From Fuerstiella sp. (GTDB lineage: Bacteria > Planctomycetota > Planctomycetia > Planctomycetales > Planctomycetaceae), in NCBI GenBank assembly GCA_022843805.1, contig JALHMY010000046.1, forward strand, positions 1-64,000: DNA of 64,000 nucleotides. The letters run 5' to 3'. Below the pieces are notes generated by a model. It was not told the DNA's origin and ran no database searches. It worked only from the letters and a program-made list of their open reading frames with translations. Below, one piece after another: positions 1 to 64,000 of this stretch. Each line of letters starts with the position of its first letter. Positions within the stretch are counted from its first letter, which is position 1. The translations under genes and the position numbers were made by a program.

Positions 1-116
1 CGATGCTGGTCAAAAATCTGATCTAAAAACTCAGGCTCGATCGCAAACGAAAGCAGAGACAACACGGCATCGGCCAAAGGCAAACGTGACAGCACCTCAC
101 CAGAAAAGCCGTCCAT
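1..116 (-). CDS. IS4-type transposase, N-terminal part, cut by window edge
   Basis: A minus-strand frame begins with ATG at 116 and is open to the left edge (38 full codons). It is preceded by a strong AGGGAGGGG ribosome binding site about five bases upstream. The peptide reads MDGFSGEVLSRLPLADAV and goes on to FLDQIFDQHR. The pattern of a 'LPxADAVxxL' helix followed by 'FLxxIFDxHR' is what I know from the N-terminus of IS4-type DDE transposases found in planctomycetes. The DDE catalytic core would lie outside the window, so the family call rests on a short stretch. It sits next to a dense repeat zone (209-890), which fits a mobile-element neighbourhood. Confidence 0.5.
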   Translation of the reverse strand, partial: MDGFSGEVLSRLPLADAVLSLLSFAIEPEFLDQIFDQH

Positions 117-208
117 GGCACCCCTCCCTGAAAAAGAAAGACATGAATTCAGTGACCGAAGTATGATTCTCCATTCAACTTATGAAAAGTCCAGATGTTT
201 ACAGCAGT

Positions 209-595
209 AGGGCGAAGCTCCTGCTGAGCCGAGGATGGTCCGAACACGGCTCATCGTACCACACATCTTTGTGACCGGAAAAGGTTCGACCTTTTGCGAT
301 GTTCGTGCAAAGGGTCAGCAGGAGCAGTTGTGTTTTCGGCCCAACGGGCCATCCGTTTCCATAGCCTGGTCCATCGGACCAGGACCGGGAAACCACAGAG
401 TTGCCAAAGGCCCAACGGGCCGACCGTTTAATGCGTTTTTGTCGCTCCCAAAACGGCCGGCCGCCGGCCCGTTGGGCCGGAATCGCATGCCGTCGGACCC
501 GGGGCCTGATCTGCCACTCATTTTTTATCACACAAAAGATGTGTGGTACGATAAGACCGCGGCAGATGGGAGGGCGAAGCTCCTGCTGAGCCGAG
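209..595. repeat. Composite palindromic element flanked by direct and inverted repeats
   Basis: No gene is convincing here. A 25-bp sequence starting AGGGCGAAGCTCC occurs as a perfect direct repeat at 209-233 and 571-595. Inside it, GTACCACACATCTTTGTG (256-273) is answered by its reverse complement with one extra base at 531-549, bounding a 294-bp unit. The interior carries the palindrome GGCCCAACGGGCC at 338-350 and 409-421, its relative GGCCCGTTGGGCC at 466-478, and a hairpin CCTGGTCCATCGGACCAGG at 365-383. The structure resembles a non-autonomous, MITE- or REP-like element. Open frames across it are by-products of the GC-rich repeats. Confidence 0.7.
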
Positions 596-890
596 AGATG
601 CTCGGCTCGGCAGGAGCCTCGCCCTCCCGGTGAGATGCTCGGCTCGGCGGGAGCCTCGCCCTCCCGGTGAGAAGTTCGGCTCGGCGGGAGCCTCGCCCTC
701 CCGGTGAGAAGCTCGGCTCGGCAGGAGCCTCGCCCTCCCGGTGAGAAGTTCGGCTCGGCGGGAGCCTCGCCCTCCCGGTGAGATGCGCGGCTCGGCGGGA
801 GCCTCGCCCTCCCGGTGAGAAGTTCGGCTCGGCAGGAGCCTCGCCCTCCCGGTGAGATGCTCGGCTCGGCGGGAGCCTCGCCCTCCCGGT
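595..890. repeat. Eight tandem 37-bp units
   Basis: Eight head-to-tail units, each exactly 37 bp, start at 595, 632, 669, 706, 743, 780, 817 and 854. Units begin GAGAWG or close variants and end GCCTCGCCCTCCCGGT. They differ at only a few positions (for example CAGGAGCC versus CGGGAGCC). The core is the reverse complement of the direct repeat at 209-233 and 571-595. The array has no spacers, so it is not CRISPR. On the minus strand it reads as repeats of REGEAPAEP-type peptides, which I recognise as spurious translations of a planctomycete dispersed repeat. Confidence 0.9.
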
Positions 891-912
891 AAAGACGGTC
901 TTGCTGCTCGCC

Positions 913-2124
913 TCAATACAGATAAACGTCCGTCTCGCCCTCGGCCGGGATGCCTTCGCTGTCGTCCGGGATCAGCACAAATCCATCGGCGCGGGTTGTT
1001 GAACTCAGAACGGAGGCACCACTGATGGCCAGCGGTTCGACTCGGTTGTCCACGATTCTGACTCGAGCATAGTCCAGACGACCCACAACTGACACCAGTT
1101 TGCGATTCGTTGTCAGTCTGACTTTGCGATAAGGCCAGTCTCGATTCTTTCCGCTCAGAAAACGTATTGCACGTCCGGCGAAAAAGTCGTACGCGCACAG
1201 GCAAGAGACAGGATTGCCCGGCAGCAGGAAAACGAGAGCACCGTTAAGCAGGCCCATTCCGGTGGGACTGCTCGGTCTCATGGCGATGCCGTGAATTGCC
1301 AGTTCCCCGTGGCTGCCCAGAATCACGGGGACATGATCTTCCTGCCCGGCACTCGAACCGCCCGACACAAGAATCACATCGGCTGGTTGCTGAAGAGATT
1401 CGAGTATCCTGTCGGGATCATCAGGGATCATTTCCGGTACGACAGCGGCTCCTCCGTCGCGGTTCACCAGAGCACTCAGCATGGGGCCATTCGAATCGGC
1501 AATTCGGAATCCGGATGGACTGGTCCCGGCTGGCAGCAGCTCATTCCCCGTAATCAGTATGCGGACTCGCGGAGGTCTGACAACGGGTACTCGACCGATG
1601 CCGAGTGCCGAAAGGATGCCGACATCCTGCGGCCGCAGAGGACGCCCGGAAGGCAGCACGATGTCTCCGCGGCGAATGTCTTCACCTGGCAGTCCGATAT
1701 GCCGACCGGCCGGGACCTCACCGCCTGCGAGAAGTTTCGTGCCGTCGGTTTCCGTTTGCTCGACTGCCAGGACGGCATCTGCACCGTCGGGAACGGGTGC
1801 GCCGGTCATGATCCGGACGGCCTGGCCGGGTTGCACGATCGCGTTCAGCGGCTTTCCGGGATAACTGCTCCCGATCACATCCAGAACCACCGGGTTGTAA
1901 GAGGTGGCACCGTGAGTTTCGTCAGCCCGCAGTGCGTATCCATCCATCATGGACCGAGCAAACGCAGGAACATCGAACTGGCTCACAATCTCATGCGCCA
2001 AAATTCGTCCGGATGCTTCCAGCAAATTCACCTCCTCGGCAGGCATTATGCCCCTGCTCGAAAGAACCTGATCAATCCATGAGATTGCCGAATCGACGGT
2101 GGAGCGAGATACAAATCCCCGCAT
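913..2124 (-). CDS. moeA: Molybdopterin molybdenumtransferase MoeA
   Basis: MoeA inserts molybdate (or tungstate) into adenylylated molybdopterin to give the active metal cofactor in the cytoplasm. The roughly 403-residue protein has the usual length. Visible signatures are the domain-III motif around SMMDGYAL, the 'TGAPVPDGADAVLAVEQ' segment, the MoaB/Mog-like 'SGGSSAGQEDHVP' loop and the 'MRPSSPTGMG...LPGNPVS' C-terminal motif. ATG at 2124 (MRGFVSRSTVD) was chosen over a longer frame reaching 2208, whose extra residues look non-coding. It is divergent from a block encoding two W/Mo-pterin enzymes, its likely clients. The 3' end is 22 bp from the tandem repeat array. Confidence 0.93.
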   Translation of the reverse strand: MRGFVSRSTVDSAISWIDQVLSSRGIMPAEEVNLLEASGRILAHEIVSQFDVPAFARSMMDGYALRADETHGATSYNPVVLDVIGSSYPGKPLNAIVQPGQAVRIMTGAPVPDGADAVLAVEQTETDGTKLLAGGEVPAGRHIGLPGEDIRRGDIVLPSGRPLRPQDVGILSALGIGRVPVVRPPRVRILITGNELLPAGTSPSGFRIADSNGPMLSALVNRDGGAAVVPEMIPDDPDRILESLQQPADVILVSGGSSAGQEDHVPVILGSHGELAIHGIAMRPSSPTGMGLLNGALVFLLPGNPVSCLCAYDFFAGRAIRFLSGKNRDWPYRKVRLTTNRKLVSVVGRLDYARVRIVDNRVEPLAISGASVLSSTTRADGFVLIPDDSEGIPAEGETDVYLY

Positions 2125-2402
2125 GCGAACGTCAGCGTTCCTGTGTACGGGCCTCGGCGGCACCATGCATCCAGCTCCTGATACAATTAAACGGGGGCAT
2201 CCTGACATACCTTTGGAGGGATCTCAGGTAAGAGAGAACGACCTGATCATGCTCACCGACATTGATCTGTCGACAGGATTTATGCAAACGAATTGCGGGA
2301 TTGCCATATAATCAGGATAAATGCAGTAAAATCAAAGCATCGTTGTACAATGGCAGACAGACATTCGGACCTTCAGCTCATTTTCGATACCGGTCAGCGT
2401 CC

Positions 2403-2666
2403 ATGCAAGTGCCTGTGGAACTCTTTGGAATAGCACGAGCCCGAGCGGGGATTGCAGCGACAACAGCATCCGGCAACTGTGTCGGCGATGTGCTGCAGGA
2501 TCTCGCCTCGCGATTTCCGGGCCTTGCAGAAACCTGCATTGACGGGCGAAAGGTCCGTTCGGGATATACGTTAAACCTGAATGGTGAACGATTTATATCG
2601 GCTCCTGAGACGTTACTGAAGGAAAACGACGTGCTGCTGCTGCTCTCAATGGACGCAGGCGGGTAA
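2403..2666 (+). CDS. MoaD/ThiS-family sulfur carrier protein
   Basis: An 87-residue protein of ubiquitin-fold sulfur-carrier size that ends in the diagnostic Gly-Gly (SMDAGG). Carriers of this family hold sulfur as a C-terminal thiocarboxylate and pass it to molybdopterin synthase or related enzymes. The start ATG at 2403 gives MQVPVELFGIARARAG, the usual first beta strand; upstream codons to 2262 are open but do not resemble the family. It lies 83 bp before an aldehyde ferredoxin oxidoreductase. MoaD-like genes beside AOR genes are a known arrangement, so this carrier may be dedicated to the tungsten or molybdenum pterin of that enzyme. A general MoaD role is also possible. Confidence 0.85.
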   Translation: MQVPVELFGIARARAGIAATTASGNCVGDVLQDLASRFPGLAETCIDGRKVRSGYTLNLNGERFISAPETLLKENDVLLLLSMDAGG

Positions 2667-2749
2667 CTGCAGGCAAGTTGATGCTCGGGGAACATAAACA
2701 GGGGCCAGCACAGACATCGTCCGGCACGAAACGGGATAAAGGCAAATAA

Positions 2750-4591
2750 ATGGGGATCCCAGGATATCACGGACAATTCCTAAGAGTGGATGTGGGAACA
2801 GGTGGCGGTCTGTCGGTTCCGCTGGAAGAAAATTTTCTGCGGCGGACGATAGGAGGCAGCGGCCTTGGCGTCGGCCTGCTTTTGCGGGAGAACAGTGCTG
2901 GCATGCAGGCTCTGAGTGCGGCGGCACCACTGGTTTTTGCCTTCAGTCCGCTTGTTGGCAGTCCTCTGACAACGTCTGCAAAGTTTGCCGTTGTCAGCAA
3001 GAGTCCATTGACGGAACGCATCAATGATTCACTGGCCAGCAGCGGGTTTGCTCTGGCCGGGCGACGCACGGGCCATGACGCCATCATGCTGGTCGGACGG
3101 GCTGCCGAACCTTCAATTGTTGTGATTGATGACGGCCACGTCAGACTGGAGGCGGCCGATGAAATATGGGGAATGACACCCGGCGATGCACAGCAGCGGC
3201 TGAAGCAGAGGTTTGGCAGCGATTATCAGACCGCCGTGATTGGTTCGGCGGGGGAGCGCGGGGTCCATTATGCCACGATTTCTCATGACGGACGGCATGC
3301 CGGTCGCGGAGGCAGTGGTGCTGTCATGGGCTCGAAAAACATCAAAGCGATCTGTGTCCGGGGAACTCGGCGATGTGACTGGGCGCAGCCGGAACGTCTG
3401 GTCGAGCTGGCCCGTGAGATTTCCCGCAAATCATTTGGACCTGCCACAGCTAAGTATCGCGAGCTGGGAACGGCCACGAATTTGCTGACATTTAATCGGC
3501 TCAACGTACTTCCGGTACGAAATTTTCAGCAGGGAAGTTTTGAAGGAGCTGAGCGGATTTCGCCGGAGCAGCTGGGTGAGGTTCGAGAGCGAACGCGGGC
3601 ATCCTGTGCGGCCTGCACGATTGGCTGCGAACATCTGTATTCGCTGCAGGACGGAAAGGGGAGTGTTCGACTCGAATATGAGAACCTGTTTGCGCTGGGG
3701 CCGCTGTGTGGCATCAGCGATCCGGAAGTCGTCCTGGCTGCGTCACGTCGCTGCGATGAACTCGGGATCGATACGATCTCCGCCGGGGGTACCATTGCCT
3801 TTGCAATGGAATGTGCAGAACTCGGATATTTGGATGCACCGTGGCTTCGCTTTGGGGACGGTTCCGGACTGCTGCGGGCACTGGATCTGATCGGAGGCGA
3901 CAGTCAAGACCCCGGCAACCGTGAATACCCCGGCAACCGTGAACATCCCGGGGACGCTGAATTGGGTCGATTGCTGAGGCTGGGAAGTCGCCGGATGGCA
4001 ATTGAGGTTGGTCACAATTCGATTCGATTTGCGCCGCAGGTCAAAGGACTGGAGATTCCAGGTTATGACCCTCGTGGCCTGCAAACGATGGCGCTCGGTT
4101 TTGCCGTCGGTAGTCGGGGAGCCGATCATAATCGCTCGGGCGCCTACGAAGTGGATTTTTCTTCGGCAGTGGATCGAAGAAATCCAGGAGCGGGAGCCGC
4201 ATTGCTTGCGATTGAAACGGAAGACCGTGCCGCTTTGATGGACTCGCTGATTCTGTGTAAGTTCCTGCGGGGCATTTTCGTGGATTTCTTTGAGGAGTCG
4301 GCCGAAATTCTCAGGCTCGTGACGGGCTGGGACGTGAATGCCGACGAACTTCGGGCAACGGCGAGGGATTTGGTAACCCGGAAAAAACGGTACAATATTC
4401 TGGCAGGATGGACGCCGGACGAAGATACTCTGCCAGAACGAATTTTACGGCAGCCATTGCCGGAAGATTCGTTATCAAGTCTTTCAGCCGAGCGACTGGC
4501 TGAAATGATCCGGGTTTACAATCTGGGACGAGGCTGGACGGCGGAGGGCTGGCTTACAGAAAATGAGGGATCGGCGGAAATTCATTGCTGA
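2750..4591 (+). CDS. Aldehyde ferredoxin oxidoreductase (tungsten/molybdenum pterin enzyme)
   Basis: The 613-residue protein has the size and order of the AOR family: an N-terminal pterin-binding domain with 'GGSGLGVGLLL' and 'FSPLVGSPLTTSAKFAVVSKSP', then domains 2 and 3. The 4Fe-4S ligands are visible: Cys286, Cys289 and Cys293 in CAACTIGC, and Cys503 in LILCKFLRG. The family oxidises aldehydes to acids, or runs in reverse, with ferredoxin as electron carrier, using a bis-pterin tungsten or molybdenum centre. Substrate cannot be told from sequence. It sits between a MoaD-like carrier and the fmd genes, so a formaldehyde or other C1/aldehyde role is an inference. An 18-bp tandem duplication (3910-3945) inserts PGNREY/PGNREH at residues 388-399, which looks like a recent slippage in a loop. 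Confidence 0.9.
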   Translation: MGIPGYHGQFLRVDVGTGGGLSVPLEENFLRRTIGGSGLGVGLLLRENSAGMQALSAAAPLVFAFSPLVGSPLTTSAKFAVVSKSPLTERINDSLASSGFALAGRRTGHDAIMLVGRAAEPSIVVIDDGHVRLEAADEIWGMTPGDAQQRLKQRFGSDYQTAVIGSAGERGVHYATISHDGRHAGRGGSGAVMGSKNIKAICVRGTRRCDWAQPERLVELAREISRKSFGPATAKYRELGTATNLLTFNRLNVLPVRNFQQGSFEGAERISPEQLGEVRERTRASCAACTIGCEHLYSLQDGKGSVRLEYENLFALGPLCGISDPEVVLAASRRCDELGIDTISAGGTIAFAMECAELGYLDAPWLRFGDGSGLLRALDLIGGDSQDPGNREYPGNREHPGDAELGRLLRLGSRRMAIEVGHNSIRFAPQVKGLEIPGYDPRGLQTMALGFAVGSRGADHNRSGAYEVDFSSAVDRRNPGAGAALLAIETEDRAALMDSLILCKFLRGIFVDFFEESAEILRLVTGWDVNADELRATARDLVTRKKRYNILAGWTPDEDTLPERILRQPLPEDSLSSLSAERLAEMIRVYNLGRGWTAEGWLTENEGSAEIHC

Positions 4592-4711
4592 AAGGCTCGT
4601 GTCGGACTGACCTTTTGTATCGACTCCGGTCGAAAAACCTGGTATGAGAGACAAAGTGAAAGACGACTTGTCGCGCTGACCGGTACGATTGGGAAGCAGG
4701 TGGAGAAAACG

Positions 4712-5062
4712 ATGGCGGAATCGTTCATATTGATTCCTGGCAGGACCAGCGAGCAGGGATGCGGGATCAGCGAGGGCAAGTTTCAGGAAAAATATCAGTC
4801 TCAGATCAATACCCTTCAGGTTTCACCGGGCGACATGCAGAGGCTGGGATTAATCAAAGGCGATCGGGTTCGGCTGACCAGTGAAGGCGGGCAGGTTGAG
4901 GTTTCGGTCGTTTCTGCTCCAAAGGACGAATTACCGGACGGTATCCTGTTTATCGCCTATGGGGACCTTTCCTGCCGACTGATGTCTGCGGACACGCATG
5001 GATCGGGAATGCCGACAAGCAAAGGGATTGATGTAACAATGGACATTCTTGCCCGATCATGA
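4712..5062 (+). CDS. fmdD: Formylmethanofuran dehydrogenase subunit D-like (molybdopterin dinucleotide-binding domain)
   Basis: A 116-residue protein starting MAESFILIPGRTSEQG, with the double-psi barrel pattern of molybdopterin dinucleotide-binding domains: 'VSPGDMQRLGLIKGDRVRLTSEGGQVEV' followed by 'GILFIAYGDLSCRLMSADTHGSGMPTSKG'. The latter matches the conserved end of FmdD/FwdD, which completes the pterin pocket of FmdB. ATG 4712 is preferred over GTG 4700 because AGGTGGAG sits seven bases upstream of it. The gene lies 82 bp before fmdB. Methylotroph Fhc complexes have no such subunit under that letter (their FhcD is Ftr), so its presence argues that the pterin site here is occupied. Confidence 0.85.
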   Translation: MAESFILIPGRTSEQGCGISEGKFQEKYQSQINTLQVSPGDMQRLGLIKGDRVRLTSEGGQVEVSVVSAPKDELPDGILFIAYGDLSCRLMSADTHGSGMPTSKGIDVTMDILARS

Positions 5063-5144
5063 GACGATCTCTTCTTCGCCGACCATGTATTTCGCCAGGT
5101 TTCAATAGCGAAGCCAGGTTTCAACAGCGAAAACGAGTACTAAG

Positions 5145-6485
5145 ATGGCTCATACTGCGTCAGAAGTGACTGCAAATGCGGAAGGCCTGAAGGTCATATA
5201 TGATGCAACCTGCACATTTTGCGGGTGCGTTTGTGACGATATTGACCTGACCGTGCAGGATAATCACATCACCGAGGCTAAGCGAGCATGTGTGCTTGGC
5301 AAAGCCTGGTTCCTGAATCATTCGATTGATGACCGGCCCAGTTGTCTGATCGACGGGAAGCCCGCTTCGCTGGAAGCCGGGTACGACCGGGCGGCCAGGA
5401 TTCTGACCGACGCCCGTTATCCAATTGTTTACGGGCTGAGTGATTCTCCGTGTGAAGCGCAGCGAGTGGCCGTCAGTATTGCCGACTGGATTAATGGCAC
5501 GGTCGATACCACAACCAGTGTTTGTCACGGTCCGTCGGGTATGGCCTTTCAGGGTGTGGGCGAGGTGACCTGTTCGCTGGGCGAAGTGGCGAATCGAGGC
5601 GACCTGATCATTTTCTGGGGCGCGAATCCGGCTGAAAGTCATCCTCGACATTTTACTCGTTACAGTCTGATGCCAAAGGGCATGTTTCTGCCAAATGGAC
5701 GCAAGGACCGCACCTGTGTGATGGTTGACGTCCGTCGGACGAAGAGTGCCAAAGCCGCCGACATTTTTATACCGATTAAGCCGAGATGTGATTTTGAAGC
5801 ATTGTGGACGCTGCGAGCTCTGGTCAAGGGAGTTGAACTGGATCCGGAGCAGGTGAAGGCTGACACCGGAGTGGAGATTTCCGTCTGGCAGGACCTTGCA
5901 GACCGGATGAAGGCCGCTCGTTTCGGAGTCATGTTTTTTGGCATGGGACTGACCATGACCCGCGGCAAGCATGCCAATACAGAAGCACTGCTTGCTCTGA
6001 CTAAAGACCTGAACGCTTTTACTCGATTTGTCTCTAAGCCGAACCGGGGACACGGCAACGTCACAGGAGCCGACAACGTGGTATCCTGGAGAACCGGATA
6101 TCCGTTCGGCGTCAATCATGCTCGTGGATATCCTCGATTCAATCCGGGGGAATACACGACATCAGACGTGCTGTCGAGATGTGAGGCGGATGCGGCGATG
6201 ATGATCGCGTGTGACCCGATGGCCAATTTTTCACAGCCGGCTCGCAACCATCTCGCTTCAATTCCATACATTGCACTGGATGCCAAAGAAACGCCGACAA
6301 CCCGTGCGGCAGCGGTTGCCTTTACTGTGGCAACATATGGAATCAATACAGGAGGAACGGTTTATCGTATGGACGACGTGCCGATTCCTCTGCGGCCTGC
6401 GTTTGATTCGCCTCATCCCAGCGACTTTGAAGTGCTGAGTGCGATTGAATCACGTGTCAAAAACATCCTCGGGATCAGGGCATAA
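5145..6485 (+). CDS. fmdB: Formylmethanofuran dehydrogenase subunit B (catalytic, W/Mo-pterin and Fe-S)
   Basis: A 446-residue member of the molybdopterin oxidoreductase superfamily. Near the N-terminus the 4Fe-4S motif is intact: Cys23, Cys26 and Cys30 (CTFCGCVC) with Cys49 in RACVLGK. Cys127, in TTSVCHGPSG, occupies the position that binds tungsten or molybdenum in archaeal FwdB/FmdB. The rest shows 'VIYGLSDSPCEAQR', 'IIFWGANPAESHPRH' and 'KPNRGHGNVTGADNV', all typical of the subunit. In archaea FmdB interconverts CO2 and formate; in Methylorubrum FhcB the cofactor ligands are lost and only formyl hydrolysis remains. The retained ligands here are the notable feature. It is 7 bp upstream of fmdA. 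Confidence 0.93.
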   Translation: MAHTASEVTANAEGLKVIYDATCTFCGCVCDDIDLTVQDNHITEAKRACVLGKAWFLNHSIDDRPSCLIDGKPASLEAGYDRAARILTDARYPIVYGLSDSPCEAQRVAVSIADWINGTVDTTTSVCHGPSGMAFQGVGEVTCSLGEVANRGDLIIFWGANPAESHPRHFTRYSLMPKGMFLPNGRKDRTCVMVDVRRTKSAKAADIFIPIKPRCDFEALWTLRALVKGVELDPEQVKADTGVEISVWQDLADRMKAARFGVMFFGMGLTMTRGKHANTEALLALTKDLNAFTRFVSKPNRGHGNVTGADNVVSWRTGYPFGVNHARGYPRFNPGEYTTSDVLSRCEADAAMMIACDPMANFSQPARNHLASIPYIALDAKETPTTRAAAVAFTVATYGINTGGTVYRMDDVPIPLRPAFDSPHPSDFEVLSAIESRVKNILGIRA

Positions 6486-6492
6486 CGCTTCG

Positions 6493-8157
6493 ATGAGTTC
6501 AGCAGACTACACCCGGATTTCCGGGGGCACAGTTTATGACCCTGCCAATGGAATCGATGGGGTCATAAAGGATATCTGGATTCTGGATGGTCGCATCGCT
6601 GACGCGCCGTCAGATCCTTCAGTCAGGCCTTCCCGCAATATTGATGCGACGGGACTTGTTGTAATGCCTGGCGGTGTCGATATGCACTGCCACATTGCCG
6701 GTCCGAAGGTCAATGTTGCTCGCAAAATGCGGCCTGAAGAAAAGCGTCGGGGTGAAGTACTGCACCGAACACTGACGACTCACAGCGGGACGATGGGCAG
6801 CGTGCCGAGTACCTTCGCCACCGGTTACAAATATGCGGGGCTTGGCTATACCACCGCTTTTGACGCCGCGGTCCCTCCGCTCGGGGCGCGACATGCTCAT
6901 GAGGAGTTCGAGGACACTCCGTGTATCGATAAGGGCTTTTATGTCCTGATGGGAAACAATCACTTTGTGATGCAGTCCCTTCAGGAAAAGGAGCCCCAGA
7001 AACTGAAAGCCTTCATCGGCTGGCTGCTGTGCGCCACAAAGGGATTTGCCCCGAAACTAGTGAATCCCGGAGGCGTCGAGGTCTGGAAGAGCCGTCAGGG
7101 GGGGAATGTCAGCGGCATTGATGAAATGGTTGAGCATTTTCAGGTGACCCCCCGACAGATTATCACGGGCGTCACTCAGGCAGCCAATGAGCTGCGGCTC
7201 CCGCATCCCGTCCATATTCACTGCAACAATCTGGGAATGCCTGGAAACTGGGAAACCACACTGGAAACCATGAGGTCGCTGGAAGGGCATCGCGGCCACA
7301 TCACTCACATTCAGTTTCACAGCTATGGGGGCGGGGACGGCGACGAAAACACTTTTAACAGCAAGGTCGTTCCGCTGGCCGAGTATGTCAATACGCATCC
7401 CAATGTGACGATTGATGTGGGGCAGGTACTGTTCGGATCCACCACCAGCATGACGGGTGACGGTCCGCTTGGCTATTTCCTGTCGAAGGTCTACGGCGGG
7501 AAATGGTTCAGCAGTGATACGGAAATGGAAGGGGGGTGCGGCATTACCCCCATTAAGTATAGGAATAAGTCGCTCGTCCATGCACTTCAGTGGGCGATTG
7601 GACTGGAATGGTATCTTCTGGTCAATGATCCGTGGCGAGTGGTGATGAGCACAGACCATCCCAACGGGGGATCGTTTCTTGCTTATCCGCAGATCATACG
7701 ATTTTTGATGGATCGCACTTACCGGCGGGATGTCCTTGCGACATGTCATCCTATGGTGCGGGAACGTTCGACTCTGATGGATCTTGATCGTGAGTACACG
7801 CTCAACGAAATTGCCATCATTACCCGGGCTGGCCCGGCCAGGATCCTGGGGCTTCCGAACAAGGGGCATCTTGGTCCCGGAGCAGACGCTGACATCACCA
7901 TTTATACGCCCAATGACAACAAGGAAGTCATGTTTGAGATGCCGCGGCTGGTGATTAAATCCGGGCGGGTGATTGTTGAGCAGAGTGAAATTCGGGAGGC
8001 CCTGATTGGGAAGACTCTGCATGTGCAGCCGCATTACGATGTGGAAGTCGAGCCATCCATTCAGCAGTGGTTCGAGAAGTACTATTCGATTCGCTGGAGG
8101 AATTATCCGGTTGATCTCAGTTATCTGCACGCTTCAGAAGTCGTTCCGGGAATCTGA
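6493..8157 (+). CDS. fmdA: Formylmethanofuran dehydrogenase subunit A (zinc amidohydrolase)
   Basis: A 554-residue amidohydrolase-superfamily protein. The metal-binding HxH motif is His65-Cys66-His67 in 'GGVDMHCHIAGPKVN', a signature of FmdA/FwdA/FhcA. Further histidine segments 'HIHCNNLGMPGNWETT' and 'MSTDHPNGGSF' supply the later metal ligands. The subunit cleaves N-formylmethanofuran to formate and methanofuran (or the reverse) at a binuclear zinc site; formate is channelled to or from FmdB. ATG 6493 was chosen because it follows the fmdB stop by seven bases and gives the family's usual beginning 'YTRISGGTVYDPANGIDG'. Confidence 0.94.
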   Translation: MSSADYTRISGGTVYDPANGIDGVIKDIWILDGRIADAPSDPSVRPSRNIDATGLVVMPGGVDMHCHIAGPKVNVARKMRPEEKRRGEVLHRTLTTHSGTMGSVPSTFATGYKYAGLGYTTAFDAAVPPLGARHAHEEFEDTPCIDKGFYVLMGNNHFVMQSLQEKEPQKLKAFIGWLLCATKGFAPKLVNPGGVEVWKSRQGGNVSGIDEMVEHFQVTPRQIITGVTQAANELRLPHPVHIHCNNLGMPGNWETTLETMRSLEGHRGHITHIQFHSYGGGDGDENTFNSKVVPLAEYVNTHPNVTIDVGQVLFGSTTSMTGDGPLGYFLSKVYGGKWFSSDTEMEGGCGITPIKYRNKSLVHALQWAIGLEWYLLVNDPWRVVMSTDHPNGGSFLAYPQIIRFLMDRTYRRDVLATCHPMVRERSTLMDLDREYTLNEIAIITRAGPARILGLPNKGHLGPGADADITIYTPNDNKEVMFEMPRLVIKSGRVIVEQSEIREALIGKTLHVQPHYDVEVEPSIQQWFEKYYSIRWRNYPVDLSYLHASEVVPGI

Positions 8158-8210
8158 TGCTTTGCCATCCTGATGGTGGCCACCTTTTTTGATACGCAAT
8201 TGCTCTGATC

Positions 8211-9110
8211 ATGCTTCACCTTCACGATGTGGAAATTGTTGATACGTTTGCAGAGGCTTTTCCAATCAAAGCCACTCGACTGATTATCACGGCTGATTCT
8301 GCAGCCTGGGCTCGGACTGCCGCAACGGTCCTTTGCGGCAATGCCACAAGTGTCATTGCCTGTGATGTGGAAGCGGATATCGAACGTGAGCTCATCCCGG
8401 AAGAAACGCCTGACGGACGACCAGGAGTGTCCGTGCTGGCGTTTGGATTTGACCTTCCCGGCCTGACCCGGTCGATGCAAAGTCGAGTTGGCCAGTGTGT
8501 GCTGACATGTCCGACAACCGCCTGTTACAACGGCTTGCCGGACTGTCCAAAGGAAAAGCGAATCCGTATTGGCGGCGGAATTCGATACTTCGGAGACGGC
8601 TTTCAGAAGTCTCGAAAACTGGATGATCGGCGGTTCTGGCGAATTCCCGTAATGGATGGCGAATTTGTCTGTGAAGACTGGTTTGGCACAGTCACAGGAG
8701 TGGCAGGGGGAAATCTTCTGATCTGCGGCACGACGGGCGCGGCGGCACTGCGGGCGGCGGAAGCGGCCGTGCAGGCGATTCGGGAGGTGCCCGACGTTGC
8801 ACTTCCATTCCCCGGCGGAATCGTTCGGTCGGGAAGCAAGGTTGGTTCGCGTTATCCAAAGCTCAAAGCCAGTACCAATGACGCGTACTGTCCAACGCTG
8901 AGAGTGCTGGTTACTTCTGAGCTTCCTCGTGAGTGCCAGGCGGTCTATGAAATTGTGATCGACGGCCTTTCATTTGGAGCGGTGCAGACAGCAATGCGAC
9001 AGGGCCTGCACGCCGCAGCGAAGAGTGAGGGTGTGCTTCGCATCACCGCGGGCAATTATGGCGGGAAACTCGGGAAACACCATTTTCAGCTGAAAGACCT
9101 GCTCACTTAG
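8211..9110 (+). CDS. ftr: Formylmethanofuran:tetrahydromethanopterin formyltransferase
   Basis: The 299-residue protein matches Ftr/FhcD in length and sequence, including 'VEIVDTFAEAFPIKATRLIITA', 'CPTTACYNGL' and 'IGGGIRYFGDGFQ'. It moves the formyl group between tetrahydromethanopterin and methanofuran in the cytoplasm. With FmdA it would finish formaldehyde oxidation by releasing formate, or start the reverse path. It is 53 bp downstream of fmdA. The structural subunit gene fmdC/fhcC, usually part of the same complex, is not in this cluster or elsewhere in the window. Confidence 0.95.
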   Translation: MLHLHDVEIVDTFAEAFPIKATRLIITADSAAWARTAATVLCGNATSVIACDVEADIERELIPEETPDGRPGVSVLAFGFDLPGLTRSMQSRVGQCVLTCPTTACYNGLPDCPKEKRIRIGGGIRYFGDGFQKSRKLDDRRFWRIPVMDGEFVCEDWFGTVTGVAGGNLLICGTTGAAALRAAEAAVQAIREVPDVALPFPGGIVRSGSKVGSRYPKLKASTNDAYCPTLRVLVTSELPRECQAVYEIVIDGLSFGAVQTAMRQGLHAAAKSEGVLRITAGNYGGKLGKHHFQLKDLLT

Positions 9111-9115
9111 GCGGT

Positions 9116-10018
9116 ATGTTAATGGGAACTGGTGAACTGGCCGCCATCGGAGCCGCATTCCTGTGGGCCATTGGAAGTCTGTTGTATTCCCGAATTCACC
9201 TGAACGCTTTCGAGATAAGTCTCGGGAAAAATGTGCTGGCGATTGGTGTGTTTGCCGTGCACCTGCTGATTGAGTCGATCATTTTGCAGGGAACTGTCTT
9301 TCAGGCGGACTGGCAGTCATGGGGCTGGCTGGCGCTCAGCGGGCTCATTGGTATTGTCATTGGGGATACTCTTTACTTTCGCAGCCTGCAGATTCTTGGC
9401 CCCAGAAAAGCACTGATCGTATCCACATCGTCACCCCTGTTTACTGCTCTCATGGGCTGGATTTTTCTCAGTGAACAGATTTCGGCCAAAGGGCTGGCCG
9501 GAATTTTAATGACGGTGACTGGAGTCACCATTGTGGTTGCCGATCGAGGTTCCGGTGACGACTCGGCCGGATTTTATCCGGGCACACTGGGACAGGGCGT
9601 CTGGCTGGGGATACTGGCAGCTTTTTGTACGGCGGCGGGGGCCGTCGCCAGCCGGACGGGCATGCGCACGAGCGGGCCTCTGGAGGCTGCATTTGTTCGC
9701 GTCTTCGTCTCCGGGGTGACTGCAGTCCTTGTGATGGGTGTCTCCGGAAAACTGGGTGAAACAGGTCGGCGAGTTGCCAGCTGGAACGTCTTGAAGCGGC
9801 TGCTGCCCGCAATCATCTGTGGCACCTGGCTTGGGATCTGGCTGAGCCAGGTCGCATACAAATATACCAGTGCAGCCACAGCGAATACCCTGACCTGTAC
9901 AACTCCACTGTTTGTCACGCCCATGGTGCGATTCATTTACGGTCATCGCATTACAGTGACCGGGGTTGCCGGTGCGCTGCTGACGATCATGGGAATTGCG
10001 ATGATAACGGTGCCATAG
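9116..10018 (+). CDS. EamA/DMT-family membrane permease
   Basis: A 300-residue protein made almost entirely of hydrophobic helices, about ten in two homologous halves, as in the drug/metabolite transporter (EamA) family. The N-half begins 'GELAAIGAAFLWAIGSLLYSR', and the second half shows 'GVWLGILAAFCTAAGAVASRTG'. It starts five bases after the ftr stop, so it is almost certainly cotranscribed with the C1 genes. A second ATG at 9122 is equally possible as start. Substrate is unknown; by context it might move a C1-pathway metabolite or cofactor precursor, but that is inference. Confidence 0.85.
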   Translation: MLMGTGELAAIGAAFLWAIGSLLYSRIHLNAFEISLGKNVLAIGVFAVHLLIESIILQGTVFQADWQSWGWLALSGLIGIVIGDTLYFRSLQILGPRKALIVSTSSPLFTALMGWIFLSEQISAKGLAGILMTVTGVTIVVADRGSGDDSAGFYPGTLGQGVWLGILAAFCTAAGAVASRTGMRTSGPLEAAFVRVFVSGVTAVLVMGVSGKLGETGRRVASWNVLKRLLPAIICGTWLGIWLSQVAYKYTSAATANTLTCTTPLFVTPMVRFIYGHRITVTGVAGALLTIMGIAMITVP

Positions 10019-10040
10019 ACGACGAGTGAGTCACATAAAA

Positions 10041-10120
10041 TTCCGGGAAATGTTTGTCGGGACGGGGAGAATCTGTGTGTGGGTATGCGGAGATGGAAAA
10101 ATGACTCCCGTTTCCGGGAA
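10041..10120. promoter_or_regulatory. Possible regulatory pair of TTCCGGGAA palindromes before the ATP synthase operon
   Basis: The 231-bp gap between the EamA gene and the first atp gene holds two copies of the palindromic nonamer TTCCGGGAA at 10041-10049 and 10112-10120, in similar flanks (a-rich left, AATG/ATGG right). This is the only structure I see in the gap. A regulatory role is a guess from position; they may be chance or part of a degenerate repeat. Confidence 0.2.
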
Positions 10121-10249
10121 ATGGTGGCTCATTGGGGAGCCCTCTTTGACTGCATTTTCGAACAGTTGTAGAGTTCGCCCACTCAACCGTCGGTTTGTGA
10201 TCAGCAACTTGCCTGAAGCATGCTCAAGCGATTCTGTTTGAGGTTAGCA

Positions 10250-10534
10250 ATGGCTGAAAAACCGGGTTCGTCAGCAAAGAGAACGTCTCAGGTCGCGCAG
10301 GCGTATCAGTTTGCGAACGAAATTCTGTCAGCTGCAATTTCTCTGGCCTTGCTGGCCTGGGGTGGCAGCTGGCTGGACGGGAAATTTGGCAGCAAGCCAT
10401 TGCTGACAATCACTGGTGCGTGTCTTGGTTTTCTGGTTGCGGGTTTTTCGCTTCGTCGGCTGCTGAAGCGTCTTGATCGTCAGGCTGCGGCGAAGCGATC
10501 AGCAGCGGAGGAAGAAAGGTCGTCGTCCAGGTGA
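10250..10534 (+). CDS. AtpI/AtpZ-like ATP synthase-associated small membrane protein
   Basis: A 94-residue protein with two predicted membrane helices ('ILSAAISLALLAWGGSWLDGKFG' and 'LLTITGACLGFLVAGFSLRRLL') and a charged C-terminal tail. This is the layout of the F0F1-ATPase gene-1 family (AtpZ), found first in many atp operons and linked to assembly or Mg2+ uptake. ATG 10250 with GAGG seven bases upstream was chosen over a longer frame from 10220. The stop overlaps the next gene's GTG start (GTGA at 10531-10534), so the two are translationally coupled. Confidence 0.8.
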   Translation: MAEKPGSSAKRTSQVAQAYQFANEILSAAISLALLAWGGSWLDGKFGSKPLLTITGACLGFLVAGFSLRRLLKRLDRQAAAKRSAAEEERSSSR

Positions 10535-10926
10535 AAGTATCGGCAGGAGTTGGCAGCTGGAAGGCGGCGGTGTATCTGACGTTTGCAGTGGTGGTTGGCT
10601 GGCTCCTGTGTTTCTGGCCTGCCAGGATGCTGCGGGGAGATGCCGGGCTCTTCTGGATGACAGTTGCCGCGATCTGTTGTTTGATTCCTGGGTGGATAGT
10701 TGTGTTCCTTTCGCGACTCGCTATCTTTCCGGACGAACTGTGGCTGATGCTGGCTCAAACCAGCGTGAGGCTGGTTTCAGTGATGGGGGCGGCTGTGGCG
10801 GTGCGGACGTTTTGGCCGCAGCTGGGTGTGGCCGACTTTTTTGGCTGGTTAATAGGGTTTTATCTGCTGGCACTGTTGCTGGAAGTGTATTTGCTTCGAG
10901 CCGGTCGTGGCGGTGTTTCGAAATAG
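10531..10926 (+). CDS. Hydrophobic protein in AtpI position of the atp operon
   Basis: A 131-residue protein with four predicted membrane helices (approximately residues 12-28, 40-60, 73-92 and 101-122). It begins with GTG inside the previous gene's stop. Its place between the AtpZ-like gene and atpB, and its size and four helices, match the ATP synthase subunit I family, which helps assemble the c-ring in other bacteria. I do not recognise a conserved motif, so this is a positional assignment. The gap to atpB is about 120-160 bp and shows nothing clear. Confidence 0.65.
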   Translation: MKVSAGVGSWKAAVYLTFAVVVGWLLCFWPARMLRGDAGLFWMTVAAICCLIPGWIVVFLSRLAIFPDELWLMLAQTSVRLVSVMGAAVAVRTFWPQLGVADFFGWLIGFYLLALLLEVYLLRAGRGGVSK

Positions 10927-11085
10927 GCTGGCTCGTGGCTTTAACTCTGCATTGAGTGCGAGTCACCACTGGCTGCGGTTCTTTGTAAATGTTATCGCAT
11001 CGGGTTTTCGATGGGGACGGTGGACTCGCTGTGAGTCGACCTTGAATGTGTGAAGTCGCAGGAATTCGTAACGCATTGTAATTCT

Positions 11086-12063
11086 ATGGGCGGTGACTCA
11101 TTCCATCATGTTCGTGACTTCGGCTTCTTTGAGCTTCCCGGTGGCTTAAAGGTTGCTCTCCCGTCGATTCCGCTGCCGGAATTTCTTGGTGGTCATTTCC
11201 AGATCACGAAATTCATGGTTCTGCAGTTGCTTGCGGCAGCAATTGTGCTGGTGATTTTCCGAGGCTTGTCAAAGCGCATTGCGTCGGGCCAGCCTGCAAA
11301 GGGTCGCTTCTGGAATTTCTGGGAAGCGATTGCTCTGTTTGTTCGCGATGAAGTTGTGCGGCCCACGATTGGAGATCATGATCATGGGGCACATGATCAT
11401 GGATCGCATGGGCACGAGAGCGGCTCGCATGATCTGCATGGATCTCATTCGGGCGGGCATGGAACTTCGGCATCTGATGCTCACGGTCATGCAGGCGGGC
11501 ACGGTCATGTGGGGCACGCCGTTGCTTATGCTCATCCGGCAGACAAATATCTGCCGTTTATCTGGAGCTGCTTCTTTTACATTCTGATTTGTAATCTGCT
11601 GGGCGCGATTCCGTTTCTGGGATCGGCGACAGGCAGCATTTCGGTGACAGGTGCATTGGCGCTTTGTGCGTTTGTTGCAACTGTTGTGTTTGGCTTTCAG
11701 GCAATGGGTCCGGCGGGATTCTTTGGCAACATGATGCCTGATACTGGCGTTGGCGGTCCTTTTGGGAAGACTTTGTCCCTTGGGATTTTTGGCATTGAGA
11801 TTTTTGGATTTTTCATCAAGCACGGAGTGCTTGCGGTTCGACTTTTTGCCAACATTATGGGCGGTCATACGGTGCTGGGTGTGATTCTGGGGTTTATTGC
11901 TTCGGGCGCATCAATGGGGTTCCTTTGGTATCCCATCACTGTGGGCAGCATTGGAATGCAGCTGTTTATCGGGCTGCTTGAGTTGTTTGTTGCGTTTTTG
12001 CAGGCTTATGTGTTCTCGTTCCTGGCCACGATTTTTATTGCGGGTGCTGTGCACGAGCATTAG
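11086..12063 (+). CDS. atpB: ATP synthase F0 subunit a with histidine-rich insertion
   Basis: Subunit a forms the proton half-channels against the c-ring. The essential arginine is in 'AVRLFANIMGGH', and the last helices ('GLLELFVAFLQAYVFSFLATIFI') carry the usual conserved polar residues. From ATG 11086 the protein has 325 residues, longer than most bacterial homologues. The excess is a 53-residue segment (residues 98-150, DNA 11377-11535) with 16 histidines in HDHG/HGH patterns, between the first membrane helix and 'YLPFIWSCFFYILI'. By the known topology of subunit a this loop is cytoplasmic. A GTG at 11050 would add 12 residues. Neither start has a strong ribosome binding site. Confidence 0.93.
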   Translation: MGGDSFHHVRDFGFFELPGGLKVALPSIPLPEFLGGHFQITKFMVLQLLAAAIVLVIFRGLSKRIASGQPAKGRFWNFWEAIALFVRDEVVRPTIGDHDHGAHDHGSHGHESGSHDLHGSHSGGHGTSASDAHGHAGGHGHVGHAVAYAHPADKYLPFIWSCFFYILICNLLGAIPFLGSATGSISVTGALALCAFVATVVFGFQAMGPAGFFGNMMPDTGVGGPFGKTLSLGIFGIEIFGFFIKHGVLAVRLFANIMGGHTVLGVILGFIASGASMGFLWYPITVGSIGMQLFIGLLELFVAFLQAYVFSFLATIFIAGAVHEH

Positions 12064-12168
12064 TGATCGATGGCAGGTTGAGTGCGAAGTTTGTGAGGCT
12101 TTTGTTGCATCTTGTGTCTTGGCGTATCTGACGACACTTTGGGTTCGAATTTGAATAAGGAGTTGCTT

Positions 12169-12462
12169 GTGGCTCGGTTTCTGAAGTATTGCCTGATGGT
12201 GGTAGCGGCTTTCGCATTGATGTCCGGGACTGTAATGGCTGACGAAGTGGGTGCTAAGGCATCGATCGACTTCAGCAAGTACTTCGGCGCTGGTCTGGTG
12301 CTGATTGGTGCAGGGATGGGCATTGGCAAGATTGGTGTTGCTGCCGTTGAGAGCATGGCTCGTCAGCCGGAAGTGGCTGGAGACATTCGCGGAGCAATGA
12401 TTGTTGCTGCCGCTCTTATTGAAGGTGCGACATTCTTCGCTCTGATTGTCTGTTTCACGTGA
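12169..12462 (+). CDS. atpE: ATP synthase F0 subunit c (with N-terminal signal-like extension)
   Basis: The 97-residue protein has the two-helix c-subunit hairpin with polar loop 'ARQPEVAGDIRG' and the proton-binding glutamate in 'AALIEGATFF'. The residues around it (no Gln in helix 1, EGA rather than EST) suggest H+ rather than Na+ coupling. The GTG start at 12169 is set by AAGGAG at 12157-12162, six bases upstream. It gives an extra N-terminal hydrophobic segment, 'FLKYCLMVVAAFALMSGTVMA', resembling a cleavable signal sequence ahead of the mature subunit. Confidence 0.93.
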   Translation: MARFLKYCLMVVAAFALMSGTVMADEVGAKASIDFSKYFGAGLVLIGAGMGIGKIGVAAVESMARQPEVAGDIRGAMIVAAALIEGATFFALIVCFT

Positions 12463-12583
12463 TTTGTGATGCCGTAGTTTGTTGCGGCAGTGCTCATTGT
12501 GAAGTCTTCTGTGGCCTGCTCGCTGCGTTCCGGCAATTCTAACGCTTTTCGTATTGCGCCCTCCCTATAGTGTGTCGTAAGTT

Positions 12584-13282
12584 ATGATCTGCACAATGAG
12601 AGTATTGCCATTGTCGTGTCTGCTGCTGCTTGCTCTGTCGGCCGTGGGTCCCGTGGCTGATGCGGATGAAAAGGCATCAGGAGAGACGACTTCGGCCCAG
12701 GCAGCCGAAGCGAGTTCTCATGATTCAGCTGCTGCTGACGCGGACTCCGGTCATGCTGAAGCGGGGCATGATGCGCATGGGGGTGGTCATGAGACAGGCG
12801 TGCCTGGTTTCAAGGCCGACCTTGCACTCTGGTCGCTTGTCGTGTTCGTCTGCTTCCTGTTCGTTCTTAGAAAAGCAGCCTGGGGGCCGCTGATCGAAGG
12901 GCTGGACAAGCGAGAGTCGGGGATTCGCAATTCGATTGCTCAGGCTGAAGAGAGTCATCGGAAGGCGAAAGCCCTTCTGGCGGAATATGACGTGAAGCTG
13001 AAGAATGCCGAACAGACTGTGCAGGGGATGATTGCGGAGGCGAAGCGAGATGCTGAGCGGACCAGTCAGGACCTGATTGCAGCTGCCCAGAAGGAAGTGA
13101 ATGCGATTCGGGAGCGTGCTCGTGAGGATATCGGTCAGGCTCGGGATGCCGCGCTGGCCGAGGTGTTCACGACGCTGAATAGTCAGATCGTTCAGGCGAC
13201 TGAGCATGTTCTTGGGCGAACAATGACGGACGGCGATCAGGACCGTCTTGTTCGGGAAGCTCTTGCGGGCGTTTCACGCTGA
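12584..13282 (+). CDS. atpF: ATP synthase F0 subunit b with signal peptide and His-rich N-terminal segment
   Basis: The C-terminal two thirds are the typical b-subunit: one membrane helix ('LALWSLVVFVCFLFVLRKAAW'), then a long charged coiled coil that dimerises as the peripheral stalk. Unusually, the helix is preceded by about 80 residues: a signal-peptide-like stretch ('LPLSCLLLLALSAVGPVADA') and an acidic, alanine- and histidine-rich segment (GHAEAGHDAHGGGHETG). By b-subunit topology this segment would be on the outer face of the membrane. The start may be ATG 12584 or 12596. The 232-residue length is well above the common 156-170. Confidence 0.92.
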   Translation: MICTMRVLPLSCLLLLALSAVGPVADADEKASGETTSAQAAEASSHDSAAADADSGHAEAGHDAHGGGHETGVPGFKADLALWSLVVFVCFLFVLRKAAWGPLIEGLDKRESGIRNSIAQAEESHRKAKALLAEYDVKLKNAEQTVQGMIAEAKRDAERTSQDLIAAAQKEVNAIRERAREDIGQARDAALAEVFTTLNSQIVQATEHVLGRTMTDGDQDRLVREALAGVSR

Positions 13283-13361
13283 TGGTTTAGCCCTGACGGT
13301 TTAGACCTGATGGTTTCGGCGGTCTTCGGATCGTTGTACGGTAAATGTGTTTGAGGATACT

Positions 13362-15468
<2,107 letters not shown>

Positions 15469-15599
15469 TAGTCCAGGCCGATCGGAGTCTGTGTCAGACT
15501 TTCGATAGGCGATTCGATGGCCCGTGGCTTTGTAAGAGCCAGGCTGGTGCAGATTTGGTGTTTCCGTTTTGGCAGAACTGTTGGTTCAACGGCTGATTC

Positions 15600-16475
15600 A
15601 TGGCAAACGCAAGACTACTTGTAAAACGTCTGAAAGCGGTTCGCAATATCCGCAAGATCACTCGCACGATGGAGCTGATCGCTACCAGTCGTTTTAAGAA
15701 GGCGATGGATCGGGCAACCGAGGCCGCTGAGTACACGAAAAAGATCTCTGAAATTGTCGGTGACCTCGGTCGCGCAAGTCTGAGTTTCGCTCATCCATTG
15801 CTGGAGAAGCGAACTGAAGAGAAACGCAGTATCCTTCTGGTGCTGACGTCCAATCGCGGGTTGTGCGGCGGTTACAATGCGAGTGTGCTCAGACAGACGG
15901 TCGCTCACGTGCGTGAGATGAAGGCAAAGAACGTCGAGTGTGCACTTGAAGTGTCGGGCAAACGAGGTATCAAGTTCCTGAATTTTCAGAAGTATCCGCT
16001 GGCTGCCAGCTATACAAATTTTGAAGATCAGCCGGCTTTTGCTCAGGTCAATGAGCTGGGTACTCGCTACGCAGAAGACTTCATTGCCGGGCGAATTGAT
16101 CGACTGGATGTCGCGTACACTCGATTTGAATCGAGCTCCCGACAGATTGCCGTTGTTGAATCGCTGTTGCCACTTTCGAGTTTGTCAACGGGTACGGATA
16201 CGGCAAAAGACAGCGGAATTGAGTACGAATTTCTGCCGTCAGCTCAGGAAGTTCTGGAAGAAATCGTACCGGCTGCCTTTCGTGCAAAGCTCTTCAAGTG
16301 TTTTCTTGACGCTGCAGTGAGTGAGCAGATTGCACGAATGGTGGCGATGAAGGGTGCGACTGAGAACGCGGACGAAATGGCGGGAAGTCTGAAGCAGCAG
16401 TACAATCGAGCCCGTCAGGCAGGTATCACATCGGAACTGGCCGAAATTATTGGTGGTGCGGCAGCTCTTGAGTAG
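15600..16475 (+). CDS. atpG: ATP synthase F1 subunit gamma
   Basis: The 291-residue central-stalk rotor subunit. The N-terminal helix carries 'LVKRLKAVRNIRKITRTMELIATSRFKKA', and the C-terminal helix has the conserved 'MKGATENADEMAGSLKQQYNRARQAGITSELAEIIGGAAAL'. Rotation of this shaft drives conformational change in the beta subunits. It follows atpA after 131 bp in which I see no gene. Confidence 0.96.
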   Translation: MANARLLVKRLKAVRNIRKITRTMELIATSRFKKAMDRATEAAEYTKKISEIVGDLGRASLSFAHPLLEKRTEEKRSILLVLTSNRGLCGGYNASVLRQTVAHVREMKAKNVECALEVSGKRGIKFLNFQKYPLAASYTNFEDQPAFAQVNELGTRYAEDFIAGRIDRLDVAYTRFESSSRQIAVVESLLPLSSLSTGTDTAKDSGIEYEFLPSAQEVLEEIVPAAFRAKLFKCFLDAAVSEQIARMVAMKGATENADEMAGSLKQQYNRARQAGITSELAEIIGGAAALE

Positions 16476-16591
16476 GTGTTGACGTTAACAGAAGATTGAA
16501 ACAGGGCGGGGTCGGTCATCTGACGTCGACCAGAAACACGGGATTTACGATTCAGGTCCATTCGGCGGTTGCAGGTGGTCCTCAGTATTAA

Positions 16592-18052
<1,461 letters not shown>

Positions 18053-18244
18053 GTGGAAGGAACTTAGGGGTTGCCTGGCAGCCCCTGTTACTTTTGCAGA
18101 GGTACTGGTGATCACGGGCACTGCTGACGCGGTGCATGTGGCTTGAACAGAGCAAAAAGATTAAAGTGACGGCAAAGTCGGTTGTATGTTTGTGTTGAGT
18201 AGACCGGCTGATTTGAATTCCTGGAAGTTCACTGGATTCCCATT

Positions 18245-18643
18245 GTGGCAGATCTTCGTCTGGTCCTTGTGACCCCGGAAAAAACGCTGTTTGATCGTCC
18301 GGTGGCATCGATTCGTGTGCCTCTGTTTGACGGTTCGGCCGGATTTTATCCCGGCCGAGCTCCACTGGTCGGGCGTCTTGGCGTGGGTGAACTGCGGCTG
18401 ACGGACGGTAACGGTGTCAGTGAGTCATACTTTGTGGATGGTGGGTTCGTTCAGGTAAAAGGGGCTCAGGTTTCAGTACTGACCAACGCTGCGGTGGCAG
18501 CTTCAGAAATCAGCCGCAAAGAGTCTGCTGCGAAACTGGAAGAAGCACGAGCCACAAGGGCGATCAGTGAAGAAGAACGGAACGTGGCCGTTAAGAAACT
18601 GCAGCGAGCCCGTGCTCTGTTGCGAATGGCCAGCAAGGATTAG
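18245..18643 (+). CDS. atpC: ATP synthase F1 subunit epsilon
   Basis: The 132-residue epsilon subunit has the N-terminal beta sandwich ('LVLVTPEKTLFDRPVASIRVPLFDGSAGFYPGRAPLVGRLGVGELR') and a C-terminal helical hairpin ('EEARATRAISEEERNVAVKKLQRARALLRM') that can inhibit rotation. It starts with GTG at 18245, the only in-frame start giving the full domain. Confidence 0.93.
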   Translation: MADLRLVLVTPEKTLFDRPVASIRVPLFDGSAGFYPGRAPLVGRLGVGELRLTDGNGVSESYFVDGGFVQVKGAQVSVLTNAAVAASEISRKESAAKLEEARATRAISEEERNVAVKKLQRARALLRMASKD

Positions 18644-18651
18644 GTGAACTG

Positions 18652-18888
18652 ATGGCACTCGACAAATTCGATCCGCGAACTGATCAGCTGGTCATGGAAG
18701 TTCGAACGCTTTGGGATTCTTCGGTTGGAGATTTGTCGGCTGAAGATCGCGAGTGGGTTGCCAGTTCTCTGCACGAGAACCCTTCGCTCGCAACAAACAT
18801 CTCCTATGAACGATCCCACACGGGCTTTGTTCGCGTCATTAAAGTGACGCTTGAGGATATCCAGCGGCTGTATTTGTCACGCAGCTGA
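18652..18888 (+). CDS. Small conserved-looking protein at the end of the atp operon, unknown function
   Basis: A 78-residue acidic, soluble protein (MALDKFDPRTDQL...) starting eight bases after atpC, with GGTGA upstream, so it is probably in the atp transcript. It shows no membrane helix, cysteine pair or motif that I recognise. The tight spacing and good codon pattern support it being real. A link to ATP synthase assembly or regulation is only suggested by position. Confidence 0.7.
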   Translation: MALDKFDPRTDQLVMEVRTLWDSSVGDLSAEDREWVASSLHENPSLATNISYERSHTGFVRVIKVTLEDIQRLYLSRS

Positions 18889-19104
18889 AAATATCCCGAT
18901 CTTACGCTTTGCTGCATTAATAGAGCGTTCGCCAGCCAGTGCAATCGTACTCGTACTCAGTGCAACGGTACTCGTACTCGAATTTCGAGTGATGGCCGCG
19001 CCGACGGAGAACCATGGCTGATAGTCGAACGCGCGAATCTGCCTAATCTGAACGCTGAATGCAGATGCCTTGCCGGTGCTGAAATCCGAGCGATGCGGTT
19101 CCTG
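18889..19104. repeat. Short direct repeats after the atp operon
   Basis: No gene. The duplicated phrase CAGTGCAA-C-GTACTCGTACT occurs twice within 18937-18980 with one or two changes, a type of short repeat I know to be frequent in planctomycete intergenic DNA. The rest leads into the duplicated block that begins near 19105. Confidence 0.5.
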
Positions 19105-19985
19105 GCGCAAAGGCCCTGCGAGCCCACGAGTGGAGCTCGTGAGGGATGGAGACGAGATCAGTCTCCCACAAGCGTGGGGACTGGCGTTCCAGTCACGTAT
19201 TGCCCCCAGGTTTGTCAACTACACTTCCCCGGCTCAAGGCAACTTCGTTAGACGACAGCTCAACCGCACTGTAGTTTCCAAACCGTGGATCAACCGACAC
19301 GGGGTCGGTTGGGGCCGGGGACCCCTCTGGCCATGTGCCCAATGGCGTGGACTTATCGTCGCCTTTCGCTCCGCGAAAGTAGCGTTTTCGCGTGTTTTCG
19401 CGGAGCGAAAAACGACTATGGAAATCCGCACGATGCTTAAGTCCACGCCATTGGGCCTTGTGCCAGCGGTGAACAGGTTTGGAAACTACCCGGCAGACCA
19501 GCCGCAAGCGCAGCGGCCCTCCATTCGGCCTCGATCTGATGGAGCCCAGGTTTGGAAACTACATTACCCCAGGCTCAACGCAATGACTTCAGAGTCATGA
19601 TCCACCACGCTTGTAGTTTTGAAACCGTGGATCAACCGACACGGGGTCGGTTGGAGCCGGAAGTCCTGCTGGCGTTGTGCCCGCGATGTCCAGGTTGCAA
19701 GTGGTTGTCCACAGCAGGCTGTGGACTCGAAAGCGGCAGCAGGCTGCCGCAGTCCAGGAGAAGACTGTGGCGACTGGACAGACAGCATTATCCTGGCGAC
19801 CGAATCTTTGATCGGTCCCAATTTCCGGGTGACAACCCCAGTCGCCGCCGGTAAACTTCCAGACACCGCTGAGTGCTCGTGATTGATTCCGCATAGGGCC
19901 GATCGCCATCACCAGCCCCTTGCACCCAATCCACAAAGCGGAAAAGTTCAACGCACGATCGCAATTCGTTCGCTGGCTAAAATCT
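19105..19985. repeat. Long duplicated block, copy 1
   Basis: About 880 bp that match 22064-22795 almost base for base over several hundred positions. Shared landmarks are GCGCAAAGGCC at the left end, the hairpin phrase CAACCGACACGGGGTCGGTTG (occurring twice per block), CAGGTTTGGAAACTAC repeated, and the tail with GACCGAATCTTTGATCGGTC, itself an interrupted palindrome. The tail alone recurs at three further places (near 20630, 24120 and 25130). This copy is longer than the other because it carries a 119-bp insertion at 19340-19458. The block ends just before a lone gene at 19988. Confidence 0.85.
19340..19458. mobile_element. 119-bp palindromic non-autonomous element with target-site duplication
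   Basis: The insertion interrupts the duplicated block. The flanking 6-bp sequence TGTGCC is present at both sides (19334-19339 and 19459-19464), while the homologous block has a single TGTGCC at 22228-22233 and no insert. The ends are inverted repeats: CCCAATGGCGTGGACTTA (19338-19355) and its exact reverse complement (19438-19455). A second inverted pair, TTTCGCTCCGCGAAA (19364-19378) and TTTCGCGGAGCGAAA (19396-19410), sits inside. There is no coding capacity, so it must be moved by an enzyme encoded elsewhere. Confidence 0.8.
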
Positions 19986-19987
19986 TC

Positions 19988-20419
19988 ATGCCTGCCATCG
20001 CCGTTCTGGAAGATGATCCAAGACGAATCTCGGCTATTCAAGCCGCAGCAAGACAGTGTTTTTCTGGTTACGAGCTTCGCATTTTCATCTCGGCTCGCGA
20101 AATGATTGCCTGGCTCGAAGACGCTCCTCGAGATATCCGGCTTCTGTCGCTTGATTGTGATCTCGACTCGACCACGATCGACGATGTCGACTGTGGTACT
20201 GGAGAAGATGTGACGGCGTATCTCGCGGCTAATCTCCCCGACTGCCCGATATTGATCCACAGCTCAAATGCCATGCGCGCGCCTGCAATGCATATGGAAC
20301 TTGCGATGGCGGGCTGCAATCGTGTCCGCCTGTGTCCGTTTCGAGATTCGGATGGATGGGCGACGGATGTGCGGAGTCAACTTGACGCTGAGAAGCTGGA
20401 CCGATGGCCGAACGGGTGA
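19988..20419 (+). CDS. cREC-like receiver-fold protein (cyclic-phosphate processing receiver family)
   Basis: A 143-residue stand-alone protein, MPAIAVLEDDPRRISAIQ..., with a receiver-like fold: an acidic pair after strand 1 (LEDDPRR), 'LLSLDCDLDS', 'GTGEDVTAYLA' and 'CPILIHSSNAMRAPAMHMEL'. The combination of 'SLDxDL', 'GTGxDV' and 'IHSxNxxxAxxM' is how I recognise the cREC family, predicted from comparative genomics to act with phosphodiester-processing systems rather than as a normal phospho-acceptor. Its exact function is unknown. It lies alone between two repeat copies, and its last codons fall inside a repeat unit that recurs near 21690, so its 3' end may have been reshaped by that repeat. 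Confidence 0.7.
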   Translation: MPAIAVLEDDPRRISAIQAAARQCFSGYELRIFISAREMIAWLEDAPRDIRLLSLDCDLDSTTIDDVDCGTGEDVTAYLAANLPDCPILIHSSNAMRAPAMHMELAMAGCNRVRLCPFRDSDGWATDVRSQLDAEKLDRWPNG

Positions 20420-20860
20420 ATCACGCCATTCGACAGGTTGTATGCTGCTGCCTGGGTGTGCCGAACGTCGGGCGATGCGTTCTGATTTTCACACGTATCG
20501 CGCACCGACAGCGGGTCTTACACCGCTGCGCCCAATTTGCCGATGGAACGTACTCCTGCTGTCGATAGGCATGGACGTCCCGTCCGAGCGCTGCCTGATC
20601 ATCCCGAGTCGTCCTTAGCCGACTGTACAGACAGCATCGTCCTCGCGTCCGAATCTTTGATCGGTCCCAATTTCCGGGTGACAACCCCAGCCGCCACCAG
20701 TAAACTGCCAGTCACCGCCGAGTGCTCTTGATTGATTCCGCACAGGGATGATCACCAGCCCCCTGCACCCAATCCACAAAGCGGAATAGTTCAGCTCACG
20801 ATCGATGTGTCGGCTAATCGCCAGCCGCATAGATCGCATTTCGTTATTTGCCAATAACGG
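20405..20860. repeat. Interspersed repeat, partial copy
   Basis: Two repeat modules joined. The left part (20405-20510, GATGGCCGAACGGGTGAATC onward) has a relative at about 21700-21830. The right part (about 20515-20860) matches 23990-24360 throughout, and its tail matches the tails of the two long blocks, including GAATCTTTGATCGGTCCCAA and GCACCCAATCCACAAAGCGG. It ends in an inverted repeat CGTTATT-TGCC-AATAACG (about 20840-20858) directly ahead of the lone gene at 20868. Confidence 0.75.
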
Positions 20861-20867
20861 CCCAGCA

Positions 20868-21443
20868 ATGGATTCGGTGGCGGTGACATCACAACATGCA
20901 AGCTGGCTCGCCGTCTGCCTCACACTGTTCTGCATCGGTTGTTCAACCACATCGAATGATGTCGGAACGTTGCCAATGCTCTACCGCCCGCTTGACCGGA
21001 TATCCCCCTGTGAGATTACCCAATATACGCCTGCAAACTCACTCGACAGAATTAACGAAAGATTGAAGGATCATCCAGATGATTCAATGCTGCTTCAGGA
21101 TCGCGCATGGTTGCGTGCGAAAATTGGCGAATATGAGGGTGCGATCGAAGATTTCCGCGCGGCACTTGCTGCAGAGCCCCTTCAAGATCGAGGACATCGG
21201 GCAGAAATACTCTGCCGCATGGGCATTACCTACTACTCGATGAATATGCTCTCCGAAGCAATCGACGCCTATTCTGTCGCGATTGAACACGACCCAGACA
21301 ACTGGGAGCTCTACTTTCATCGATGGCTGGCACTTGAGTATGTCGGCCGCACGGAGGAAGCCGCGGCAGACAGAAGGAAGGGCCAGTCACTGAACCCTGC
21401 TGTGTTCAAACTGAATTACTCTTCCGAAGGTGGAATAATCTGA
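20868..21443 (+). CDS. TPR-repeat lipoprotein
   Basis: A 191-residue protein with a hydrophobic leader ending in a lipobox-like LFCIGC, so probably lipid-anchored outside the cytoplasm. The remainder holds about three tetratricopeptide-like units: 'DDSMLLQDRAWLRAKIGEYEGAIEDFRAALAAEP', 'AEILCRMGITYYSMNMLSEAIDAYSVAIEHDP' and 'WELYFHRWLALEYVGRTEEAAADRRKGQSLNP'. TPR units mediate protein contacts; no partner can be named. ATG 20868 is chosen because it gives the complete leader. It has no operon neighbour and is bounded by repeats. Confidence 0.8.
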   Translation: MDSVAVTSQHASWLAVCLTLFCIGCSTTSNDVGTLPMLYRPLDRISPCEITQYTPANSLDRINERLKDHPDDSMLLQDRAWLRAKIGEYEGAIEDFRAALAAEPLQDRGHRAEILCRMGITYYSMNMLSEAIDAYSVAIEHDPDNWELYFHRWLALEYVGRTEEAAADRRKGQSLNPAVFKLNYSSEGGII

Positions 21444-22063
21444 GCTGTTCGTGAGAATAGACAGCTAACCAATAAGCCTTTCACTTCGCGATGGCGTAGT
21501 CAATCGAGGGACTGAATCAGTGGAGTGGCATGCGTGGTTCGCGGTTGCCTTCGAGATCGCGTCAGGCCGAAGGGTTTCGAAAAGGTTTTGTTCACGAAGC
21601 CCGAGGACATCAGGGCGGTCGATGGACCGCAGCTCGCGAGTGCGTCGAGGGAAAAGTAATCGGCGCTGACGGTCGAAATTGGCCAGTGAGATGACGCTGA
21701 GAAGCGGGCTAATGGCCGAACGGGTGAATCAGCCCCTTCTGATGGCTGGGTGCGGATGCCTGAGCGTGTTGAAGGCTGGGCGATGCAGGCTGTTATTCTC
21801 TGATTTTCGCAAACATCGCGCACTGACAGTCGCCACGGCCCGCGGCGTGTTTCAGAATCGGCTCGACAGGCTGTTGACTTCCCATCGATTGGTTGTTCTA
21901 TCCCGAATCACAATACGTGAGCGCGTGATCTGAAAGCGATCGCCTCTACTGCACGCTTCCGCTGGCAGCGACCAGCGCCCACGAGCCTGCCTCGTGGGTT
22001 TAATGTCGCCTGTGCGCCATGCGGAATTTCTTCGAACGTCCTGATTCCGCAGGCTCGTCCCTT
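21444..22063. other. Gene-free stretch with repeat fragments
   Basis: I find no convincing gene. Positions 21690-21835 are a diverged copy of 20385-20510, including the phrase ATGGCCGAACGGGTGAATC. A perfect 8-bp-stem hairpin CCCACGAG-cctgc-CTCGTGGG lies at 21978-21998. The phrase TTCGAACGTC...TCCGCAGGC near 22030 recurs near 23765. The segment 21500-21690 may contain a decayed gene end, but I could not identify it. Confidence 0.5.
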
Positions 22064-22795
22064 GCGCAAAGGCCCGGCGAGCCCACGAGTCGATGGTACC
22101 CAGGTTTGTCAACTACGCTACCCCAACTCAACGCAACTTCTTCAGACGACTGCTCAACCACACTGTAGTTTTCAAACCCTGGATCAACCGACACGGGGTC
22201 GGTTGGGGCCGGGGACCCCTCTGGCCATGTGCCAGCGGTGAACAGGTTTGGAAACTACCCGGCAGACCAGCCGCAAGCGCAGCGGCCCCCATCGGCCTCG
22301 AGCCGATGGAGCCCAGGTTTGGAAACTACACTACCCCAGGCTCAGCGCAGTGACTTCAGAGTCATGATCCACCACGCTTGTAGTTTTGAAACCGTGGATC
22401 AACCGACACGGGGTCGGTTGGAGCCGGAAGTCCTGCTGGCGTTGTGCCCGCGATGTTCAGGTTGCGAGTGGTTGTCCACAGCAGGCTGTGGACTCGAAAG
22501 CGGCAGCAGGCTGCCGCAGTCCAGGAGAAGACTGTGGCGACTGGACAGACAGCATTGTCCTGGCGACCGAATCTTTGATCGGCTCCGGTTTTCGGGTGTA
22601 CAACCGCAGCCGCCTCCGGTAAACTGCCAGCAGTCACTGCCGGCCCGTGATTGAATCCGCCCGGGGCTGACAGCCATCCCCAGCCCCCGGCAACCAATCC
22701 GCCAGGCGGAGAAGTTCATCGCTCGATCGATGAGTTGGCTAATTGCCAGACGCATCAATCGCAATTCGTTCATTGGACAGGACTGATACGACTTT
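22064..22795. repeat. Long duplicated block, copy 2 (empty site)
   Basis: Homologous to 19105-19985 with few differences, but lacking the 119-bp element (single TGTGCC at 22228-22233). It contains two copies of CAACCGACACGGGGTCGGTTG, the phrase CAGGCTGTGGACTCGAAAGC, and the common tail, which here is more diverged than in copy 1. The tail ends with CAATCGCAATTCGTTCATTG, about 160 bp before the next lone gene. Confidence 0.85.
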
Positions 22796-22953
22796 GGTCT
22801 GACGAATGGCGATGGTATCTTCACTGACGGCACAACAGGTCCGATGAACCATCCGATATGCCCGAGTCGCCGAGTCGGGCGTTTTGACCCTGGAAGATTA
22901 CTCGCGGCGACCGAGTGATCGGCACCGTTCGCTGACACAAGGGAGAGATTTGG

Positions 22954-23625
22954 ATGTGGCACAGAATTGCTTTGCTTGTTTACATTCTTACCAGTGATGC
23001 GGTATTGGCGAATGACCCACCGCAGGTAATTCACGCACCAGGAACCCGTGTCGCTGAAGGTCGGTACATATCGCCAAATCAGGATTTCAGCATCGGCATC
23101 CCGACTTCACCTGTATCCCGGTTCGTCTTCATAAGAGAAATGACTCACACCACGCTCAACTCACCGACATCCATTCTTGATGTCAAGTTTCTGCTCGACG
23201 ACGGATCAATCATCAGTATTGTTTCCAGACGCGAAGAATCGCCTGTTTCGTCCGACCCACGCGAACTGCTTGACAGAGTCATGCACCACAACCTTACCAA
23301 TACATCGCGAAGTCATATCATTGAAATCAGGGATTCTCGCGAGCGGTTGGGCTCGAGCGCCGTAACGTCTTTCAATCCCGCCGTTTACATACAACGCACT
23401 GTCCTGAATGAGCGACACGGTAACCTGAATTTCCCATATGGCGAGTCTCACTATCGTGGCGATGCACTCAACTCACTTGGAATACATCGTTATCTGGTGA
23501 TCAATAAGCAGCTCATCGAGTTCATGATTGTCGCGCCTGCGGGTGAAGGAGAATCACAGGCGGACGCCAAAATGCGACTTGAAGCATCCATCAGTGAATT
23601 CATCTCCAGCTTCGCGGCCGAGTGA
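22954..23625 (+). CDS. Exported protein of unknown function
   Basis: A 223-residue protein starting MWHRIALLVYILTSDAVLA, a signal peptide probably cut after VLA. GGGAGAG sits seven bases upstream of the ATG. The mature part is rich in beta-strand-like segments and has no repeats, cysteines or motif that I recognise; the phrase 'FSIGIPTSPVSRFVFIREM' resembles the start of small exported proteins that bind or sense at the cell envelope, but not firmly. It stands alone between repeats. Confidence 0.65.
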   Translation: MWHRIALLVYILTSDAVLANDPPQVIHAPGTRVAEGRYISPNQDFSIGIPTSPVSRFVFIREMTHTTLNSPTSILDVKFLLDDGSIISIVSRREESPVSSDPRELLDRVMHHNLTNTSRSHIIEIRDSRERLGSSAVTSFNPAVYIQRTVLNERHGNLNFPYGESHYRGDALNSLGIHRYLVINKQLIEFMIVAPAGEGESQADAKMRLEASISEFISSFAAE

Positions 23626-24436
23626 CCTCAGCCGCTTTCGTTTTGCAGATCGCGCGACGCCTGGTCGGTTATGAATTGACAAATCTCGATGATGTTCTTT
23701 TTCTAATTGCCATAATGGGGCTGATGATACACGTCGCAGGAGTTAGGTCGGGGCGGGTTTCGTTCGAACGTCCGTGTTCCGCAGGCAGGTTCTGACGCCG
23801 ACGAGTCTGGCGACTGTCTTTTTAGTCACCTATTGAGCCCAGGTTCCTTAACGACAATCGACGTCACCACGCTGGCTTGCCCGGCCGCAACCGGGTTCAC
23901 TGGCGAAGGGTCGGTTGGGGCCGGAGACCCTCCGTAGTACCTGTGTCCAGATGGCTGAACCTCGATCGACAACATACCTTATCTAAAAACCGTGCTGACT
24001 TTCCTGAGTATCGGTCCATGCTCTGCTGCGCCCAGTCCGCCGAACGCGCGTTCTTCTGCTGTCGACGGTCATGGATGTCGCCTCCGAACGCTGCCTGGTC
24101 ATCCGGAGACGTCTTTCGGTGACAGCACGAACAGCATCGTCGTCGCGACCGAATCTTTACTCGGTCGGAATTTTTGGGTGACAACCCCAGCCGCCCCCCG
24201 TAAACTGCCAGTCACCGCCGAGTGGAGGTGATTGATTGTGCATAGGGCCGATCGCCACTGGCAGCCTGTTGCACCCAATCCACAAAACGGAAAAGTTCAA
24301 CCCACAATCGATGCGTCGGCTAATGGCCAACGCAGGCATCACGATTCGAAGACGGCTGTATAATGTGTCGGTGCACACCCAGTAGCGTGCCGCGCACAGT
24401 CTAAGGTCTTAGTTCAACATCCATGGTCGGAGCTCG
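23626..24436. repeat. Intergenic stretch with interspersed repeat copy at 23990-24360
   Basis: No gene is supported. Positions 23990-24360 are a copy of the repeat family, matching 20515-20860 across most of its length (GCTGCGCCCAGTC, TTCTTCTGCTGTCGACGG, GACAACCCCAGCCGCC, GCACCCAATCCACAAAACGG). A shorter fragment near 23745-23830 resembles 22020-22060. Short frames on both strands are interrupted or shared with repeat copies elsewhere and are not annotated. Confidence 0.6.
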
Positions 24437-24619
24437 ATGACCTTTTGGTGGGTTGCTGACGTTGATGAGCTCGTCGAAACCAGTTTTCGGAATGCGAAAA
24501 TTCGCCGGATGCAGTCGTCAGAGAAAGGCAACAGCGATGCCAATCTTAGCGCGATCCGCCGATTCGCTTTTAGCATGCTGAAAAACGATAAATCCGAGAA
24601 GCTCGGAATCAAAAAATAA
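24437..24619 (+). pseudogene. ISAs1-type transposase C-terminal remnant
   Basis: A 60-codon frame whose protein reads 'WWVADVDELVETSFRNAKIRRMQ' and 'LSAIRRFAFSMLKNDKSEKLGIKK'. This matches in order the end of ISAs1-family transposases (an 'HWxLDVxFxED', then 'LRRIALNLLKxxKxxKxGIK' pattern). Upstream codons do not continue the homology in frame and the expected final residues after GIKK are missing. It is a relic, not an active transposase. Confidence 0.55.
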
Positions 24620-24646
24620 ACGACTGCTCGCCCCCTCGGACACGGA

Positions 24647-24957
24647 CTACATTGCGAAAGTTCTCTTCGGATTATGACTTAGCACCCAATTGCCCTGGCC
24701 AAACAGCTGGATGAGTCGATTAATCGCCTGACTCACGGAAGTTGCATCGGACATGTCAGCAGGAATCGCAATCGCTTCAGCCCCCTTTGCTCGGAGTTCG
24801 TCCGCGACCACATCCAAAGCATGAGCATCCACATCAGAAACGGCCACAGATGCACACACTCTCCGCACACCGTCGCAATGGCTCTGCCCGGCCAGGAGGC
24901 TCCCCCGGGAAATCCATGCGACTTGACATTTCGGGCTGATTTCCATGAGGAAGTCAA
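24647..24957 (-). pseudogene. Frameshifted, truncated short-chain dehydrogenase remnant
   Basis: On the minus strand one frame gives 'GGASWPGRAIATVCGECV', close to the SDR cofactor motif TGGxxGxGxAIA. A second frame picks up directly after it with 'VAVSDVDAHALDVVADELRAKGAEAIAIPADMSDATSVSQAINRLIQLFG', the next part of the same Rossmann domain. The two halves need a frameshift to join. Homology stops before the catalytic Tyr-Lys region, so the gene is broken and cut short. It lies beside the transposase remnant. Confidence 0.6.
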
Positions 24958-25059
24958 CTCAGTTCAGTTCACTCAGAGATTCAATGCTGTTTTTTTGTCC
25001 GGTTGGTTAGTTCACATGTCGGGCTGCAACTGCAATAAAGCCAGGCAAGCCAGGAGTCG

Positions 25060-25290
25060 AATTCATGGGGCCTCGATGAAATTGTCGCTGCGATTGGAAT
25101 TCCAGCTGATTCCCATTCCTGTCGCAGGTATAATCCGGCAGCCCGAGCGTCGCGACTGATTGATATTCCGTAAGGACGATTCCACCAAATGCACCCGAAT
25201 CCAAAGGCAGAATAATTTCACACACGAGTGATTCATCGGCTAAACGTCTGACGGTATAGTTCGCAATTCGTTATTTGGCAAAAAGTATCC
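25060..25290. repeat. Interspersed repeat, diverged partial copy
   Basis: The tail of the repeat family in a more diverged form: GATTGATATTCC..., GCACCCGAATCCAAAGGC, TTCATCGGCTAA and GCAATTCGTTATTTGGC align in order with the tails near 20700-20850 and 22640-22790. It again ends shortly (about 80 bp) before a lone plus-strand gene. Confidence 0.55.
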
Positions 25291-25366
25291 TGTCCACGGA
25301 CGGAAACTTAAAAACGCAACGCATTCGAAGATCAGCTTTTCTCGCGGTTCCCATTCGGCACTCATC

Positions 25367-25708
25367 ATGACTGACCCGGCAAAAGATTCCGCACCGCCGA
25401 CGCGCAGCAAACTGCTGTTAACAGCGCTTGTTTGGGGTGCTGTCACTTTTGTCGTGACATTCGGTGCGTTCTGGTTCCTCGACAGGAACGGTCTCACGCA
25501 TGCGCTCGCTGCCATGCTCTTCCCAAACGCGGAAGTGAATGTTCGCTACAACGACATCATTGTCATCCTGCTCACTGTTCCACCAATCATTATCTCGACA
25601 ATTGGGGGGTGTATTCACAGATCGTGGTGTGTTTTCTCTGGAATAGCATTCGTCTACGCGATACCTATCGGTGTCTTCCTGGCACTTGTGATCCCGGAAT
25701 GGCATTAA
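25367..25708 (+). CDS. Small membrane protein, unknown function
   Basis: A 113-residue protein with three predicted membrane helices (about residues 16-38, 64-84 and 89-109), starting ATG 25367. No family was recognised. It converges on the large PVC dehydrogenase gene with 20 bp between stops, and is preceded by a repeat copy like the other lone genes of this region. Confidence 0.6.
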   Translation: MTDPAKDSAPPTRSKLLLTALVWGAVTFVVTFGAFWFLDRNGLTHALAAMLFPNAEVNVRYNDIIVILLTVPPIIISTIGGCIHRSWCVFSGIAFVYAIPIGVFLALVIPEWH

Positions 25709-25728
25709 GGACGTCCGAGCTGGGTTGT

Positions 25729-28700
25729 TCAGTTGCGAAATTCAGCAATCCCACTTCCCGGGGTTTCCATCAGTTCCAGCCGCAAAGCTGTTTTGCGAAC
25801 TGACTGATCGATAATCAATGTGAGTCGATGCGGACCTGCAGGCAGATCGGCAGCGAATTCGTTTGACAGATTGAGTGGCTTGTCTCCCAGCCGCAGCTCC
25901 AGTCCAGTTGGGTCGTTCAGGCGAAACGTGATCTTTCCTGGCGAAGTCACCAGAACCGTGGTTCGGGCAAAACCGGCACTTTGAAGTTCTCCGTCCGGGC
26001 GTTTCTTTGACACTGCGGCTGGAATGTCGTTCAGTGGCAGATCCCCGGCGACTGTCGTGTATCGTGATTTCCACAGGAAAGACGGGTCATCGCTGGCCGC
26101 CTGAGCATAGCTGGTCCGCTGCAGCCGATGAGCACCTTCTTTGGTGGGAAGAAGCACTTCCCATGTCCTTGCGAATCTTTGGCGGGAAACTGTGAATTGT
26201 GATGTTCGCCCGAGTTCGGAAAGGAATTTTACCAGGGAGGACAGTTCATCTTCCGTAAGCGTATCGATCAGGCCTTCGGGCATGAGTGAGACCCCTGCAA
26301 CCGTTTCTTCGATTTCCGTTTTAGGAATCGTCACAATGGTATTTTCTGCAGTTCGCAAAGTCACTGCAGTCTCCGACTCCTGTATTCGGATGCCTGACAC
26401 AACTTTGCCATCAGTCTTCACAACGACGGAGGTATTATAGTTCTCCTTCACTTTTGCATTTGGATCCAGAAGAGAATCCAGCAGGTAGTCCGGCTGAGCA
26501 CTTGCCCCCAGACTTACCATGTCGGGACCAACGAGGCCACCGGCGCCGCCGATCGCATGGCATTTAAGACAGCCGAGCTGTTCATTTCTGAACACGAGTT
26601 CTCCATCAGCTGCGCTGGCAGCCGACGCTTTTTCAAGCAGTGCAGCTCGCTGTTCCGCCGTCAGCGACTTTCGACTACTGATGTTTCCGGCTGACCGAAT
26701 CCGACCTTCCAGTTCTGGTGAAGCAAGGCCGGATTCCCGAAGGGCTCGCAGCATATCACGAGCTATCTCGCTGTTCAGTGTCTGCCCCTCGACAGCTTTC
26801 ATAAGCAGTTCGCTGCCGTTCTTTTGCTGCATAAACGTGCGAACCAGGCTGCCGGATGATTCTGCGGGGGTCATTGCGGAGAAAATCGATCCTGCGAGAG
26901 TCGATGCGGTTTGAGGATCAGCGTTCAGAAGGTTGAGCAGAGCCTCACTGCGGATGGAAACCGGAGTATTCGAACTGGAGGCGACTGTTACCAGAGTCTT
27001 CACAAGGTCCGAATTTCGACTGGCCGAAATACCCTGGAATACGGCCAGTCGATCCGACTCATCGGCCTGAGGATCGACAGCGATTTCGTGTAATTTCGCG
27101 CCAAACTCCATCGGTTTCCATTGTCCGGCGGCCTTCAATGCTGTTCGTCTCAGCAGATCGTCCTCGGATGAAATCAGGCTCTCGATTTCCTGTCGGGTCA
27201 CCACCGGAATGATGTTTCGGTCGTTGCTGACTTTCAGGGCTGTCTGAAGAGAGGAAAGGTCAGATTTCGCAATGGCCATCGACACCAGCTGACCGAGCTG
27301 ATTTTCACTCGCCTCGGACACAATCAGCCGCACCAGTTTTGCTCGCTGTTCAGGCGCAGAACTTTCTGCATACAGACCGGTCAGCAGACGCTCAATGGGA
27401 GCACCTGTGCCAACGGCCGAGAAAGCAAACAGGATCAGATCGGCGTCGTTTTGCAGAGTCACCTGTCCTTCCTGAAATGCCGGCATCCAGCTCTTTGACA
27501 GTTCGCGGGTGGTGAGCCACAAACTGTAGTCCAGAAACCGGTCCATCGGTTGTTTCAGCGGGCGTAAAGCCAGTTCGATCAGTTCCGGAGAATTCAAATC
27601 AGACTCCGGCGGCGGTCCCGCAGAATGATCATCCGCGAGGGTAAGGCGTCCATCACCAGTCAGCGTTTGTTGTCTTTCAGAATCTTCCAATGGCGAAAAT
27701 GAGATGGCCCTGACCGCTTCAAGACGAACTCGGGGATGGGCGTCCGTTACCAGAGTCGACAACAGTTTGACTGAATCGGGCACCTGATGTTTCCAGTGGC
27801 TCAGGACTCGAACTGCTGCTGCACGAATACGGCCATCGGCACTTTGCAGCAGTTTATTCAGCAGTTCCTGATCAACCATGCGGGCCGATTGTACGCACCA
27901 CAGTGCCTCCAAAAGCAGGCTGTCTTTTTCTTCATCGCTGACCTGAACAGTATTCAGCCAGTCCCTGAGTTCGCTGACAATGCTGGCACCCCGCTGCCGC
28001 AAAATCTGTCGGGCGGCCTGTCGCTGAAATCCATCCGCAGATCGGAGCAATTCAAAAAGTTCGGTATTGGATCGAGGTGAGATGGGTGCCCATGATTCGG
28101 ACTTTGCCCCTGTCCAGCGGACTCGCCAGATGCGTCCATGTGTATGGTCACGACGTTCATCCCGGAAATCGACTTCCCCGTGCTGGATAATGGGATTGTA
28201 CCAGTCCGCAATGTAGATCGCCCCATCTGGTCCAACCTTCACATCAATTGGGCGAAAGGCAACATGATCGGACCAGACGACTTCCTGCTGTTCGCGCGAA
28301 ACGAACCCGGAACCTTCTTCTGCAAGGGTAAATCGGACAACTCGATGACCACGAAAGTCACAGGTAATCGCGTTACCCTGCCAGTCCGGCGGCAGATTGG
28401 GAGACTCAACCAGTTCGAGGCCACAGTGTTTTGGGCTGCCTGGATTCAGACCCTGTAGAATTCGATCGGCGTTCGCCGCTGTCACATAGTACGCACCGGG
28501 GACAACGTAGTTGATCCCTTCTCCGCCGGCACCATCCGTTGCAAATGACTGCCCGAAGCGATCAAAGTGGTGTCCCCAGGAATTCACAAGCCCCCGCATC
28601 AGAATGCCCAGTTCCATGGAATCGGGACGGAACTGCCAGATTCCTCCGGCATTCAGTCTGCGAAGGCCCCACGGAGTTTCAATATGGCTGTGAATATAAA

Positions 28701-29304
28701 TCGACTGATTGAAATAGAGGTATCCGTCATAACCCCATCGCAGAGTGTGAAGGATATGATGCGTGTCTTCCGTTCCGAAACCGGAGAGCACGACCCGTTT
28801 TGAATCCGCCTTCAGATCTCCGTCGGTATCCGCGAAGTGCAGCAATTCTGTGCTGTTGGCGACGTAAGCACCGCCATCTCCGGGGGCAATGCCAGTTGGT
28901 ATCAGCAATCCACCTGCAAATTCGTGTGTTTTATCTGAGACACCATCATGATCGGTGTCTTCCAGCACAATGACGCGATCCGTTGCCGGCGAGCCGGGTT
29001 TGATCTGCGGATAAACTTCTGAGCTGACGATCCAGAGCCGACCGTCTTCATCAAAATTCATCTGAATGGGTTTGGCGATCTTTGGGTCAGCTGCAAACAG
29101 GCTGACTTCGAAGCCTTCCGGGACGCGAAATGTCTGCCGTTCGAGTTCCGGGTCCGGTACTGGAATATTCTGGAGTTCTCGCTGTGCATAAGCCGCAGGT
29201 ACGCAGGGTACCAGGGCAATCAGCAGGACGAAAAATACGATCGTGGGATTCCTGATTCTGCTGAGAAGAACCAGGGATCGACAGCTCAAAACAACATTCA
29301 ACAT
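25729..29304 (-). CDS. PVC-type membrane-bound dehydrogenase with HEAT-like repeats and c-type heme site
   Basis: An 1191-residue exported protein. The signal peptide is 'IVFFVLLIALVPCVPAAYA'. Residues about 60-400 form a beta-propeller of the PVC dehydrogenase type ('VPEGFEVSLFAADPKIAKPIQMNFDEDGRLWIV', 'GPDGAIYIADWYNPIIQHGEVDFRDERRDHTHGRIWRV'). The middle carries HEAT-like helical repeats. A single heme-binding CLKCH at residues 912-916 with 'GAGGLVGPDM' follows, then a domain of the PVC cytochrome type. These proteins are abundant in planctomycetes and are thought to oxidise sugars or other organics outside the inner membrane; the substrate is unknown. An SGNH hydrolase gene lies 117 bp upstream in the same direction. 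Confidence 0.9.
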   Translation of the reverse strand: MLNVVLSCRSLVLLSRIRNPTIVFFVLLIALVPCVPAAYAQRELQNIPVPDPELERQTFRVPEGFEVSLFAADPKIAKPIQMNFDEDGRLWIVSSEVYPQIKPGSPATDRVIVLEDTDHDGVSDKTHEFAGGLLIPTGIAPGDGGAYVANSTELLHFADTDGDLKADSKRVVLSGFGTEDTHHILHTLRWGYDGYLYFNQSIYIHSHIETPWGLRRLNAGGIWQFRPDSMELGILMRGLVNSWGHHFDRFGQSFATDGAGGEGINYVVPGAYYVTAANADRILQGLNPGSPKHCGLELVESPNLPPDWQGNAITCDFRGHRVVRFTLAEEGSGFVSREQQEVVWSDHVAFRPIDVKVGPDGAIYIADWYNPIIQHGEVDFRDERRDHTHGRIWRVRWTGAKSESWAPISPRSNTELFELLRSADGFQRQAARQILRQRGASIVSELRDWLNTVQVSDEEKDSLLLEALWCVQSARMVDQELLNKLLQSADGRIRAAAVRVLSHWKHQVPDSVKLLSTLVTDAHPRVRLEAVRAISFSPLEDSERQQTLTGDGRLTLADDHSAGPPPESDLNSPELIELALRPLKQPMDRFLDYSLWLTTRELSKSWMPAFQEGQVTLQNDADLILFAFSAVGTGAPIERLLTGLYAESSAPEQRAKLVRLIVSEASENQLGQLVSMAIAKSDLSSLQTALKVSNDRNIIPVVTRQEIESLISSEDDLLRRTALKAAGQWKPMEFGAKLHEIAVDPQADESDRLAVFQGISASRNSDLVKTLVTVASSSNTPVSIRSEALLNLLNADPQTASTLAGSIFSAMTPAESSGSLVRTFMQQKNGSELLMKAVEGQTLNSEIARDMLRALRESGLASPELEGRIRSAGNISSRKSLTAEQRAALLEKASAASAADGELVFRNEQLGCLKCHAIGGAGGLVGPDMVSLGASAQPDYLLDSLLDPNAKVKENYNTSVVVKTDGKVVSGIRIQESETAVTLRTAENTIVTIPKTEIEETVAGVSLMPEGLIDTLTEDELSSLVKFLSELGRTSQFTVSRQRFARTWEVLLPTKEGAHRLQRTSYAQAASDDPSFLWKSRYTTVAGDLPLNDIPAAVSKKRPDGELQSAGFARTTVLVTSPGKITFRLNDPTGLELRLGDKPLNLSNEFAADLPAGPHRLTLIIDQSVRKTALRLELMETPGSGIAEFRN

Positions 29305-29421
29305 TGTTACTGCTCAAACCTGAAAACTGTGTTCTGATGATTTAGATTTTGCTGACGAATCAACGTTGTCTGCCTGAGAGTCGGTCGGATAAAAGACCTG
29401 CATTTGCGGCAGGTCAGCCTG

Positions 29422-30876
29422 TCATTCCGCCGACGCACTGGAAATAATCACTGTCCGCCATGCGGGCTGCTGAAGATTCTGAATCTGATCCTCCAGAGCT
29501 TTCACGAGAGGATCAAACTGAGTAATCTCGACAGCATTGTTTCCCTGTTCATGTTTACGAAAACCGAACAGGTAGGTGATATTCTGAGGTCGCCAGCGAT
29601 GAAAGTAGAGTTCGTTTTTCTTCACGACGGTCGACAGTAGCAGCTGATACTGTGGATCGGCTGGAATCAGCAGGCCGGGGGCATCGGGCGAATCATTGTT
29701 TGGTCGATCGACATCATTCGGCACCACGAGTGGCACCGGGTTCGTCCCGATCAGGATAATTCCCTTGCGGTCGGCCGCCCGCTGGTCACCGGTAAATTCC
29801 AAACGAACAGGGAGGCTGTCCAGGTAACTGGGCTGGAAATCGAATCGAACAGTTTCCTGCTTTGTTTGATCCCACTGAATGTCCTTAACCTGGCCGGAGT
29901 TCGACTCAACCGTCTTCTTCCCAACGTCGATTCGAATGACGGGAAGCAGAGTCGGGACGGACATCAGGCGATTTCGCATCACCAGAGAAATCGCCTTGTA
30001 GCCGCGGTTGTTAAAGTGCATTCCGTTGCTGGTCCATCGCGAAGTGGATGACGCCCAGAGGTCCGGATGAACCTGAGGATCCGGGGAAAGCGGAAAGACA
30101 TCCGAGTGTTTATGCAGAAGTCGATCGGCGGCAACCAGCTGGCTGGTGAAATCATGAAACAGGTCAACAAAATCGAGAGATTTTTCAGCGGCTGTGGACC
30201 TGAGTATCTCGGTATAAGCAGAGATTCGGCCGTGAAATCTTGTCGGTGAGGGGACAGGGGGCCGAGTTGGAAGAAATTCGTGCGGGGACACGACGAGCAT
30301 GACCGCATTTGTCGGGGACAGGTCATCAATCAGTTTCAGGAGCTGCTGTCGAAACTGGTCTGCGGTGCGATCACTGGTGATGGCATCGTTTTGGCCGTAG
30401 CAGATCAGGATCACGGTGGGCTTTTCTGCTCGAACCTGTTCGATCATTCGGGCATAACCGGCTTCCGGACTGTCGAAAATTCCCCGGGATTCAGCAAAGA
30501 CTGTGTCAGCGTCCCAGCCCAGATTGCGAAACGTCACCCGTTTGTGGCCTGCTGTACCGGAAAGAGCTGCCTCAACATGACCAAACTGCTGTTCTCTTTC
30601 CAGGAATGTGGACCCGAGCAGCACGACATGATCACCGTCGTTCCAGTGAAACGGCGTTCGTTTTTCCCGACTGACCGGCGTATCAGCCGGCCGCAGTGCA
30701 TCAGCCGGGGGCATGGGCTGCAGCAGGGCATGCGCGTTGGAAGCCGGCTGGTCCGCGGAATCAGCGCCAGGCATTCCCACGGCGCTCAGTAACACGACAG
30801 AAGATAAGACTGGCAATAATCGGAAGGAACCGGACGGGACCTTCGCGAACATCTGGAAAATCATCGAGAATCTCAT
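29422..30876 (-). CDS. Secreted SGNH/GDSL-type hydrolase
   Basis: A 484-residue exported protein. After a signal sequence ('LLPVLSSVVLLSAVGMPGADS') the SGNH fold is visible: 'DHVVLLGSTFLEREQQFG' where the block-I serine lies in GSTF instead of GDS, 'RNLGWDADTV' as block II, 'ICYGQNDA' as block III (GxND), and 'SNGMHFNNRGYKAIS' as block V with His. The family hydrolyses ester bonds of lipids or acetylated carbohydrates. ATG 30876 is chosen; a longer frame would need TTG at 30897. Proteins of this type often accompany PVC dehydrogenases, as here. Confidence 0.8.
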   Translation of the reverse strand: MRFSMIFQMFAKVPSGSFRLLPVLSSVVLLSAVGMPGADSADQPASNAHALLQPMPPADALRPADTPVSREKRTPFHWNDGDHVVLLGSTFLEREQQFGHVEAALSGTAGHKRVTFRNLGWDADTVFAESRGIFDSPEAGYARMIEQVRAEKPTVILICYGQNDAITSDRTADQFRQQLLKLIDDLSPTNAVMLVVSPHEFLPTRPPVPSPTRFHGRISAYTEILRSTAAEKSLDFVDLFHDFTSQLVAADRLLHKHSDVFPLSPDPQVHPDLWASSTSRWTSNGMHFNNRGYKAISLVMRNRLMSVPTLLPVIRIDVGKKTVESNSGQVKDIQWDQTKQETVRFDFQPSYLDSLPVRLEFTGDQRAADRKGIILIGTNPVPLVVPNDVDRPNNDSPDAPGLLIPADPQYQLLLSTVVKKNELYFHRWRPQNITYLFGFRKHEQGNNAVEITQFDPLVKALEDQIQNLQQPAWRTVIISSASAE

Positions 30877-31026
30877 GTGAATTGTGATGCTGATCAAATC
30901 TCAGGGCACCTGTTCCACATATTGAACAGGGATTTGATTCATTCCACAACCGATGTATTCCCCACCCAGGGAGGCGGATCCCGTGATTTCCCGTGATTTT
31001 CTATCGGATCAGGATTCTCTGGCTGA

Positions 31027-31962
31027 TCAGGAGAAGACGTTGCAGATGTCGTCCATCTCGAGCATCATTCGTTCTCTGATTTTTTCGAGATCAGTGCGGG
31101 AAAGGCTGATTTCGCTGAGAATCTCGTCGGGAATTTCGAGGGAAGTAAAATCCAGTCGGAAGTTTCCGGAAAGCGAAGCTGTCAGCAGATCGGCAACAGC
31201 AATAATACAGGCGCCTTTTCGCGCGCTGGAATTCAGTGTCAGGGGGCGATGGTGATGGCCGGTGATTTCGCCGAGGAATTCGGGGAATCGCCAGATCTCA
31301 CAGAGTTCGCTTCCGAGGCCCTGGTGATCATCACCAAAGATTTCGAATTCCACATCACACAGACCTCGGGATGGTACTCCATTGCCGTCCGGAGCGGTCT
31401 CCTGAAGAGCCTGAGTGAACAGTGTACGCTCCGCATGCAGTTCTGCGATGATTCCAATATCGTGAATCAGTCCTGCCAGAAACAGTTCTTCCGCATTGCG
31501 GTGGTTCAGCACGTCGGCGATCATTTTCGAGGCAGCGGCGGTGCACGTGGAGTGTCGCCAGATATCGTCGATCACGGTTTTATGAACAGCATTTGCCGCA
31601 GTGACTTCGAATACCTTGACCATTGAAGCGATCACGGCAAGATTGCGAGTCGCCGTGATACCCAGGATGACGATCGCTCGCTGAACAGACGCCACCTGTC
31701 GCGAGAGTCCATAGAAGCTGGAGTTAACCACGCGAAGTATCCGGCAGCTCATGGCCGGATCTCTTGAGATCACATGGTTGAGATCATCCACGGTGGCATG
31801 CGGATCGTCGGCGAGTTTCAGAATTTCCATTGTCATTGTCGGAAGGACGGGCAGCCCGGAGAGACGAGGTCGCTGATGGACGCCGGAACGTTTGAACTGG
31901 TTCAGAGTGTCAGTCACTGGATGCTCCCGATATTCAGCAATGCTTTTTTGGAAAGGATGCAT
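31027..31962 (-). CDS. HDOD-domain protein
   Basis: About 311 residues, almost all one HDOD domain: 'LPVLPTMTMEILKLADDPHATVDDLNHVISRDPAMSCRILRVVNSSFYGLSRQVASVQRAIVILGI', then the degenerate HD core 'ELFLAGLIHDIGIIAEL' and 'ITGHHHRPL'. HDOD proteins act as regulators in second-messenger and stress networks; enzymatic activity is generally not shown. The start is uncertain: ATG 31962 (MHPFQKS), ATG 32031 or GTG 32058 are all in frame, and the residues before 31962 look non-coding. It is transcribed away from the GGDEF-EAL gene at 32383. Confidence 0.85.
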   Translation of the reverse strand: MHPFQKSIAEYREHPVTDTLNQFKRSGVHQRPRLSGLPVLPTMTMEILKLADDPHATVDDLNHVISRDPAMSCRILRVVNSSFYGLSRQVASVQRAIVILGITATRNLAVIASMVKVFEVTAANAVHKTVIDDIWRHSTCTAAASKMIADVLNHRNAEELFLAGLIHDIGIIAELHAERTLFTQALQETAPDGNGVPSRGLCDVEFEIFGDDHQGLGSELCEIWRFPEFLGEITGHHHRPLTLNSSARKGACIIAVADLLTASLSGNFRLDFTSLEIPDEILSEISLSRTDLEKIRERMMLEMDDICNVFS

Positions 31963-32382
31963 TGGTGGCAAAATGCAGTCGGGCAGATTGATCGAACGTC
32001 GGCGTGAAAACTGGCAGGCCCGCCTGGGCATTTCCAGCGATTCATTCTGAAGTGTCACGAACCTGACGGCTCTTCCGATTGCAGTGCACCGCTAAGCCCT
32101 GGGGGAAACTCTCCAGGCGGCGATACCCCAGGGTAGCAGGAATGGGAAGGCTTGCGACGGGTTTGTGCGGTCTTTGCGGGAGGATGTTCGTTGCCAAAAA
32201 TAAACCATCATTTACATGACTGTTTTTTTTCTGCATCAATTCTGCTGAAGCTAGGGTTCCTGCGAATTCTGCATTCCCGACCAGATGACCGACTTTCCGG
32301 AACTCAGATTGCCGGAACAGTGGGCGGTCCAAACCGATCTTTGCCGCCAGGGTGTTTTTTTAATGTGTCCCGGAACGGCTTC
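31963..32382. other. Divergent intergenic region between HDOD and GGDEF-EAL genes
   Basis: Contains the promoters of both genes, but I could not assign boxes with confidence. A small hairpin TACCC-CA-GGGTA lies near 32126-32137, in a GC-rich patch (32100-32180) that may be structured RNA of the minus-strand transcript. No known riboswitch core could be completed there. Confidence 0.3.
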
Positions 32383-34950
32383 ATGCTGTCTGTTATTCTT
32401 CAATATCGACTGGACCTGCTGATCTTTTTCGCCATCATTGCGATGGTTGCAAGATACATGGACCGTCGTACGCGCCCGGTTGCCGTACCCTGTCGAAGTC
32501 GAATACTCACAAGTGCCGCGATCGTTACCGTTGCTCTTCTGGCGGCGATCACTGCTGACACAGTCTGCCAGTATGAGCGGGGCCGACTTCGCCACACGAT
32601 AGAAGGTTTTGCTCCGACGTATGCACTCGAACTTGAAAATGCCGGACACGCTTCCGTGACATTCCAGTCAGGGTCTGACGATCCGCTTTATCTGAATCTG
32701 ATCGAACGACAGAAAAGCTGGCTGTGGGCCAATCCTGCGGTGGCGGATATCTACACTCTCAGACGGGCGCCCGATGGCGGTCTTGCCTTTGTTGTGGATT
32801 CCGAGACTGACTACGATCGAAATGGCAGGTATGAAGGGAATATTGAGAAGCGAACACCGATTGGTGAAATCTATACAGAACCATCCGAACTGATGTGGAC
32901 GACACTTGCGGGCATCGGCAGTTTTGACGATGTTCCTCAGTCAGACCGCTGGGGAACCTGGGTCAGTGCGTATGTTCCTCTTCGAAATCACAACGGAGAC
33001 GTTGAGGCCATGCTGGGTGTCGATTTTCCGGCCACTCAGTGGATTCATGTGCTGCTTCTGACCCGAGCCGGAATTCTGGGCATCTTTCTTGCACTCATTG
33101 CGGGCCTTGTAGTCACCAGTGCCAGCATTCGAATGCACCGCGCCGAGGTGGAAGCCCATCGGGAGATTGCTGAACAAAAGGAATCTCACGCGATTGAGCT
33201 TCAGGAGGCTTTGAGACGGCTGAAGTCCTATAAGTTCGCCATCGACACTCATGCAGTCCTGTGTATTACCGATCATCAGGGCGTCTTAATCCATGTCAAT
33301 GATCGATTCTGCTGCCGAAGCGGATACTCAGAAAGCGAACTGATTGGAAAGACACATCGTCTTGTCAGTTCGGGACAGCATCCGCATGCCTTCTGGGCTG
33401 ATATGTGGCAGACCATTGCTGCCGGATCGGTCTGGCATGGAGAGATCTGCAATCAAAGCAAAGACGGTGTGCCCTTCTGGCTTGACACCACCATTGTGCC
33501 ATACCGTGACAGTCAGAGTGTGATCTCACAGTTTATTTCCATTGGTACGGATATCACGTCGCGTAAACGATTTGAAACCGAGCTGATGAAGGCGGCACGG
33601 CTGGATAAGCTGACGGGACTGCCGAATCGGTTCCTGTTTCAGGATCGCCTGCAGCAGGCTATCGAGCGTTACCGGCGTTTGCCGGGATATCACTTTGCAC
33701 TCATGTTTCTGGATTTCGACAGGTTCAAGCTGATCAATGACTGTCTTGGTCACACCGCCGGAGATTTGCTTCTGCAGCAAATCGCAGTGCGGCTTCGGGA
33801 CCACCTGAGAAGTGGCGATTCGCTCGCTGTCGACATTGAACAAACAACCGTGGCTCGACTGGGCGGCGACGAATTTGTCGTTCTTGTTGATGCCATTTCG
33901 CAGCCGGAAGACGCCGGATCCATTGCTCAGCGCCTGCTGTCGGTATGCGATGCTCCTTATCAGATTGGCGAACATTTTGTGCGTTCGTCCGCCAGTATAG
34001 GCATCGTTTGTTGTGACCCTCGCTACGCAACCGCCGAAGAGATGCTGCGTGATGCGGATATCGCCATGTACGAAGCCAAATCTCAGGGGCGTGCAAGGTT
34101 CGTCATGTTTGATGCCAGTATGCAGCAGGCTGTACAGGAACGACTTGAAATCGAGAATGATCTGCGGGCTGCTGTTGGGACTGATCAGTTCTTTCTTGTC
34201 TACCAGCCCATCGTGTCTCTGGAAGACGGAATTCTGCGAAGCGCAGAAGCCCTCATTCGATGGAATCATCCAACTCGGGGACTGATGCCCCCGGACCAGT
34301 TTATCGGGGTTGCCGAAGAAACTCGACTTATCCTGCCGCTCACCATCTGGATCATCGAGCGGGCGTGCGCCCAATTTGCCGACTGGAAACAAAACGCCCC
34401 GGGACGTACCCCCAGAAACATCAGTATTAATCTGTCTCGCGTACAGCTCTCCGAGCCAGGTATTGTGGAGGAACTGCTGCGAATTACTCGTGCGAACGGA
34501 ATGCAGCCGGACGAACTTCAGCTGGAAGTCACAGAATCCGAGATCATGCAGAACCGGGATTCGGCCGTTAAGATCCTCAAGTCGCTGAAGTATCATGGCT
34601 TTGCGCTCGCCATGGACGATTTCGGTACTGGCCATTCGTCGCTTGCCTGCCTGCACCAGTTTCCGTTCGATGTGATTAAAATCGATCGTACATTTGTTGC
34701 CAATCTCAGCAATGGACGAAAATTCGTTGCACTTGCCAATGCCGTCGTGACGCTCGCGGATAACCTCGGCCTCGTTTGCGTGGCTGAAGGCATTGAAGAT
34801 TCGGATCAGATCGCCCTGTTGCAGTCCATGGGCTGCAGTTATGGTCAGGGATATTATTTCGGTCGTCCTGTCCCGCCCGAGGGCCTGATTTCCGGCGACT
34901 GGAATTCACAGAAATCCGACCTCATTGCGGGACATCTCTGCCTGCGGTGA
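32383..34950 (+). CDS. Membrane sensor PAS-GGDEF-EAL protein (cyclic-di-GMP turnover)
   Basis: An 855-residue protein. Two membrane helices (about residues 6-23 and 46-62, then about 220-245) frame an extracytoplasmic sensor region, which includes 'YTLRRAPDGGLAFVVDSETDYDRNG' and 'WGTWVSAYVPLRNHNGDVEAMLGVDF', typical of CACHE-like sensors. A PAS domain follows ('FAIDTHAVLCITDHQGVLIHVNDRFC'). The cyclase signature GGDEF is intact at residues 494-498, and the phosphodiesterase motif EAL at 622-624 with 'MDDFGTGHSSL' later. Both activities may be present. ATG 32383 gives the first helix; codons back to 32152 are open but unconvincing. It is divergent from an HDOD gene. Confidence 0.93.
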   Translation: MLSVILQYRLDLLIFFAIIAMVARYMDRRTRPVAVPCRSRILTSAAIVTVALLAAITADTVCQYERGRLRHTIEGFAPTYALELENAGHASVTFQSGSDDPLYLNLIERQKSWLWANPAVADIYTLRRAPDGGLAFVVDSETDYDRNGRYEGNIEKRTPIGEIYTEPSELMWTTLAGIGSFDDVPQSDRWGTWVSAYVPLRNHNGDVEAMLGVDFPATQWIHVLLLTRAGILGIFLALIAGLVVTSASIRMHRAEVEAHREIAEQKESHAIELQEALRRLKSYKFAIDTHAVLCITDHQGVLIHVNDRFCCRSGYSESELIGKTHRLVSSGQHPHAFWADMWQTIAAGSVWHGEICNQSKDGVPFWLDTTIVPYRDSQSVISQFISIGTDITSRKRFETELMKAARLDKLTGLPNRFLFQDRLQQAIERYRRLPGYHFALMFLDFDRFKLINDCLGHTAGDLLLQQIAVRLRDHLRSGDSLAVDIEQTTVARLGGDEFVVLVDAISQPEDAGSIAQRLLSVCDAPYQIGEHFVRSSASIGIVCCDPRYATAEEMLRDADIAMYEAKSQGRARFVMFDASMQQAVQERLEIENDLRAAVGTDQFFLVYQPIVSLEDGILRSAEALIRWNHPTRGLMPPDQFIGVAEETRLILPLTIWIIERACAQFADWKQNAPGRTPRNISINLSRVQLSEPGIVEELLRITRANGMQPDELQLEVTESEIMQNRDSAVKILKSLKYHGFALAMDDFGTGHSSLACLHQFPFDVIKIDRTFVANLSNGRKFVALANAVVTLADNLGLVCVAEGIEDSDQIALLQSMGCSYGQGYYFGRPVPPEGLISGDWNSQKSDLIAGHLCLR

Positions 34951-35299
34951 TGAGTGTGACCCGGTGCCGTCGACGCTGCGTATCCGAATTACAGGTTCGG
35001 ATTCTCTGACATCATGGCTTCAGGGCAGGCAGAGCCTCGACAGACTGGGAAAAATGCTCGTTTCCTGAGAAACTGCCGCGGAGTATTTGCTGAACCTCGC
35101 CGTTTTCACCAGCATCCCGTATCATCGGCATCTGGTTGCATCTTTTCGTGTCGCGAGCAGGTTGATCAGCCGCTGGAATCACACCAGCTGACTGACGCTG
35201 TGTTCACGAAAATGACAGTCACCAAAATGGCAGTCGCGAAAATGACAGGTACGGTAATTTCAGTAACTATTGGTTTTGAATCAGAAAGTATTGCCCGCG
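34951..35299. repeat. Intergenic stretch before serC with three 15-bp repeats
   Basis: No gene is supported. A threefold direct repeat of 15 bp occupies 35205-35249 (units CACGAAAATGACAGT, CACCAAAATGGCAGT, CGCGAAAATGACAGG). It lies 50-95 bp before the serC start, so it could be operator-like or only a slippage product. Nothing else stands out. Confidence 0.55.
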
Positions 35300-36385
35300 A
35301 TGTCCAGTCGCATCTTCAATTTTTCAGCTGGTCCTGCGGTCCTTCCGGAGTCGGTACTTCAGGAAGCTGCCGACAACCTGTTATCGTTCAATTCCACCGG
35401 CATTGGCATCTGCGAACATTCTCATCGCGGCAAACCCTTTATGGCGGTTGCCGCTGAAGCCGAAGCTCTCTGCCGCGAAATTGCCGGCATTCCTTCCAAT
35501 TATAAAGTGTTGTTTCTGCAGGGTGGCGCTTCGCTGCAGTTTTCCATGATTCCAATGAATCTGCTCACACCTGATAAAACTGCAGATTATCTGGTAACCG
35601 GTGCATGGGCAGAGAAGGCGTTAAAGGATGCAAAGGCCTTTGGTCAGACTCACGTCGCCTGCAGCAGTAAGGACGCCAACTTCAACTACATACCGCAGCA
35701 GGTTAGCTACAGCCCCAGTCCGCATTACGTCCATTTCACCTCAAATAATACGATTTTTGGAACTCAGTTTCGAACTGAGCCCGCAGGCTATGCCAGCAGT
35801 GCATTCCTTGTCTGCGATGCCAGCAGCGATATCTTTTCGCGCCCGATTGATGTATCCCGATACGGAATTATCTACGCGGGTGCTCAGAAGAATCTCGGAC
35901 CCAGCGGTGTGACTCTGGTGATTATTCGTGACGATCTGGTGGAAGCGGGATCTTCGAAGCTGCCAGTCATGCTTCAATATCGCACTCACGCAGAGAACGA
36001 ATCGATGTACAATACTCCCCCGACATTTGGCATCTATCTGATGATGCTGGTGTTTCGCTGGATCAAAGCTCAGGGAGGGCTGGGGGCGATGGAAGCGCGA
36101 AATCAGGCGAAGGCCGGGCGCTTGTATGAGTATCTGGATGACAGCCGACTTTTCAAACCGACGGCCGAACGCAGCAGCCGCTCTCTGATGAATGTCACGT
36201 TCGTGACTGGTGATGAAGCGACAGACAATGCTTTCATTAAGGCCACTGAGTCGAATGGATTCAGCGGATTAAAAGGTCATCGCAGCGTGGGAGGAATGCG
36301 TGCCAGCATTTATAATGCTTTTCCTCCGGAAGGTGTTGACGCACTGATTCAGTTTATGAAGGATTTCGAAGCAGCCAGATCCTGA
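35300..36385 (+). CDS. serC: Phosphoserine aminotransferase
   Basis: A 361-residue PLP enzyme that converts 3-phosphohydroxypyruvate and glutamate to phosphoserine in serine biosynthesis (and also acts in PLP synthesis). Clear family features are the opening '[20 protein letters not shown]', '[19 protein letters not shown]', and Lys197 in '[16 protein letters not shown]' as the PLP Schiff-base residue. ATG 35300 was chosen since the SerC start is conserved; the frame is open to 35270. Confidence 0.96.
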
Positions 36386-36465
36386 CGACTCAGTCTCGCG
36401 GGGTTTTTCTTTGAAATGTCAAATCGTTTCGAGTCAGCGATGCCTTCAAACAAAAAGTCTGCAGT

Positions 36466-37329
36466 ATGTCCGAAATGTCCTCTTCATCCGGTGAACTGAC
36501 TCCTTCCGATGCAGTCGACGGAGCCCATCGAATTCCGGATTCCGCCGAACCGGGTCACGACAACGAACTGCCGGCAGACAGAGCATCTGCCGATATTGGA
36601 ATTGTTTGTACACATGCGGGTGAAATACGGGCGATTTTGAAGCGGCTGGACCGCGTACGCAAATATACGGATCATGGCTGTATATTTCGCGGGGGTTTCC
36701 TGAACGAAACCATTCGCGTGGCGCTTGTTGAAGCGAGGATGGGTTTTGCCCGACACAGGCAGGCCACTCTGACACTGATCAGGGAACATCGGCCTGCGTG
36801 GGTGCTTTCGGTCGGCTTCAGTTCCGGGCTGAATGAGGCTCTGAAATCCGGCGATTTGACGCTGGCAAACGAAATCTGTGACTCTCATACCAATGTGTTA
36901 CCGGTAAACTGCCGTATTCCTGCCTCCAGACGAGTGCATATTGGACGGCACCTTGTCAGTGATCATCACCCGATCCAGCCCTCTGAAAAAGCCAGTATGG
37001 CTGAAACCAGCCGGGCGATTGCCGTGGATACGACAAGCCTGGCCGTTGCTCAGGTTTGCCGTGATATGAACACTCGTTTTATGTCCATCCGAGCCATCGT
37101 GGATGAGCTGCCGGAAGAAATGCCCGAGCAGGCTGCTCCCATGATGTTTGAACCGACCAGTCGCGCATTTGGTTCGGCGATTGCAGTGATGCTGAAGGGA
37201 TGGAAGAACGCGGCCGAAATGCATCGCTGGCGACAGCGATCGCTGAGTGCCGCCGATCATCTGGATCGATTCGTCTCGGGCGTTATTCTTCAGATCGCGG
37301 AGCAGCTTGAACGGCAGCGTCATTCGTAA
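36466..37329 (+). CDS. Nucleosidase / phosphorylase-superfamily protein
   Basis: A 287-residue protein. After about 40 low-complexity residues comes a nucleoside phosphorylase-type domain: 'DIGIVCTHAGEIRAILKRLDRV', 'VALVEARMGFARHRQATLTLIREHRPAWVLSVGFSSGLNEALKSGDL', and 'FMSIRAIVDELPEEMP', in the place where MTA/SAH nucleosidases and HpnG-type enzymes have the ribose-binding and catalytic acid segment. It could cleave methylthioadenosine or S-adenosylhomocysteine, or act in hopanoid synthesis; sequence alone does not decide. It lies 80 bp after serC in the same direction. Its 3' end overlaps a convergent gene by 47 bp. Confidence 0.72.
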   Translation: MSEMSSSSGELTPSDAVDGAHRIPDSAEPGHDNELPADRASADIGIVCTHAGEIRAILKRLDRVRKYTDHGCIFRGGFLNETIRVALVEARMGFARHRQATLTLIREHRPAWVLSVGFSSGLNEALKSGDLTLANEICDSHTNVLPVNCRIPASRRVHIGRHLVSDHHPIQPSEKASMAETSRAIAVDTTSLAVAQVCRDMNTRFMSIRAIVDELPEEMPEQAAPMMFEPTSRAFGSAIAVMLKGWKNAAEMHRWRQRSLSAADHLDRFVSGVILQIAEQLERQRHS

Positions 37330-37624
37330 CATCCGCACCGGTCAGGGGCGTTGCCCCCGGAGGCAATGAGCGTCCTGACGCTCGAACATAATCTGAACGC
37401 TGACTCGCGTATTCTTCAGGGGTCAGCTGAATTTGGGTGGGCTGGTTCAGTTTCCAGTTTTCAAACAGCTTCCGCAAAAAGGGCACGCACCATCCGCAGC
37501 CCGTGCCTGCACTGTTGCATTCGCTGATCTGGCTGGGAACCTGAGGCTGGTGAATGCGGATGAAGTTCGTCACTTTCCGCTGCGAAACGTGAAAACAGTA
37601 GCAGATTTTATCATCCGGCTGCAT
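37283..37624 (-). CDS. BFD-like [2Fe-2S]-binding protein
   Basis: A 113-residue protein whose first half is a bacterioferritin-associated ferredoxin-type domain. The four cysteines are in CYCFHVS near residues 8-10 and CGWCVPFLRKLFE about 33 residues later, matching the CxC...CxxC arrangement. Such domains bind one [2Fe-2S] cluster and serve in iron mobilisation or as modules in redox enzymes. The second half is unstructured. It is convergent with the nucleosidase gene and overlaps its last 47 bases. Confidence 0.8.
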   Translation of the reverse strand: MQPDDKICYCFHVSQRKVTNFIRIHQPQVPSQISECNSAGTGCGWCVPFLRKLFENWKLNQPTQIQLTPEEYASQRSDYVRASGRSLPPGATPLTGADVTNDAAVQAAPRSEE

Positions 37625-37724
37625 TGTGGCCCTCTCTTGTTGGTGTCAGCCAGCCATGCTGCTGGTGTCAGCCCGCCGGGCCGATTTTATGTGGAAGCGA
37701 AGGATGAAAGCGACGATTCGAATT

Positions 37725-39083
37725 TTATTCAGTTCGCAAAGCAGAACCGGCATTTTCCATTCGCGAAATGCGAATGCGTTTTAACTGACGTTCGTCCGCT
37801 TCAAGAATCTCAAAAGCAAGCCCATGACTTTCTATTGTTTCTGCCTGACGGGGAATTCGGCCCAGATTCGACATCAGGAATCCGGCGACCGTGTCATAGT
37901 CGTCGTCCTCCGGCAACTCCAGGTTGAGTTCATTATTGAGGTCATCAATATGAAAACGAGCGTCAACAATGGTTGTTCCGTCGTTTTCGCGGGAAATCAT
38001 GGGCTGAATCTCTTCATCATACTCGTCAGAAATATCGCCAACAATTTCTTCGATGATATCCTCCAGCGTGACAAGCCCGGAGACTCCGCTGTACTCATCA
38101 ACAACAATTGCCATGTGGACTTTCTTCTGCTGCATTTTCTCCAGCAGAGTTTCAATTCCCTGAGATTCCGGCACGTAGAAAACTTCGCGGGCGATGCTGT
38201 CGACATTTCGTGTTTCAAGTTCTGCCTGCAGACTCACGGATGCGGTAAGCAGATCGCGGGCGTAAAGAATGCCGACCACATCATCCACGGACTTACCCAC
38301 GACAGGAACCCGGGAATATCCCTGTTCGACCATCAGATGCAGGGCGGCCTGCAGGCATGTGTCGGCGGGAATCGTGACCATATCGGTCCGGGGTGTCATG
38401 ATGGCTGCAACGTCTTCAGACTGCAGGTCCACAACCCGGTGAATCATTCGAGAAGCGTTGCTCTGTAAAATTCCCTCACGTCTGCCTTCGTCCACGACTG
38501 CCCGCAGTTCATCTGTCAGACGCCCGGTTGCTTCAGTTGAATCCGGTTCGGGTACCGCAAACACCCGGTGCATGATTCGGTCGAGTTCCATGACGACCGC
38601 CCATGCAGGGCCCAGCAGACCAGCAACCAGTTCGAGCAGTGGCCACAGTCGAAACAATACGAGTTCTCCCCGAACTCGCGCCAGAGTCCACGGCAGGGCG
38701 ATCATGATGACTGACAGCAGCATGACTGCTCCCGAGATTCTTGCGATCCACAGGACGGTTGTTGAGAAGTCGCTCTTTTCCGGAATTCGAAGCAGGTCGA
38801 ATGCCGGCGACGACACAAATACCAGACAGACACAGACCATCAGCACAATCAGGAGAAGTTCACAAATCAGCAGAACTCGTTCGTATTCAGTCAGGATCCG
38901 ACCGAAACGGTCCAGATTCCCGCGTTGCTCACATACTTCCTGAAGTGTACTTCGCGAAAAATCACGCAGGCTGAAACAAAGCAGTGGCATCAGAAGCAAA
39001 GGAACAGCCAGCAACAGCCAGCCGATGACTGGCAGCCAGATGCTAATGGCCAGCAAACCGTTTGCTGCCAGCGTATGTGTCAC
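37725..39083 (-). CDS. CNNM/CorC-like membrane protein with CBS domains
   Basis: A 452-residue protein of the HlyC/CorC class. An N-terminal membrane region with about four helices (within residues 1-185) is followed by a CBS pair ('IMTPRTDMVTIPADTCLQAALHLMVEQGYSRVPVVG' and 'VFYVPESQGIETLLEKMQQKKVHMAIVVDEYSGVSGLVTLEDIIEEIVGDI'), and a C-terminal CorC_HlyC domain ('LNLELPEDDDYDTVAGFLMSNLGRIP'). The family is linked to Mg2+/Co2+ or Na+ transport. The GTG start at 39083 overlaps the ybeY stop (GTGA), so it is the last gene of a coupled operon. Confidence 0.9.
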   Translation of the reverse strand: MTHTLAANGLLAISIWLPVIGWLLLAVPLLLMPLLCFSLRDFSRSTLQEVCEQRGNLDRFGRILTEYERVLLICELLLIVLMVCVCLVFVSSPAFDLLRIPEKSDFSTTVLWIARISGAVMLLSVIMIALPWTLARVRGELVLFRLWPLLELVAGLLGPAWAVVMELDRIMHRVFAVPEPDSTEATGRLTDELRAVVDEGRREGILQSNASRMIHRVVDLQSEDVAAIMTPRTDMVTIPADTCLQAALHLMVEQGYSRVPVVGKSVDDVVGILYARDLLTASVSLQAELETRNVDSIAREVFYVPESQGIETLLEKMQQKKVHMAIVVDEYSGVSGLVTLEDIIEEIVGDISDEYDEEIQPMISRENDGTTIVDARFHIDDLNNELNLELPEDDDYDTVAGFLMSNLGRIPRQAETIESHGLAFEILEADERQLKRIRISRMENAGSALRTE

Positions 39084-39721
39084 AACATCCTCCCGGTCTG
39101 TGGAGCATTCCGCTTTTCAGGGGCCGCAGTTTGTTTCGGGGCCGCAGTTTGTTCGACGGCGGTTCTGCGGGCAAGCATTTCGGAGATTTCCTGATCGTCG
39201 GCATAAACGGCCTTCAACCCGAGACTGGCCATAATGGCTCTTTCACGAATTCTCATCAGATGTCGTTCTTCGGGAGTCAGGTCATCATATCCACACAGGT
39301 GCAGCATGCCATGAATCAGATAAAGCTGCAACTCATCAAGGGGAGTCCAGCGCCCGTCCGCCGCCATTTCGCAGGCCATTTCCGCACTTGCCACAATCTC
39401 CCCTTCAACGACAAATCCTGCAGATCTCAATGGTGAGTCCGAATCGTCAGTCCGGCCTGCCTCATCATCCGGCAGTTCATCATCCGGATCCGACGGGCGC
39501 CGTTCGAGGGCAAAACTAATGACGTCTGTCGGGTAGTCGTGCTGTAAATGATCACGATTCAACTGGTGGATCGCCGCGTTATCGACGATTGAAACGCTCA
39601 GCACGGCGGCTGCAACGTGTTCCATCCCGAGTGCACTTTCCAGCGCCCTCGTCAGTTTTTGAAGATCCGGTGACAGAACTGACTGGCTGTTGCTGATGTC
39701 AATTTCATACTTCATAAGCAT
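39080..39721 (-). CDS. ybeY: Endoribonuclease YbeY, rRNA maturation factor
   Basis: A 213-residue metalloprotein with the YbeY zinc motif 'HGMLHLCGYDD', where the last ligand position is Asp in place of the more common His, and 'LNRDHLQHDYPTDVISFAL'. YbeY trims the 16S rRNA 3' end and takes part in ribosome quality control. It is longer than many homologues owing to an acidic insertion ('PSDPDDELPDDEAGRTDDSD'). The ATG at 39721 shares a base with the upstream gene's stop (TGATG), and ATG 39715 is an alternative. The gene order phoH, HD phosphodiesterase, ybeY, corC is conserved in many bacteria. Confidence 0.93.
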   Translation of the reverse strand: MLMKYEIDISNSQSVLSPDLQKLTRALESALGMEHVAAAVLSVSIVDNAAIHQLNRDHLQHDYPTDVISFALERRPSDPDDELPDDEAGRTDDSDSPLRSAGFVVEGEIVASAEMACEMAADGRWTPLDELQLYLIHGMLHLCGYDDLTPEERHLMRIRERAIMASLGLKAVYADDQEISEMLARRTAVEQTAAPKQTAAPEKRNAPQTGRML

Positions 39722-42057
39722 CACGCAGTTCGCTGATCCGGATATTTGACTCGACCATGATGTGCAGCGAGCAGTGATTTGATCAGCGATTCTTCGACCG
39801 TGCGAATCTCCGTCATTTTCAGGTCACATTCGTCAAACTGACCATCCAGCAGTCGCTTCATTGTAATTTCATGGACGAGTGACTGTATTCGTCGGGGCGT
39901 TGGTTCTTTCAGCGTACGGCTGGCGCTTTCGACAGCGTCAGCCAGCATCAGTACGGCTGTTTCTCTGGACTGTGGCTTTGGCCCGGGGTATCGAAACGAG
40001 GATTCATCCGCATCGGTACGATGATCGAGGTCGGCTTTTCGAGCTGCTTCATGGAAGAAGTATTCGACAAGTGTTGTCCCATGATGCTGCTCGATAAATC
40101 GAATGAGAGAAGGCGGCAGGTTGTTCTCTTCGGCCAGCTCCATACCTTCCTTGACGTGGCCGATGATGATCAGTGTGCTCATTGCAGGAGCCAGCGATTT
40201 ATGCTGATTCTCGGAACCTTCTGTCATGTTCTCAATGAAGTAAGTCGGCTTTACCATCTTGCCAATGTCATGGAAGTAAGCGCCGACCCGCGTGAGCAAA
40301 CCGTTCGCGCCGATGGATTCCGCTGCCGCTTCAGCAATGGTGGCAACTGTCATTGAGTGATTGTAAGTTCCAGGTGCCCTTCTCGCCAGTTCCTGCAGCA
40401 GAGGATGGGAAACCGCCGTCAGTTCCAGAAGACTGATGTCCGTCACAATACCAAACGCAGATTCGATGAAGGGCAAACTGCCCGCCACAACATAACAGCA
40501 GACCAGTGCCCATCCAGCGTACTTCAGGGCGTTTGTAAGAAGGATTGGACTGCTCCACGGAGACAGCGTTCCCTGGGCCTGAATAAGACCGACACCCCAG
40601 ACCGCATAAAATGCAACGACAGCCAGAAGGAAGCCCGCCTTGATCATCGTCATACGCGATTTGATTCGCCGAAGCGGTATGATGGCCGTGACACTGACGG
40701 TAATCAGCACCATAAAGTGACCCAGATCGGCCAGCGTTGCCATCGAAATCAGCAGCGAAAGGCAAAACGCGGTCAGAATGGCAATCACCTGACTATAGGC
40801 AATCGCGGTGACCATGACGGCTGCCACGAGAGGTACCAGTTCCGCACGCCACGCATCCCGGCTTGCCAGTCCGCTCAGAAGGACAGCCAGACTGCATACG
40901 ATGACAAAACTGAACAGTCGGGGTGTGTCGTTCAGCAGTTCCGGGCTGACGAATCTGAGAAATGCAGCAAACAGCACTACCATGATGGTCAGCATCAGCC
41001 CGGTTCCGGAGACGCGCAGCAATCGCTGCTGCCAGCCGACGCTGTCTTCGTACTTTTCATGCTCCCGCCAAAGAAGGGCCATCTGTTCTTCGTTCTCGCC
41101 CAGCTGAGTGCCGGCAGGAACCAGAATCGCGCCTTTGGGATAAACGTCGTTCACGGGCGGGCTGTTTTCAACGGCAAGCCTCAGTTCTTCCTCCGTGGCT
41201 CGGGAATCGAGCCGCAGCTGATTCTTCAGGTTTCTCTGCAGCCATGTTTCCACCAGTCCGCGGATCTGAATCAGCTCTTTCAGGCTTGGCCAGACTTTCC
41301 CCAGTCGACCTGTTTCCTTCAGCTGCTCCTGCAGAAGAATATCGGCCAGCGATCCATAATGTATGGCTTCGCCTTCTGCATTCACCACCCGAATTGCTCG
41401 TCCTCGGCGCATATCCGTCGGCCTGGGCGTTGCCGACGAATTGGCATTCAGTCCGCCCACCTTAAGTCGCTGGGCTGAGATATTATCGATGAGCCCAACG
41501 AATTTGGCATCCGCCATCAGGGCCGCATACTGCAAAATCAGGTCATCAATACGGTTACCGGAAGACTCCTTCGACTGGGTGACCTGAAGTTTCAGCTGGT
41601 TAAACATCGTCTGCCGGACTTCAGCGTCCTTGTCATCCAGCCCAAAGGCTTCTGTGGTTCTGGGAGACAGATCGTTGAGCGAATCAACATTTGCAACTTC
41701 GCTGAGCTGATCGCGAAACTGTGACTGCAGGCGATCAATAACCGTTGCATCCTGAATAAACACCAGCGGTGCTGCTTCAGACGCCTCGATTCGCTGCCGC
41801 CCGGTTTCCAGAATGTTTTCGACTTCAAAATCGACTCGAGCCTGAATACCGACGGTGGCGAACTGGCCGGAGCGATACGTAAAACGGGACCGCCATGCCT
41901 GACCGGCCAGTAACAGCAGTACAACCGCAAGAATGCCGATTGTCAGTTGAGTTAGTATTCTGAAGTCTGCCATGGCAGACTTCAGGCGATCCCAGACAGA
42001 CGGAGAAGGGCGGTAAACCCTGGCCTGACGCGGTCGCCGCGTCCCGAAGAAAGACAT
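39721..42057 (-). CDS. 7TM-HD family protein (PgpH-like cyclic-di-AMP phosphodiesterase)
   Basis: A 778-residue protein: one N-terminal membrane helix, an extracytoplasmic 7TMR-HDED domain (about residues 60-330), a block of seven membrane helices (about 350-550), then a cytoplasmic HD domain with 'GTYNHSMTVATIAEAAAESIGAN', 'GAYFHDIGKMVKPTYFIENM' and 'RFIEQHHGTTLVEYFF'. PgpH of this architecture hydrolyses c-di-AMP. Its position between phoH and ybeY is the standard one. The ATG at 42057 and the overlap with ybeY at its 3' end are clear. Confidence 0.92.
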   Translation of the reverse strand: MSFFGTRRPRQARVYRPSPSVWDRLKSAMADFRILTQLTIGILAVVLLLLAGQAWRSRFTYRSGQFATVGIQARVDFEVENILETGRQRIEASEAAPLVFIQDATVIDRLQSQFRDQLSEVANVDSLNDLSPRTTEAFGLDDKDAEVRQTMFNQLKLQVTQSKESSGNRIDDLILQYAALMADAKFVGLIDNISAQRLKVGGLNANSSATPRPTDMRRGRAIRVVNAEGEAIHYGSLADILLQEQLKETGRLGKVWPSLKELIQIRGLVETWLQRNLKNQLRLDSRATEEELRLAVENSPPVNDVYPKGAILVPAGTQLGENEEQMALLWREHEKYEDSVGWQQRLLRVSGTGLMLTIMVVLFAAFLRFVSPELLNDTPRLFSFVIVCSLAVLLSGLASRDAWRAELVPLVAAVMVTAIAYSQVIAILTAFCLSLLISMATLADLGHFMVLITVSVTAIIPLRRIKSRMTMIKAGFLLAVVAFYAVWGVGLIQAQGTLSPWSSPILLTNALKYAGWALVCCYVVAGSLPFIESAFGIVTDISLLELTAVSHPLLQELARRAPGTYNHSMTVATIAEAAAESIGANGLLTRVGAYFHDIGKMVKPTYFIENMTEGSENQHKSLAPAMSTLIIIGHVKEGMELAEENNLPPSLIRFIEQHHGTTLVEYFFHEAARKADLDHRTDADESSFRYPGPKPQSRETAVLMLADAVESASRTLKEPTPRRIQSLVHEITMKRLLDGQFDECDLKMTEIRTVEESLIKSLLAAHHGRVKYPDQRTA

Positions 42058-42171
42058 GGCGATTACCTGCTGGGTTCAGTTTTTGAACTGTTCATTATTC
42101 GAATTGCCGACGAAAATGCGTTCGCCGCGCTGACTGGTTGCGAAAGGCTGCAGAGCCCGCCGCAGTACGGG

Positions 42172-43197
42172 TTATCCCCCACTGCCCGACGGTGACCCTT
42201 CTGTTTCGTATGCCGAGACAATCTCCCGAACCAGTCTGTGTCGCACAATATCCTGCCCGTTTAACTGGATTATCGCAACTCCGTCAATCTTTGAAAGTCT
42301 GCGCATCCCGTCAAGAAGGCCACTCAGGGTCCCTTTGGGCAAGTCATTCTGAGTCGCATCGCCTGTAACAACGATGCGGGAATTGACGCCCATGCGGGTT
42401 AAAAACATCTTCATCTGCGTCATGGTTGTATTCTGGCCCTCATCCAGAATGATGAATGTATCATTCAGTGTTCGTCCGCGCATGAAGGCCAGCGGTGCAA
42501 TCTCTATTACATCATTGCTCATATATCGCCGGACCTGGTCAAATTCCAGCATATCATTGATTGCATCGAGCAATGGTCGCAGAAACGGGTTGACTTTCGC
42601 AAACATGTCCCCAGGCAAAAAACCCAGTTTTTCGCCAGCTTCGACTGCCGGCCGGACCAGCACAATTTTGCGTACCTGTTCCCGCCGCAGTGCTTCCAGA
42701 GCCATCGCAACAGCCAGATATGTCTTGCCACAACCAGCCGGGCCTTCGCAGAATACCAGCGCACTGTCACGCATGGCGTCCATATAGCGACGCTGCCCAT
42801 CGGTTTTTGGCCGAATCTGACCGACTTTATCCTTGCCGCTGCGCAGATCCTGCAGGATTTTGCTGGATGTGACCATCTCAGATGTCAGCATACTCGTCCC
42901 CATGGGAACACGATCCGATGTCATTCTGCGTACCTCCGGTTCAGACACACGTTCGTCAGTCAGCATCACATCGCCAGGTGACAGCGTTTCCTGTTTCTTC
43001 AAAATTGACTGCCATCGCTGCAGAGTGCTGCGGCAGCGAGCGACCTGTTCTTCTTCGCCAGCAATCCGAATCTGATTCCCTCGCAGCACAACCTGTGCTC
43101 CTGTGACCCCGCAAAGTCTCCGCAGGTTCTCATCTCCCGGCCCAAACAGGGCACGTGCTTCATCATGATGATTCAGTTGAATTGTCGCTTCTGCCAT
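42172..43197 (-). CDS. phoH: PhoH-like ATPase
   Basis: A 341-residue protein with an N-terminal KH-like region (about 1-80) and a PhoH ATPase domain. Walker A is 'GPAGCGKTYLA', Walker B 'TFIILDEGQNTT', and the phrase 'PKTDGQRRYMDAM' is typical of the PhoH/YbeZ branch, thought to act on RNA with YbeY. It is the first gene of the leftward operon, 114 bp before the HD phosphodiesterase gene. Confidence 0.94.
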   Translation of the reverse strand: MAEATIQLNHHDEARALFGPGDENLRRLCGVTGAQVVLRGNQIRIAGEEEQVARCRSTLQRWQSILKKQETLSPGDVMLTDERVSEPEVRRMTSDRVPMGTSMLTSEMVTSSKILQDLRSGKDKVGQIRPKTDGQRRYMDAMRDSALVFCEGPAGCGKTYLAVAMALEALRREQVRKIVLVRPAVEAGEKLGFLPGDMFAKVNPFLRPLLDAINDMLEFDQVRRYMSNDVIEIAPLAFMRGRTLNDTFIILDEGQNTTMTQMKMFLTRMGVNSRIVVTGDATQNDLPKGTLSGLLDGMRRLSKIDGVAIIQLNGQDIVRHRLVREIVSAYETEGSPSGSGG

Positions 43198-43513
43198 CCG
43201 ATTCAGGTATTACCTGTCCTTTTTGTTCGCTTGTTTACCGGTTGTTCCGCCAGATTTTTACACCGTTTTGCCACTAGGATCACTGTCATTCACTGGAATT
43301 TGAGCGAATGTACACATGATTGATCGCGATTGAAAATGCTGACAGTCCTGAATGAAATCATTTCTCAATGGAATCAGCAATCATCGCGGGTTGATCGTTT
43401 GTGTTTCGAAACAGCAACCGTATATGTTTCCAAAAACATGACAGAGTTTATGTGGTCTTTTGCTTCTGTTGCCGTTTCACAAGTCAGATCTATTTCGATC
43501 CCAGGTTCGTCCC
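43198..43513. other. Divergent promoter region between phoH and the enolase-superfamily gene
   Basis: A 316-bp AT-richer stretch without a supported gene. It should hold outward promoters for both flanking operons, but I see no box or palindrome clear enough to annotate. Confidence 0.3.
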
Positions 43514-44632
43514 ATGAAAATCACTCAGGTCGTATGTCAGATTATTCGCGTGAAGTCCGTTCAGGCCAAGACCGCCAGCAGCCAGGATTCTGTAATTGTG
43601 CGGATTCGAACGGACAACGGACTTGAAGGTGTGGGAGAGGCGGATTCCTCGCCAGAGGTCGTCAAGGCGATTATTGATGCGCCCTTCAGTCATAATATCG
43701 CCTGTGGTCTGCGACAACTGCTTGTCGGTGAAAATCCACTCGAGACCGATCGACTCTGGCAGAAAATGTATCGTCGAACCATGTACTTTGGCCGAACGGG
43801 TGTCGGTATCACAGCGATGGCCGCAGTGGATATGGCTTTGTGGGATCTGAAGGGTAAGTTTTTTAGTCAGCCCATTCACTGTCTGCTGGGAGGCCGCCAG
43901 CATTCCTCCATCAAAGCCTACGCGTCAATCCTTTTTGGTCGCGACGGAGCGGAGACGCATGACATCGGCCAGCGATGGACGTCAGCCGGATATCAGGCTG
44001 TTAAGTTTGGATGGGAGCCTATGGGAACCAGCGAAGCGGTGGATATCGATCTGGTCAGCGGGGCTCGTCGCGGTCTGGGTGATGCCACCCTGCTTGTGGA
44101 TGCGGGCTGTGTCTGGGATGCGAGAACGGCGCTGCAGCGAGCTGAAAAGTTCAAAGAATATAACATCGGCTGGCTCGAAGAACCTCTTCGCGAAGACGAT
44201 GTCGACGGATATGTGTGGCTGCGCGGCCGGTCACCTGTGCCAATCGCTTCCGGAGAAGGTGAATGCGGGCGAGAGTCCTTTCGCCCATTCATTGACCGGC
44301 AGGCCCTGGATATCTACCAGGTCGATCTTTCACGAAACGGATTCACCGAAGCTGCTTATATCCGAAATCGGGTTGAAGAAATTGGTGCACGGCTCTGCAA
44401 TCACTGTTACACCAGCCCGCTGACTGCCGCAGCAAGCCTGCACTGGCTAAGCACCTGCCGCGATGCATTTCTTTTTGAAGACTGCGTGGATGATTCGCCG
44501 TTGCGTCATGAACTGACGCACGAAAAAATTCAGGCGGTCAATGGATGGATTTCTGTTCCTGACGCACCGGGCCTCGGCGTTACACTCAATGAGGATTTTG
44601 TAAAAGCAAACCTGATTTCCGAGTCCTGCTGA
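43514..44632 (+). CDS. Mandelate racemase/muconate lactonizing enzyme family protein
   Basis: A 372-residue enolase-superfamily enzyme. Metal ligands are evident with the classical spacing: Asp196 (LLVDAGC), Glu222 (WLEEP) and Glu248 (SGEGE). The lysine in 'QAVKFGWEP' and the histidine in 'RLCNHCYTSPLT' are candidate acid/base residues. The superfamily removes a proton next to a carboxylate, as in sugar acid dehydration or racemisation; the substrate is not predictable here. ATG 43514 gives the conserved start 'MKITQVVCQIIRVKS'. Its stop overlaps the DUF1501 start (TGATG at 44630-44634). Confidence 0.9.
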   Translation: MKITQVVCQIIRVKSVQAKTASSQDSVIVRIRTDNGLEGVGEADSSPEVVKAIIDAPFSHNIACGLRQLLVGENPLETDRLWQKMYRRTMYFGRTGVGITAMAAVDMALWDLKGKFFSQPIHCLLGGRQHSSIKAYASILFGRDGAETHDIGQRWTSAGYQAVKFGWEPMGTSEAVDIDLVSGARRGLGDATLLVDAGCVWDARTALQRAEKFKEYNIGWLEEPLREDDVDGYVWLRGRSPVPIASGEGECGRESFRPFIDRQALDIYQVDLSRNGFTEAAYIRNRVEEIGARLCNHCYTSPLTAAASLHWLSTCRDAFLFEDCVDDSPLRHELTHEKIQAVNGWISVPDAPGLGVTLNEDFVKANLISESC

Positions 44633-45975
44633 TGTTACAACGGCGAGAATTCCTTCGACTGGGTGTGTCCGGGCTCAGTTTGCCATCATTGTTTCGACTC
44701 AGAAACGCCGTGGCAAATGAGGGTTCCGAACCAAAGGAACGTACAGCTCTGATTGTCGTGTTTCTGCATGGAGGCGCCAGTCACCTGGAAACATGGGACC
44801 CCAAACCGTTTGCTCCTTCCGAATATCGCGGCCCCTTCCAGACGATTCAAACCCGCACCCCCGGTCTGGATTTTTGTGAACTGCTTCCCCGACAGGCCGC
44901 GATTTCCGACAAATTTACAATTCTCAGATCGATGACCCACACGGGGTTTTGCCATGGCATTGGTCAGCAGCAAATGCTGACCGGGCATGAGGTGCGTCAG
45001 TTCACTCCTCGTTCACAGTATCCCGAAATTCTGACGATTACGAATCACCTGCGTCGCGATACAAAACGCGAACTTCCAAATTACGTGGGCGTGCCCCCGA
45101 TTCCTTATTTGGGTGCCGCCTACCTTGGACCATCCTGCGAAGCTTTTGCTGTCTACGGAGATCCGAATTCGCCAACGTTCAAAGTTCCCGGTATTACTTT
45201 GGCCGATGCGGCGCAGGGAGAACGAATGCGAGGTCGAATCGGACTTCGCCAGCAGTTTGACCGGCTTCAGCGGAATCTCGATCAGACCGGAAACATGCAG
45301 GCAATGGATGAGTTCGAACAGTCGGCACTGACAATGCTGACCTCACCCCATGCGAAAAACGCATTCGATCTGAGTCTTGAAGATCCGGCGATTCGGGATC
45401 GTTACGGAAGAAACGTCTGGGGTCAGCAATGCCTGCTTGCCCGACGGCTCGTGGAATCTGGCGTGGACCTGGTGACGACAACATTGGCCGGTCCAACCTG
45501 TGGCCGTGTGCTCAGCTGGGACGACCATGCTGTAAATCATCATGTGTTCGATGCCATGAAATCCAGAGCACCGTTTTTTGACCAGGCCGTTGCCACACTG
45601 ATTGAGGATCTTTACGAACGCGGACTTGACCGTCGAGTCATGGTCGTGGTGACGGGAGAATTCGGCCGAACCCCCAAAATTTCTTATGCGCCAGATGGTG
45701 CCACCGGGGTGACTCAGCCTGGACGGGATCACTGGCCCGCCGCCAACTCAATGATGTTCGCCGGCGGCGGAATTCCAGTCGGTCAGCTGATCGGCGCAAC
45801 TGATCCGAGGGGAGAGCAGGTTATTGAACGACGGACCAGCGTGCACGATTTGCTGGCCACAATGTATCGTCATCTGGGAATTCAACCCCGCGGAATCAGC
45901 ATCAATGATTTTTCCGGCCGACCAATTCCTTTGCTGAATGAGGGCACTCCAGTCCCCGAACTGATATCAGGCTGA
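44632..45975 (+). CDS. DUF1501 protein with twin-arginine signal
   Basis: A 447-residue protein of the planctomycete-rich DUF1501 family (alkaline-phosphatase/sulfatase-like fold). It starts 'MLQRREFLRLGVSGLSLPSLF', a Tat signal, and shows 'VVFLHGGASHLETWDPKP', 'LARRLVESGVDLVTTTLAG', 'VVVTGEFGRTPKI' and 'GRDHWPAANSMMFAGGGI', all diagnostic. The function is unproven; members are exported and often paired with DUF1549/1553 proteins. Here it is translationally coupled to an enolase-superfamily enzyme instead. Confidence 0.92.
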   Translation: MLQRREFLRLGVSGLSLPSLFRLRNAVANEGSEPKERTALIVVFLHGGASHLETWDPKPFAPSEYRGPFQTIQTRTPGLDFCELLPRQAAISDKFTILRSMTHTGFCHGIGQQQMLTGHEVRQFTPRSQYPEILTITNHLRRDTKRELPNYVGVPPIPYLGAAYLGPSCEAFAVYGDPNSPTFKVPGITLADAAQGERMRGRIGLRQQFDRLQRNLDQTGNMQAMDEFEQSALTMLTSPHAKNAFDLSLEDPAIRDRYGRNVWGQQCLLARRLVESGVDLVTTTLAGPTCGRVLSWDDHAVNHHVFDAMKSRAPFFDQAVATLIEDLYERGLDRRVMVVVTGEFGRTPKISYAPDGATGVTQPGRDHWPAANSMMFAGGGIPVGQLIGATDPRGEQVIERRTSVHDLLATMYRHLGIQPRGISINDFSGRPIPLLNEGTPVPELISG

Positions 45976-46013
45976 TGGTTTTCAGGCGGAGGAATTCTGG
46001 TCTGCGGTTTGGT

Positions 46014-47372
46014 TCAGGCAATCCACACCGACTTGATATTCATAAACTCGCGAATTCCGTATTCGGAAAGCTCACGACCAATGCCTGAGTCACGGACGCC
46101 TCCAAAGGGCATTCGTGGATCAGACTTTGTCATTTCGTTGATAAAGATGGCTCCTGACTGAATTTCTGCCGCCATCCATTCGGCCTTTTCGATGCTGGCT
46201 GTCCAGATACTGCCTCCAAGTCCAAAGCGGGAATTGTTCGCCACATCCACCGCTTCGTTGGCATTCCGTACCGAAATCAGTGCGGCGACCGGTCCAAACA
46301 TTTCATCGTCAAACGCGGGCATGCCAGGTCGGACATCTGCCAGAAGAGTTGGCGGATAAAAATAGCCAGGGCCATCAGGGATCTGACCGCCCATCACACA
46401 ATAAGCTCCCGCACCGACGCTGTTCAGAACCTGAGTGTGCAGCTCATCCCGAAGATCAGCTCGGGCCATCGGGCCCAGCATTGTCTGCTCATCCTGCGGG
46501 TCTCCCATTTTGAGCGCCCGCATTTCATCCTTCAGCATCGACTGAAATTTCTCCACGACCGATTGTTCCACGATAAAACGCTTGGCTGCGATGCAACTTT
46601 GTCCCGCGTTCATGAGGCGGGAGAAAGCGCCCACCCGGGCAGCTTTTTTTAAATCGGCATCAGCAAGGACAATAAATGGATCGGCGCCGCCCAGTTCCAG
46701 AACACACTTTCGAAGGTTTCGGCCCGCACGTTCTGCCACAGATCTCCCGGCCGCGTCACTTCCTGTCAGAGAGATTCCCCGAATCACCGGATTGTCAATA
46801 AGACTGCCAATCGCATCAGAAGAAATCAGCAGCGTCGTCATTACGGAGGTCGGGAAACCGGAATCATGAAACAGCTGCTGAATCGCCATCGCGCAGCCGG
46901 AAACATTGGCCGCGTGCTTCAGCAAAATCACATTGCCACCCATCACGGCGGGTACTGCAAAACGGAAAACCTGCCAGAATGGAAAGTTCCATGGCATGAT
47001 TCCCAGCAGCACGCCCAGCGGATCGAATCGAACATAACTCTTCGACGCCTCTGTTTCACGAATCTCAGGGCTCAGCATTTGTTCCGCATGTTCCGCGTAG
47101 TACTCGCAGACCATTGCACATTTTTCGACCTCGCCGATGGCCTGCCGAATGGGTTTTCCCATTTCAGTGGTGATCAGACTGGCATATTGTCGGCGAGCGC
47201 CCAGAAGCAGAGCTGCCATCGCTCGCATTCGGGCTGCTCGATCTGCAAATGACGTTTTTCGCCACGAAGAAAATGCCTGGTCTGCCTGTTGAATGAGCGA
47301 CGGAAGCTCGTCCGGTCGACGGTCCTCAAATTCGGCGATCAGAGTTCCGGTTGCCGGGTTGACGGATTTCAT
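46014..47372 (-). CDS. NAD(P)-dependent aldehyde dehydrogenase (succinate-semialdehyde type)
   Basis: A 452-residue ALDH starting 'MKSVNPATGTLIAEF'. The cofactor-site 'GIMPWNFPFWQVFRFAVPAVMGGN', the catalytic glutamate in 'LELGGADPFIVLADADL' and the catalytic cysteine in 'NAGQSCIAAKR' are present. The sequence is nearest the succinate-semialdehyde dehydrogenase group. ATG 47372 was chosen over upstream codons to 47438 because it matches the family start. It converges with the DUF1501 gene (38 bp between stops) and is divergent from the DinB-like gene. Confidence 0.92.
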   Translation of the reverse strand: MKSVNPATGTLIAEFEDRRPDELPSLIQQADQAFSSWRKTSFADRAARMRAMAALLLGARRQYASLITTEMGKPIRQAIGEVEKCAMVCEYYAEHAEQMLSPEIRETEASKSYVRFDPLGVLLGIMPWNFPFWQVFRFAVPAVMGGNVILLKHAANVSGCAMAIQQLFHDSGFPTSVMTTLLISSDAIGSLIDNPVIRGISLTGSDAAGRSVAERAGRNLRKCVLELGGADPFIVLADADLKKAARVGAFSRLMNAGQSCIAAKRFIVEQSVVEKFQSMLKDEMRALKMGDPQDEQTMLGPMARADLRDELHTQVLNSVGAGAYCVMGGQIPDGPGYFYPPTLLADVRPGMPAFDDEMFGPVAALISVRNANEAVDVANNSRFGLGGSIWTASIEKAEWMAAEIQSGAIFINEMTKSDPRMPFGGVRDSGIGRELSEYGIREFMNIKSVWIA

Positions 47373-47570
47373 AGTATCCAGCCTTTGGAAAAACGGTCTC
47401 ATCGCAATCGGATTGAAAGTCATTAAACTATCAGACACTTCCGACTGGCAGAGTCACCGGGCAGCTGGCAGGCAACCGGCAGGCAACTGCCAATATGCGG
47501 TGGACTGGTTGACGGAAGACAGTCTTCAGAACATCTGTGAGTTCATTGTTTGAAAAGGTTTGCGTTTGTC

Positions 47571-48092
47571 ATGACACGATCACTTGGCAATATTATTGCG
47601 GATTCTCTTCAGTTGTCTCTGAATTACGGTGAACGTCTGCTGAAAGATGTGAAACCATCGCAGTTTGCTCGCTTTGCGGCTCCTGGCGGGCAGATCGTGG
47701 AATCCAATCACGGGGCCTTCATCTACGGTCATCTCAGCCTTTATGGTCCTCGCATCCTGACACAGCTGGGCCATGCTGCTCCTGTGGTTCCTGCTGGTTT
47801 TGAAGCGGTCTTCTCGAAGGATGCAAAGTGTGCTGACGATCCCACTGGTACCATCTATCCTGCAATGGGTGTTGTGACTCAGTTCTTTTTTGATGGATAT
47901 AAGGCGGCCGCGGCAGTGCTGCGAGAAACTCCCGATGCGGCACTGCAGCAGCCAAACCCGATGGAAGGCCGAATGGCGGAACTGTTTCCCACACTGGGTT
48001 CACTTCAGGCTTTTTATTGTGGTGGCCACCTGATGATGCATCTCGGACAAATGAGCGCCTGGCGCAGAATGGCGGGTCTGGGTGCAGCGTGA
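47571..48092 (+). CDS. DinB-superfamily protein
   Basis: A 173-residue four-helix-bundle protein. The metal-binding histidines of DinB/YfiT proteins appear in 'ESNHGAFIYGHLSLY' and 'CGGHLMMHLGQMSAWRR'. Members include thiol-dependent transferases and many of unknown function. Start ATG 47571 is preferred to TTG 47550. The 200 bp before it hold short GGCAGGCAACYGGCAGG-type repeats near 47462-47490. Confidence 0.75.
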   Translation: MTRSLGNIIADSLQLSLNYGERLLKDVKPSQFARFAAPGGQIVESNHGAFIYGHLSLYGPRILTQLGHAAPVVPAGFEAVFSKDAKCADDPTGTIYPAMGVVTQFFFDGYKAAAAVLRETPDAALQQPNPMEGRMAELFPTLGSLQAFYCGGHLMMHLGQMSAWRRMAGLGAA

Positions 48093-48236
48093 GGTTCGAC
48101 CGGCTGCGTTCAGATGTACGTGGAGCGTTCAGGAAAGCCTCTGAGTAAAGATTAAACGATCCACAGGAATGCAGGCCAGAGGAATGCAGGCCAGGACAGC
48201 CGCAGGGTGATGGCACCATGCGGCCGGTCTTTCTGA

Positions 48237-49451
48237 TCAGGGTTTCTGATTCACATACAGCTTCAGATTATGCGTCGCTCGACCACCGGCAACGATGTCC
48301 GGGCGGCCATCGCCGGTGAAGTCCGCCACCATCAGATCTTCCGTGGCCATGCCTCCTTCATCCACGACGTGTTTCTTCCAGTCGACTGCCACCTGATCGG
48401 TGCACTGATAGACGATCACACCAAATGTCTTTGGAGTGTCGCTGTGACCAAACACAATTTCCTCGCTGCCATCTCCATCGAGATCGGACGTCCACAACCC
48501 GTGTCCCCGCTGGAATCCGGAATCGATGACATGCCGGTTCCATGACTTTTTGTTATCCGAATTCTGAGTATAGACAGCAACACTGTGGCCGTGCATTGGT
48601 TCCACCGTGACAATATAGCGAAGTCCGTTCTTCAGTCTGCCGATCCTGACTTCGCCAGCCCCCTGCTGAGCTGGCAGGGTTCCGTCAGCACCGGTTGCAA
48701 GACGAGTTGCGTTCCACCCGTCTGAACCACGCTGCACCAGCGTCACGCCTTCCTCGCTGGCGGTGATTGTGTCAACTGAACCATTCTCGTCCATGTCAGC
48801 GTGCCAGTGATTGTGCATGCGATTCAGTTCTTCATTCAGTACTGACGTCGGCCAGCGTTCGGTAACCGGGTCTGGCGGGATTTCAAAGGCAGTCAGACGC
48901 ACTCCGTTTCCCACGGACTTATTCAGAGGTGAAATCACCAGCTGAGGTCGACCGGTGCCCAGTACATCGGCCCATCGGGCGCGATGCAGGGACAGTTCTG
49001 TGCCAATTGAGTAAACGTGCCATGGCTCGCTGAGCGAAGCGCCGCGTCGGATCCAGTGCAGAGTGCCGGACTTTGTCCATCCCGCGCCAATCGCAAAATC
49101 AATTTTCCCGTCTCCATCGATATCATGAGGAGCGATACACACGTTGTCGGGCGGTGTCTGATCGTGGATCATCACATGAGCGGTCCATGATGGGTTCTCA
49201 TACCACAGCACCCGATTTTCTGAAACCGCCACGATGTCAGGCTGCCCGTCATTATTGACATCAGCCATTGTTACCGCGTAACACACTTTGCCAATTTCTG
49301 CGTCGATCGTGTGAGCTTTGAATGTTGGAAATTCGTCGGCTGCGGCAAGAGCTGACAGGGTGGCTGCTGTGAATCCAAGAACAATTCGTGTGACTGAAAA
49401 CCTGTTGCATCGGAAAGTTGCTTCGGGACCAGGGCTGGCTGAGGTCTTCAT
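48237..49451 (-). CDS. Exported FG-GAP/VCBS-repeat protein
   Basis: A 404-residue secreted protein with a signal peptide ('IVLGFTAATLSALAAADE') and several FG-GAP/VCBS-type units with calcium-binding-like loops: 'ADVNNDGQPDIVAVSE', 'HDIDGDGKIDFAIGAG', 'ADMDENGSVDTITASE', 'SDLDGDGSEEIVFGHS' and 'ADFTGDGRPDIVAGGR'. They should fold into a beta propeller outside the cytoplasm. It starts three bases after the stop of the RND gene and is the last gene of the leftward operon from 54393. Confidence 0.87.
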   Translation of the reverse strand: MKTSASPGPEATFRCNRFSVTRIVLGFTAATLSALAAADEFPTFKAHTIDAEIGKVCYAVTMADVNNDGQPDIVAVSENRVLWYENPSWTAHVMIHDQTPPDNVCIAPHDIDGDGKIDFAIGAGWTKSGTLHWIRRGASLSEPWHVYSIGTELSLHRARWADVLGTGRPQLVISPLNKSVGNGVRLTAFEIPPDPVTERWPTSVLNEELNRMHNHWHADMDENGSVDTITASEEGVTLVQRGSDGWNATRLATGADGTLPAQQGAGEVRIGRLKNGLRYIVTVEPMHGHSVAVYTQNSDNKKSWNRHVIDSGFQRGHGLWTSDLDGDGSEEIVFGHSDTPKTFGVIVYQCTDQVAVDWKKHVVDEGGMATEDLMVADFTGDGRPDIVAGGRATHNLKLYVNQKP

Positions 49452-49454
49452 GGT

Positions 49455-51896
49455 TCACCTTTCAAAATATGCTCCGGCACGTGAAAGCAGCAGTGCTGGA
49501 AGTATAATCAAATCTCCAGCGAGGGCCAGAAGCAGCAGTACGGTCATCAGGATGGCGAATCGGCTGGTGGGCACAAAATCGCTGAATGCAAACACCATCA
49601 GGCCGAGACCGCAGGAGACTGACGTTTGAACCATGGCGTTGCCGCAGTGCAGAAAACTGTGCAGCACAGCCGTCTGCCTCGTTTGTCCCGATGCCATCGC
49701 GCGTCGAAAAAACGTCAGGAAGTGCAGAGTGTCATCGACAGCAATACCCAGAGCGATACTGGCCGTCATTACCGAACCAATATCGATTGGATGTCGAAAC
49801 CATCCCAGCATGCCGAACATCAGAACAATCGGAAAAATGTTGGAAACCATCGCAAGCAGGCCTGTGATCAGACCTCCTTCGAGTATTGTCATTGTCAGAG
49901 TAATGATCACGAGTGCCGAGAGCATGCTTTGAAACAAATCTGTCAGCAGCTGACGCTGAATCTGATGCACCAGCGGCATAATTCCTGTTGCCATAACAGA
50001 GCAGCCGAGCTGCTCCGGGGAGTTCGAACGGACTGTGTGCAGACATTCCTTCAGCGTTGCACCTGAGACTCTTTCGATTTCGCTCAGCATCGTGCCATAG
50101 TCAAGAGGTGCGAGAGAACTGCAGTGACCGGTGATTCTCCAGATTTCTCCATCTGATGACGATACAAGGACCTTTGCCGTTTCAAGTGCCGGTTTCACCT
50201 GTTGCAGGATTCTGTTGATTGCCGCGCCCCGCACTCGCTCCGGCATATCTTTGAGGGATGGCATCGGAGGAAAAAAAGTCATTGCCGATGTGGTCGACAG
50301 AATCTCGGGAATTTGCCGTATATTGCGGTTCAGCTTGTCAATCACTTCCAGTCGCTTGCGTGCAGGGATCGGACTGTCCGATTCAAAATGTACCAGCACT
50401 TCGATCGGCACAAGCGGACCAATATGTTGTTCCAGCCAGCGATAATCCTGCAGGATTCTGCTCTCCGGGGAAAACAGAGTCTCAATGCGAACCGAAGTGG
50501 TCACCTGTGGCAGGCCCACAGCAGCAATCAGAATCAGAATGGTGCCGGCAGTGACGACCGCTGTCGAATAATCACTCAGAAATTCGTAAAGTCGGTGCCA
50601 GACTGTGCGATCAGGAGAGTTGACCGACAGTTGTTTATCAGATTCTAACGTGGCGAAATGAGGCGTTTCGGATGTTGAATGGTCCTGGTTGGCCGTTGCC
50701 GTATGAATTCCCGCTCCGGACTCACGTCTTCGAGAGATCGGAATCAGCAGCAGTCCGCAGGGTACGAGTGTGAGTACCATTGCGGCTGTCAGTATAACGC
50801 CGATCGTTGCGTAAACTCCAAACAGTCGGATCGGCGTCAGCACACTAACCATAAGTGATGCCGTTCCCATGGCAGTCGTTGCTGCAGACAGTGTGCAGGG
50901 TAACCAGCCTTTCCTGAAGGCCTCCACAGCTGCCTCGCGCGATCCAATGGACTCATGGCAGTCGAAATAGTAGTTCATCAGGTGTATCCCGCCAGCCACG
51001 GCCAGAACCTGAACGAGCGGCGGAAGGATGATGAGCAGAGCACTCAGCGTTTCCCCGCTGTAGTCGATAATTGCGAGCGTCGCGGCCTGACAAAAAGCGG
51101 CAATTGAAAACACGAGAAGCGCGGCTTTGACTGACCGAAGTGACCACCAGCAGATCAGCAGGATGACTAACGCGGAGGGCACTGCAAAACTGGCGAGAGC
51201 GTTCTGACTGGCTTCGTCAACTGACAGGCCATCAATGACCGGGCCAGCCAGATGAATCTGTCCGTCAGGAACATCACAGCAGACAGTAATGCTGCGTCGA
51301 ATCAGCCGTACAAGTTCGGATCGCCGTTTCAGGCCATCTTCAGTGAAGATGATGACAAGGCAGGTGGACTCGCCATCAGGTCCAATCAGCGTCCCCTGCA
51401 GTCTGGCGACAGCAGAAGCCAGCGGCTGTAATCCGCGTGAAGGAATTTCGGATGATGCCTGCTGAAAATCTGCTGAATCACCGCGAGGCGAGACGAGGGA
51501 AGTGTCGGGAAATTTTGCGGCCGCTTCAGAATCTGAGTCGGATTCCGGAGGCAGTGTCATCTGACGCAGTGATTCTCTGCCGGAAACGACATGCCAGAAG
51601 CTGGGAGTTCCGTTCTTTTCATGGAACAGCGGCGAGTTTCGCCATGTCCGGACCAGTCGGTCAAGACGACTATCATTCCATTTGCAGCCAGTCCAGCTGA
51701 CAATTACGGCATCTCCCGGACCGAAAGCCTCCACGAAATGCTCGTACTGCATTCTTGCAGGAAACCGGGAATCGACCCAGTCGATCGGTGAGTTATTGTT
51801 GGACCGAAGGGCGTTTGCTGCTCCGGAAATGACGAAAGGCAGCGAAAACAGCAGATAGATCAGCAGTAATCGAATTCGAGAGAATGCTTTCTGCAC
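49455..51896 (-). CDS. RND-superfamily (MMPL-type) exporter
   Basis: An 813-residue membrane protein with two copies of the six-helix RND unit: a helix at the N-terminus, a large extracytoplasmic loop (about 30-235), five helices with 'ILPPLVQVLAVAGGIHLMNYYF', a second helix and loop (about 450-640), then 'IGSVMTASIALGIAVDDTLHFLTFF', the signature of MMPL/HpnN-like lipid exporters. Such proteins move hopanoids or other lipids with proton drive. GTG 51896 is supported by GGGAG eight bases upstream. It is 28 bp from the membrane methyltransferase gene and 3 bp from the FG-GAP gene. Confidence 0.87.
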   Translation of the reverse strand: MQKAFSRIRLLLIYLLFSLPFVISGAANALRSNNNSPIDWVDSRFPARMQYEHFVEAFGPGDAVIVSWTGCKWNDSRLDRLVRTWRNSPLFHEKNGTPSFWHVVSGRESLRQMTLPPESDSDSEAAAKFPDTSLVSPRGDSADFQQASSEIPSRGLQPLASAVARLQGTLIGPDGESTCLVIIFTEDGLKRRSELVRLIRRSITVCCDVPDGQIHLAGPVIDGLSVDEASQNALASFAVPSALVILLICWWSLRSVKAALLVFSIAAFCQAATLAIIDYSGETLSALLIILPPLVQVLAVAGGIHLMNYYFDCHESIGSREAAVEAFRKGWLPCTLSAATTAMGTASLMVSVLTPIRLFGVYATIGVILTAAMVLTLVPCGLLLIPISRRRESGAGIHTATANQDHSTSETPHFATLESDKQLSVNSPDRTVWHRLYEFLSDYSTAVVTAGTILILIAAVGLPQVTTSVRIETLFSPESRILQDYRWLEQHIGPLVPIEVLVHFESDSPIPARKRLEVIDKLNRNIRQIPEILSTTSAMTFFPPMPSLKDMPERVRGAAINRILQQVKPALETAKVLVSSSDGEIWRITGHCSSLAPLDYGTMLSEIERVSGATLKECLHTVRSNSPEQLGCSVMATGIMPLVHQIQRQLLTDLFQSMLSALVIITLTMTILEGGLITGLLAMVSNIFPIVLMFGMLGWFRHPIDIGSVMTASIALGIAVDDTLHFLTFFRRAMASGQTRQTAVLHSFLHCGNAMVQTSVSCGLGLMVFAFSDFVPTSRFAILMTVLLLLALAGDLIILPALLLSRAGAYFER

Positions 51897-51924
51897 AAAG
51901 TCAGCTCCCGTTGTGGGTCAGTTG

Positions 51925-52734
51925 TTATGCTGACTTGCGGCTAAACGCGTCATGCTGTGGAGTTAAGTATCGACATTCTTCGGTCTTTGGCGAATGCAGA
52001 CGGCCAAGAGGACCAAACGAAATCCCTGGATAGCCAGGGACACTCTGCTGGTAATGACGATAGGTATTTCCCAGGTAAAAGGCGAGTCGTCGATCCTTTA
52101 ATACGCTGCCCGTGAAGATGTAAACCGTCCAGATGGCGGTCAGCACCACGTGATCCATGGTCATACGCGGTGTGAACCAGATGAGTCCAAGAAAACTGAG
52201 ATACACTGGGTGTCTGAGCCAGCGATAGAGACCTGTCGCAACAAATTCGCGACGAGGCATCTTTGTACCCCGGAGCCAGAACTGCCACTGCGTCCAGCCA
52301 GTCTGATATCCGGCACCGGTCAGAGCCAGGCTGTAAATCAACATTCCCCACGAGCTGTAAAAACAGGCGACCACGGCAGTCTTCGCATTACCGCTGAGAT
52401 CCCAGACGGTGTGTGGATTACTTTGCCAGAAGTGAAACACCAGCATCAGGCTCATACATGTCACGGCGCAATAGAAAAGCCCGTAGAATTCGGGAATTAT
52501 CAGATGATTCAGGCGGCGTCGCGTGGCCGGATGCAGAAGAATACTGTGAGGAATGACAAATTGCATGGCCAGCAAAATGTCAGTCAGTAACCAGTTGGAT
52601 ATGAGTGTATTTGCAGTCTGCGGCTGTCCGCCAAATCGGAGGAAGCTAAACAGATAAACAACGGTTAGTAAAAAAAACGCCTGAGTGGCAATGCCGGCCG
52701 TAAAACCTGCAAGCCTCTTTCCAGTCCTGCTCAT
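51925..52734 (-). CDS. Integral membrane methyltransferase, NnrU/MddA-like
   Basis: A 269-residue protein with about six membrane helices. The C-terminal part, 'GLYRWLRHPVYLSFLGLIWFTPRMTMDHVVLTAIWTVYIFTGSVLKDRRLAFYLGNTYRHYQQSVPGYP', has the RHPxY...E/DRRL...YxxYxxxVP pattern of isoprenylcysteine methyltransferase-like enzymes. The N-terminal half with 'QFVIPHSILLHPATRRRLN' points to the MddA group (methanethiol S-methyltransferase). Methylation of another small or lipid thiol/hydroxyl is possible. ATG 52734 with AGGGAAG upstream is preferred over 52776, which would overlap the previous gene. Confidence 0.72.
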   Translation of the reverse strand: MSRTGKRLAGFTAGIATQAFFLLTVVYLFSFLRFGGQPQTANTLISNWLLTDILLAMQFVIPHSILLHPATRRRLNHLIIPEFYGLFYCAVTCMSLMLVFHFWQSNPHTVWDLSGNAKTAVVACFYSSWGMLIYSLALTGAGYQTGWTQWQFWLRGTKMPRREFVATGLYRWLRHPVYLSFLGLIWFTPRMTMDHVVLTAIWTVYIFTGSVLKDRRLAFYLGNTYRHYQQSVPGYPGISFGPLGRLHSPKTEECRYLTPQHDAFSRKSA

Positions 52735-52748
52735 CGCTTCCCTGCTGC

Positions 52749-53585
52749 TTAAGCTTTCTTTTCGGCAATGAAACATCCGTATTGCATTGCGCGTGTGTTG
52801 TAGGCGTCCAGAATTGTTTGAAATCTGTCAAGGAAAATCAGCTGCCCGCGATCGATGATTCGAGCAACTTTATGCATGGATGTGCTGCGCACCCGGTCTC
52901 GACAGATCTCCCATGTTCTGGAGACCTGATCGGTCCAGTCGTGAGTACTGACCATTGACAGGCCTGCATTCTGCATCCACGCTTTATAGTCGGCCGTTGT
53001 TCCGAGTGACGGGCAAAAGAAGCCTTCGCAGACATCGGCCACCAGCTGGCGACCGGTTTCATTCAGGGGTTCATCTCCCGCGAGCCATGCACAAATCGCG
53101 ATGCGCCCACCCGGCTTCAGCCATGACGCGGCACGCTGAAAAAACGCGGCCTTGTCAAACAGATGCTCCGTGCATTCGATACTCCAGACGACATCGAACG
53201 ATTCCACCGGCAGCTCAATTTTCTCGGCATCATCGCAAAGGAAGGTGGTTCGTCCGGATGTACCACTTGTCCATGATGCCATCGTCGCCCATCGTCGCTG
53301 AAATGAACTGATCGTGACACCTGTGACGTCACATTTCAGCAGAGATGCCATATGAATGGAAGACCCGCCCATCCCGCAGCCAACATCCAGAACCCGGTCA
53401 CCCTGTTTTACGCCGGCTTCCTTAACGACGCGTTCCGTTAGTTGCTGAGCTGCTACCCGGGGCGATTCACTGCCAGACCACAATCCGTGGTGAATGTGCC
53501 GACCCCACAGCAGCCGATAGAACAGAGTCGTGACATTGTAATGATTGCGAATCGTGTTCTTTTCGATACCCGGGCAGGAAATCAT
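52749..53585 (-). CDS. SAM-dependent methyltransferase, tocopherol/sterol-methyltransferase type
   Basis: A 278-residue class I methyltransferase. The opening 'NHYNVTTLFYRLLWGRHIHHGLWSGSESPRVAAQQL' is typical of gamma-tocopherol and related C-methyltransferases, followed by motif I 'VLDVGCGMGGSSIHMA', 'DAEKIELPVESFDVVWSIECTEHL' and 'LKPGGRIAICAWL'. It probably methylates a prenylated or alkylated ring or a small amine. ATG 53585 has GGAAGGG upstream; ATG 53606 is an alternative. It is 14 bp ahead of the membrane methyltransferase gene. Confidence 0.83.
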   Translation of the reverse strand: MISCPGIEKNTIRNHYNVTTLFYRLLWGRHIHHGLWSGSESPRVAAQQLTERVVKEAGVKQGDRVLDVGCGMGGSSIHMASLLKCDVTGVTISSFQRRWATMASWTSGTSGRTTFLCDDAEKIELPVESFDVVWSIECTEHLFDKAAFFQRAASWLKPGGRIAICAWLAGDEPLNETGRQLVADVCEGFFCPSLGTTADYKAWMQNAGLSMVSTHDWTDQVSRTWEICRDRVRSTSMHKVARIIDRGQLIFLDRFQTILDAYNTRAMQYGCFIAEKKA

Positions 53586-53646
53586 TGAGGACCCTTCCGT
53601 GATCATGAGATGACTAAGACGTTTGTTCGCGTTTCATTGCCGCTGA

Positions 53647-54393
53647 CTACAGCCCCTGTGGCCGTGGAATGCGAACATCGCCATAGATTTTCAGCTGATT
53701 GGTAACTCCGACGGCCCCCAGCGCTTTTCGAAACGGAGTAATCCCATATGCAGTCTGCATAATTGTGAAACTGCCTTTCACCCGTAACGTCTGTTCTTCT
53801 TCGATCACTTCCACAGGAAACTTCAGTGGATGGGTCACACCATGCAGGGTAAACTGCCCATCCAGCTGATACATCGGATGTCCCTCTTTGCTTTTTCGCG
53901 CCGTTTCAATCGCGGAAGTAATTTTGTAGGTGGCAGTCGGATATCGTCGAACATCCAGTACGCCGGGCCCCTTCATGTTTTCGTTGACCTGGCGACGGGT
54001 TGAGGCATCTGTTGATCCAGGCAGACCTGTGTATCGCCGCGCAGCATCTGTGTCCGCGTCAAAAGTCTGCATATCAAAGACAAACTCCCCTGCATTTTCC
54101 CCCGCACCGGGCCGCAGCCAGCCACTGCGGAATCGCCCCTCAATTCCATGGTCGTGTCCCAGTCCCGTCTTTCCCACAAAGATATAGACTCGACTTTGTT
54201 CAGGAAAAATCTCCGTGCCCTCAGGCGCTAAGGTCGTTGTTCCAGCAATGCTGTTCACACTTGTCGGCGGACGCTTCGTCTGCGCAGAAGATTCAGCTGA
54301 GGCAAAACTGGTCGACGCGAAGTATTGGAATATTGAAGTGACGCATACAGCAAACGCCGCAGCAAACACTACGACACGCCCATTTGATTTCAT
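53647..54393 (-). CDS. Exported YceI-family protein
   Basis: A 248-residue protein with an N-terminal export signal ('GRVVVFAAAFAVCVTSIFQYFASTSFASA') and a YceI lipocalin-like domain: 'SRVYIFVGKTGLGHDHGIEGRF', 'ARRYTGLPGSTDASTRRQVNENMKGPGVLDVRRYPTATYKI' and 'QLDGQFTLHGVTHPLKFPV'. YceI proteins bind isoprenoid or other long lipid chains in the periplasm. It is the first gene of the leftward five-gene operon; ATG 54393 gives the signal sequence, although the frame is open further upstream. Confidence 0.85.
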   Translation of the reverse strand: MKSNGRVVVFAAAFAVCVTSIFQYFASTSFASAESSAQTKRPPTSVNSIAGTTTLAPEGTEIFPEQSRVYIFVGKTGLGHDHGIEGRFRSGWLRPGAGENAGEFVFDMQTFDADTDAARRYTGLPGSTDASTRRQVNENMKGPGVLDVRRYPTATYKITSAIETARKSKEGHPMYQLDGQFTLHGVTHPLKFPVEVIEEEQTLRVKGSFTIMQTAYGITPFRKALGAVGVTNQLKIYGDVRIPRPQGL

Positions 54394-54581
54394 GAGACGA
54401 CAGATTGCTCTGCCTGGGGCGATCTCGTTCCGCCGCACATCTGACAACAGCGAATTACAGCCGGACTCGTGTAAGTGACTGGTCATCGAATTTATCCTTC
54501 GCCCGGATACCGGGTAACCCAAATCTGAATGTAAGCTTGACGTTCCGAGGCCGATCAGTGACACTCTATGGAGGGAGAAAT

Positions 54582-54598
54582 ACTATAGTTGTCGTAGT
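54582..54598. promoter_or_regulatory. Candidate BlaI-type operator
   Basis: ACTATAGTTGTCGTAGT is an imperfect dyad (ACTAta / cgTAGT) located 47 bp before the BlaI-family start, between the two divergent operons. BlaI/MecI/CopY repressors bind TACTACA-like dyads near their own promoters, so position and sequence fit autoregulation. The match is partial. Confidence 0.4.
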
Positions 54599-54645
54599 TG
54601 TGTCGAGATCGAAATCGGTGAATTCTGTTTTCCTGGAGAGGGTGA

Positions 54646-55020
54646 GTGACCGACTTCCGTTTAACAAGATACGAACTGGAGCTGATGGATGTGCTCTGGA
54701 ATACAGGAGAAGGCACTGTACAGACGGTTTGCGATGCTCTGGACCGTCAGCTGGCTTATACGACGGTCATGACAACCTTGAATTTGCTGGCGACAAAGAA
54801 GAAGGTCCTGGCTCGTGAGAAACAGGGCCGAGCCTTCGTATACCGACCGGTAATTTCGCGTGACGAAGCCTCGCGGTCAATCCTCACAGATCTGAAAGAC
54901 GTGTTGTTTGGTAACCGGCTGCCGTCCGTGGTGCTTAGCCTTTTGGCGGAATCGAAAACCAGTTCCCGCGATGCAATCATTCTGAAAGAAGCCCTGGAGA
55001 AACTGGAGCAGCAGGAATGA
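54646..55020 (+). CDS. BlaI/MecI-family transcriptional repressor
   Basis: A 124-residue winged-helix protein: 'LTRYELELMDVLWNTGEGTVQTVCDAL' and recognition region 'LAYTTVMTTLNLLATKKKVLAREKQGRAFVYRPVISRDEA', the region where family members are cleaved on induction, then a dimerisation tail. It should repress its own operon until the adjoining M56 protease relieves it. GTG 54646 is preceded by GGAGAGGG. The stop overlaps the M56 start (ATGA at 55017-55020). Confidence 0.92.
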   Translation: MTDFRLTRYELELMDVLWNTGEGTVQTVCDALDRQLAYTTVMTTLNLLATKKKVLAREKQGRAFVYRPVISRDEASRSILTDLKDVLFGNRLPSVVLSLLAESKTSSRDAIILKEALEKLEQQE

Positions 55021-56210
55021 ACTACGGATTTGCGGCAGAAATCCTGTTTTCTCTGACTCTTCAAAGCACATTGCTGCTCCTCATCACTCGATGGCTGGCA
55101 GGTCAGCAGTCAGACTGTCGTGTTCGCGATCGGTTGTGGAGCAGTTGCCATTTGCTCATTCTCTGTGCATCACTCACCGGTCTTCTGTTGCCGCATTTTC
55201 GCATCATGCCGGAACCTGCCTGGCCAGCCCGCTGGCTCGGAATGCCTGTTAGTCCCGATGGCTGGTGGGTCTGGAAAGTGGTGGTCTGGGTCTGGCTGAG
55301 CGGTGTGCTGATCCTTTTCGCAAGCGTGACGACATCTCTGATACATGCGGGTCGGCTCATTCGTCGTTCCGCGCCAGCTGACAGTCTTGATGCAGAGCTT
55401 CTTTCCCGAATCCAGCTGCGTTCATTGCGGATTCTTGTCAATTCAGAGGTGACCAGGCCCTTTTGCTGGCAGTTCCATCGTCCGGCAATTATTTTTCCCA
55501 GGTTTATGCTTTCGTTTCCACGCGAAGAATTAACGGTGATCCTGCTGCATGAAAGGGCTCATCTGATTGAACACCATCCGTTTCAGTTGTTTCTGCAGCG
55601 AATGGTCGAAATGATCTTTTGGTTCAATCCACTCACCTGGTTAGCATCAAGGGAGTCCGCATTACAGCGGGAGCTTGTCTGTGATCGGCAGTCGGTCTCA
55701 AGCCACCAGGACAAGCTTTGTCTGCTGAAAGGGCTTTACCGTCTCTCAACCGAAAACTCTGATGCACTGAAGCTGCCCGTTGGTCTGAGGTTCTCCGGAG
55801 AGAGCGAAGCACTCAGGCATCGAGTTGACCAGCTTCTGAACGGTTCGTCCGATCCACTGACCCCACTCACGACGGGGGCAACCGGGGTCGCGTATATTCG
55901 AATTCTGATCGCAATTGGAATGGTAATTGCTTTAACGGTTTGGTTTCCATTCGATCCGGCCGCCAGCGGTCGGGCTCGTTTCTCGCCATGGCCGTCTGCA
56001 GTTGCCACGGCACTCAAGGAGCTGGGCATCGTCGTTCGAGATTATGAAATTGATGCCCATCGTCATCGGCCTCACATTGTTTACCACAATGAAATGGACC
56101 ACAGTGAGCTTTTGCCCGGGCCATCAGAAAAAACACAGACATCCCAACACCAAACAGCGGGGTCCACTTCGTCTTCACTGGCTGTCAGCGAACAGTTTCA
56201 ATCACATTGA
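55017..56210 (+). CDS. M56-family (BlaR1/MecR1-like) membrane metalloprotease
   Basis: A 397-residue protein with about four membrane helices and the zinc-protease motif HERAH in 'LLHERAHLIEHHPFQLF', with 'ESALQRELVCDRQSV' supplying the third ligand region. It lacks the C-terminal penicillin-binding sensor domain of BlaR1; the last 80 residues after the final helix are of unknown type. It probably senses an envelope signal and leads to BlaI cleavage. It is coupled to the repressor by a 4-bp overlap. Confidence 0.88.
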   Translation: MNYGFAAEILFSLTLQSTLLLLITRWLAGQQSDCRVRDRLWSSCHLLILCASLTGLLLPHFRIMPEPAWPARWLGMPVSPDGWWVWKVVVWVWLSGVLILFASVTTSLIHAGRLIRRSAPADSLDAELLSRIQLRSLRILVNSEVTRPFCWQFHRPAIIFPRFMLSFPREELTVILLHERAHLIEHHPFQLFLQRMVEMIFWFNPLTWLASRESALQRELVCDRQSVSSHQDKLCLLKGLYRLSTENSDALKLPVGLRFSGESEALRHRVDQLLNGSSDPLTPLTTGATGVAYIRILIAIGMVIALTVWFPFDPAASGRARFSPWPSAVATALKELGIVVRDYEIDAHRHRPHIVYHNEMDHSELLPGPSEKTQTSQHQTAGSTSSSLAVSEQFQSH

Positions 56211-56329
56211 ATTCAAATACAGTTCTGATCATCATGAGAATCCGAAATACACGCAGGAATCTGCAGGCTGTTGCTTCATCGGCACCGACTTTGTTGACAC
56301 CGCTCCGACCAGTTCGACGAAACGCCGGC

Positions 56330-57229
56330 ATGTCCGAACGCTTTCAGACGAATGTCCGTCGAGCATTTACAGTGCTTGAACTGCTGGTCACGATGAGCCT
56401 GATTGTATTGTTGATTGGTCTGATTTTTCCGGCGATTCAGGTGGCTCGTGAGAGTTCACGCCAGTTACATTGCAGCAATAACCTCAGGCAGATTTCGCTG
56501 GCGCTGCAGAACCGCCACGATACGTTTGGGGCACTCCCGGCGGGCTGGACTGGTTTATCAGATCGACCAGTCCATGGGCCGGATGAAGATCAGACCGCGT
56601 GGGGATGGGCAGTCGACGTTCTGCCATTTTTTGAACAAAATGCGCTGCATGTGCAGATCGACCGATCAAGTCCTGTTTCGTCGTCGTCCAATGAGTTTGT
56701 ACGAGGACAGCGACCTGCCTTTCTGCTGTGTCCTTCCGATTCGGCAGTGCCCTTTTTTGACCTGTACGCGGGGACTGAAGTCCGCGGCGCGCACGGTGCA
56801 TCCGGTGATTCAGTCGGTGAGCCGAGAATTCTGGTTTCTCTGCCTCAATCCAACTACGTGGGCGTATTTGGAGTCTCTGACCCGGATGATGCGGGAGATC
56901 GTGCGGGAGAAGGTACTTTTATTGCAGAACGACCGATCTCTTTCCGTGATTTAACTCGCGGACTGAGCAATGTGGCAACGGTTGGGGAACGGACCGCCAG
57001 ACGGCTTCCCGCCACATGGCTGGGCGTTGATCTTCGAGGTGAAGATGCTCAGGCTCGACTCACCGGATTCGCCTTTCTGGGCCCGAACCGTATCGATGCA
57101 GATGAATGTGAACTGGACAGCCGGCATCATCAGAGCGTCAACATGGCGTTCGCCGACGGTCATGTGCGCAGGATTGCCAATGAAGTGGACAGGGTTGTCT
57201 ATCAGGGAATGGCAAAACGCAGTGAATAA
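56330..57229 (+). CDS. DUF1559 prepilin-like protein
   Basis: A 299-residue protein with a type IV prepilin-like N-terminus: basic stretch, then 'RRAFTVLELLVTMSLIVLLIGLIFPAIQVARESSRQLHCSNNLRQISLALQNRHDTFGALPAGW', the DUF1559 signature. The C-terminal 'HHQSVNMAFADGHVRRI' is also characteristic. Hundreds of these occur in planctomycete genomes; they are thought to form surface or pseudopilin structures. ATG 56330 places the prepilin motif correctly; longer starts (56234 and TTG 56207) are unlikely. It is 119 bp after the M56 gene. Confidence 0.9.
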   Translation: MSERFQTNVRRAFTVLELLVTMSLIVLLIGLIFPAIQVARESSRQLHCSNNLRQISLALQNRHDTFGALPAGWTGLSDRPVHGPDEDQTAWGWAVDVLPFFEQNALHVQIDRSSPVSSSSNEFVRGQRPAFLLCPSDSAVPFFDLYAGTEVRGAHGASGDSVGEPRILVSLPQSNYVGVFGVSDPDDAGDRAGEGTFIAERPISFRDLTRGLSNVATVGERTARRLPATWLGVDLRGEDAQARLTGFAFLGPNRIDADECELDSRHHQSVNMAFADGHVRRIANEVDRVVYQGMAKRSE

Positions 57230-57295
57230 TTCTGATCACTGTGAAGTCCTGCCCTCAACAATCGAGACGAACGATCCGGAGGGCATTTTTCTGCC

Positions 57296-58021
57296 ATGGA
57301 GTTGAATCAGCGTAATTTGCAGCCGGAACTGATGGATGATCCGAATCTGGATGCCTCGCTGCACGAGCATGCCCTGACCGGTCTGCGAACGGTGAATCGA
57401 TGGAGCCGAACGGATGCTGCAATCTGGAGTGCCGTTGATTCGTACCTGCTGCAGCAGCGCGAACAAAGAGATCCGGCTGTGCTCAGGGTTCTGGACATCG
57501 CCTGCGGAGGAGGGGATCAGGCACTTCGTCTGGGTCGCCGGATGCGGGCGGCCGGAATCCCAGGAGAAGTTCACGGCTGCGATATCAGCCCCACAGCCGT
57601 CCGTTTTGCCACAAAACAGGCCAGCTCAGAGAGTGCAGCCAATGTTCGATTTTTTGTCAGCGATGTGTTTAACACTCCGCTGCCACAGGATACGTATGAT
57701 GTCGTGATGTGTTCCCTGTTCCTGCATCACCTTACTGAACTGCAGGCCGTCCAGCTGCTGGAAATGATGTACCGCGCGGCTCGGCAGCTGGTGATCGTGG
57801 ATGATCTTCAGCGGACACTGTCCGGCTACTGGCTCGCCTGGATCGGATGTCGAATTTTGTCCCGTTCACAAATTGTGCACTGCGACGGACCGATGTCCGT
57901 GCAGGGGGCATTTACGATTTCAGAGGCTGTTGCACTTGCAAAGAAAGCCGGATGGGTCAACCCGGCGATACAGACTCACTGGCCACAAAGATTTCTGCTG
58001 ACGGGGAGGACATCGAAATGA
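57296..58021 (+). CDS. SAM-dependent methyltransferase of the type III PKS cluster
   Basis: A 241-residue class I methyltransferase: motif I 'VLDIACGGGDQALRLGRRM', 'GCDISPTAVRFA', 'FNTPLPQDTYDVVMCSLFLHHL'. The last residues overlap the next gene's start (ATGA at 58018-58021), so it is coupled to the FAD oxidoreductase and polyketide synthase. By context it likely methylates the polyketide product or a modified form of it. Confidence 0.87.
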   Translation: MELNQRNLQPELMDDPNLDASLHEHALTGLRTVNRWSRTDAAIWSAVDSYLLQQREQRDPAVLRVLDIACGGGDQALRLGRRMRAAGIPGEVHGCDISPTAVRFATKQASSESAANVRFFVSDVFNTPLPQDTYDVVMCSLFLHHLTELQAVQLLEMMYRAARQLVIVDDLQRTLSGYWLAWIGCRILSRSQIVHCDGPMSVQGAFTISEAVALAKKAGWVNPAIQTHWPQRFLLTGRTSK

Positions 58022-59358
58022 GACCCCTGCCTGCAGAGTGGTCTTCCGGTGATGTGCCGCGCTGTCAGGTGGCGGTCATTGGAGCGGGAGTTGCCGGAGC
58101 GACAGCTGCGCTGCTGAGTGCTCGCGCCGGCTATAGGACCGTGCTGATTGAAAAACAGAAATTCCCGAGGCAGAAAGTTTGTGGCTGCTGTCTGAATGCC
58201 CGGGCGATAGATCTGCTCAGTAAGCTGAATATCCAGTCTTATCTCGCTCCGTTTTCGAATGTCCCCATCACTGCAACTCGTTTTTATCTGGAAGGGCGAT
58301 CCGCTGTCGTCGAAGTGCCCAAAGGTCAGGCAGTCTCACGCCAGTTACTCGATAGTTCGCTCGTCGACGCAGCGAAGGCAGCCGGATGCGAGTTTATGGA
58401 ACAGGTCTCCGCTGTAGTCCTTCCTGATAAAAAATTTCTGAATGAGGAGTCCATGCCGGACCATGGTTCTTCGCTGAACAGTTCTTCGCTGAACCGCTCT
58501 TCCCTGAACAGTTCTTCGGTCGTTGCGGCTTCGGAATCACCGACGAAAAACAGCCGGCTGGCCGCTACCGAACATGACTGTCGGCTGCTCGAACTACGAT
58601 CGACAGGCTGTAGTAATTCGCCCGAATCGGTACGTCATATTCGGGCCGATGTGGTGCTGATCTGTGATGGACTCGGACAGACCAGTCTCAGGTATTTTCC
58701 TCGGCTGAAGTCGACAGCGGCGACAAATTCCCGAATTGGTCTTGGAGTAACGATTGCTCGAATGCCCGGCGACCGACAGTTTCGTGAAGGTGAAATTCAT
58801 ATGGCGGTCTCCAGACAGGGCTATGTGGGGACCGTTGTTCTGAGTGAAAGCGAACTGAACGTTGCGGCGGCAGTAGACGCGGTTTTCTTGCAGCAGCACA
58901 GGAATCCAGCGGACGCTCTCATCTCCATCTTTCGTGATGCCGGTGTCGCCCCGCCGGAAGGACTGGCGAATTCTCATGTCCGAGGGACCCTGCCGCTGAC
59001 CCAAACGACAGAATGTGTGGCAGACCAGCGATTGTTCCTTTTGGGAGATTCCGCTGGCTATGTTGAACCATTCACGGGAGAAGGGATGGCATGGGCGCTG
59101 ACAGCAGCCACTCGGATTCAGCCACTGATCGGGAAAGTGCTGTCGACGGGATGGACGGAGTCAGTCGCCGATGAATGGCAGCAAATCATCTTTCGGGATT
59201 GTGGCCGCCGTCAGCGAATTTGTCGTTTGCTGTCGGGCAGCCTGAGATTCCCGCTACTGCTCCATCCCATGCTGACTGCCTGTCGGATTTTTCCGGCGAT
59301 GACGAGGATGCTTGTGCGCCGCATGAACCAGATTTCAACAGGTCAGGAGTGGAAGTAA
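58018..59358 (+). CDS. FAD-dependent oxidoreductase (geranylgeranyl reductase/halogenase-like)
   Basis: A 446-residue flavoprotein with the dinucleotide motif 'VAVIGAGVAGATAALLSARAGYRTVLIEK', 'FPRQKVCGCCLNARAIDLL' (a GGR-type segment) and the second FAD motif 'LFLLGDSAGYVEPFTGEGMAWAL'. Such enzymes reduce double bonds or hydroxylate aromatic rings. A 15-bp repeat, three units at 58468-58512, encodes SSLN-type serine-rich repeats in a loop near residue 150. It overlaps the genes on both sides by 1-4 bases. Confidence 0.87.
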   Translation: MRPLPAEWSSGDVPRCQVAVIGAGVAGATAALLSARAGYRTVLIEKQKFPRQKVCGCCLNARAIDLLSKLNIQSYLAPFSNVPITATRFYLEGRSAVVEVPKGQAVSRQLLDSSLVDAAKAAGCEFMEQVSAVVLPDKKFLNEESMPDHGSSLNSSSLNRSSLNSSSVVAASESPTKNSRLAATEHDCRLLELRSTGCSNSPESVRHIRADVVLICDGLGQTSLRYFPRLKSTAATNSRIGLGVTIARMPGDRQFREGEIHMAVSRQGYVGTVVLSESELNVAAAVDAVFLQQHRNPADALISIFRDAGVAPPEGLANSHVRGTLPLTQTTECVADQRLFLLGDSAGYVEPFTGEGMAWALTAATRIQPLIGKVLSTGWTESVADEWQQIIFRDCGRRQRICRLLSGSLRFPLLLHPMLTACRIFPAMTRMLVRRMNQISTGQEWK

Positions 59359-60506
59359 TGGACTCATTTAGAATTCTCGGACTGGGTACAGCTCTGCCCT
59401 CACATTTTATTCATCAGTCTGAAGCTGCGGACTTTGCCGCAACATGCCTCGCCGGGATGGCTCAGGATCAGTCACGATCAGCCACACTGGTGCAGGCCCT
59501 GTATCGACGGTCTGGTGTTCAGACCCGACACAGCGTCGTTCTGAATTCTTCAACAAACTGCACGCCTGCCACTCAGGATTTCTACTGGTCTTCCGAGACG
59601 TCAGATGACATCGGACCGACTACGGAATCCCGCATGCAGCGTTACGAACAGGACGCACCTGGGCTGGCAGAGCTGGCCGTCGGAAGGGCACTGGAAAAAT
59701 CCGGAATTTCCCCCTCCGCCGTGACACACCTCGTCACGGTTTCCTGCAGTGGATTTTCTGCGCCGGGCGTGGATTTGCATCTGATTCGGGCGCATGGACT
59801 TTCTCCGGAAGTTTCCCGCACACACGTCGGATTCATGGGATGTCACGGTGCGTTGAACGGACTAAGAGTTGCCCGAGCATTCACAGCCGCCGATCCTGAC
59901 GCCGTTGTGATTGTTTGTGCCGTGGAGCTCTGTACTCTGCATCATCAATACGGCTGGAATCCTCAGGAAATCGTCGCCAATTCGCTGTTCGCCGATGGTG
60001 CAGCCGCAGTTGTTGGCTGTTCATCAGCAAATACCAGCCTCACCGCAACAATCTCCGACGATGCTAATGCAGATTCCATTCAGCTGATTGATAACTTTTC
60101 GTTCGTGATTCCGGACACCCAGGACATGATGACCTGGAAAATTGCTAACGCCGGCTTTCGGATGAGTCTGTCGCCGGAAGTCCCGGATGTTATTACTCGC
60201 TGTCTTCCTGCAGCTCTGGAAACGTTTCTGAAGCGTCATCAGCTGACTTGCCCGGAAATTTCCAGCTGGGCCATTCATCCGGGCGGTCCCCGAATTCTGA
60301 AAGCCTGTGCGGAAGTCGCCCGGCTAACAGAGCAGCAACTGGAGCCATCGGTCAGCGTGCTGGCTCAGTACGGCAACATGAGCTCTCCCACCGTGCTTTT
60401 CATCCTCGAAGAACTTCAGCGCCGAAATGCCGGTTTTCCCTGTGTGATGATGGGATTTGGTCCGGGATTGAACGTGGAAATTGCCCTGCTCAACGCTGGT
60501 TACTGA
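59358..60506 (+). CDS. Type III polyketide synthase
   Basis: A 382-residue chalcone/stilbene synthase-fold enzyme. The catalytic triad is visible: Cys162 (FMGCHGA), His307 (AIHPGGP) and Asn340 (YGNMSSPT). These enzymes extend an acyl-CoA starter with malonyl units and cyclise it into pyrones, resorcinols or phloroglucinols. The bacterial type with 'VSCSGFSAPGVD' often uses long acyl chains and gives alkylpyrones or phenolic lipids. ATG 59358 shares its A with the preceding TAA. The trio methyltransferase, flavoprotein, type III PKS parallels the phenolic-lipid operon srsABC of Streptomyces. Confidence 0.94.
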   Translation: MDSFRILGLGTALPSHFIHQSEAADFAATCLAGMAQDQSRSATLVQALYRRSGVQTRHSVVLNSSTNCTPATQDFYWSSETSDDIGPTTESRMQRYEQDAPGLAELAVGRALEKSGISPSAVTHLVTVSCSGFSAPGVDLHLIRAHGLSPEVSRTHVGFMGCHGALNGLRVARAFTAADPDAVVIVCAVELCTLHHQYGWNPQEIVANSLFADGAAAVVGCSSANTSLTATISDDANADSIQLIDNFSFVIPDTQDMMTWKIANAGFRMSLSPEVPDVITRCLPAALETFLKRHQLTCPEISSWAIHPGGPRILKACAEVARLTEQQLEPSVSVLAQYGNMSSPTVLFILEELQRRNAGFPCVMMGFGPGLNVEIALLNAGY

Positions 60507-60893
60507 AAAAATGGGCGGGGATCAGGCAAAGCCGTGAAGCGTTTTTTCGAGTGAAAACAGTGCGATTTAACCCGGAACGGGTTTCACAACAAAGCCTGGG
60601 GTCGACGCGAAGCGGCGCACCCCAGGTTCGTGATGTTTGTTCGCTGCGAACCCTGAAAGGGTTCCACAAGGCTGATAGAAATGCTTCACAGCGTTTGGGA
60701 TCAGGACTCAGGTTCAAAGGAATCCCATCCCATCCCATCCCATCCCATCCCATCCCATGGGCCAGGCGATACTCACTGGTGCTTTGTCAGGTTTTGAATT
60801 TCAGGTAGTGGACCTTGCTAAAGGTCCTGCAGCCAGCGGGATCTTTAGCAAGATCCACTACTTCCAACACGGACTCTTTATCCTGGCGGAGCA
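60507..60893. repeat. Intergenic palindromes and CCCAT microsatellite between convergent genes
   Basis: No gene. Seven perfect CCCAT units lie at 60724-60758. A palindrome AACCCGGAACGGGTT lies near 60569-60583 and AACCCTGAAAGGGTT near 60649-60663, flanking a GC-rich hairpin-prone phrase (CTGGGGTCGACGCG...). This is a set of dispersed repeat pieces common in planctomycete spacers. Confidence 0.75.
60805..60861. terminator. Large hairpin between convergent operons, possible bidirectional terminator
   Basis: Arms of 23 bp (GTAGTGGACCTTGCTAAAGG... at 60805-60827 and its complement at 60839-60861) pair with two mismatches around an 11-base loop. It lies between the type III PKS and DUF1501 stops. 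There is no T-run, so it could also be a mobile REP-type palindrome that serves as terminator. Confidence 0.45.
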
Positions 60894-62402
60894 CTAAGCC
60901 AAAAGTTTCTCCAATACCTGTCCGGCGACATCAGTCAGACGAAATGGTCGACCATTGTGCAGAAATGTCAGACGCTCGTGCTCAAGCCCAAGCAGGTGCA
61001 GCATTGTGGCGTGAAGGTCGTGCACAGTGACTGGATCCACAACCGCCCGATATCCGATTTCATCAGTTTCACCAAAACTTGTACCGCCTTTGATCCCGCC
61101 GCCAGCAAGCCATGCCATGAATCCCTGAGGATTATGATCGCGGCCATCCTTGCCCTGAGACACCGGCATTCGCCCAAACTCGCCCCCCCAGATGACAAGT
61201 GTCGAATCCAGCAGTCCTCGCTGTTTCAGGTCCGTCAGCAGTCCGTCAATCGGAATATCGGTGGCCCGACAATGTCCCGTATGATTGGCTGTCAGATTAC
61301 TGTGCGCGTCCCATTCTCCATCACTATAAACCTGAACAAACCTCACACCACTTTCGACAAGACGTCGGGCGAGCAGACACTTCGATCCATAAGACTTCGT
61401 CTCCTTCTGGTCGATCCCGTACATATCGCGAGTGGACTGAGTCTCTGCTGAGAAATCAATCATCCGGGCGGCCTCGGACTGCATCCGCCAGGCCAGCTCA
61501 AACGACTGAATCCGACCAAGTAACTCGGCTTCTCCAGGCCTCGATTCCAGATGCTTCAGATTCAGCCGAGCCAGCAGATCCAGCTGGCTGCGCTGGTCTT
61601 CGCGAGCAACATCTGAGGGCCGGGTCAGGTTGAGAATAGGTGTACCTTCCGAACGAAACAAGGTTCCCTGATGCGCCGCGGGAAGAAAACCGGAATGCCA
61701 GTTCAGCGGTCCTCCCTTGATCCCCTGGTTGTTGCCCAGCACAACAAAACCGGGCAAATTCTGATTCTCACTGCCCAGCCCATAGGTCACCCACGCACCC
61801 GCGGCGGGAAAACCGGGCCGGGCAATTCCCGTGTTGATCTGGTAGAGGGCCGGCACATGATCGTTGGAATCACTGTGAAGCGATTTGATGAACGCGAAAT
61901 CGTCCACATGCTTCGCAACATTCGGATATCGGTCACATACCCAGGCACCGCTTAGTCCATATTGTTTGAACGAGAAGGGGGACTTCATCAGCGGTCCGGG
62001 ATTGCCGTTAAACACATCAATCGCGATCTTCTGGCCGTCCCGTCTGGTGAGTTCAGGTTTGGGATCAAACAGGTCAACCGAACTGGGAGCTCCTTCCATA
62101 AACAGCCAGATCACCGATCGAACTTTGGCGGGATGGTGGCCATCCCTGGGAGAAAGCGGGCTGACAACTCCTGTCTGATCCGCTAAACCGGTGTCACCGG
62201 CCGACTTCGACGACGCAGCGTCCTCGGCCCCAAGTAAACCCTGAGAGGCCAGCAGCTGAGTCAGTGCCAGACTGGCAAATCCACCACCAGCTCGCTGCAG
62301 CAGCTGATATCGGCTCATCGTTGCAGGTCGACTGTGATTGCCATTTCCACTTGGACCGGATTGTGTCTTTTGCATAGGTTCATCCCGACTTTTCAGCACC
62401 AT
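60894..62402 (-). CDS. DUF1501 protein
   Basis: A 502-residue member of the DUF1501 family, with 'SVIWLFMEGAPSSVDLFDPKPELTRRDGQKI', 'LARRLVESGVRFVQVYSDGEWDAHSNL', 'LVIWGGEFGRMPVSQGKDGRDHNPQGFMAWLAGGGIKGG' and a C-terminal 'VHDLHATMLHLLGLEHERLTFLHNGRPFRLTDV'. A hydrophobic stretch near residue 45 may be the export signal, without a clear twin arginine. It is 65 bp downstream of the DUF1549/1553 gene, the usual pairing. Confidence 0.92.
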   Translation of the reverse strand: MVLKSRDEPMQKTQSGPSGNGNHSRPATMSRYQLLQRAGGGFASLALTQLLASQGLLGAEDAASSKSAGDTGLADQTGVVSPLSPRDGHHPAKVRSVIWLFMEGAPSSVDLFDPKPELTRRDGQKIAIDVFNGNPGPLMKSPFSFKQYGLSGAWVCDRYPNVAKHVDDFAFIKSLHSDSNDHVPALYQINTGIARPGFPAAGAWVTYGLGSENQNLPGFVVLGNNQGIKGGPLNWHSGFLPAAHQGTLFRSEGTPILNLTRPSDVAREDQRSQLDLLARLNLKHLESRPGEAELLGRIQSFELAWRMQSEAARMIDFSAETQSTRDMYGIDQKETKSYGSKCLLARRLVESGVRFVQVYSDGEWDAHSNLTANHTGHCRATDIPIDGLLTDLKQRGLLDSTLVIWGGEFGRMPVSQGKDGRDHNPQGFMAWLAGGGIKGGTSFGETDEIGYRAVVDPVTVHDLHATMLHLLGLEHERLTFLHNGRPFRLTDVAGQVLEKLLA

Positions 62403-62467
62403 GCTTTAAACAGCCTTAAACGACGGATCGAGAGAATACTTCTCGCATCAAACCGTGGCACTGGCCC

Positions 62468-64000
62468 TTAATCGATATACAGGAATTCGTTTAGTCCAAA
62501 AAGCACCTGACAGAAATCCGCAACGGACTGACGGTTAATTGTCTCGGCTGTCGCCTGCGGATCACGGCTTCGCCGTCCATCAGCCTGCGACACAAGAAAC
62601 TGCCCGGCCGCCGTGAGTTCATCTTTATCGGGAGAGCGAGCCAGAGCGAGCTGATATCCTCGATCAATCAGCTCCGCAGGCTCTCCGCCACTTTCCTTCA
62701 GCAGTCGTTCGGCAAATTCCAGGGCAACAATTCGCACAAACGGATCGTTCATCAGCGCCAGAGCCTGAGGAGCGACAGTCGTATGATCTCGTCGACTGCA
62801 GCTTTGCTGCGCATCCGGTTTATCAAACGCCTGCAGCAAAGGATACGGAACGACTCGCTTATGAAACAGGTAAATCGAACGACGTCGCAATTCCGGACTG
62901 TCTTCAATTTTTCCCGGATAAGAATCCTTCAGATTGCGAGCCAGAATCGCTTCAGCTGCGATCGGCGGTTTCACAGCCGGACCGTACGACGTCAAATTCA
63001 ATGTACCGCTGACCGCAAGCATCGAATCTCTGAGGACCTCGCCTTCCAGCCGCAGAAGGCGCATTTTCCACAACAGCCGATTATCAGGATCAGCCGCAAC
63101 AGCAGCGCCGGAACTGACCTGCTGGAAAACGGAACTCTGCACGATCATTCGATGGAGTCGCTTAATGTGCCAGCCGTTTTCAACAAAATCGAATGCAAGC
63201 CATTCCAGCAGATCCGGATGGGACGGTGACTCCGAACGAACCCCAAAATCGCCCACTGTTCTCACAAGCCCGTTACCAAAATGATGCTGCCACACGCGAT
63301 TCACAAAGACCCGCGCAAGTAAAGCGCCGGCTCCGTGTTTAGTATCAGTCATCCAGTCTGCCAGAGCCCGACGCTGCAGACTGCTATTGCGGACATCGCT
63401 CCTTTCACGAGCATCCTGAAGGTAATCCGCAGGCGCTCTTCCATTGGTCAGAATGGAAACAAAGCCGAGCGATACGGGCTGATCCCGATCATAATAGTTG
63501 CCCCTCTGAAACAGCCACGTGGGTCCCGGCTCCGGTCCCAAATCGCGATAAACGAGTAGTTTTTCGGGCGATTCTCCGACAGCGACTTCCGCACGTTCAC
63601 CCCCATGAAAGGCACTCATCAGACTGTAATAGTCGCGAGCCGGGATCGCGTCGTATTTGTGATCATGGCAGCGAACACAGCCGAGCGTCAGTCCCAAAAA
63701 TCCTGTGCCAATCGTGGACAACATGTCATCCAGTTCGTTGTAGCGATTGCGCAGTCGTTCATCTTCCATCAATCGGTCGGGAAGGGCTGCGAATGGCCCC
63801 GCAGCAAGGAAGCCGGTTGCTGCCACGGCATCTGTATTTTTAGGCTCATATTCATCGCCTGCCAGCTGCCATCGTACAAACTGATCGTAAGGCATGTCCT
63901 GATTCAGAGCACGGATAACAAAGTCCCGGTAGTACCAGGCAGTCGGACGATCACGATCACTTTCCTGCCCGTCGCTGTCCGCATAACGGGCCACATCAAG
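62468..64000 (-). CDS. DUF1549/DUF1553 protein (C-terminal part; continues beyond window)
   Basis: At least 510 residues, open to the right edge, where the frame reads LDVARYADSDG, inside the DUF1549 domain. 'LGCVRCHDHKYDAIPARDYYSLMSAFHG' is the conserved DUF1549 segment with a CxxCH motif. DUF1553 follows ('RRALADWMTDTKHGAGALLARVFVNRVWQHHFGNGLVRTVGDFG', 'HPDLLEWLAFDFVENGWHIKRLHRMIVQSSVFQQ'). These exported proteins, often with an N-terminal cytochrome module, work with DUF1501 partners; their substrates are unknown. The start lies outside the window. Confidence 0.93.
   Translation of the reverse strand, partial: LDVARYADSDGQESDRDRPTAWYYRDFVIRALNQDMPYDQFVRWQLAGDEYEPKNTDAVAATGFLAAGPFAALPDRLMEDERLRNRYNELDDMLSTIGTGFLGLTLGCVRCHDHKYDAIPARDYYSLMSAFHGGERAEVAVGESPEKLLVYRDLGPEPGPTWLFQRGNYYDRDQPVSLGFVSILTNGRAPADYLQDARERSDVRNSSLQRRALADWMTDTKHGAGALLARVFVNRVWQHHFGNGLVRTVGDFGVRSESPSHPDLLEWLAFDFVENGWHIKRLHRMIVQSSVFQQVSSGAAVAADPDNRLLWKMRLLRLEGEVLRDSMLAVSGTLNLTSYGPAVKPPIAAEAILARNLKDSYPGKIEDSPELRRRSIYLFHKRVVPYPLLQAFDKPDAQQSCSRRDHTTVAPQALALMNDPFVRIVALEFAERLLKESGGEPAELIDRGYQLALARSPDKDELTAAGQFLVSQADGRRSRDPQATAETINRQSVADFCQVLFGLNEFLYID

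Follow-up and report, generated by a model that had tools for sequence, protein, structure and literature searches.

A planctomycetal operon for a methyltransferase, a flavoprotein, and a type III polyketide synthase (PKS), together with its alkylresorcinol product class, was published in 2024 (PMC10896814). Alkylresorcinol cores made heterologously had no antimicrobial effect. Knockout of the PKS in Stieleria maiorica, whose operon is a PKS-methyltransferase pair without a flavoprotein gene, gave neither a growth nor an ampicillin phenotype, and the role of these compounds “remains elusive” (PMC10896814). Conservation of the genes adjoining the PKS operon was described as limited to close relatives (PMC10896814). 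A five-gene type III PKS operon of ‘Saltatorellus ferox’ includes a lipid/isoprenoid-binding protein and two methyltransferases, as does the locus described here; however, no flavoprotein, membrane methyltransferase, or RND transporter is named for it, and its PKS lies outside the HidC cluster (PMC10896814).

Other systems share parts of the locus. Cyanobacterial hidABC hierridin clusters, likened here by their description, have the same trio order, some with a second methyltransferase, whereas YceI and BlaI, both present here, are not mentioned in the available part of the source (PMC8086630). The BcnA/LcoA lipocalin system, directed against lipid peroxyl radicals, has an envelope YceI lipocalin that takes hydrophobic ligands; in the available part of its description it is linked to cytochrome b561 (PMC9113575), while the YceI gene studied here is linked to phenolic-lipid synthesis genes. 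In the BlaI/BlaR1 (MecI/MecR1) systems, a BlaI-type repressor gene overlaps an M56 protease gene, as here; our locus differs in an M56 protein in which no sensor domain was found, in another site, and in having no beta-lactamase among the annotated genes.

Judged by its sequence, the trio of our locus is the alkylresorcinol (hierridin-like) operon already known from PMC10896814: the three genes and their order (methyltransferase–flavoprotein–type III PKS) are alike, and the PKS catalytic residues are intact. What the locus adds is a conserved module of YceI, MT2, and an MddA/ICMT-like protein (with or without RND), joined in this lineage by BlaI, M56, and DUF1559. The preliminary description of this DNA knew of no account of such a combination. 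That view does not hold for the trio and its product class, nor in full given the ‘Saltatorellus ferox’ operon, but it stands for the wider module and its BlaI site, of which we found no description in open-license PubMed Central literature.

Gene content and layout

The window is a 64,000-nucleotide stretch of Fuerstiella sp. DNA. All eleven genes claimed for the locus in the preliminary description are open frames at the positions claimed. Profile matches confirm their families, those matched in Pfam being FG-GAP, MMPL, CMAS/Methyltransf_11, YceI, Penicillinase_R (BlaI), M56, DUF1559, Methyltransf_25, and FAD_binding_3.

On the forward strand, a BlaI/Penicillinase_R repressor gene (54646–55020) is followed by genes for an M56 membrane protease with a HERAH motif (55017–56210) and a DUF1559 prepilin-like protein coupled to it (56207–57229; Pfam 139 bits). 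The trio comes next: the methyltransferase MTa in the HidA position (57296–58021; Methyltransf_25), a GGR-like FAD oxidoreductase in the HidB position (58018–59358; FAD_binding_3/geranylgeranyl-reductase superfamily), and the type III PKS in the HidC position (59358–60506; PF00195). The ends within the trio overlap as had been described, by an ATGA at 58018 (MTa/flavoprotein, 4 bp) and a TAATG at 59358 (flavoprotein/PKS, 1 bp); further overlaps read from the sequence join BlaI to M56 (ATGA at 55017) and M56 to DUF1559 (TTGA at 56207).

The reverse strand encodes a YceI-family secreted lipocalin, probably a lipid carrier (53647–54393); MT2, a class I SAM methyltransferase of the CMAS/RebM-like superfamily (52749–53585, its start set at 53585 in an open frame from 53606); an MddA/ICMT-like membrane methyltransferase-like protein (51925–52734, start set at 52734); and an RND/MMPL-family transporter of 813 aa, a probable lipid exporter (49455–51896). 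The gaps of 61, 14, 28, and 3 bp given for this leftward operon hold if 53585 is taken as the ATG of MT2 and 52734 as the start of the MddA-like gene. Likewise, the 252-bp control region common to both operons (54394–54645) holds with the YceI ATG at 54393 and the BlaI GTG at 54646. It contains a conserved block on the forward strand (54579–54608) with an 18-bp BlaI operator candidate (54580–54597), the arms of which read TACTATA...TCGTAG.

Proteins of the trio and the module

The PKS matches the chalcone/stilbene synthase N domain (PF00195) at 84.5 bits (cut-off 27), and its best PDB match is 4b0n (E 1.7e-47). Cys, His, and Asn, which we take to be the catalytic residues of type III PKSs, are kept in 110 of 110 aligned PKS rows, the window's PKS and near-copies included. 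The GGR-like flavoprotein scores 101 bits against TIGR02032, under the cut-off of 158.8.

Both family tests agree on the YceI protein, which has the YceI profile (Pfam 67.9 bits, cut-off 23.7) and a lipocalin-like barrel in a model whose core pLDDT is 95–98 across most blocks. With Foldseek, the model matches the polyisoprenoid-binding protein 1wub best (E 2e-10), and ranks 2–17 are all YceI-type. The modeled fold is therefore that of isoprenoid- and ubiquinone-binding YceI proteins, which favors the lipid-binding role proposed earlier. MT2 had been called a tocopherol-type methyltransferase, a label that is not established: its profile matches are to general methyltransferase superfamilies only, and its best PDB match, 3bus, is titled just “Methyltransferase.” Relatives of MT2 in our alignment share 45–72% identity.

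The MddA-like membrane protein scores slightly under the Pfam cut-offs for ICMT (21.2 vs. 24) and NnrU (21.8 vs. 24.7). The NCBIfam MddA model gives 114 bits, under its curated cut-off of 270, and is matched by all 39 aligned relatives. Its model has a pLDDT of 91. No PDB fold was decisive with Foldseek (E 0.015 vs. ICMT) or VIA-align, where a sterol reductase (Z 11.2) heads the list, tied with ICMT (Z 10.5 and 9.6), in a range that helical models reach by chance. Sequence searches of the PDB gave no match for this protein or for YceI. The RND transporter matches Pfam MMPL (68.3 bits, cut-off 20.5) and, under its cut-off of 351.9, HAE3 (116 bits); MmpL3 is its sole PDB sequence match (E 4e-5). 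As an HpnN hopanoid transporter it scores 24.3 bits (cut-off 751.85) and 19.5 bits (cut-off 1100), both below the curated limits.

Linkage of the module and the trio

We find that the two operons, in the genomes compared, associate far beyond chance. Of 119 genomes, 22, the Fuerstiella genome included, have an MT2 match at E<1e-70, and a PKS is encoded by 22/22 of these versus 50/97 of the others (Fisher 3e-6). We also examined 80 MT2-seeded loci, the best 80 of 197 matches. A PKS lies within the fetched stretch at 51 of these, MTa at 52, the flavoprotein at 50, YceI at 67, and the MddA-like protein at 71. Where the flanks reach 7 kb or more in each direction (36 loci), 33 have the PKS; the linkage of the two operons claimed earlier, which their separation in relatives would have contradicted, is thus upheld. 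Of the 29 loci in this set without an adjoining PKS, the genomes of 15 were checked and 15/15 encode one, one weakly; five of the 15 (L172, L181, L182, L207, and L216) are also among the 119. Since 19 of the 80 loci lie on contigs equal in length to contigs of the first set, these counts of linkage overlap and cannot be treated as independent.

Of 56 trio-like loci, 16 had module genes nearby, versus 0 of 14 lone PKS loci (Fisher 0.017). The remaining 40/56 trio-like loci have no module nearby, some being cut by contig ends, as are some “trio only” rows of our tree, which comes from a short search with SH-aLRT support only. In some genomes (L181 and L182) the module is unlinked from the trio. 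The parts are held together in 34 gene-order strings among the best 80 of 197 matches, some distinct merely through contig truncation. In Aeoliella straminimaris ICT_H6.2 (L164), the locus has seven genes arranged head to head.

By these comparisons, YceI, MT2, and the MddA/ICMT-like protein are recurrent neighbors of the trio in genomes from across Planctomycetota, a new observation that contrasts with the view that conservation is confined to close relatives (PMC10896814).

A first count of neighbor families (MT2 19, MddA-like 16, and YceI 15 sources) was dropped as linkage evidence because stretches fetched via module genes had inflated it. An unlabeled family with 14 sources in that count is DUF1501-like by eye. 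In PKS-centered stretches only, from which those of 5 of the 72 PKS genomes were left out (G019, G025, G087, G098, and G110), MT2 has 11 sources, YceI 11, and the MddA-like protein 9, versus 13 for DUF1501-like proteins and 12 for DUF1559. The latter two are families widespread in planctomycetes, and the module genes are no commoner beside the PKS.

Exporters and the FG-GAP gene

An RND homolog is present at 39 of the best 80 of 197 MT2-seeded loci, six of which have only a distant homolog (30–34% identity) on the opposite strand; the fetched stretch contains none at the other 41, many of them short. ABC/FtsX genes lie beside some clusters (G084) and may replace the RND gene in some relatives; ABC matches in L156, L161, L178, L180, and L183 are at 40–45% identity, which between ABC ATPases is weak evidence for such a replacement. 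Ten flanking proteins from six Pirellula-type loci revealed no common adjoining exporter, their matches being complex-I-like and iron-sulfur proteins, hydrolases, an FG-GAP protein, and one ABC-2/ABC pair.

The FG-GAP gene, counted earlier as a member of the leftward operon, is lineage-specific, with matches at 0 of the best 80 of 197 loci and likewise 0 in a batch of 80 fetched stretches; we do not regard it as part of the unit. A different FG-GAP-repeat protein is encoded near the cluster in L218.

A candidate BlaI operator

Control of the locus by BlaI and M56 was proposed in the preliminary description. Both proteins are present, BlaI at 92.2 bits (Pfam cut-off 22.6) as one of 12 BlaI matches in its genome and M56, with its HExxH motif, at 85.3 bits (cut-off 31). 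M56 is the sole Pfam domain in the 397 aa of the protease, in which no penicillin-sensor domain was found; the full BlaR1 model gives 67.6 of 400 bits, over residues 84–275 only. The order BlaI-M56-DUF1559-MTa is also found in G001, G008, and L159. As core components the three were rejected, being present at 4 (BlaI), 5 (M56), and 8 (DUF1559) of the best 80 of 197 loci, and no BlaI ortholog was found in G003, from the same genus.

Operators of BlaI/BlaR1 systems are of the TACANNTGTA type. The window has 0 exact matches to it, and this operator was rejected in favor of a different conserved site. A 30-bp block is conserved upstream of blaI in G001, G008, and L159; in the window, a TTGAC -35-like element starts 42 bp ahead of this block, and the distance from TTGAC to the GTCGAGA end of the site is 61–65 bp in four loci. 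The long pattern of the candidate is unique in its genome, where the other 11 BlaI matches have no similar adjoining block (best 11.8 bits vs. 39.6–42.9 for four matrix-building sites). Each of the six sites used to build the operator matrix (window, G001, G008, G019, L159, and L178) scored above all 200 shuffles when left out.

The 18-bp site occurs in cluster promoters of 5/5 further genomes with a BlaI ortholog (L180, L166, G046, G055, and G018) versus 3/53 without (Fisher 1.2e-5), where a genome is positive if one or more of its examined promoter regions have the site and orthologs have at least 57% identity, a limit set after the identities had been seen. In G055, blaI is on a different contig. 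L166 and G046 entered the ortholog search after a match to the site pattern and thus show merely that a site-bearing genome also has the regulator; without them, all three unselected genomes (G055, G018, and L180) have the site (Fisher 7e-4). The YceI-side region is negative in G046, and in G018 its score is equaled by 3 of 200 shuffles. L160, L177, and L189, all without a close BlaI ortholog, also have the site.

The comparison set of 53 comprises 48 genomes, scanned over up to 450 bp of promoter with 60 shuffles instead of the 350 bp and 200 shuffles first laid down as the rule, plus G003, G028, G059, L164, and G021 (52% homolog). Several of the 53, L189 included, hold a BlaI homolog at 40–48% identity, most are incomplete assemblies, and the negatives include near-copies (e.g., L196/L213 and L202/L205). 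L145, a site-positive near-copy of G055, was left out of the count, and the test omitted L158, L161, L190, L194, L206, L212, and L214, as well as, e.g., L186, L197, L199, L200, L208, and L220.

The proposed BlaI/M56 control is therefore borne out in part: a specific candidate site co-occurs with BlaI in some lineages, but the pair is rare among the 80 loci. Both halves of the cluster appear, in some of the relatives, to be under a BlaI repressor dedicated to them.

Proposed function and alternatives

We consider it probable that this is an extended alkylresorcinol (hierridin-like) locus, whose polymethylated product is delivered to the envelope by a lipocalin and a pump and is here repressed by BlaI. 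Genome comparison shows that YceI, MT2, and the MddA-like protein keep company with the trio and that the site co-occurs with BlaI; the chemistry, the product and its transport, the binding of BlaI, and the signal are inferred as follows. The PKS would convert a long acyl starter and malonyl units to a 5-alkylresorcinol, which the GGR-like flavoprotein may oxidize or hydroxylate on the ring. Methyl groups would come from MTa, MT2, and possibly, at the membrane, the MddA/ICMT-like protein. The RND/MMPL protein (perhaps an ABC transporter in some relatives) would extract the lipid from the inner membrane, after which the YceI lipocalin would carry it in the periplasm. We therefore propose the cell envelope as the place where the product acts, its most plausible role being that of a redox-active, tocopherol/quinol-like protectant. 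Both operons would in this lineage be repressed by BlaI on the 18-bp site between them, and M56 presumably cleaves BlaI upon a signal.

An exported allelochemical or antibiotic akin to hierridins, secreted by the RND pump and sequestered by YceI to protect the producer, is unlikely. The relationship to hierridins and the cyanobacterial link (PMC10896814) suit such a role, as do the exporters described for other cyanobacterial type III PKS clusters in the available part of PMC8086630 and, from the parts available of PMC5350466 and PMC9113575, the capture of antibiotics by the YceI lipocalin BcnA; however, the heterologous cores lacked antimicrobial effect (PMC10896814), and about half of the loci examined (41/80, best 80 of 197) lack an RND homolog in the fetched stretch.

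Still less probable, in our judgment, is that the leftward operon handles another lipid, such as an isoprenoid quinone, and adjoins the trio only through common envelope-stress control. The 40/56 trio-like loci without a module nearby and the unlinked modules of L181 and L182 fit this explanation. Against it, genomes with MT2 consistently encode a PKS (22/22 and 15/15, five genomes being in both counts), and the linkage persists in genomes without a close BlaI ortholog, so common BlaI control cannot account for it.

We equally doubt a quinone-like electron carrier made and handled by the module and acting in respiration rather than the outer envelope, since, although Streptomyces and Myxococcus oxidize alkylresorcinols to alkylquinones, Mycobacterium polyketide quinones carry electrons (PMC10896814), and YceI proteins bind ubiquinone-8 (available part of PMC9113575), an inner-membrane role is hard to square with a lipocalin that is secreted and a pump of the MMPL type, and the PKS of S. 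maiorica is nonessential, albeit in a strain with the PKS-methyltransferase pair only (PMC10896814).

For the extended alkylresorcinol locus, the conserved lipocalin, the extra methyltransferases, and the frequent lipid pump are pointers to function: together they suggest that the finished compound probably belongs to the envelope and carries more methyl groups than the cores produced to date. The BlaI site offers a handle on the inducing signal. A broader scheme can be advanced only tentatively: many Planctomycetota may make a polymethylated type III PKS alkyl-hydroquinone or alkylresorcinol as an envelope antioxidant handled by YceI and a pump, a counterpart of tocopherol/ubiquinol, and in one group a beta-lactam-independent BlaI/M56 envelope sensor might switch both operons, even from elsewhere in the genome. 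Named strains, Aeoliella straminimaris and Botrimarina colliarenosi, carry the cluster, which makes the idea testable.

Conservation of an extended, probable alkylresorcinol cluster

Together, the two divergent operons form a genuine and conserved extension of a cluster type already known. As far as our searches went, this extension is undescribed in the literature, and its regulator is testable. The gene positions and named families of the preliminary description hold, with reservations about the MddA/ICMT-like protein and the tocopherol-type label. Genes for BlaI, M56, a DUF1559 protein, a methyltransferase (MTa), a GGR-like flavoprotein and a type III polyketide synthase (PKS) run rightward. 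Their stop and start codons overlap at 55017, 56207, 58018 and 59358, and 66 bp separate MTa from the gene before it. The genes for YceI, a second methyltransferase (MT2), the MddA/ICMT-like protein, an RND transporter and an FG-GAP protein run leftward. A profile search of the 9.2-Mb assembly to which the window's contig belongs returned a single match to PF00195 at E ≤ 0.001. The FG-GAP gene (48237-49451) lies 3 bp behind the RND gene; none of the related loci examined carries a counterpart, which marks it as a lineage-specific addition. The DUF1559 prepilin-like gene (56207-57229) overlaps M56; a similar gene recurs close to BlaI/M56 in the clusters of five fetched loci (L062, L064, L159, L178 and L180), and none was seen next to BlaI/M56 on the short contig (L099) of the relative G019.

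The rightward trio of MTa, flavoprotein and PKS is the operon that Milke et al. reported in 2024 (PMC10896814). That study found it in 58 strains, obtained pentadecyl- and heptadecylresorcinols from several PKSs, and observed one additional methyl group upon co-expression of the methyltransferase and oxidoreductase from G. maris. It describes neighbouring genes as conserved in close relatives only and says of the planctomycetal alkylresorcinols that their function “remains elusive”; a 2025 review (PMC12078418) still treats the operon as a three-gene cluster of unclear function. Resembling the extended cluster, the PKS operon of ‘Saltatorellus ferox’ includes a lipid/isoprenoid-binding protein and two methyltransferases (PMC10896814), and a second methyltransferase is possible in cyanobacterial hidABC clusters (PMC8086630).

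The module of YceI, MT2, MddA-like protein and often RND keeps to the trio. Among 119 genomes (the window's own and 118 relatives), a sequence search detected PKS in 72 and MT2 (E<1e-70) in 22, all 22 being PKS genomes (Fisher, 3e-6). The same locations also hold homologues of the MddA-like protein and YceI and, more rarely, of RND. The map covers 80 stretches: 70 contain PKS, and the other 10 surround module genes that lie on different contigs. Of the 56 trio-like PKS loci, 16 have one or more module genes within 10 kb (two or more at 12), against none of the 14 lone PKS loci. The trio thus often stands without the module. Clustering of all neighbouring open frames also recovers the module families; when module-seeded stretches are left out, these are not commoner than two widespread families, so this clustering adds little.

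Seeding from MT2 gives the same association. A search of named genomes with twenty MT2 relatives (alignment A1) gave 197 relatives, of which the best 80 were kept. Among these 80, many on short contigs, we found PKS at 51, YceI at 67, the MddA-like gene at 71, RND at 39, DUF1559 at 8, M56 at 5, BlaI at 4 and FG-GAP at none. Linkage of the operons in relatives, the check set by the earlier proposal, is borne out where at least 7 kb is available on each side, with PKS present at 33 of 36 such loci (exceptions: L181, L182 and L210). Fifteen of the 29 PKS-less loci were followed up, and all 15 genomes contain a PKS; the match in G121, the genome of L210, is weak (E 1e-24).

Gene order varies by genome between head to head, colinear and tail to tail, giving 34 order strings among these best 80 loci, some merely truncated. 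Aeoliella straminimaris (L164) has a complete, head-to-head cluster, Botrimarina colliarenosi Pla108 has the trio with MT2 (L154), and Neorhodopirellula pilleata has the module (L211) with PKS elsewhere in the genome. The extended state takes 21 changes on a 100-row PKS tree, compared with 33 in shuffles; at least five of the 21 are forced by well-supported branches. The partnership has thus repeatedly been broken or rebuilt, yet was kept. B. colliarenosi Pla108 also has a second MT2 copy in a separate YceI-MT2-MddA-like-RND set (L157).

Predicted roles of the module proteins

The best structural match of the predicted YceI model (core pLDDT mostly 95-98) is 1wub, a polyisoprenoid-binding protein (E 2e-10), followed by BcnA and further YceI proteins; octaprenyl lipids or ubiquinone-8 have been detected with such proteins (PMC9113575). 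By profile, MT2 is a putative general small-molecule methyltransferase. The membrane protein is related to MddA: the MddA model is matched by 39 of 39 relatives, the window protein scoring 114 bits against 270 required. Its predicted fold shows a tentative resemblance to ICMT and sterol reductases. The RND protein is MMPL-like. No dedicated pump common to Pirellula-type loci was found among those examined. In the relative G084 (L078:10296-13596), the interval between YceI and the MddA-like gene, which at other loci holds RND, is occupied by an ABC ATPase together with a large FtsX/MacB permease, which may replace it.

Linkage and candidate site are established by sequence comparison; inference supplies the substrates, the direction of transport, the product, the binding of BlaI and the signal. 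An alkylresorcinol would be synthesised, oxidised, methylated two or three times, and then carried to the envelope by the pump and lipocalin. The boldest step is that the product might act as an antioxidant, by analogy with BcnA and because of the expected methylated phenol chemistry.

A candidate BlaI operator

A 30-bp block containing an 18-bp candidate operator is conserved upstream of blaI in the window, the same-genus relative G001, the relative G008, and locus L159, within otherwise dissimilar DNA. Pairs are identical at 22-27 of 30 positions, and for none of the six pairs did any of 300 shuffles reach the observed match. Measured from a TTGAC element, the block's GTCGAGA end is 61-65 bp away. 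G019 and locus L178 share a related site in the other orientation (22/30 identical, 0/300 shuffles). Even with 3 mismatches allowed, the long site pattern occurs only once in the 9.2-Mb genome, although this genome has 12 BlaI matches.

A matrix built from six 18-mers detects sites in five further genomes with BlaI orthologues. The site precedes YceI in L180 and L166 and MTa in G046 and G018; in G055 it lies between these two genes. For G055, G018 and G046, blaI sits on a contig other than that of the cluster. L166 and G046 were chosen after a pattern hit, leaving L180, G055 and G018 unselected. Sites occur in 3 of 53 genomes without a close BlaI orthologue; for this contrast, Fisher's test gives 1.2e-5 with all five genomes and 7e-4 with the three unselected only. 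This suggests that both operons are BlaI targets through the candidate site. The proposed BlaI control is thus supported for one group of lineages, in which site and orthologue go together; most cluster carriers examined have no such regulator.

The three sites in genomes that yielded no close BlaI orthologue are operator-like 18-mers upstream of YceI at L160, L177 and L189; they might be due to chance, to contigs missing from the assemblies or to a regulator that has diverged. Different inverted repeats (TCTACTGTATAAACAGTAGA) lie ahead of another BlaI gene of the window genome (L230), which suggests that BlaI paralogues have distinct operators.
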